From positions 1 to 32,005 of the forward strand of contig JAFMDE010000009.1 in NCBI GenBank assembly GCA_017857425.1: 32,005 nt of DNA. Reading direction: 5' to 3'. Positions 1-32,005 of this stretch are shown here, one piece after another. The position numbers were made by a program, and so were the translations under genes. A model generated the notes under the pieces. It saw nothing but the letters and a program-made list of their open reading frames with translations. It was not told the DNA's origin and searched no databases. Positions within the stretch are counted from its first letter, which is position 1, and every line of letters begins with the position of its first letter. Source of the stretch: Akkermansiaceae bacterium (GTDB lineage: Bacteria > Verrucomicrobiota > Verrucomicrobiia > Verrucomicrobiales > Akkermansiaceae).

Positions 1-579
1 GAGGAGCTTTATCCCGAGACTCCCATCCCGCTTGATCATAGCGATGCCTACACACTGCTTATCGCGGTGCTGCTGTCTGCTCAATGCACCGATATCAGGG
101 TCAATCAGGTAACCCCAGCCCTCTTTAAACTGGCCGATAATCCTGCGGATATGGCGAAGGTGCCGGTGGAGGAGATTAAGGCTATTATTCGTCCCTGTGG
201 GCTTTCCCCGAGGAAGTCGAAGGCGATCTCAGTGCTTTCTCAGATGCTAATGGATCAACACGGGGGTCAAGTGCCTGAGGATTTTGAAGCCTTGGAGGCA
301 CTGCCCGGGGTCGGCCATAAAACCGCTTCTGTAGTGATGGCACAGGCTTTCGGAGTGCCGGCTTTTCCGGTAGATACGCATATTCACCGATTGGCGAAGC
401 GCTGGCGGCTGGCTCCCGGAAAAAACGTGGTTCAGACGGAACGATACCTGAAACGACTTTTCCCCAAGGACAAGTGGAACAAGCTGCATCTGCAGATCAT
501 TTTCTACGGCAGGGAATACTGCAGTGCCCGTGGCTGTGACGGCAAGACTTGTGAGATTTGCGTCACATTAAACGGGTAA
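1..579 (+). CDS. nth: Endonuclease III (5' end truncated by window start)
   Basis: Frame open from base 1 (EELYPETPIPLDHSDAYTLLIAVLLSAQCTD...); HhH motif LPGVGHKTASVV and VDTHIHRLAKR; C-terminal Fe-S cysteines CSARGCDGKTCEIC. Confidence 0.95.
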   Translation, partial: EELYPETPIPLDHSDAYTLLIAVLLSAQCTDIRVNQVTPALFKLADNPADMAKVPVEEIKAIIRPCGLSPRKSKAISVLSQMLMDQHGGQVPEDFEALEALPGVGHKTASVVMAQAFGVPAFPVDTHIHRLAKRWRLAPGKNVVQTERYLKRLFPKDKWNKLHLQIIFYGREYCSARGCDGKTCEICVTLNG

Positions 580-590
580 CCCGCTGGTAG

Positions 591-611
591 GGCGGATTGG
601 CCCAATCCGCC
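591..611. repeat. Perfect 10-bp inverted repeat with 1-nt spacer (GGCGGATTGG-C-CCAATCCGCC) between convergent nth and the NiSOD-like gene
   Basis: Read directly in sequence; no adjacent T-tract. Confidence 0.7.
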
Positions 612-644
612 ACTGCTTGGCGGGGTCTGGTGAATGCTCGCTGA

Positions 645-1100
645 TTATTTGGCCGTGTAAACCTTGGTGAAGGCCGCGATGGCATCGTGCAGACCTTGAG
701 CATTTGCTGGATCGGTGGTCTGCTTGCATTTCATAGCGTGAACAATGATCTGATGGATCAGGCTGAGCTTATTGAGGTAGGCGTCCTTGTTGCTCTCAGA
801 TTGGGCAAGTTTGACTCGCTGAGCTAAGAAATACTGAGTCATGGTATCTTGAATCTTGGTAGCGTGCTCTTCCTTGTTGCTGACCCAGCGTGAGATTTGG
901 TTAGCGTTTTTACCCGCGTCTGTAGAAAGCTCGTTAATCTGGACCATGGCCTTAGCGATCGTCTGCTGATGGGTATTGAGATCAATGAGGACGGTATCGT
1001 CTGAGTAGATGCCGCAGGGCACCTGGCAGTGGGCATGCAGGCTGGATGTGCTTGCGAAGGAGAAGAGGGCAACGATGGCGAGGAGTAGGCAGGATTTCAT
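645..1100 (-). CDS. Nickel superoxide dismutase-like (SodN family) secreted protein
   Basis: Signal peptide MKSCLLLAIVALFSFASTSSLHA followed immediately by HCQVPCGIY, matching the NiSOD nickel hook HCxxPCGxY; similar size to NiSOD; downstream KEEHA...TQYF segment alignable to the NiSOD helical region. Confidence 0.8.
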   Translation of the reverse strand: MKSCLLLAIVALFSFASTSSLHAHCQVPCGIYSDDTVLIDLNTHQQTIAKAMVQINELSTDAGKNANQISRWVSNKEEHATKIQDTMTQYFLAQRVKLAQSESNKDAYLNKLSLIHQIIVHAMKCKQTTDPANAQGLHDAIAAFTKVYTAK

Positions 1101-1145
1101 AATGGTAAAAAATAAGTGCGGATGCGAGCTGGTGCACGCGAAAAA

Positions 1146-2498
1146 TTAGAGGGATTGTTTCCAGCGAGCTACCTCGGCACGAACGTTGTCAATACTGGGT
1201 GCTCCAGGGTTGGTGCGGGCGGCGAGTGCGGTCTGGAGGTCAAAGACGTCTTTGGCATCGGCGCCGTAGTGTTCTGAGACTTGGGAGAGGTCTAGCTGGT
1301 CGAGAGGGGTCTTGGTCTGCACGCTGAGGGCAACCGCTTGGCCTACCAGCTCATGAGCATCGCGGAAGGGCACGCCATTTTTCACCAAGTAGTCAGCGAG
1401 GTCGGTGGCCAAGAGCAGCGGGTCAGAGGCGGCGGCTTCGCAGGTGTCTAGGTTGATGGCCATGTCGGCAATCATCTCGGCATTGACCTTGAGGGCGAGG
1501 CTGAGGGTGTCGATGGAGTCAAACAGAGGTTCCTTGTCTTCTTGTAGGTCGCGGTTGTAGGTGAGGGGAAGTCCTTTGGCTGCGGTGAGTAAGGCGACGA
1601 GGTTGCCGTAGAGCCGGCCGGTTTTACCCCGGGTGAGTTCACAGACGTCTGGGTTTTTTTTCTGAGGCATCAGCGACGACCCGGTGGTGTGCGCGTCAGA
1701 CAGGGTGGCGAAACCAAACTCAGAGCTGCACCAGAGGATGAGGTCTTCGGAGAGACGGGAGAGGTGGGTGCCGACCAGGGCCATGTCGAAGAGGAACTCG
1801 GCGATGTAGTCACGATCGGAAATAGCATCCATCGAGTTGGTGGTGACGCGGTCGAAGCCGAGCTCATCGGAAATTTGTTGGCGATCAAGATTGATCGTTG
1901 ATCCCGCGAGTGCGCCGGATCCCAGTGGGCAGGCGTTGATGCGTTTGCGGCAGTCGGCAAGGCGTGACTTGTCCCGGTCGAGCATCTCAACATAGGCGAG
2001 AAGGTGGTGACCTACGGTGACCGGCTGGCCGCGCTGAAGGTGGGTGTAACCGGGGATAAGGGCAGCCGCGTATTGCTCTGCTTGCTTCAGTAGAGATTGC
2101 TGTAGCCCGGTGATGAGAACGGTGATGTTGTCAATTTCTTCCCGGCAGTAGAGGCGGGTATCGGTGGCGACCTGGTCGTTACGTGAACGAGCAGTGTGGA
2201 GTTTGGCTCCTGGAGCACCGATGCGCTCGGTGAGTGCTGACTCGATGTTCATGTGGATGTCCTCGAGCTCAATGGAGAAATTAAACTCGCCAGCCTCTAT
2301 TTCTTTTTCAATTTCACGCAGACCCTTTTCGATGGCGGCAAACTCGTCTGAGCTGAGCAGCTTGGCACTCACTTGTGCACGTGCGTGAGCGATGGATCCT
2401 GCAATGTCGTGTTTATACAGGCGCCAATCATAGGAGATGGATTCTCCATATTGTTGCACGAGATCAGCAGTAGCTTTGGCGAAACGTCCTTTCCACAT
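1146..2498 (-). CDS. argH: Argininosuccinate lyase
   Basis: MWKGRF start, HTARSRNDQVATDTRL, GSSLMPQKKNPDVCELTRGKTGR signature. Confidence 0.97.
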   Translation of the reverse strand: MWKGRFAKATADLVQQYGESISYDWRLYKHDIAGSIAHARAQVSAKLLSSDEFAAIEKGLREIEKEIEAGEFNFSIELEDIHMNIESALTERIGAPGAKLHTARSRNDQVATDTRLYCREEIDNITVLITGLQQSLLKQAEQYAAALIPGYTHLQRGQPVTVGHHLLAYVEMLDRDKSRLADCRKRINACPLGSGALAGSTINLDRQQISDELGFDRVTTNSMDAISDRDYIAEFLFDMALVGTHLSRLSEDLILWCSSEFGFATLSDAHTTGSSLMPQKKNPDVCELTRGKTGRLYGNLVALLTAAKGLPLTYNRDLQEDKEPLFDSIDTLSLALKVNAEMIADMAINLDTCEAAASDPLLLATDLADYLVKNGVPFRDAHELVGQAVALSVQTKTPLDQLDLSQVSEHYGADAKDVFDLQTALAARTNPGAPSIDNVRAEVARWKQSL

Positions 2499-2592
2499 GC
2501 GGCTGTTCTAGCGCCTTTGTGGTGATTTGGAAACCACGGAATGCAAGGAATGTATCCATGGCAATGCAAGCAGAGATTTGCCAGCTCATGCT

Positions 2593-2613
2593 TAACACAT
2601 ACCAAATGTGTTA
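2593..2613. promoter_or_regulatory. Perfect palindrome TAACACAT-ACCAA-ATGTGTTA upstream of argH; possible operator
   Basis: 8-bp perfect arms, 5-nt spacer, in the argH upstream intergenic region. Confidence 0.4.
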
Positions 2614-2741
2614 CCCATGTCCGCGCACGTTTGTCACCTATGTACCAAGTCTGTACAGGCCTCAACGCGCGGGATGGTGGAATGGTGACATGCGGTTGAT
2701 CCCGCGGCGGATTGAGACCAACGCACACGCAGTGCAAATGC

Positions 2742-5700
2742 CTACCGATGCGGATGTTCCTTGAGCAGTTCCTCGGGGCTGTAAAAGCCCTCTTTGTCTT
2801 TAGTGGCGGCACGCACTTTGGCTACCTCCTCAGGGGTTACGACGGAGGATTCGTTGTCAAAGGTATTTCGCACGAAGGTTAATACAGCTGCGGTTTCTTT
2901 GTCGTCGAGTATATCTTTAAACGCTGTCATTGGAACGTGACCTGGATATTGTTTGCCCTTCACGGTGATTGGGCCATGGAGCCCATGCAGGGTGAGTTTA
3001 ATCAAGCGCTCTTTGCTGCCGGTGACCCATTTACTTTTATCGAGCGGAGGGAAACCTGAGTGGGGCAGCCCTTTGCCATCCTGTTGGTGGCATGTGGCGC
3101 AGTGGCCTTCTCGATTATATATTTCAGCACCTTGTCCGAAAATCCTTTTATCATCTCCTTTGAGCTCTGTTTTGAGCAGGAAATAAGGCTCGTCATGGAG
3201 TGTTTTGTTTTGAAGTTTGGCTTTTGCATAGCGCAGTGAGCCTTTCATCAAGCTTTCGAGTGGTTTTTTCTCGGCGTTCTCTAAGATCGGCAGGCCTACT
3301 TCTTGCGGTAGCCATGAGGCCGCAGTGATGGCCTCGAGCCGGACCCTGCCGTGTTCGTCATTGGCGGCCTCCATGAGCAATGATGCGTAGTCATCGAGGT
3401 GTTCAGTGTTGAAGCGTAGAACTCTGACTGCGGCAGACCGGATCCGGTGGTCAGGTGATTTGAGCAGTGTTCGGAGTAATTCTGCGTCAACCTGGTTAAG
3501 TCCCCAGCTAACCCAGAGAGCTTCAAGCTTGTGGTGGTCATTTGTTTGCTTCGCAACCCACTTTTTGAGCTCCGGAAGAACCTCGTCCGCGCTGCGGCCG
3601 CGCAGTTCGCGACGGGTCCGGTAACGGGTGCGATCTTCGGGGAGTTTCAGGTTTTCGAGTAATTCGGCAATACTTGCTCCGTGAACCTTGGCTGGTTTTA
3701 CCAGAGGCCGATCGGGGTAGGTGATGCGATAAATACGACCATGAACGTGATCACGGTTTGGGTCACGCTGGTTGTGCTGCGCGTGTCCAATGAGCGCGTT
3801 GTGCCAGTCCGCCACATAGAGAGATCCGTCTGGAGCAAACTCCAAGTCAACCGGGCGGAAATTGGTGTCTGCTGAGCGGAACAGGTCTTGGCGCCACTTG
3901 GCCTTGAAGCCGGCGCCGTCCTCGCTGATTTGGTGCTGCTTGGCGCCAAGAAACCCGATATTGTTGCATATAAGGAGGTCTCCTTGGACCTCATCGGGGA
4001 AATGACGGCTTGATATAAACTCAAGCCCTGAAGTGGGGCGCACCTTGTGATTCTGTAAGATCGTGCTGGCATACATACTCACCCCGTAAGTAGACTTCAC
4101 TGTGCCTGGCATCATCCATGAGGTAGCAGGCCCAGAGGTATGCAGGAAAAAATCCTGGCCGAAACGATCATAGGCGCTTCCCCATGGGTTGGGGATATGC
4201 AGCTGGGCATAACGAATGAGCTTTTTGCGTTGAGGTGAGTAGCGGAAGAATCCGCCATTGGTTCCCCGGACCGGCCCATAGGCAGTCTCAATATTGGAAT
4301 GGAGGAAGATGCCCTCGCTGAGTAAAATAGCTCCCGATGGGTCAGCGCAGAAAGCTCCAATGGCGTGGTGGGTATCGTAATCATCAAATCCACTCAATAC
4401 AACTTCCCTGACGTCATATTGGTCGTCCCCGTCGGTGTCCTTGAGCAGTACTAAGTGGCCAGACTGGGCGACGTAGACGCCCTCGGAAGTGATCTCAAAG
4501 CCCATCGGGATATGCAGGTCGCCAGCGAAGGTGGTTTGCTTGTCGGCTTTGCCATCGTTGTCGGTGTCTTCGAGGATGATGAGCTTGTCGCTTGGCTTGG
4601 GGTCACCAATGCGGTAGTGCGGGTAGCTGGGCATGGTGGCAACCCAGAGACGTCCTTTGTTGTCGAATGCTACTTGCACCGGGTTGGCAAGATCGGTGAA
4701 TTCCTTCTCGGAGGCGAAGAGCTCCATCTGGTATCCATTGGCAGTGGTGATTTTGGTCTGCGAGGATGGGCCTGACTGATATTCGAGTTTACCGTTCTTG
4801 CCACTGGGCTTGAAGTTGGTTTTAACGGGGGAGAGTTGGAAGGTCTTGGCATCTTCAGCAGCGAGATCCATTTTTTTGCCTTGGAGTGCTAGCCAGATGG
4901 CTTGGTCACGCAGGGCGGTCATCTCACGAGTCTTCTTATACTCATCTCGGTAGTTCTGTGGTGGGGCGTTTTTGCCACCTCCCCGACGTCCGTAGATTTG
5001 CACGCCATTGGGCATTTTGTAATCGTTGAGCCAGCACCAGTTTTTCTCGTTCACTGCGGCGCGGACTGTGCCCCGGCGCTCTGGATGTTGGATCGCTGAC
5101 TTGCCGTAGATACCATCAGCAAGCTGGGGGGCGAGCCACTGGTAGCCTTTGTCGTTGAGCAGGGCGCCGTCCCGGGTGAAGGAATCTTTGTCGGCGTTGA
5201 ATGCCGCCTTTGAGGGAGTGAAGACATCGATGAACACTACCCCGTGCTCGGCACAGACTTCCTTCATCGCCTCGGTATATAGGGCGAGGTTGGCGTTGGT
5301 GATTGTAGCGTCAGGGGCGTCGTAAATGTGGGAAACATCTTCAAATGCGGTGGGGGAGACGATGGCTAGCTTGGGGGCGGGCTTGCCATTGTATTGTTGT
5401 GCCAAGGTGTGCTTGATGAATCCACCAAGTTCGCCCTTAAAGTTCTCCACGCCTGCAGGACCATTAAAAGAGGAGTTGAAACCAAAGAATGCAATGATGG
5501 TATCTGCCTTGAGGTGGCCCAGCCATTGGTCTGGTGTCATATAGATGCCGCTACTGCCGCTTTTTTTTGCGAGTTCGGTCTGAAATTTTTCCGCTCCGGG
5601 GAATGCCCACGGTGAATTGCGACCGGGGTGGGGACGAAATCCCGGGGTGTTGCCTTCATCACACATGTTGCGGATGATGAGCTTCTTGTCAGGATTGCGG

Positions 5701-5900
5701 AGCTGAAGCTCGGTTTCAAAATAACCAAAGTGACTCATGCGTGAGCCTAGGCCACTGCCAAGTAATACGATGCGCTCGTCCGTGTCGGCACTCAGGGGCT
5801 TTGCCCCGGCTTGGAAGGCTGGTAATAGGGTCAGTGAGAAGAAAATGCTGAGCAGAAAAGCGTATTTTCTCTGTTGAGGCATAAATGGGCTAAAATACAT
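2742..5900 (-). CDS. PVC-type multidomain secreted protein: SGNH/GDSL-like N-terminus, membrane-bound dehydrogenase-like beta-propeller region, HEAT-like repeats, C-terminal cytochrome c CxxCH domain
   Basis: Signal peptide after MYFSPFMPQQRKYAFLLSIFFSLTLLPAFQAGA; LLGSGLGSRM/FFGFNSSF (SGNH-like); CATCH haem motif at 3087..3101. Start revised from 6116 because the longer ORF overlaps the fur-like gene; ATG at 5900 or 5882. Confidence 0.8.
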   Translation of the reverse strand: MYFSPFMPQQRKYAFLLSIFFSLTLLPAFQAGAKPLSADTDERIVLLGSGLGSRMSHFGYFETELQLRNPDKKLIIRNMCDEGNTPGFRPHPGRNSPWAFPGAEKFQTELAKKSGSSGIYMTPDQWLGHLKADTIIAFFGFNSSFNGPAGVENFKGELGGFIKHTLAQQYNGKPAPKLAIVSPTAFEDVSHIYDAPDATITNANLALYTEAMKEVCAEHGVVFIDVFTPSKAAFNADKDSFTRDGALLNDKGYQWLAPQLADGIYGKSAIQHPERRGTVRAAVNEKNWCWLNDYKMPNGVQIYGRRGGGKNAPPQNYRDEYKKTREMTALRDQAIWLALQGKKMDLAAEDAKTFQLSPVKTNFKPSGKNGKLEYQSGPSSQTKITTANGYQMELFASEKEFTDLANPVQVAFDNKGRLWVATMPSYPHYRIGDPKPSDKLIILEDTDNDGKADKQTTFAGDLHIPMGFEITSEGVYVAQSGHLVLLKDTDGDDQYDVREVVLSGFDDYDTHHAIGAFCADPSGAILLSEGIFLHSNIETAYGPVRGTNGGFFRYSPQRKKLIRYAQLHIPNPWGSAYDRFGQDFFLHTSGPATSWMMPGTVKSTYGVSMYASTILQNHKVRPTSGLEFISSRHFPDEVQGDLLICNNIGFLGAKQHQISEDGAGFKAKWRQDLFRSADTNFRPVDLEFAPDGSLYVADWHNALIGHAQHNQRDPNRDHVHGRIYRITYPDRPLVKPAKVHGASIAELLENLKLPEDRTRYRTRRELRGRSADEVLPELKKWVAKQTNDHHKLEALWVSWGLNQVDAELLRTLLKSPDHRIRSAAVRVLRFNTEHLDDYASLLMEAANDEHGRVRLEAITAASWLPQEVGLPILENAEKKPLESLMKGSLRYAKAKLQNKTLHDEPYFLLKTELKGDDKRIFGQGAEIYNREGHCATCHQQDGKGLPHSGFPPLDKSKWVTGSKERLIKLTLHGLHGPITVKGKQYPGHVPMTAFKDILDDKETAAVLTFVRNTFDNESSVVTPEEVAKVRAATKDKEGFYSPEELLKEHPHR

Positions 5901-5967
5901 TATGTCTCCAACGTTCACACACGAACAGAACTTGCAAAAATTCTCAGATACTTTGGATGATGTTCGG

Positions 5968-6474
5968 TTAACGCCTTTTGGGAAGGCGTTTGCCTTGAAT
6001 GCGTGCCTCAATGAGATTCTCACATCTGCCGTGCAGCCTGAGTTTCTCACAGCATGCCTCAATCTTGAGGGTTTGTCTCTCAGGGCGGAACCCCAGACGC
6101 CTGGCTGCGCAGTCATTCATGAGCTGGATGTGTGCGTCCTCAAATTCGATGACTTTACCGCAGTCAATGCATACAAGGTGATTGTGGGCGGGGCTTTCGA
6201 CAAAATTGGGGTCATAGGTTTTTTGATCATCTCCAAGGTCAATTTCATGAAGTAGGCCAGCCTCTACCAGGAGCGAAATAGTACGGTAGACAGTAGCTCG
6301 TGAAGATTGAGCATCTAGAGACTTGGTTTTGCGAATACGCTCCCACAGATCATCGGCAGTAAAATGATCATCGGAGGAGAAGATGGCTTCTACAATGGCA
6401 TTGCGCTGAGGGGTGTTGCGCAGCCCCTTGCTTTGTATGAATTGTTGCAAGCGCTTCTCGATACTAGGATCCAT
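5968..6474 (-). CDS. Fur family transcriptional regulator
   Basis: Winged helix RATVYRTISLLVEAGLL, metal-site region HNHLVCIDCGKVIEFED. Confidence 0.92.
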   Translation of the reverse strand: MDPSIEKRLQQFIQSKGLRNTPQRNAIVEAIFSSDDHFTADDLWERIRKTKSLDAQSSRATVYRTISLLVEAGLLHEIDLGDDQKTYDPNFVESPAHNHLVCIDCGKVIEFEDAHIQLMNDCAARRLGFRPERQTLKIEACCEKLRLHGRCENLIEARIQGKRLPKRR

Positions 6475-6560
6475 AAAGAAAGCCTAGTCAGATTGATGCC
6501 CGCTGGCGAATTGGAAATTTCAACATTGGCATTTTTTTTGCTTGGTCTTAAATCAACACA

Positions 6561-7049
6561 ATGAAGGTTATATCTGCCTGCTTTGTGAACAAGCTACGCC
6601 TGCTGTGTGTTTCTGGTTTATTCTGCTTACTTCTCTCCTGCGCATCCAAAGATGTCATGGAGGTTAAGCAGTTCCATCTGCGCTCGATCGATATGGAAAG
6701 TATGCAGCAGGCTCCGATGGTGCGTGGTGAACAGATGCACCGTATGCGTGGCGCGGTAACCATCGAGGAACGCAGTCAGAGGTTAGGCCAATATTACTCG
6801 GTGAGCTGGAAAAATGATGGCTCGGCAACTGGGCCATTAAAAATAGTGATGGATTATCAGCAGAGTGCAACAGGGTCCAAGGTTTTGACCATGAGTAAGG
6901 ACTTGCCAGCAGGTGAAGAAGCTGGGCGCGTTGAATTTATAATATCTGGTGAATCCTACCGCACCAATGGCCGCGTCCTTGCATGGAGAATCCGGATGAT
7001 GAGTGGTAGTAAGGTGATCTCTGAAAAGCGATCATACATGTGGAGGTGA
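6561..7049 (+). CDS. Hypothetical lipoprotein
   Basis: N-terminal hydrophobic segment with lipobox LLLSC; divergent from fur-like gene. Confidence 0.65.
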   Translation: MKVISACFVNKLRLLCVSGLFCLLLSCASKDVMEVKQFHLRSIDMESMQQAPMVRGEQMHRMRGAVTIEERSQRLGQYYSVSWKNDGSATGPLKIVMDYQQSATGSKVLTMSKDLPAGEEAGRVEFIISGESYRTNGRVLAWRIRMMSGSKVISEKRSYMWR

Positions 7050-7106
7050 CTTATTTCCTCTCGATTTCATGATTGGCAAGTGATGCAAATCGTGGAACGT
7101 ATGTGC

Positions 7107-7853
7107 ATGGCACGTTTCACAAATAAGGTCGCAGTTGTTACCGGCGCTGGTCGGGGTATAGGGTTGGAGATCGCAAGAGCTTTTGCAGCAGAAGGAGGCA
7201 AGGTCGCTGTGGTGAGCCGCAGCGCTGGAAGCTGTGGTTCTGCTGCTGATGCAATCAATGCCGAGTATCCAGACTCAGCCAAGTCATATGCCGTTGATGT
7301 TTCTGACCATGAAGCTGTTCAGGCTCTGGGTAAGGAAGTTGTCGCTGACTTCGGGGCGGTGAACGTGCTGGTCAATAATGCCGGTGTCACGCGTGATGGA
7401 TTACTGATGCGCATGAAGGATGAGGACTGGGATACTGTTTTAGATACAAACCTTAAAGGAGCCTTCAATACGGTGAAGGCTTTTCAGCGCAGTATGATGA
7501 AAGCTGAGGATCCACGCATTATTAATATTAGTTCTGTGATCGGACTGATGGGCAATGCGGGACAGGTCAACTATGCGGCGAGTAAGGCCGGCTTGATTGG
7601 CTTTACCAAATCGGTAGCGAAGGAGTTAGCTGGCCGCAAGGTAACCTGCAATGCCATCGCTCCCGGCTTTATTGTCACTGACATGACCGACGAGCTTAAC
7701 GATGACCAGAAAGAGGCTATCGTAGGGAATATTCCACTCAAGGAGATGGGTCATCCTCAGGATATAGCATCATTAACCTTGTTTCTCGCTAGCGCTGAGG
7801 CTCGTTACATCACAGGGCAAGTGATTGCCAGTGATGGCGGCATGACCATGTAG
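7107..7853 (+). CDS. fabG: 3-oxoacyl-[ACP] reductase, SDR family
   Basis: TGAGRGIG, NNAG, YAASKAG catalytic motif, IAPGFIVTDMT. Start revised to MARFTNKVAVVTGAG. Confidence 0.92.
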   Translation: MARFTNKVAVVTGAGRGIGLEIARAFAAEGGKVAVVSRSAGSCGSAADAINAEYPDSAKSYAVDVSDHEAVQALGKEVVADFGAVNVLVNNAGVTRDGLLMRMKDEDWDTVLDTNLKGAFNTVKAFQRSMMKAEDPRIINISSVIGLMGNAGQVNYAASKAGLIGFTKSVAKELAGRKVTCNAIAPGFIVTDMTDELNDDQKEAIVGNIPLKEMGHPQDIASLTLFLASAEARYITGQVIASDGGMTM

Positions 7854-7880
7854 TCTGTTAGGTTCTGGATATTTCACCAT

Positions 7881-8348
7881 ATGGAGCTGCTACTAATACG
7901 CCATGCCACTGCGGAGTCGTCTGCGGCGAGTGATTTTGAGCGCGCTCTGACGGACGTGGGAAGTAGTCAGGCTGAAAAAGTGGGCCGATTTCTTAAGCAA
8001 AGTAATTTGGTTCCAGATGTGACTTTGGCCAGCCCACTTGTGCGTGCTCGTCAGACGGCAGAAATCATATGCAGCAGTGCTGGTGCGGAAAGTCCTCTTA
8101 TCGAGCCCTGGCTAGCTTGTGGTATGCGCCCAGCTTCTGCGATGCAGGAGCTCACAGCGTATGATCAATTTCATCGTGTTGCTCTTGTTGGTCATAATCC
8201 CGACTTCGAATATTTGGCAGCGTGGTTATTAGGCGCTCAAAGCGGTGAGATCCATGTCCGCAAAGCATCGTTGATTTACTTTTCACGACTGACACCTCCA
8301 TCACAAGGTGCTTGTCTGGAGATGATGCTGCCGGTCAGCGTAATGTGA
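7881..8348 (+). CDS. sixA: Phosphohistidine phosphatase SixA-like (histidine phosphatase superfamily)
   Basis: LLIRHATAE at the N-terminus, SPLVRARQTAEI, VGHNPDFEYL. Confidence 0.85.
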   Translation: MELLLIRHATAESSAASDFERALTDVGSSQAEKVGRFLKQSNLVPDVTLASPLVRARQTAEIICSSAGAESPLIEPWLACGMRPASAMQELTAYDQFHRVALVGHNPDFEYLAAWLLGAQSGEIHVRKASLIYFSRLTPPSQGACLEMMLPVSVM

Positions 8349-9294
8349 TCACTAGATAGTTGCGCACGGGTTTATTGAGAAAAGAGCGGTGTGTTTTTGG
8401 GCCACTAGGAACACGGGGGCCAGCCCAGAGATCGGAGGAACGGCCGCCATCAAGGTTTAATACAGTGCTGGCCTTGAAACCGTTTAATGAGGATTCGCTC
8501 AGTGCTTTTGCCGCAGCAGCGAGTGTTGATGAATCGATGTGCCCGATGGCCCAATGGTGTTTGCCATCCCATGCGATGAAGCTGCGTGGCCGCTCATTGT
8601 GATCGGAAAGCCCAATGGTGGCTTTGCCGTGTTCGACGAGCATGGGGCCAGCTTGTAAGAGGTTCTCTGCATTGTTGGTCACGCTTGAGGACGCATAGTG
8701 TTCACGGCGAACGATGGCACTTTTGTTTTTTGAGGAGATAAAGATACCGGCACCAAGTGAGGAGTTGTTCAAGGAACCTCGTTTGATTCCTGATGCTACG
8801 AGGAGTCCAAGAGGTTTGCCCTCAGGCGTGAAAAACCCACCGTTGATGGCGGCGTAGCCATCACAAGACAAGGCGGCGGATTTTGCATCTAACCATTGGC
8901 TGCCACAACCATCTGCTTGATCAGCCACGGTTAGCCGAAATTTCCGATCGTCAAAATAGACGGCTGAAATGGTGATGCCTTGAGATAAGATGGAATGATA
9001 GGCAAGCGGCATGATCAACTGAGGCACCACGGGCGGGATGATGACAGCGGCTTGATCAGTTTGTTGATCGTCTGCCGCAAGGGGTATGATGGGCTCTGCC
9101 TCCGCTATGATGGGCTCTGCCTGGGCCGTGGTGGGCTTCGAATCAATGAGCTCAGGCGCAGGCTTGGCGCTGAGAGGGGAAATGGGCAGGAGAGCGGCTG
9201 TTGGAGCGGCCAGGGGAGCGGCTGGTGGTTTTTCTAGGGGAGCTGAACACCCCGTCAATGCCAATAACCCTAATAGAAGTATGCGTCTGAGCAT
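8335..9294 (-). CDS. Phosphodiester glycosidase (NAGPA-like) domain lipoprotein
   Basis: Lipobox ALTGC; AAINGGFFTPEGKPLGLLV and LNLDGGRSSDLW typical of the NAGPA domain; Pro/Ala-rich linker. Confidence 0.8.
   Translation of the reverse strand: MLRRILLLGLLALTGCSAPLEKPPAAPLAAPTAALLPISPLSAKPAPELIDSKPTTAQAEPIIAEAEPIIPLAADDQQTDQAAVIIPPVVPQLIMPLAYHSILSQGITISAVYFDDRKFRLTVADQADGCGSQWLDAKSAALSCDGYAAINGGFFTPEGKPLGLLVASGIKRGSLNNSSLGAGIFISSKNKSAIVRREHYASSSVTNNAENLLQAGPMLVEHGKATIGLSDHNERPRSFIAWDGKHHWAIGHIDSSTLAAAAKALSESSLNGFKASTVLNLDGGRSSDLWAGPRVPSGPKTHRSFLNKPVRNYLVITLR
9085..9126. repeat. Two tandem 21-bp repeats (TATGATGGGCTCTGCCTCCGC / TATGATGGGCTCTGCCTGGGC) in the linker of the glycosidase lipoprotein
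   Basis: Direct reading; encodes the repeated A(E/Q)AEPII heptapeptide. Confidence 0.75.
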
Positions 9295-9308
9295 TGCTGA
9301 AGTTTCCG

Positions 9309-10223
9309 CTATTTAGTGGCTACCGCAAGCAGGGTTTGAAAGTAGGGGGCTTCACTTTCTTTATCCACGATGGTGGTTTCAATTTTCTGAAAGCCAGCTT
9401 GGCTCATCATTTTGAAGAGTTCTACCTCTGAGAATCCAAGCCAGGTATCGGCATAAAGTTCGCGTGCCTGATCAAAGCTGTGCTGAAGTAGATCCAGAAT
9501 GACGAGCTTGCCACCCGGTGCTAAAAGTTTGAATGCTGAATCAAGAGCTTTTTGTGGATGCTCGGCGTGATGTAGAGCCTGAGAAAAGATAGCAAGGTCA
9601 ACCGAGTTATCGTCAATAGGAGGTGACTCGATGTCGCCAAGGCGGTATTCTAGATTATCTAGTCCGTGCTGTGATGCCAGTTTTTTGCCGAACTCCACCA
9701 TGTTGGGTGCACTGTCAACGGCGATGACTTTTTTGGCATTGGGTGCGAGCAGTTGGGCGAGTGTGCCTTCTCCAGCACCAAGGTCGGCAACGACTTCATA
9801 GTTGAGGATTTTGAGCATTGCCTCAGCTAGTGACTTCCACGAGCGGCCGGGCACATAGCTTTTGCCGAACTTACCGGCCAACTCATCAAAATACGCCCGC
9901 GTCTTGTCACGCCGCTTACTCAGGATGTGTGCCAGAGTTTCGGAATCTGGATTAACTTCCGGTATTTCTGTGGCTGCTTGACGAGCAACCTCCATGATGG
10001 CATCAGGGGCTGAAATGGCATAGACGTTGTTTTTGCCTGAGCGTGAGCTGGTCACTAAGCCCTCTTGTCTGAGTTGAGAGAGTTGGGTAGAGATTCGGCT
10101 TTGGCCCATTCCCAATATTTCCTGAAGCTCAGCAACATTGAGAGGTTCGTGTGAAAGCAGCAGGAGTATGCGGATCCGAGTAGGGTCCGATAAAAGTTTT
10201 AGTGATTTAAGAATTGACGGCAT
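9309..10223 (-). CDS. ArsR-family HTH regulator fused to SAM-methyltransferase-like domain (SahR-like)
   Basis: N-terminal wHTH (KLLSDPTRIRILLLLSHEPLNVAELQEILGMGQSRISTQLSQLRQEGLV) plus methyltransferase motif I VADLGAGEGTLAQLL; divergent from metK-ahcY. Start revised to MPSILKSLKLL. Confidence 0.85.
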   Translation of the reverse strand: MPSILKSLKLLSDPTRIRILLLLSHEPLNVAELQEILGMGQSRISTQLSQLRQEGLVTSSRSGKNNVYAISAPDAIMEVARQAATEIPEVNPDSETLAHILSKRRDKTRAYFDELAGKFGKSYVPGRSWKSLAEAMLKILNYEVVADLGAGEGTLAQLLAPNAKKVIAVDSAPNMVEFGKKLASQHGLDNLEYRLGDIESPPIDDNSVDLAIFSQALHHAEHPQKALDSAFKLLAPGGKLVILDLLQHSFDQARELYADTWLGFSEVELFKMMSQAGFQKIETTIVDKESEAPYFQTLLAVATK

Positions 10224-10285
10224 AATAATATGGGTGCATAAACGCATCAACGTATCGCGATTTAACGATATAACAAAATCTACTT
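10224..10285. promoter_or_regulatory. Short divergent promoter region between the SahR-like gene and metK, with inverted repeats
   Basis: TATGGGTGCATA (10229..10240, TATG-N4-CATA); TATCG-N8-CGATA (10253..10270) overlapping the palindrome ATCGCGAT (10254..10261). Confidence 0.45.
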
Positions 10286-11479
10286 ATGAGCAAGCCATTC
10301 ATTTTTTCTTCTGAGTCTGTCACCGAAGGTCATCCCGATAAGGTATGTGACACCGTTTCCGATGCTGTCCTTGATGCCTGTCTGGAACAGGATATCAACA
10401 GCAGGGTAGCATGTGAAACCTTTGTTAAAGATAATGTCGTCGGACTAGCCGGCGAAATTACCACAGGTGCCAAGTTCGACTACGGTACGCTGGTTAAAAA
10501 TACACTCAAGGAAATTGGTTACGATGCCGATTATGCGAAGGATACGGATTATTCCTACACCTGCAAATTTGAAAAAGGAGCATTTCTGATGAATATGCTT
10601 GGTCAACAGTCACCTGACATTGCTCAGGGTGTTGATGCTGCAGCAGCAGCTGATAAGCATACAGCCGAACAGGGTGCTGGTGATCAGGGCATCATGTTTG
10701 GTTACGCCACCAATGATACCAAGGAGCTGATGCCGGCTGCTATTCACTATGCACACCGCCTCGGTCAGGCCCTGACCGAGCTTCGCAAGGATCGCACCCA
10801 CACCTGGTTGCGTCCGGACTCCAAAACACAGGTCAGTATTGAGTATATCGACAACAAGCCGAATCGCTTTACCTCGGTGGTCATCTCGACGATGCATGCC
10901 AAGGAAATCTCTACGCAGGAAATTCGGGACATTTTGACTCGTGACCTGATTGAAAAACATCTGCCTGGTAATTTGCTTACCCCTGAGACTGAAATCCTCA
11001 TCAACCCTACCGGCCTCTTTGTGGTTGGTGGCCCTGAAGGGGATGCGGGACTTACCGGTCGGAAAATCATTGTAGACACTTACGGTGGCATGGGCCGCCA
11101 TGGTGGTGGTGCTTTCTCAGGTAAGGACCCATCCAAGGTTGACCGTTCAGCCGCTTACATGTGTCGCTGGGTAGCCAAGAACATTGTTGCCGCTGGTTTG
11201 GCACGCGAGTGTGAACTTCAACTTGCTTACGCCATCGGTCACCCACACCCAGTGAGTATTAATGTGAACACCTTTGGCTCCAACGAAATCGACGAGTCAC
11301 TGATCGAAAAAGCCGTTGACGAGGTGTTCTCCTTCAAGCCCGCTGACATCGTATCTCAGCTTGATCTTCTGCGTCCCATTTACAGTAAAACCACCAACTA
11401 CGGCCACTTTGGTCGTGAAGATGCCGGTTTGCCATGGGAGGAAACCAACAAAGTGGACGCGCTCAAGTCTGCCGTCTAA
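10286..11479 (+). CDS. metK: S-adenosylmethionine synthase
   Basis: [42 protein letters not shown]. Confidence 0.98.
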
Positions 11480-11517
11480 TTTAACAATCAACCAATCACC
11501 TAACCAACAACACTACC

Positions 11518-12963
11518 ATGTCCAATACAGCAACTGCCCCCGCACTACAACCTGTCACCGACGACTTTAAGGTCGCTGACATTAGCCTGGCCGATTTCGG
11601 CCGGAAGGAAATTGACATCGCCGAGCACGAAATGCCCGGTCTGATGGCTACCCGCGCCAAGTATGGCCCCGAAAAACCACTGCAAGGTGTCCGTGTGATG
11701 GGCTCTTTGCACATGACCATTCAGACGGCCGTGCTCATCGAGACGCTTGTTGATCTGGGCGCCGAGGTGCGTTGGGTATCTTGTAACATTTTCTCCACTC
11801 AGGATCACGCTGCAGCAGCCATGGCCGAGTCCGGCATTCCTGTCTTCGCCTGGAAGGGTGAGACTCTCGAGGAATACTGGTGGTGCACATGGAAGGCTCT
11901 TCAGTTTCCTGGAGACCTTGGTCCTGAACTGATCGTTGATGATGGCGGTGACGCTACTCTCCTGATCCACAAAGGATTTGAAATGGAGAACGGATCAAAC
12001 TGGATCAACGAGCCAGCAGGTTCTGAAGAAGAGCAGGTCATTAAGAATCTTCTTAAGAAAATCGGAGCCGAGCAACCAGGTGTCTTTGCCAATATGGTCA
12101 AGGATTGGAAAGGTGTTTCTGAGGAAACTACCACGGGTGTTCACCGTCTCTACCAGATGGCTAAGGAGGGAACACTGCTTATCCCAGCCATTAACGTTAA
12201 CGACTCTGTAACCAAGTCGAAGTTCGATAACCTCTACGGTTGTCGTGAGTCACTTGTTGATGGCATCAAGCGCGCCACCGATGTGATGATTTCCGGTAAG
12301 GTAGCTGTTGTTTGCGGCTACGGAGATGTCGGTAAGGGTTGTGCTCAGGCGCTACGTGGCCAAGGAGCACAAGTCGTGGTCACTGAGATCGACCCTATCT
12401 GTGCGCTGCAGGCAGCGATGGAAGGTTATCGTGTTCTCACCGTTGAGGACACCCTCGGCTGGGGAGATATTTATGTCACCACCACGGGTAACTACGACAT
12501 CATCCGCCTTGAGCATATGGAGAAGATGAAGGATCAAGCGATCGTTTGTAACATTGGTCACTTTGATAATGAGATCCAGATGGATTCTCTGAGCAAGGCT
12601 GAGGGTGTTGAGCATCTCAACATCAAGCCACAGGTTGACAAATACACATTCCCAACGGGTAACAGCCTCTACATGCTTGCAGAAGGCCGCCTGGTAAACC
12701 TTGGTTGTGCCACAGGCCACCCAAGCTTTGTGATGTCCAACAGCTTTGCTAACCAGACACTGGCCCAGATTGATCTTTGGAAAAACAAAGACAACTACAA
12801 GGCTGGTGAAGTAAAGGTATTGCCAAAGCATCTTGACGAGGAAGTCGCTCGACTTCACCTCGAGAAGATTGGTTGTAAGCTCACCGTGCTTAGCCAAGAT
12901 CAGGCTGATTACATCGGTGTTCCAGTCGAGGGCCCTTACAAGCCTGAGCCTTACCGCTACTAA
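11518..12963 (+). CDS. ahcY: Adenosylhomocysteinase
   Basis: [34 protein letters not shown]-terminal [10 protein letters not shown]. Confidence 0.98.
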
Positions 12964-12988
12964 ATTTCAGATAGCCTGAAATATTTAC

Positions 12989-13023
12989 AAAGCCCTCACT
13001 GTGCAGACAGTGGGGGCTTTTTT
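12989..13023 (+). terminator. Rho-independent terminator downstream of ahcY
   Basis: AAAGCCCTCACTGT-GCAG-ACAGTGGGGGCTTT followed by T-run. Confidence 0.85.
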
Positions 13024-13114
13024 ATGAGTTTGTTTTCTTGGTTTGCTGCTGAAGGTTAAGCTCGCAGCGGATATTTGCTCGACGCCTCATGGTAAGGTCC
13101 TTAGGGTTAAAGCA

Positions 13115-13789
13115 ATGAAAGTTTTTTTAGCCACGGCGGCCTTATTTGTATGCTTATTTAGCGTGCTTTCTGCTGATATGAAAATTCCTCGTTCGATTCA
13201 TGGAATGGACGAGCTGGATGAGGCTATCGTTAAAGCTACCAAGAAAGAAAAGCCGCTCGTCTTTGTTTATACTGATCCAGGCACGAGCTGAGGCCCATGC
13301 GTGGCCGCCAGTTTGGAGGCCTTTAAATCATTTAAAACCGTCGGTATTGTTGTCTTTGCTGATAGTAAAAAAGACAAGGGGTCCTTGCCTAAAGGGATTA
13401 TGGATGTGCGCGCAAAAGGTGGTAATACCATCCCAATGGTTTTCATCACTACCTCAGACGGCGAAAAGGGGATCGATGCTGTGCCTTACTCTGATCTGAA
13501 GGCTGATATGAGAAAGGCTGTTCGAGAGCTTCGTAAGTCCCTTGAAGATGTTGACGTGATTGGGGGTGTTGATTCCGTGGATGAAGCGGCTGCCAGTAAA
13601 GAGGAAGAAAAAGAAAAGGCGACTGAATTTGAGCAATGGGAAAATTCTGCGGGCAAAAAAATCAAGGCTGCGGTTCAGAAGGTTGAGGCTGATAGAGTTC
13701 TCTTCCTTTTGCCGAATGGGAAAACTTTGTGGTATGATATCTCGAAATTATCTGAATCAAGTCAATCCAAGTTGAAGGGTGCTGAGTAG
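13115..13789 (+). CDS. Putative thioredoxin-like selenoprotein with UGPC redox motif and C-terminal SHD1-like domain (in-frame TGA at 13289..13291 read as selenocysteine)
   Basis: ATG 13115 (MKVFLATAALFVCLFSVLSA signal peptide); same frame continues through a single TGA to TAG at 13789: ...KPLVFVYTDPGTS-U-GPCVAASLEAF...NTIPMVFITT...FEQWENSAGKKIKAAVQKVEADRVLFLLPNGKTLWYDISKLSESSQSKL. TGA is at the first Cys position of CGPC (residue 59; resolving Cys at 62). Confidence 0.83.
13303..13321 (+). promoter_or_regulatory. Candidate bacterial SECIS hairpin downstream of the UGA codon
   Basis: GGCC-G-CC-[AGUUU]-GG-A-GGCC: 4 bp, G.A mismatch, 2 bp, 5-nt loop with GU; stem begins 11 nt after the UGA. 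Confidence 0.65.
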
Positions 13790-13858
13790 TTTCAGGCCCT
13801 TTGTGTTGCTCGTTTAGATGAGCTCTTGACTTAGATAATAGTCAGCTATGATTTGGAC

Positions 13859-15073
13859 CTATCGCGCTAACGAATTGATCATGTAAGGCGCTGGCTTGAA
13901 GTCTTGGATGAGGACTTCAGTGCGGCAATCATCACCCTTGCCCCACTTCATGCGGACCTCCTTGAGGTTGAAGTTGGGTGTTTTGTGGGGGGCGAAAAGG
14001 ATGTCGTCATGTGAGGAGTTGACGTGCTCTTTAAACATGTCGGGAACAATGTCTCCACCGAGATGGTCGTCACGACCTGTAGCTAAATGGCAGGTTCCAA
14101 GAACCTTCTCGTCTTGGATGTCTTGGTAGGAAACGGGAAGCACTTGCGTGCCAAATCCGAGTTCTCCCAGCGTGCCTGTCATCGGGTCGTCGGCCAGAAG
14201 GGCATTGTGCGCATCGATGGTTGATTGGTTACCCTCGATAATGCTGGAGGACTTCACGTCGCGGTTTTCCACTTCGAGGATGCCTAGGGTGCCATCTTCA
14301 TACTTCATGGGGAATTGACCGCGGGCATCAACGGGGACGAAGTAGACCTCGCCGGCGGGTAGGTTGGCGATGTCGGGCTTGGTTCCTTGGCAGAGGCCGT
14401 GCGACTTTTGTGCCTCCTGTCCGTCCAGTCCTAACCAGGCGGTAAGGATGCGGCCGTCTTCTAGTTCAAAATCAATTTCTACCTCGTCGGCGCGGTTCAG
14501 GGCTTGGCGGATTTTTTCGGCATCATCTGAGACCTCTTCGTAGTTCACGGCTAGGCCGGAGCGTAAGATGATATCATTCATGCCATGCATGGTGGCTCCG
14601 CGGAAGCCGAACACCTTGCAGCGCTCGGTGAGGGGAGCTGTTGCCGAGAAGGTGGAAATACAGAGGACGATATCGTAGTTTGTATAAATATCGCGATCCA
14701 GAGAAAGCTCTTTGCCTTCGCTATCCCAGACTTCATCGGAGAGATCCAGATTAGAACCATGGGTGCAACGGTAGGCAAACATTTCGCCACCAGTCATACC
14801 TAGTTCATCCATAACGCCGTCTCTTAGGCTTTCGTAAAAATAATGATGGGCGTTTTTCTGCACCTCAAACCCATCGGATTTTAAGAAGGCGAAATCTTTC
14901 ATCCAGCGCTCGGGCTCATCGAAATCAGTTAAGATGCAAACACGGCAACCTTGTGTTGGTTTGAAGACAGTATCCAATAACCTCGATACGCTAAAATTGG
15001 GGAATACGCGCTGTTCAGGGTTCAATAAGATCTCTTTGCTCAAATAATCGGGTAAATTCTTAACTGCACTCAT
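13859..15073 (-). CDS. M29 aminopeptidase-like / uncharacterised protein
   Basis: ELGFGTQ...LGTCHLATGRDDHLGGDI...SSHDDILF resembles the conserved C-terminal metal-ligand region of M29-type peptidases and relatives; assignment from memory only. Confidence 0.5.
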   Translation of the reverse strand: MSAVKNLPDYLSKEILLNPEQRVFPNFSVSRLLDTVFKPTQGCRVCILTDFDEPERWMKDFAFLKSDGFEVQKNAHHYFYESLRDGVMDELGMTGGEMFAYRCTHGSNLDLSDEVWDSEGKELSLDRDIYTNYDIVLCISTFSATAPLTERCKVFGFRGATMHGMNDIILRSGLAVNYEEVSDDAEKIRQALNRADEVEIDFELEDGRILTAWLGLDGQEAQKSHGLCQGTKPDIANLPAGEVYFVPVDARGQFPMKYEDGTLGILEVENRDVKSSSIIEGNQSTIDAHNALLADDPMTGTLGELGFGTQVLPVSYQDIQDEKVLGTCHLATGRDDHLGGDIVPDMFKEHVNSSHDDILFAPHKTPNFNLKEVRMKWGKGDDCRTEVLIQDFKPAPYMINSLAR

Positions 15074-15177
15074 GTCAGGTAGGGTAGAGTCTGTTTGCCC
15101 ATCTGCAAGGAGAGATTATGTCTTAACTTTTGAACGCACCGAATGAGGGGGTGTTAGTCCTGGATTTGTGTCGTCAC

Positions 15178-16578
15178 TCAGGAGTGTTTTTTTCTCAAAT
15201 GGGACGGTAGGATGCCGAGCTGATCACGGTATTTGGCGATGGTTCTGCGTGCTACTTTGATACCCTTCGTCTTGAGTTGTTTTTCAATGGCGGTGTCTGA
15301 TAGGGGTTTCGCGGTGTCTTCGTGGTTGACTAGTTGTTGGATGGCTTCGCGGACTCCTGTGTTAGCAATCTCTGAACCTTGTTTGGTGGTGTAGCCGGAA
15401 GAAAAGAATTTACGTAGGTCCATCAGCCCGTGCGGCGTGAGGATATATTTTCCAGAAACGGCACGGGAGATGGTCGCTGCGTGAACGCCGACGGCTTCCG
15501 CAATATCCTGCATGGTCATGGGGCGGAGCTTGGTAAGACCATGGGTGATAAAGTCAGGCTGGCGTTTGACGAGCTCGGTGCCGATTTTCAGCAAGGTTTC
15601 CTGGCGTTGGCTGAGGGCGCTGATGATTTGTCTGCCGGCGTGGATGTTGTCTTTGAGAAACTTGCGTGCTTTGGGGTCTGAGCTCAATTTGGCCAGTAAG
15701 TCTTTATAATGGTTGCTGATCTGTAGTTTTGGTAAATGGTCACCGGTTAGATGAGCGTAGTATAGGCCCTCGGCATCTCGGCGCAATTCAAGGTCAGCAC
15801 TCACGTGGGGATTGGAGGTAGGGTCAAAGGCAGCACCTGGATCAGGGTTCAGTGTGGCGATGTATTCAGCCGCCTCAATGACGGCTTCTTGGGAGACTCC
15901 GAGGGCTCGCGTAATATCGCCAAAACGGCGACGAGCTAGGTCATCAAGGTGCTGATCAACGATGCGACTCTCAAGTGATCCTCCCATGCCTTGGAGCTGA
16001 AGTTGGAGTAATAATGATTCAGTGAGGTTCTCTGTAGCGACACCTGGGGGATCAAATCTCTGAAGCAGGGCAAGGGCGGAGCGGAGTTGCTTGAGAGGGA
16101 AGGTGGAGTTCGCGGCGATTTCCTCAATGGATTCATCCAGAAAGCCGGTGTCGTTAATGTAGCCTATCAAGTGCTCGGCTGCCATGTAGGCCTCGTCATC
16201 GAGAGCTGCGTGGTTGAGTTGTTCGATGAGATGCTGCTGCAGTGTTTGAGGCGCGACAATGGAGTTATAGAGAAACTCACGTCTTTCCTCATCATCGGAT
16301 GTGTGTGTGCGGTTGCCATGCATGAGGATCTGATCCTCGCGCCAGTAATCATCAAACTCGGAGAGGTTTTCATAATCGGTTTCTGCATCGGCAGCCTGGC
16401 TCTCATCGAGTTGATCGTGATCCTCGGTGATTTCCAGCGTTGGGTTCATCTCCGCAACCTGGCTCAGGAGTTGGCTCAGCTCCATGGTGCTGGCCTGCAG
16501 AATCTCGAGGCTCTGACGCATCTGGGGCGAGAGAACCTGCTGCTGAGAGAGATTTTGATGGAGGCCGGCTGATGGCAT
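15178..16578 (-). CDS. rpoN: RNA polymerase sigma-54 factor
   Basis: N-terminal Q-rich LSQQQVLSPQMRQSLEILQAS; MQDIAEAVGVHAATISRAVSGKYILTPHGLMDLRKFFSSG; RpoN-box-like ARRTIAKYRDQLGILPSHLRK. Start revised to MPSAGLHQNLSQQ. Confidence 0.95.
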   Translation of the reverse strand: MPSAGLHQNLSQQQVLSPQMRQSLEILQASTMELSQLLSQVAEMNPTLEITEDHDQLDESQAADAETDYENLSEFDDYWREDQILMHGNRTHTSDDEERREFLYNSIVAPQTLQQHLIEQLNHAALDDEAYMAAEHLIGYINDTGFLDESIEEIAANSTFPLKQLRSALALLQRFDPPGVATENLTESLLLQLQLQGMGGSLESRIVDQHLDDLARRRFGDITRALGVSQEAVIEAAEYIATLNPDPGAAFDPTSNPHVSADLELRRDAEGLYYAHLTGDHLPKLQISNHYKDLLAKLSSDPKARKFLKDNIHAGRQIISALSQRQETLLKIGTELVKRQPDFITHGLTKLRPMTMQDIAEAVGVHAATISRAVSGKYILTPHGLMDLRKFFSSGYTTKQGSEIANTGVREAIQQLVNHEDTAKPLSDTAIEKQLKTKGIKVARRTIAKYRDQLGILPSHLRKKHS

Positions 16579-16582
16579 GACT

Positions 16583-16678
16583 GGATGCACCGGGGGGCGC
16601 TTAGGGGATGCATTAATGCATTGGAGAGTGCAAAAGAGATACACTAAAGGGATGCACTGAAAATGCGTAATGGATGCA
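16583..16678. repeat. Degenerate phased repeat with TGCATCC core (GGATGCA on +) immediately upstream of the rpoN start
   Basis: GGATGCA at 16583, 16606, 16650, 16672 with a degenerate copy (GAGTGCA) at 16626; 14-bp palindrome ATGCATTAATGCAT at 16608..16621. Confidence 0.55.
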
Positions 16679-16861
16679 GTCAGGGGCTGGTTGACATTTG
16701 TCGAAGACCGCGCCGGAGGGTAAAATAAAAACCAAGAATTTACCAACTTTTATTTAGCAAATATTGTGCCACATTTAAAAAATAATCAAGGTCGGCTTTC
16801 TTGCCCTGATCTGGCTTCATTTGAGAGTTGGTATTTGATGTAAGGGGGCTAAAACGATGCC

Positions 16862-18082
16862 GTGTTCTCGACAGGTGTGAAGCTAGGAAAGGGGGGTAGC
16901 TGGTGGATTGCGATCGGCTTCTTTCTGCTGACTGCGGCTCCTGGTATGTGGTATCCGGTATTGCCTAATATTTTAAAAGCGCAGGGCATTGAGTGGGTGC
17001 TGCCGTATGCCTTTGCTGTGGGGCCGCTGGTGGCTATGTTTACGCCGCTTATTTTTGGTTCGATGGCAGACTATCGTTTCTCGGCCCAGAAGCTGGTGGG
17101 GACCTTATCCCTACTAGGTGCAGGTTTCTTGGGAATGGCTTTTTATGCGCTGCATATGGGCTGGGGTGCTTGGTGGTATTTGGCTTTCCAGTTTGTTAAT
17201 GCTCTCCTAGGCGCTCCGATGTGGGCGCTGGTGTCAACGGTGACACTTGCTAATGTGGACAATGCGCAGAGGAAGTTTCCGCTGTTTCGTGTATGGGGTT
17301 CGATTGGTTGGGTGGCTGCAGGCGTATCAGTGAGTTTGTTGGACTGGGACAGCTCGCCGATGGTGGGGGTCGCGGCAGCAGGCATTAGGGTGTTTTTTGG
17401 GCTGTCGTGTTTTATGATGCCGGATACGCCGCCGCAGGGGAAGTTAGAACCGGGGAAATCCAACTGGAGGAAGAACCTCGGCCTCGATGCTCTCATTCTC
17501 TTCAAGGATCGGACAATGCGGGTGTTTTTGCTGACCACGCTGCTCTTCACTATTCCTCTGGGCGCGTTTTATATGTATGCGCCCATTCAGCTCAAGGAGC
17601 TTGGTGATACCCACCCGGCGGCATCAATGACCCTTGGTCAGCTTACGGAAATCATTGCCATGCTGATGCTTAGCTGGTTGCTGACGATGGTCAAATTGCG
17701 CTGGGTGATCGTCGCCGCATTATTGCTAGGTGTAGCCCGCTATGGCTTGTTTGCCTTTTCTGGATGGGGGGGCGATCTGATTTGGATCTGGTTAGGCATT
17801 GCCTTACACGGGCCTTGTTACACGCTCTTCTACATCACAGGGCAGATACTCGTTGATCGCCGTGTGGATTCATCGATGCGTAGCCAAGCGCAGGCATTGT
17901 TAGGGACCCTTGTAGGTGGAGTCGGGGGGCTGCTAGGAAGTTTGTTTTGTGGCTGGTATTACGCAGGTACAAAAGGGCTTCCACACAGTTGGGTGTTTTT
18001 CTGGGGTATATTGGCCGTCGCTGTGTTGGGATGCGCCTTGTACTTTGTCACCGGCTTCGTCGGTAATAAGACTGAGCGCTAG
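16862..18082 (+). CDS. MFS transporter, nucleoside:H+ symporter (NupG)-like
   Basis: About 12 hydrophobic segments; FGSMADYRFSAQK loop, FPLFRVWGSIGW motif, typical NupG/LacY-like length. GTG start. Confidence 0.75.
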   Translation: MFSTGVKLGKGGSWWIAIGFFLLTAAPGMWYPVLPNILKAQGIEWVLPYAFAVGPLVAMFTPLIFGSMADYRFSAQKLVGTLSLLGAGFLGMAFYALHMGWGAWWYLAFQFVNALLGAPMWALVSTVTLANVDNAQRKFPLFRVWGSIGWVAAGVSVSLLDWDSSPMVGVAAAGIRVFFGLSCFMMPDTPPQGKLEPGKSNWRKNLGLDALILFKDRTMRVFLLTTLLFTIPLGAFYMYAPIQLKELGDTHPAASMTLGQLTEIIAMLMLSWLLTMVKLRWVIVAALLLGVARYGLFAFSGWGGDLIWIWLGIALHGPCYTLFYITGQILVDRRVDSSMRSQAQALLGTLVGGVGGLLGSLFCGWYYAGTKGLPHSWVFFWGILAVAVLGCALYFVTGFVGNKTER

Positions 18083-18105
18083 GAGCTCAGCCCGGTAGGG
18101 TAAAT

Positions 18106-19569
18106 CTACTGGTCGGGTTCCCAAGCGCGTGTCTCAAAGCGCATAATTTCCTTGATGAAGGTAAGCGGCACGTCGCCTGTAGGGCCATTTCGGTTCTTGG
18201 CGATGACCAGTTCTGCTTTGCCATCCTCCTCGTCGCGGTCTTCTTTATTGTCCGCGTAATACGCAGAGCGGTAGAGTAGGCCCACCATATCGGCATCCTG
18301 CTCGATAGAACCTGATTCACGCAGGTCGGACATACGTGGCTTGCCGCCGCCACCACTTGAGCCGACTCGAGATTCTGGTCCACGGTTGAGCTGGGCGAGC
18401 ACGATAATGGGGATGTCGAGCTCCTTGGCGAGGCCCTTGAGGCCGGCTGAGATTTCAGCCACTTCCCGTTCCCGTGAGTTCTGAGCTTGTTTTGAGTTTG
18501 AGCGCATCAGCTGAAGGTAATCGATGGCGATCACCTTAATGTCCTCCTCTTTCTTTTTGCGTCGGGCTTTGGCTCGAAGTTCGTTGATACTGATGCCTGG
18601 CGTGTCATCAATGAAGAGTTTGCAGTCTTTGATTTCCTCAGAGGCGCGTTTGATGCCGAGGAAGTCAGATTTGGTGGGTTCGAATCCTTTCATGACCTTT
18701 GACTTGTCAAAGCGTGCGCGTGCGTAGAGTAATCTCTCGACCAACTGAAAGGCTCCCATCTCAAGTGAGAAGACCATAGCGGGGAGTTTGAGATCGAGGC
18801 AGAAATGCTCAACGAGGTTCATGGCAAAGGAGGTCTTACCCATCGACGGGCGTGCCGCGATAATGAACATCTCCCCAGGCTTGAGGCCATTGGACATCTT
18901 ATCGATTTCTGAGTAGCCAGTTAGCAGGCCGCGGCTGTTTTCATCCCGGTGGATAAATGCCTCGAAGTTCGCGATCACTGTTTTCATGTGGTCGGCGATG
19001 GTTTCCTCCTTGTTTTTCTCCGCACCCTCACGGATAGCCAGCACTTGGGATTCTACATTATCGAGAAGCTGCTCGACTTCCTCTTGGTCATCATAAGCTC
19101 GGGTAATTGCCTCGGTGCAGTGTTGAATCACTGAGCGCAGCACATACTTGTCTTTAACGATGTCGAGGTGGTGCTCGTAGTGTGCGTGAGTAGGGGAGTA
19201 GGTGTAAATTTCTGTGACCGCTGCGGGACCTCCGACAGAGGCCATCAGGTTTCGATCCATCAGAGTTTGGGACAGGGAGACGAGCTCAATGGGCTCATTT
19301 TTTTCGAACAGCTCGAGTAAAATGGTGTAGAGCGATCCGTGTGCAGGCTGGTAAAAATGGGCTGCGGTCAGCTTGTTCTCAACGGCAAGGCCAATGAACT
19401 GCTGGGGGTCCTGAAACATGGAGGAGAGCACGCTTTTTTCAGGCCCGATGGCATGAGGAAGAGCGCGCTCTGCAGACTGGAGATCAGTGGCTGGGGCTTT
19501 TTGGAGTGCGGGGCCTTGATTCTTTCTAGAAGAACCAGACTGAGATGTCGCAGGAGAGTCAGTTGCCAT
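18106..19569 (-). CDS. dnaB: Replicative DNA helicase
   Basis: Walker A AARPSMGKTSFAMN, VIAIDYLQLM, DLRESGSIEQDADMV, KNRNGPTG. Start revised to MATDSPATSQSG. Confidence 0.96.
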   Translation of the reverse strand: MATDSPATSQSGSSRKNQGPALQKAPATDLQSAERALPHAIGPEKSVLSSMFQDPQQFIGLAVENKLTAAHFYQPAHGSLYTILLELFEKNEPIELVSLSQTLMDRNLMASVGGPAAVTEIYTYSPTHAHYEHHLDIVKDKYVLRSVIQHCTEAITRAYDDQEEVEQLLDNVESQVLAIREGAEKNKEETIADHMKTVIANFEAFIHRDENSRGLLTGYSEIDKMSNGLKPGEMFIIAARPSMGKTSFAMNLVEHFCLDLKLPAMVFSLEMGAFQLVERLLYARARFDKSKVMKGFEPTKSDFLGIKRASEEIKDCKLFIDDTPGISINELRAKARRKKKEEDIKVIAIDYLQLMRSNSKQAQNSREREVAEISAGLKGLAKELDIPIIVLAQLNRGPESRVGSSGGGGKPRMSDLRESGSIEQDADMVGLLYRSAYYADNKEDRDEEDGKAELVIAKNRNGPTGDVPLTFIKEIMRFETRAWEPDQ

Positions 19570-19628
19570 AAGTAAATAGATTTGTAGAAGGTTTGGGCCG
19601 AAGGTCAATCTGAGTAACTTGGAAATTA

Positions 19629-19815
19629 TGTGAATAACTTATCATCAACAAGAAAGGTGATGGCATCATGATGATCAAAGTGAGTCTATCTTAAAATGTA
19701 AATAACACCTCAATAAACTGTGAATAAGATAAATGATTTTGAGTTAACTAAATGATGTTCAATTCTAGATAAATATTCTTATTGAATCAATAATTTGTGA
19801 ATAAGCTGTGAACAA
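19629..19815. promoter_or_regulatory. Cluster of DnaA-box-like sites in AT-rich intergenic region (candidate oriC or DnaA-regulated dnaB promoter)
   Basis: TGTGAATAA (reverse complement TTATTCACA) at 19629..19637, 19719..19727, 19796..19804; near-matches TGTAAATAA 19697..19705 and TGTGAACAA 19807..19815; all same orientation. Confidence 0.55.
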
Positions 19816-19896
19816 CAACTTAGATCAGGGCGCAAAAATCCATAGAAGATAGCATGCAGCAATGAGCTTGTTGCGCTAGAAACGGGGGCTAGCAAA

Positions 19897-20538
19897 TCAG
19901 CGGCTGCTGATCATTGCGGGTATTTCGTCCAGAGACAAAACGAAGTGGTCGGCTTCGGACTTTACTTTTTCTCGAGCGGCATAGCGCCCAAAGCCGATGA
20001 AGGTGTCGACAACACTCTGCGCTTCTAGGTCTGAGATGCCGTCTCCCACCATGACGATGTAATCGGGATGGAGCTCAGCTTTGAGCTGTTGGATGATCTC
20101 AGGCTTGCCTCCGTTGCGAGTCGGTGGGGCTGAAGTGTCATAGCCTGCGTAGCTCCCGTCTTCGTGAAACTTGAGTGGGACGGCTTCGATGCGCTCAACG
20201 CCGAGGTGCTTGGCCAGTGGCTCAATAACTTGGGTGAATCCACCAGAAACAATAACGATCTCCCAGCCCTCGGCTCGCAGTAGCTCCAGGGTAGGCAGTG
20301 CAGTGGGCTCGATTTGGTCGATGTAGAGCTGCCCAACCTTTTTGCAGGTGCTGAGGGTTGGTTGTATAATGTCGAGTCGCTGAGCAAAGATGTCATCGAT
20401 AGGAATCTCGCCATTCATGGCGGCATTGGTTAGCGCCTCGATTTTATCAAATGTCTCGGGGCCATTGACCCTTGCGAGCTCATCAATGCCTTCAATAGCG
20501 GAAAGAGTGGAATCACAGTCAAAGACGATCAGCTTCAT
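19897..20538 (-). CDS. serB: Phosphoserine phosphatase-like HAD hydrolase
   Basis: FDCDSTLSAIEGIDELA, IVSGGFTQVIEPLA, VMVGDGISDLEA. Confidence 0.88.
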   Translation of the reverse strand: MKLIVFDCDSTLSAIEGIDELARVNGPETFDKIEALTNAAMNGEIPIDDIFAQRLDIIQPTLSTCKKVGQLYIDQIEPTALPTLELLRAEGWEIVIVSGGFTQVIEPLAKHLGVERIEAVPLKFHEDGSYAGYDTSAPPTRNGGKPEIIQQLKAELHPDYIVMVGDGISDLEAQSVVDTFIGFGRYAAREKVKSEADHFVLSLDEIPAMISSR

Positions 20539-20610
20539 AAATGGGTATATAATATTCTGGGGGGGATAATGGGGGGCTTAGTAATAATGGCGGGCTAGGC
20601 ATGCTGGCCG

Positions 20611-21078
20611 TTATTTTTTGCCATAGATGGCTTCTGGGTTGAAGCTGAGATCGGTTTCCGTGAATTTGAGGGCTGCGGGATCCTTGCTGCTTTCTAGATC
20701 AACAGCGCGATAAAAGCAGGTGCTGCGTCCCGTGTGGCAGGCGCCTGCTCCAATTTGCTCTACGTAAAGAATAATGGCGTCTTGATCGCAGTCCGTGCGG
20801 ATCTCTACGATTTTCTGCACATGACCGGAGGTAGCGCCTTTATGCCATAGTTCTTGCCTGCTTCTGGAGTAATAAACCGCTTCGCCAAGTTCGAGGGTTT
20901 GCAGGAGTGATTGCTCGTTCATGTAGGCTAGCATGAGTGGCTCCTTGGTGATTGCATCCATTGCCATCGCCGGTATGAGGCCGCCTGCATCAAACTTTGG
21001 GGCGAAAACAGGATGTTCCTCGACCTCTTTTTTGTTGTTGCGAATACCTAGTGTGATGCTGGATTGATTGCTTTCCAT
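20611..21078 (-). CDS. hisI: Phosphoribosyl-AMP cyclohydrolase
   Basis: [61 protein letters not shown]. Confidence 0.96.
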
Positions 21079-21277
21079 GTCTGGGATTTATCACGTCTAT
21101 GAATTCTGTCCAGCTTTGGGGGTGGCAACTTTATCAATGAGGGGTGCGGTAACGACGATGAAGAGCTCATTGTTTCCAAGAATTCAAGGGAAAGGGATAG
21201 ACAAGAAACAAGATTGGGGCGAGTATAGGTCATGATTTTTACCTCAATGGTGAAATGTATCTATCTAAGTTATTCCA

Positions 21278-23530
21278 ATGAAAAAACGTTCCTTACATAA
21301 AATGCTGGCCTTGGGTTTGATGCTGGCAACAGCCTCCGTGCCTCATGTGGCCGCCAAGACAAATTTCAACCTTGTTGGTAAGCAGATGCTCATCATGCTG
21401 CGCAATAGTCATTATGAGCGTCTTAATATTGATGATTTAGGGGTTCGGTTTTTTGACACCTATATTAAGTCTCTGGACGGCAACAAGCAGTATTTCCTTG
21501 CGTCCGATATTGATATGTTTCGTGCAAAGTATGGCACTAATCTTCACGAGCTGCTTCTTGCCGAGCAGTGCATGACTCCAGCTGAGGAGATATACAATCT
21601 GTATAGAGAGCGTGCGAATGATCGCATTAAGTATGCTCAGGAACTACTCAAAGATGATAGCAGCTTCACTTTTGAAAGTGACCGTGAGGTGATCTTAGAT
21701 AGGGAAAAGGCGGAGTGGCCGGTATCTGACGAGGAGGCAAAGCAAATCTGGAAAGATCAGGTAGAACAAGCATTGCTGAGTGAATTTCTTAGGCGAGAGA
21801 GTGTTGCTGATTTAGCGGCAAAGCAGGGCAAGGCAGATCCGCTTAAGGATAAAAAACTCCCAAGCGAGATGATCTCCTTGCGCTATGAGCGCATTCTTAA
21901 ATCCATTAACTCTGCAGACGAAGAGGATATCGCTGACCGGTTTTTTAGTGCCATTGCGAAAAGTTACGACCCGCATACCGATTACTTTAGCATGTCTGAA
22001 ATGGAGCGTTTCATGGCAGGAATGAAAAATTCCTTAGTAGGTATCGGCGCGTTGCTGCAAGCCGAGGACGATGGCTCAACCAAGATCACAGGCATTGTGG
22101 TCGGTGGTCCTGCTGATAAAGAAGGTTCGCTCAAGCTAAATGATCGGGTCGTGGGCGTTGATCATACCAATGCTGGGACTGAAGAGGCCGTTGTTGATAT
22201 CATGTTTGAAAAGCTTGATCGTGTGGTGGATATGATCCGAGGCAAGGAGGGCGTTGATGTTCGTCTCAAGGTAGAACCTGCTGACGGGTCTCCTGGTGAG
22301 ATAAAATATATTGTTATTAATCGTGGTAAGGTGGAACTCAAAGATGAGTTGGCAAAGGCTGAGATCATTGAGATGGCTCGACCCAATGGGGGCAAGCAGC
22401 GGCTTGGTTTTATTCGACTACCGTCCTTTTACGCAGATTTCCAGAATTGGGAGACTCGCTGTTCGACAGATATCGAAAAGCTACTCAGCCGCCTCAAGGA
22501 GGAAAATGTCCAAGGTGTCATTCTCGATCTGAGGGGCAATGGTGGAGGCTCTCTTGAGGAGGTGCGCAGAATGACTGGTTTCTTCACCGGACGTGGTCCA
22601 GTGGTGCAGGTTAAAAATTCCCGCAATCAGGTTGAGGTGAAAGATTCCTCCCATGCTAATCCGATTTTCGATGGCCCGGTGGTGGTTTTAATTGATAAAA
22701 CGAGTGCTTCGGCAAGTGAGATTTTGGCAGGTGCTTTACAGGATTATAACCGGGCTGTTGTCGTTGGGGATAGCTCCAGTTTTGGTAAAGGCACGGTGCA
22801 GCAGCCTATGCAGATTAAAAAGATGATGCCCTTCATGGCGGATGCAAGTCGAGCAGGTGTGCTCAAGCCAACGATTCAGAAATTTTATCGTATCGCTGGC
22901 AGCACGACTCAGCTCAAGGGGGTTGAGTCAGACATTGTTTTGCCCTCTATGCTGGATGCCTACGAGGTCGGTGAGGCTTATCTAGATCATGCCTTACCGC
23001 ATGACATTATCCCGCAAGCGCCGGGGTATCGTCAGCTCGATCGAGGGAATTTGTTTGTCGATGACATTAAGAAGCAGAGCCTCGAGCGTATTGAGAAATC
23101 GATGGATTTTGAATACATCGAAGAGGATGCGCAAAGGTTGATTAAACGGCGCCAAGAGAATGTCATTTCGCTCAATAAGGAGGTGCGCAAAAAAGATTTG
23201 ACCGACAATGAGGAACGTAGAGAGCTTCGTAATACAGAGCGCCGCGAACGTTTCGCCAAGATTGCTGAAAAAGACGCTGATCTTTTTAGTTTTTACCGTC
23301 TCAATCTCGAGGATCTCGAACTAGATGAACTCGTTGAGATTGATCGCGAGAAGGATAAGGAAAGCTATATGCGTAAGGCAAAAGATGATGTGGCTGATCT
23401 CGATGATACTCCTGAGTGGCCTAGCTCACTGGATCCTGTCAAACGTGAAGGTATTCATATTCTTGCGGATCTCATTGAGGCTGCAGAGCAAGCCCGCGTG
23501 GCAGGTAATCTTCAAAACAACAATGGATAA
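21278..23530 (+). CDS. prc: Carboxy-terminal processing peptidase (tail-specific protease, S41)
   Basis: Signal peptide, PDZ region (IVVGGPADKEGSLKLNDRVVGVD), GVILDLRGNGGGSLEE, DKTSASASEILAGALQDYNRAVVVGDSSSFGKGTVQ. Confidence 0.95.
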   Translation: MKKRSLHKMLALGLMLATASVPHVAAKTNFNLVGKQMLIMLRNSHYERLNIDDLGVRFFDTYIKSLDGNKQYFLASDIDMFRAKYGTNLHELLLAEQCMTPAEEIYNLYRERANDRIKYAQELLKDDSSFTFESDREVILDREKAEWPVSDEEAKQIWKDQVEQALLSEFLRRESVADLAAKQGKADPLKDKKLPSEMISLRYERILKSINSADEEDIADRFFSAIAKSYDPHTDYFSMSEMERFMAGMKNSLVGIGALLQAEDDGSTKITGIVVGGPADKEGSLKLNDRVVGVDHTNAGTEEAVVDIMFEKLDRVVDMIRGKEGVDVRLKVEPADGSPGEIKYIVINRGKVELKDELAKAEIIEMARPNGGKQRLGFIRLPSFYADFQNWETRCSTDIEKLLSRLKEENVQGVILDLRGNGGGSLEEVRRMTGFFTGRGPVVQVKNSRNQVEVKDSSHANPIFDGPVVVLIDKTSASASEILAGALQDYNRAVVVGDSSSFGKGTVQQPMQIKKMMPFMADASRAGVLKPTIQKFYRIAGSTTQLKGVESDIVLPSMLDAYEVGEAYLDHALPHDIIPQAPGYRQLDRGNLFVDDIKKQSLERIEKSMDFEYIEEDAQRLIKRRQENVISLNKEVRKKDLTDNEERRELRNTERRERFAKIAEKDADLFSFYRLNLEDLELDELVEIDREKDKESYMRKAKDDVADLDDTPEWPSSLDPVKREGIHILADLIEAAEQARVAGNLQNNNG

Positions 23531-23571
23531 CAGCTCTGTTGTGATTCGTCTTCATTCTTTCTGTTTAGCTC

Positions 23572-24258
23572 ATGGGCAATGATGTTGCTGAAAACCTAAG
23601 CGGGGTCAAACAACGTATTTCCGATGCGGCTTTGCGCTCTGGTAGGTCTGCGGATGCGGCTCAATTACTGGTGGTTTCTAAAACATGGCCGGCCGAGAAG
23701 GTAGCTGATGTGGTAGCCGCGGGGCACCTCGCCTTTGGTGAAAACCGCATTCAGGAGGGTGAAGATAAAATACCCCAATTACCAGATAACCTTCAGTGGC
23801 ATTTGATCGGGCACTTGCAGCGTAACAAGGTGCGTAAGGCGCTACCGCTTTTCCAGACGATTCACAGTATCGATTCACTGAAGTTGGCGCGTTACACGTC
23901 TAATATTGCAGCTGAATTGAGTAAGAAGCCCGATATTTATCTGCAAGTTGACCTCGCAGGTGAGGAGAGTAAAAATGGCTACGAGCCTGATCAAGTCAGA
24001 CGTGATCTTGATGACTTACTGGCATTGGAACATGTCTCTATTGTCGGCCTCATGTGTATTCCTCCGATGGCATCGAAACCTGAGGATGCCCGACCTTGGT
24101 TTGTGAAACTCAGAGAATTGAGGGATGATCTCGAAGCGCGCGCGGGGCGATCATTGCCCGGTCTGAGCATGGGTATGAGCGGTGACTTCGAGGTGGCAAT
24201 CGAGGAGGGCTCGACCATCGTGCGTGTGGGCTCTGCGATCTTTGGTTCCCGAACCTAG
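23572..24258 (+). CDS. YggS-family PLP-binding protein (PLP homeostasis)
   Basis: LLVVSKTWPAEKV, FGENRIQEGEDKI, WHLIGHLQRNKVRKAL, LSMGMSGDFEVAIEEGSTIVRVGSAIFG. Confidence 0.95.
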   Translation: MGNDVAENLSGVKQRISDAALRSGRSADAAQLLVVSKTWPAEKVADVVAAGHLAFGENRIQEGEDKIPQLPDNLQWHLIGHLQRNKVRKALPLFQTIHSIDSLKLARYTSNIAAELSKKPDIYLQVDLAGEESKNGYEPDQVRRDLDDLLALEHVSIVGLMCIPPMASKPEDARPWFVKLRELRDDLEARAGRSLPGLSMGMSGDFEVAIEEGSTIVRVGSAIFGSRT

Positions 24259-24277
24259 CTTTAAACAATTTAAACTC

Positions 24278-24601
24278 ATGGCCTCTCTTACCCTTCTTCA
24301 ACATGTTGTCATCGGCGACGAGCTTGCGCTCGCCTGGAGTGATGGTTGTGAACACTACATCAATCTCAAAAGGCTGCGTGAGGCTTGTCCTTGTGCAGTT
24401 TGCCAAGGGGAGCCTGATGCGATGGGCTTTGTGGTCAAACCCACGGTGATACATACCGAGAAAAGTTTCCGAGCTTTGCGCATGCATCAGGTGGGAGGTT
24501 ACGCTCTGCAAATCACTTGGGCGGATGCTCATAGTTCTGGCATTTATACCTATGATCTACTTCGTCAGATTGGTGATCTGAGCGCGTCAAAGGGTTCGTA
24601 A
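24278..24601 (+). CDS. DUF971 domain protein
   Basis: LRLR-type segment LREACPCAVCQGEPDAM, ALQITWADAHSSGIYTYDLLRQI. Start revised to MASLTLLQHV. Confidence 0.85.
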   Translation: MASLTLLQHVVIGDELALAWSDGCEHYINLKRLREACPCAVCQGEPDAMGFVVKPTVIHTEKSFRALRMHQVGGYALQITWADAHSSGIYTYDLLRQIGDLSASKGS

Positions 24602-24624
24602 TAAAGAAGCTGTAACTTTAAAAT

Positions 24625-25512
24625 ATGATTCAGAAGAAATCAATCATCACACGTGTCTGGCGCGCCACGGCTTTTTTTGTCGTGGCTTTTTCTATGATGA
24701 CTTTTCCTGCCATGGCGGCAGAGAAGATCACACCCGATCAAAGCCTGACTTATAAGGAAGTCAGTGGAGTTGAGCTTAAGCTTCACGTGTTCAAGCCCGA
24801 GGGGCATCAGGCGAGTGACAAACGCCCGGCCATTGTTTTCTTTTTCGGAGGTGGCTGGAGTGGTGGTAACCCCAAGCAGTTTTATCAACAAAGTCGATTT
24901 CTGGCGGATCATGGTATGGTCGCTTTTGCTGCTGAGTATCGGGTGCGAAGTGTTCACAAAACTAGCCCGTATGAGTGTGTCAAAGATGGTAAGTCAGCCA
25001 TCCGCTGGCTGCGCCAGCATGCTGCTAAGCTGGGTGTGGATCCCGAGCGCATCGTCTCTTCGGGAGGATCTGCCGGTGGTCACGTGGCTGCCTGCACAGG
25101 TGTGATGCAGGGCTTTGAGGAAGAAGGAGAGAACGCTACTATTAGCTCTTTGCCCAATGCGATGGTGCTCTTTAATCCCGTTATTGATACCACGGCAAAG
25201 GGTTATGGCGCGCAGCGTTTCCAGAAAGGAAAAGATACAGAGCTTTCGCCATGCCATCATGTGTCTGAGGGCATTGCTCCGACGATCGTCTTTCATGGCA
25301 CGGCAGATCAGACTACGCCATTTGAGAATGCGGAGCGCTTTACTCGTTTGATGAAGGAGGCGGGGAACACCTGTGTGTTAGTGCCCTTCGAAGGAAGAAG
25401 GCACGGATTTTTCAACGGGCCTTTTTTCCGTTCCCGCAGTAATGGCGAGGATTATAATGAATCCATGCAGAAAACTCTGAGCTTCCTGCGAAACCAAGGC
25501 ATGCTCGAGTGA
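24625..25512 (+). CDS. Secreted alpha/beta hydrolase (BD-FAE / esterase-like)
   Basis: Signal peptide; FFFGGGWSGG oxyanion region, SSGGSAGGHVAA nucleophile elbow, HGTADQTTPF and GRRHGFFN. Confidence 0.88.
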   Translation: MIQKKSIITRVWRATAFFVVAFSMMTFPAMAAEKITPDQSLTYKEVSGVELKLHVFKPEGHQASDKRPAIVFFFGGGWSGGNPKQFYQQSRFLADHGMVAFAAEYRVRSVHKTSPYECVKDGKSAIRWLRQHAAKLGVDPERIVSSGGSAGGHVAACTGVMQGFEEEGENATISSLPNAMVLFNPVIDTTAKGYGAQRFQKGKDTELSPCHHVSEGIAPTIVFHGTADQTTPFENAERFTRLMKEAGNTCVLVPFEGRRHGFFNGPFFRSRSNGEDYNESMQKTLSFLRNQGMLE

Positions 25513-25551
25513 GCCTGCGGCGGGTTGCATCGCGTTGATGATTTTGGCTGC

Positions 25552-28410
25552 CTACTTTTTCTGCTGAGGAATAATCTCGAAGCGGATGGTGTTGTCTTGG
25601 CCGAGGTATTGTTTGGCGAGGGCATTGATTTCATCCAGCTTGATGTTGGCGTAATCAGCATCGCGGTTGCGCGCCCAGTCGACCCGGTAGGGTTGCTCTT
25701 GAGATTGAGACATAACCGTGCTTAGCCAGTAGGAGTTTTGACGCAGGGATTTTTTGAGCTCGCTTAAACGAGGTTCGAGCGCACGGGTGAGCTCGTCCTG
25801 GGTGGCTCCTTCTTTGGCGAGCTTGTCGGCGATCTCAATGATGATCTTACCGACGCGCTCGGCTTGTTCCGGTTTGCCAGGGGAGACGGCAAGTAAGTAG
25901 CCGAGATCCTTGTAGGTATCACTAGGTTGAAAGCCGGCATATGGGCTGTATGCTTCGCCGAGTTCTTCCCGGATTTTCTCACGCATGCGGTTGGAGAGGA
26001 TTGTGCTAAGCACGCTGAGACGGCGGGTGGTGCCGATGCTTTCCTTGTCCATTCCTGTGGCTTTCCATGTGACGACAGCCATGCCGGTGGGAATGCGGCT
26101 TTCAAAGGTGTAGCGTTTAACCAACGGGGGTACGGGCAGGTTGGCGAGTGTGCGTAGTTCAATATAGTCAGGCTTGGTGGCACTGCGTTTGGGCAAGGCG
26201 CCGATGGTGCGAGCGAGGATGGGGATGGTTTGTTCGATTTCAAGGTCACCAACGATGGAGAGCTCTAGGTAGTCGTTTTTGAGAGCCGGGATGACCCAGG
26301 AGCGGATGTCCTCGGTGCTGAGGGCTTGAGCTTGTTCGAGGGTGGGGAAGATAAAGCGTGCATCGTTGCCGCGCAGCAGGGCGGTCATCTCTGATTGAGC
26401 ACCTGCAGGGGTGTGCTTCATTTGGGAGAAGATAGAGGGTAACTCGGCTTTGAACATACGCTCGCCCTCGGGGCGCAGGCCAGCGTCGGTGAGGTAGGCA
26501 CAAAGGAGCTGAAGCTGTAGTTCGAGGTCCTCAGGTGTGGTGGAGCCTGAGAGGCTGAATGACTCTTCACCAACATGGAAGCTGATGTTGGCATTGCGCC
26601 CGGCGAGGATACGCTCGAGGTCGTCTGAGCTGTGTTTGGCCAAGCCTCCTGCTTTGAAAGCCGAGGTGGCAAAGAGGTCGAGACCAGATTTGTCTTTGGG
26701 CATGGTGAGCTTGCCCGCGCCAATACGTGCGGTGACTGTGACCGAGTTTTTATCAAAGTCGGTTTTCTTGAGGTTGCACTTACAGCCATTGTGGAAGCTC
26801 ACTTGGGTAATGTCCATATCCTCGATACGGGACTGCTTGGCGACGGCGCCTGGCTTGCCGAAGTCTGTGTAAGCAAAGCTGGCTGTGGCCTTTTTCTCAG
26901 GTGGGCTGACTTCGCTTAAGATGCTTTTGTGGTAGAGTCTGTTGAGGGTCTCATCGGCATTGTCCAGAGCTGTATTGGTGGTAAGTACTAAGGTGATGTC
27001 CTCGGTATCCCAGAATTCCTTCAATGCCTGGTGGCAGGTTTCCGGGGTGATTGATGAGATGTTTTCCTGCAGGATGGCAAGATCGTCTGCAGGGGTTGAA
27101 AAAACCGCATCCTTGTGCACGTGTCTGGCCAGTGAGGATGCGAGGTCGTTGGTTTTGCGGCTTGGCTCGGCCTTGACAGAGAGCTCGTAGGAGTTGATCA
27201 GGTTTGCTTTGATTTCCTCCAGCTCAGCTTCAGTGAAACCATGCTGGATAGCACGGCGAAGTTCTTGCTCGAGTATGGGCAGTGCGGCCTGCCAGTTGTG
27301 ATCTTTGGCATCCACGGAGATACCGCCTATTTTGGTGAATTTAAAAAGATCGTAGTTGTAGGCATTACCACTGGTGATCGGAGAATTCTCTTTCTTGGCG
27401 AGAATCGAGAAGCGGCGGCTAAGTATCGAGTGGGCGAGCTTGAGCGGCAGTTTTTCTGCGCGGTTCGCCACGGTGTCGATTTTTTGTTCGAAGGGTTTGA
27501 TGACGGTAAGGGTGAGGTCTGTGGTAGCGACTTCCTTGTCCGCCATGGCGAGGGTTTTGAAACCATGCCCACTGGGGAGCTTGCCAAGATCAGGGAATTT
27601 GACCTCGTTTTCGGGGGTTTCCATGCTGCCGAAGGTGGCGATGATTCTCTGCTCAGCCTCCTGAGGGTCAAAGTCACCGACGTAGACAAAGGTCATTCGG
27701 CTAGGGTTATAATAATCTCGGTAAAAGTCGGTGAAGGCGGAGCGGGGGGCGGACTTGATGATTTCCTCAGTGCCGATGGGGAAGCGTTTTGCTAGTAGGG
27801 CGTCAGGCAGCAGGGCATCGAATTGCTTTTCCATGAGGCGCATCTGCACGGAGTCGCGTGAGGTTTTTTCCGAGAGGATGACCCCGCGCTCTTTGTCGAT
27901 CTCGGATTCGAGTAGAAAGGCTCCGTCACCAAAGTCGCGCATAACATCAAAGCCGAGCTTGAGTGTATCGGATTCGTTGTTAGGTAAGTCGAGCATGTAG
28001 ACGGTTTCATCAAATGAGGTGTAGGCATTTGCGTGGGCGCCAAAGGCGATACCAAGCCTCTGCATTTGTGGAATGAGTTTGCTGGCATCGGGGAAGTTCT
28101 TGGAGCCGTTAAAGACCATGTGCTCGAGAAAGTGAGCGACTCCACGCTGATCATCGCGCTCCATCAAGGATCCGGCGGCGATGTGCAGCCTCATGCTAAC
28201 TCTTCCCGGAGGCTGCTGATTGCCTAAGACGATGTAGCGCATGCCGTTGTCGAGCGTGCCATAGACAGCTCTTGAGTCTGCCTTGATGTCACTTTGCTGA
28301 TGAGCCCAGCCAGCTGTGGCTGAGTGAACGCTTTCCTTGGCTAATCCGACAGGTGAAAAAATGAGGCTGAGCGCTGCCAGGGTGACATGCAAATAAGGTA
28401 GTGACTTCAT
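25552..28410 (-). CDS. M16 family zinc peptidase (pitrilysin/insulinase-like), exported
   Basis: RGVAHFLEHMVFNGSKNFP (HxxEH motif); two M16 halves in one chain; start revised to MKSLPYLHVTLAALSLIFSPVGLA signal peptide. Confidence 0.92.
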   Translation of the reverse strand: MKSLPYLHVTLAALSLIFSPVGLAKESVHSATAGWAHQQSDIKADSRAVYGTLDNGMRYIVLGNQQPPGRVSMRLHIAAGSLMERDDQRGVAHFLEHMVFNGSKNFPDASKLIPQMQRLGIAFGAHANAYTSFDETVYMLDLPNNESDTLKLGFDVMRDFGDGAFLLESEIDKERGVILSEKTSRDSVQMRLMEKQFDALLPDALLAKRFPIGTEEIIKSAPRSAFTDFYRDYYNPSRMTFVYVGDFDPQEAEQRIIATFGSMETPENEVKFPDLGKLPSGHGFKTLAMADKEVATTDLTLTVIKPFEQKIDTVANRAEKLPLKLAHSILSRRFSILAKKENSPITSGNAYNYDLFKFTKIGGISVDAKDHNWQAALPILEQELRRAIQHGFTEAELEEIKANLINSYELSVKAEPSRKTNDLASSLARHVHKDAVFSTPADDLAILQENISSITPETCHQALKEFWDTEDITLVLTTNTALDNADETLNRLYHKSILSEVSPPEKKATASFAYTDFGKPGAVAKQSRIEDMDITQVSFHNGCKCNLKKTDFDKNSVTVTARIGAGKLTMPKDKSGLDLFATSAFKAGGLAKHSSDDLERILAGRNANISFHVGEESFSLSGSTTPEDLELQLQLLCAYLTDAGLRPEGERMFKAELPSIFSQMKHTPAGAQSEMTALLRGNDARFIFPTLEQAQALSTEDIRSWVIPALKNDYLELSIVGDLEIEQTIPILARTIGALPKRSATKPDYIELRTLANLPVPPLVKRYTFESRIPTGMAVVTWKATGMDKESIGTTRRLSVLSTILSNRMREKIREELGEAYSPYAGFQPSDTYKDLGYLLAVSPGKPEQAERVGKIIIEIADKLAKEGATQDELTRALEPRLSELKKSLRQNSYWLSTVMSQSQEQPYRVDWARNRDADYANIKLDEINALAKQYLGQDNTIRFEIIPQQKK

Positions 28411-28562
28411 GTAGTTGTATAATTCACTCAATAAGCGCTCATAGCCAAGCGGATTGTCTGATTTATTTGGCGTCGGCGTTGATATTTGCTCATTAGCACC
28501 TTGACCCCTTGCATGCATCCTCCTAGCTTCCCGACGTCCGCGCTTATGCTGCGCATTATGTC

Positions 28563-29759
28563 ATGAATATCCACGAATATCAGGCGAAGGAGTTGTTTGA
28601 AAAATACGACGTTGCCAGTCCTAATGGACAGGTAGCCGGAACAGCTGAAGAGGCGGAAGCCGCAGCTCGCGCCATTATTGCTAATGGTGGGGGCAAACAA
28701 TTGGTCATCAAAGCTCAGGTCCACGCAGGTGGCCGAGGTAAGGGGACTTTTAAGAACGGTTTCCAGGGAGGGGTTCACCTCGTTGAGAATCCTGAACAGG
28801 TCGCTGAGTTTGCTGAAAAAATGATTGGGCAAACACTCGTCACCAAGCAAACGGGTGAAGAGGGTAAGTTGGTTAGCAAAGTCATGATCGCGGAGGCTGT
28901 TGATATTGAACGTGAACTCTATCTCGCCATTCTGATGGACCGCGAAACTTGTCGTCCTGTGATTGTTGCCAGCACTGAGGGCGGTATGGATATCGAGGAG
29001 GTTGCAGAGAGCACACCTGATAAAATCGTCAGACAATTCATTCACCCATTGGCAGGCCTGCAAGGCTACGAAGTTCGCAAGCTTGCCAAGGCGCTGAAAC
29101 TTACCGGTGATCAGGCCAAGCAATTTGGTAAGCTGATCAAGAATCTCTATTCGCTGTTTTTGAAATCTGACTGTTCGATGGTTGAGATTAACCCGCTGGT
29201 GGTTACTCCTGATGGCGATATCCTAGCACTCGATGCTAAGTTCGGTTTCGATGACAACGCCCTTTACCGCCATCCCGACATTGTCGCATACCGTGACACG
29301 GATGAGGAAGACCCTCGTGAGGTAGAAGCATCTAAGTTTGACCTCAACTATATCGGCTTAGACGGTAACATTGCCTGTCTCGTGAACGGAGCGGGTCTCG
29401 CCATGGCGACCATGGACATCATCAAGCATTACGGTGGTGATCCTGCCAACTTTCTCGACGTAGGAGGTGGAGCAAGCAAGGAGCAAGTATCGGCAGCCTT
29501 TAAAATCATCCTCGGTGATCCCAATGTAAAGGGCATCCTGGTTAATATCTTCGGTGGCATCATGCAATGTGACATCATTGCCGAGGGTATCCTAGCAGCG
29601 GCGAAAGAAACCGGTTTGAGTATCCCTCTGATTGTTCGCCTCGAGGGAACGAATGTCGCCCAAGGTCGCGAGTTGATCGCCAATTCAGACCTTGATGTTA
29701 TCACTGCTGAAAGTCTTAACGACGCAGCTCAAAAAGCTGTCGCAGCTGTCAGCGCTTAA
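28563..29759 (+). CDS. sucC: Succinyl-CoA synthetase (ADP-forming) beta subunit
   Basis: [47 protein letters not shown]. Confidence 0.98.
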
Positions 29760-29784
29760 TTCTCAACCTTAAACTTATTTTATT

Positions 29785-30675
29785 ATGTCAATTCTAGTTG
29801 ATGAAAACACCAAGGTGCTCGTGCAGGGCATCACCGGAGGCTTTGGCGGCAAACATGCCCAGCTAAGCCTCGACTATGGCACTCAAATCGTCGCCGGCGT
29901 GACTCCAGGAAAAGGAGGTCAGATCTTTGGTGAGAAGACTCCTGTCTTCGATACCTGTGCAGAGGCCGCCCAAGAAACCGGAGCCACGGTTTCCGCGATC
30001 TTCGTGCCACCTCCGTTTGCTGCAGACGCCATTTTAGAGGCTGTTGATGCTGAGCTCGATCTCGTTGTCTGTATCACGGAAGGAATTCCAGTGGCAGATA
30101 TGATGCGTGTGAAGGAAATCATGAGGGGTAGTAAGACTCGTCTGATTGGCCCTAACTGCCCGGGTATTGTTACTCCAGGTCGCGGTGAAGATTCTCACGG
30201 TGGCTGCCGCATCGGTATTGCTCCAGGTTACATTCATAAGCGAGGTAACGTAGGCGTTGTTTCCCGCTCAGGCACACTCACCTATGAGGCCGTTTATCAG
30301 CTTACTGAGCTCGGCTACGGCCAGAGCACTTGTGTCGGTATCGGTGGAGATCCCATCAATGGAACTTCACACCTCGATGTGTTGAAAATGTTTAACGATG
30401 ACCCTGAGACGGAGGCAATTATCATGATCGGTGAGATCGGTGGTAACGCTGAGGCCGAGGCTGCCCGCTGGGCAAAAGACAACTGCTCTAAGCCGATTGC
30501 TGGTTTCATTGCCGGTGCTACGGCGCCTCCAGGTCGCCGCATGGGACACGCAGGTGCTATTGTTGGTGGTGCTGACGACACAGCAGAGGCAAAAAAAGCC
30601 ATTCTCGCAGAGTGCGGTATTGCGGTGTCAGAGACTCCCTCAGACATGGGCAAGACGCTAGTGGCGATGCTTTAA
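29785..30675 (+). CDS. sucD: Succinyl-CoA synthetase alpha subunit
   Basis: [33 protein letters not shown]-type [13 protein letters not shown]. Confidence 0.98.
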
Positions 30676-30730
30676 GCTCGCAGTGACGGTTCACTGGCAA
30701 CTAGCCAGCCTGACTAGTTCAATCAATTTC

Positions 30731-30765
30731 AAGCGTTCGTAACTCAGTGTTGCGGGCGCTTTTTT
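30731..30765 (+). terminator. Rho-independent terminator downstream of sucCD
   Basis: AAGCGTTCGTAAC-TCAGT-GTTGCGGGCGCTT (13 bp including G-T wobbles) followed by T-run. Confidence 0.8.
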
Positions 30766-30791
30766 GTCATCAGCTGAATGATGTGCTAGCT

Positions 30792-30828
30792 ACAGAATGG
30801 CTATAAGAAGCACAGAATGGCTATAAGA
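30792..30828. repeat. Tandem direct repeat ACAGAATGGCTATAAGA (2 copies, 20-bp period) overlapping the mgtE stop codon
   Basis: Copies at 30792..30808 and 30812..30828. Confidence 0.8.
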
Positions 30829-32005
30829 TGGCCTGGGCAGCTGTGAAGTAGATCACCATGCCGGAGATATCAACGAGGGTAGTAATAGCGGGGGCCGCGA
30901 CGACGGCGGGGTCAAGTTTGATGGCGCGCGCTCCAAGAGGGAGTAAAGCTCCAGAGAGGGTGGAGGTGGTGATCTGGGCTCCGAGGGCAACAGATACGGC
31001 AAGGGCAAAGGTGCTCATGGCGATGTTTTCGGGCAAAGGAGGATTAAAGACAGGCAGGACGAAGAGGGTGATCAGAGCGATGCAACAGCCAAGGGTCGCC
31101 CCCAGAAAAATCCCGAGGAAAAGCTCCTTAGTGATCACTTTAGCCGTGGATCCAGCTTCCAACTCACCTAGTGACATGGCACGAATAACCATGGTGGCAG
31201 CTTGGCCTCCAGTATTTCCGCCAGCAGCGACAACCATTGGTAGGTAGAGGGCGAGAAGATAGATGCTGCTGAGCATATGTTCAAAGCGCAGCATCACATA
31301 ACCTGAAGAGATAGCGAGAAGGGCCAGAACCAAAAGCCATGGAAAGCGGCGCTTGAAGTGGGTAGCGACAGAGGTGTTAAGATAGGTTTGCTCCGATTGC
31401 TCACCGGCGATACCTGACATTTTCTCGATATCCTCTGTGGATTCCTCTTCGATGATTTCGAGCACGTCATCGTGGGTAATGACACCAAGCAGGTGGTCAT
31501 ACTCGTCAACAACAGGCAGCAAGGTCATGTCATATTTAGTGAACATTTGGGCGGCCTCTTCTTGGTCTGTGCTGGCGAGAATAAAGAGGTCAGCCTGATC
31601 CATGATATCTTCGACCAAGGTGTCCCATGAGTTGAAGGCGAGCTCGCGCAAACGGATTTTTCCTCTGAGGCGCCCATCTTCATCAACCACGTAAATACGG
31701 GCGAGCGATTCAGCAGAGTCCTTATATTCACGTAGAACTTCGAGAGCTTCTTTGACCGTAGCGCCAAGGCTGATGCGCGCAGCATGTGTAGTCATCCTAC
31801 CGCCAGCCGTGTCTTCCTCGTAGCGCATTAAGCTACGCGTGGTTTCTTGCTGCTCAGGCTTGAGCATCGCGAGGTAACGCTTGCGCGCTTCTGTGCTGAC
31901 ATCTTGAAGGATGTCAGTACGGTCATCATCGACGAGCTTACCTAAGATCTCACGCTGAGCACTTTCATCGAAGCGCTCTAAGGTCTCTTCAATCAGAGCA
32001 TCAGG
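30821..32005 (-). CDS. mgtE: Magnesium transporter MgtE (5' part beyond window edge)
   Basis: Frame stays open to 32005 (PDALIEETLERFDESAQREILGKLVDDDRTDILQD...); tandem CBS domains; MVVAAGGNTGGQAATMVIRAMSLGE and LDPAVVAAPAITTLVDISGM. Confidence 0.96.
   Translation of the reverse strand, partial: PDALIEETLERFDESAQREILGKLVDDDRTDILQDVSTEARKRYLAMLKPEQQETTRSLMRYEEDTAGGRMTTHAARISLGATVKEALEVLREYKDSAESLARIYVVDEDGRLRGKIRLRELAFNSWDTLVEDIMDQADLFILASTDQEEAAQMFTKYDMTLLPVVDEYDHLLGVITHDDVLEIIEEESTEDIEKMSGIAGEQSEQTYLNTSVATHFKRRFPWLLVLALLAISSGYVMLRFEHMLSSIYLLALYLPMVVAAGGNTGGQAATMVIRAMSLGELEAGSTAKVITKELFLGIFLGATLGCCIALITLFVLPVFNPPLPENIAMSTFALAVSVALGAQITTSTLSGALLPLGARAIKLDPAVVAAPAITTLVDISGMVIYFTAAQAIL

Follow-up and report, generated by a model that had tools for sequence, protein, structure and literature searches.

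Near one end of a 32,005-nucleotide stretch of Akkermansiaceae DNA (hereafter the window) lies the gene of a NiSOD-type protein whose export is very probable, judging from its sequence and those of its relatives. The usual picture of NiSOD is that of a cytoplasmic enzyme with a dedicated protease. For the window protein we regard another arrangement as probable, namely an extracytoplasmic NiSOD whose His1 is freed by signal peptidase I and whose nickel is loaded outside the cytoplasm. The precursor would exit the cytoplasm via Sec, and signal peptidase I would cut after Ala23 to give a free alpha-amino group and the imidazole of His1, which with Cys2 and Cys6 would form the nickel hook. The apo-hook would then take up nickel outside the cytoplasm (that is, in the periplasm of this Gram-negative-type cell), and the four-helix protein would remove superoxide in the periplasm, with a leaderless Fe/Mn-SOD serving the cytoplasm. 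If this is true, a nickel-thiolate site assembles outside the cytoplasm without a known dedicated helper, and many bacteria, some of them without Cu/Zn-SOD, guard their envelope from superoxide by nickel. The gene and its parts are as follows.

645–1100, minus strand: gene of a predicted exported-type NiSOD (Sod_Ni); 151-aa precursor with a PF09055 match
1032–1100, minus strand: predicted Sec-type signal peptide, residues 1–23 (MKSCLLLAIVALFSFASTSSLHA); from the sequence, with the −3/−1 rule and the apolar run kept in relatives
1005–1031, minus strand: putative nickel hook HCQVPCGIY, mature residues 1–9; from conservation and the NiSOD hook of 1q0d/1t6u
648–1031, minus strand: predicted mature protein, 128 aa, with a four-helix NiSOD fold; from AlphaFold2 and Foldseek
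864–866, minus strand: codon of the invariant His56 (mature numbering); from the alignment column, opposite Streptomyces Arg47 in hhalign

The NiSOD-like assignment made in the original prediction was upheld. Residues 21–150 of the ORF at 645–1100 matched Pfam Sod_Ni (PF09055) with 108.5 bits (E 4e-31; gathering cutoff 25 bits), and at the level of family membership the protein is of the NiSOD type. The host, whose 2.2-Mb genome is of the Akkermansiaceae type within Verrucomicrobiota and 92.6% complete, has no other Sod_Ni gene. The nearest named relative of the window protein among the matches listed belongs to Akkermansiaceae bacterium UBA985 (97% identical). The NiSOD equivalog model TIGR02753, which matched all 77 aligned relatives, gave 47.6 bits for the precursor and 39.8 bits for the mature window protein, below its cutoff of 90 bits, whereas SodX-type examples score about 150 bits. 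The PDB holds no close sequence relative; the best sequence matches were the solved Streptomyces NiSODs, and these were weak (E 0.03; profile E 0.005). The sub-cutoff TIGR02753 score and this weak similarity, together with the apparent change of Arg47 to His, are among the points that speak against the NiSOD reading.

Leader, cleavage boundary and maturation

The precursor consists of the 23-residue leader MKSCLLLAIVALFSFASTSSLHA followed directly by HCQVPCGIYSDD. An MK n-region, the apolar core CLLLAIVALFSFA and an LHA|H boundary give the leader the features of a Sec and signal peptidase I substrate, and it ends exactly where the mature start HCQVPCGIY had been predicted. Lipoprotein export through signal peptidase II was considered and rejected, as residue +1 is His and Cys stands only at +2, which leaves no lipobox. 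Among 137 distinct relatives, the −3/−1 rule held at the His boundary in 135 (99%), compared with 17–40% at boundaries 1–14 residues upstream; position −1 was Ala in 118, Ser in 10 and Gly in 7, and the median apolar run in the leaders was 15 residues. Since the leader-to-His boundary is conserved to this extent, it is not a matter of chance, and on sequence grounds its conservation is direct evidence of selection for cleavage exactly before His1. At the sequence level there is thereby good support both for export and for signal peptidase exposing His1, and in vivo the protein presumably passes through Sec and is cut exactly at His1. The suggestion that a signal peptidase could free His1 on export thus applies to the whole subfamily, in which the leader boundary falls at His1.

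Leu at −3 with His at −2 is not the classic AXA, and SFA|S at residues 15–18 of the window protein is possibly cleavable. Signal peptidase may accordingly cut elsewhere, for example nearer the core, which would leave a short tail before His1 and no five-coordinate site. However, the boundary before His1 is the sole one kept across relatives (99% versus at most 40% elsewhere), and we give such a displaced cut hardly any chance. The host has one ORF for signal peptidase I (G000:C176:7400-8395, 430 aa), with Peptidase_S26 in two blocks and a large insertion between them.

To see how far the arrangement extends, the leader can be followed through the relatives. Sod_Ni occurred in 62 of the 388 Verrucomicrobiota genomes of a phylum survey, and all 60 phylum members with an intact N-terminus had a hydrophobic leader running straight into HC[QE]xPC or a motif close to it. 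GTDB genomes, scanned with two patterns so that some genes are possibly counted twice, gave at least 574 matching stretches. The best 80 of these, picked by similarity and named, came from about 15 phyla, among them, by record title, Bacteroidota, Calditrichota, Planctomycetota, Zixibacteria, Hydrogenedentota, Thermodesulfobacteriota, Latescibacterota, Gemmatimonadota, Marinimicrobia, Omnitrophota, Lentisphaerota, WOR-3, KSB1 and Aminicenantes, and every one of the 80 had a leader before the hook. On these sequences, a leader before the hook is standard throughout a large subfamily of exported NiSODs and not peculiar to the window genome. In a tree of 108 mature sequences, of which only three were SodX-type, the exported type was split from those three by a long branch (support 99/99). 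The window gene fell in a four-row group with Akkermansiaceae (100/95), nested within 33 rows that are essentially Verrucomicrobiota (99/95). Its relatives in the tree are from Akkermansiaceae and Rubritalea, so the gene was likely inherited in the ordinary way within its lineage. Horizontal transfer, whether by phage or by plasmid, was considered and rejected, there being no phage match and one plasmid match.

The original prediction had noted that no sodX is adjacent and had proposed a genome-wide look, which also found none: the sodX model had no match in the host genome (92.6% complete). None of the 388 phylum genomes passed the sodX cutoff (63.25 bits). It should be noted that this cutoff alone is insufficient because a diverged sodX may score lower, and the Novosphingobium sodX beside sodN scores just 44 bits. 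The sub-cutoff matches in the 388 genomes were mostly of the two-block, signal-peptidase kind, as in the E. coli and Bacillus controls. Across 39 genomes carrying the exported type, no score with the sodX model exceeded 28.9 bits in the same search that recovers the Novosphingobium sodX at 44, and none of the ORFs near 140 exported-type loci resembled that sodX.

These results also bear on a reading in which the NiSOD stays in the cytoplasm and an unrecognised protease removes the leader as an unusual propeptide. In SodX-type propeptides, too, Ala is the last residue ahead of His (Nonomuraea ...TVSA|HCD, Novosphingobium ...AQA|HCD), and the cyanobacterial NiSODs studied are cytoplasmic (PMC8346466). 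Nevertheless, the leaders here have a signal-peptide n-region, a long apolar core (the median run of 15 given above, n=137) and a c-region, and neither a sodX nor a shared neighbouring protease was found, so that we consider a propeptide very unlikely. The extracytoplasmic enzyme of the original prediction is instead favoured by the leader, by the conservation of its boundary and by the lack of sodX.

SodX itself scores 30.7 bits with the signal peptidase I model and therefore looks like a signal peptidase relative performing, in the cytoplasm, the task that would fall to signal peptidase here. Because of this relationship, maturation on export may be the older route. We lean slightly towards a joint reading in which Sod_Ni has two maturation routes, one with cytoplasmic SodX and the other with signal peptidase on export, metal loading outside the cytoplasm and an altered second shell (His56) suited to that compartment. 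Judging from the genomes scanned, the export route of this reading is widespread over many phyla.

Hook, fold and second-shell residues

All the hook residues claimed in the original prediction (His1, Cys2, Pro5, Cys6, Gly7 and Tyr9) are present. In the relatives, His1, Cys2, Pro5 and Cys6 were kept in 137 of 137 and Gly7 in 136, and position 9 was Tyr or Phe. Gln at position 3 was also described correctly, but it is the norm and not an oddity (Gln in 82 and Glu in 55 of the 137). The proposed replacement of Glu17 by Asp17 could not be sustained: in hhalign, Streptomyces Glu17 lies opposite Ile16, Asp17 falls in a gap, and positions 16–17 are variable. Asp17 as a Glu17 substitute is a numbering coincidence, ruled out by the profile alignment and the variability across relatives, and no conserved acid aligns with Streptomyces Glu17.

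The same alignment placed His56 opposite Streptomyces Arg47. Glu17 and Arg47 are the residues that we take to hold His1 in the Streptomyces NiSOD structures (second shell). The Novosphingobium SodX-type NiSOD has neither residue, so the pair does not strictly define the SodX type. His56 is one of the invariant mature positions, which include His1, Cys2, Pro5, Cys6, Gly7, Thr24, Gln45, Arg48, Trp49, Lys53, Tyr67, Gln71, Arg72, His93, Lys103 and Gln104 (this list is not exhaustive).

The mature protein was modelled as a monomer with AlphaFold2 from 77 relatives, which gave four long helices with a pLDDT of 94.8 and a pTM of 0.89. In a Foldseek search of the PDB, the top 16 matches were all NiSOD chains (TM 0.64–0.82; about 0.75 by query length and about 0.8 by target length, rmsd 2.5 Å, about 18% identity), and the matches after them had TM below 0.45. 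The sequence has widely diverged, yet the predicted fold is that of NiSOD. For the window protein we infer nickel as the metal, and likewise the place of its loading, the SOD activity and the oligomeric state. A different route of nickel loading, as originally suggested, is a reasonable inference that goes beyond what a sequence can show. A point against the main reading is that in an oxidising compartment the free thiolates of Cys2 and Cys6 might form a disulphide before nickel arrives. Some exported NiSODs (L059, L007 and L056) carry His-rich C-terminal tails (for example, ...HEKMHKHKAHDHKDHDHSH), which could be metal-holding extensions.

Gene neighbourhood and other genes of the host

Two genes flank the NiSOD gene (sodN) and are given as context.

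1146–2498, minus strand: argH (argininosuccinate lyase), Pfam Lyase_1 and ASL_C2, 45 bp upstream of sodN
67–579, plus strand: nth-like endonuclease III, Pfam HhH-GPD, convergent with sodN; its start is probably before the window

The argH-sodN order was common only to the closest relatives (L073, L074, L075 and L078), and the nth-like order was kept in L073, L075 and partly in L074; being limited to such close relatives, this arrangement says little on function. In some other relatives, sodN is followed by a same-strand gene for peroxide removal. A di-haem cytochrome c peroxidase gene lies 3' of sodN at six related Verrucomicrobiales/Akkermansiaceae loci by direct tblastn, a Redoxin/AhpC-TSA peroxiredoxin gene is next after sodN in two Sedimentisphaerales, and a rubrerythrin gene is next in one Aminicenantes. 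Such neighbours fit an H2O2-making product but are lineage-limited. A larger cluster of 15 loci with a cytochrome c peroxidase neighbour was discarded, as it was inflated by merged reading frames and tblastn left six. The host genome (92.6% complete) lacks CCP_MauG (cytochrome c peroxidase). Apart from these lineage-limited peroxidase genes, no conserved neighbour was found that could be a dedicated protease or nickel transporter, nor was any nickel transporter or chaperone found that is tied to the window sodN. NicO nickel permease was absent from the host genome, which carries little weight as NicO was the sole type of nickel importer looked for.

The neighbours are also relevant to a different function, that of an exported metal-binder with the NiSOD fold and hook and no activity, which would buffer, carry or sense nickel or copper in the periplasm. 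Metal carriers do occur among exported proteins with an N-terminal His after the signal peptide (DUF4198, Ang-1; PMC12537917). The window protein is moreover far from the tested NiSODs and is changed at the second-shell Arg47. On the other hand, 137 relatives retain the hook in full, down to Pro5, Gly7 and Tyr/Phe9, which is more than metal binding by itself should require, the fold is that of NiSOD, peroxidase genes follow in separate lineages, and no link to a metal transporter was found. We therefore consider a mere metal-binder improbable and retain superoxide removal as the proposed role. No Cu/Zn-SOD was found in the host genome (92.6% complete), and its one Fe/Mn-SOD has an N-terminus without an apparent leader; for these two reasons, the window NiSOD would be the extracytoplasmic SOD of the host.

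An Rfam scan of the window gave nothing at the gathering score, and a promoter and terminator scan of the argH-sodN gap gave nothing useful. About 5 kb from sodN, a Fur-family regulator is encoded at 5968–6474 (minus strand, 95.9 bits), which may be of the Fur, Zur, PerR or nickel-sensing Nur type. A 1124-aa ORF at 2742–6116 (minus strand) combines a GDSL-type lipase domain, DUF7133, HEAT repeats and a C-terminal cytochrome c, and by its domains is a multi-domain envelope protein of Planctomycetes/Verrucomicrobia type.

Unrelated to sodN, a candidate selenoprotein was observed in the window. The exported thioredoxin-like ORF at 13115–13789 (plus strand) has an in-frame TGA at 13289–13291, which replaces the first Cys of a CGPC motif (...YTDPGTS[TGA]GPC...). 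TGA stood at the same place (UG[PS]C) in 11 of 12 loci, comprising the window and 11 loci of the same family in other genomes, and L167 had Cys. The host genome also encodes SelB (328 bits; cutoff 242).

Comparison with known systems

The closest known counterpart is the SodX-dependent cytoplasmic NiSOD (Streptomyces SodN, 1Q0D/1T6U; Nonomuraea; Novosphingobium), which shares the HCxxPCxxY hook, the Sod_Ni family and the four helices. In contrast, the window type has a predicted Sec leader in place of the short propeptide, no sodX, and His56 instead of Arg47. A genome survey treats cyanobacterial strains that lack sodX as possibly unable to use NiSOD (PMC8346466). If the proposed maturation on export is true, inferring a nonworking NiSOD from a missing sodX would be wrong for the exported subfamily. 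On a plasmid of Novosphingobium sp. RL4, a HupE/UreJ-like permease (L155:3205-3825) lies directly upstream of the SodX-type sodN and sodX and has what looks like a signal peptide with an N-terminal His right after it (ALA|HPGHEHK), recalling the nickel/copper-binding 'anglerase' permeases of PMC12537917.

Two further systems share single aspects. Algal ubiquitin-NiSOD fusions (PMC6332867) carry a eukaryotic ubiquitin domain and not a secretion signal, and by analogy removal of the fusion partner could be a third way of exposing His1. The window NiSOD is proposed to do the work of bacterial periplasmic Cu/Zn-SOD (SodC, PF00080), clearing superoxide outside the cytoplasm, although the two are unrelated in fold and metal.

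Verrucomicrobial and planctomycete sodN genes are already on record (PMC8346466; PMC3919588), and NCBI annotates an Ilyobacter relative as superoxide dismutase [Ni]. In our literature search, with subscription literature outside it, no description of an exported NiSOD subfamily as such was found beyond a use as search seed in 2025, and no laboratory test of any member. That use concerns the planctomycete Roseiconus lacunae (WP_230780104.1), whose NiSOD resembles the window type in having a signal peptide, then His and the Sod_Ni domain, and differs from it in host, the window member being from Akkermansiaceae; the Rhodopirellula, Aporhodopirellula and Rubripirellula relatives in our set also have a signal peptide before His. 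As far as the accessible part of PMC12537917 (2025) goes, the signal peptide plus His of this NiSOD was the seed for finding metal-binding proteins and retrieved many NiSODs, and the leader served solely in that way, the NiSOD itself being neither made nor assayed. The exported NiSOD is thus a widespread variant of a known enzyme, already used in print as a seed.
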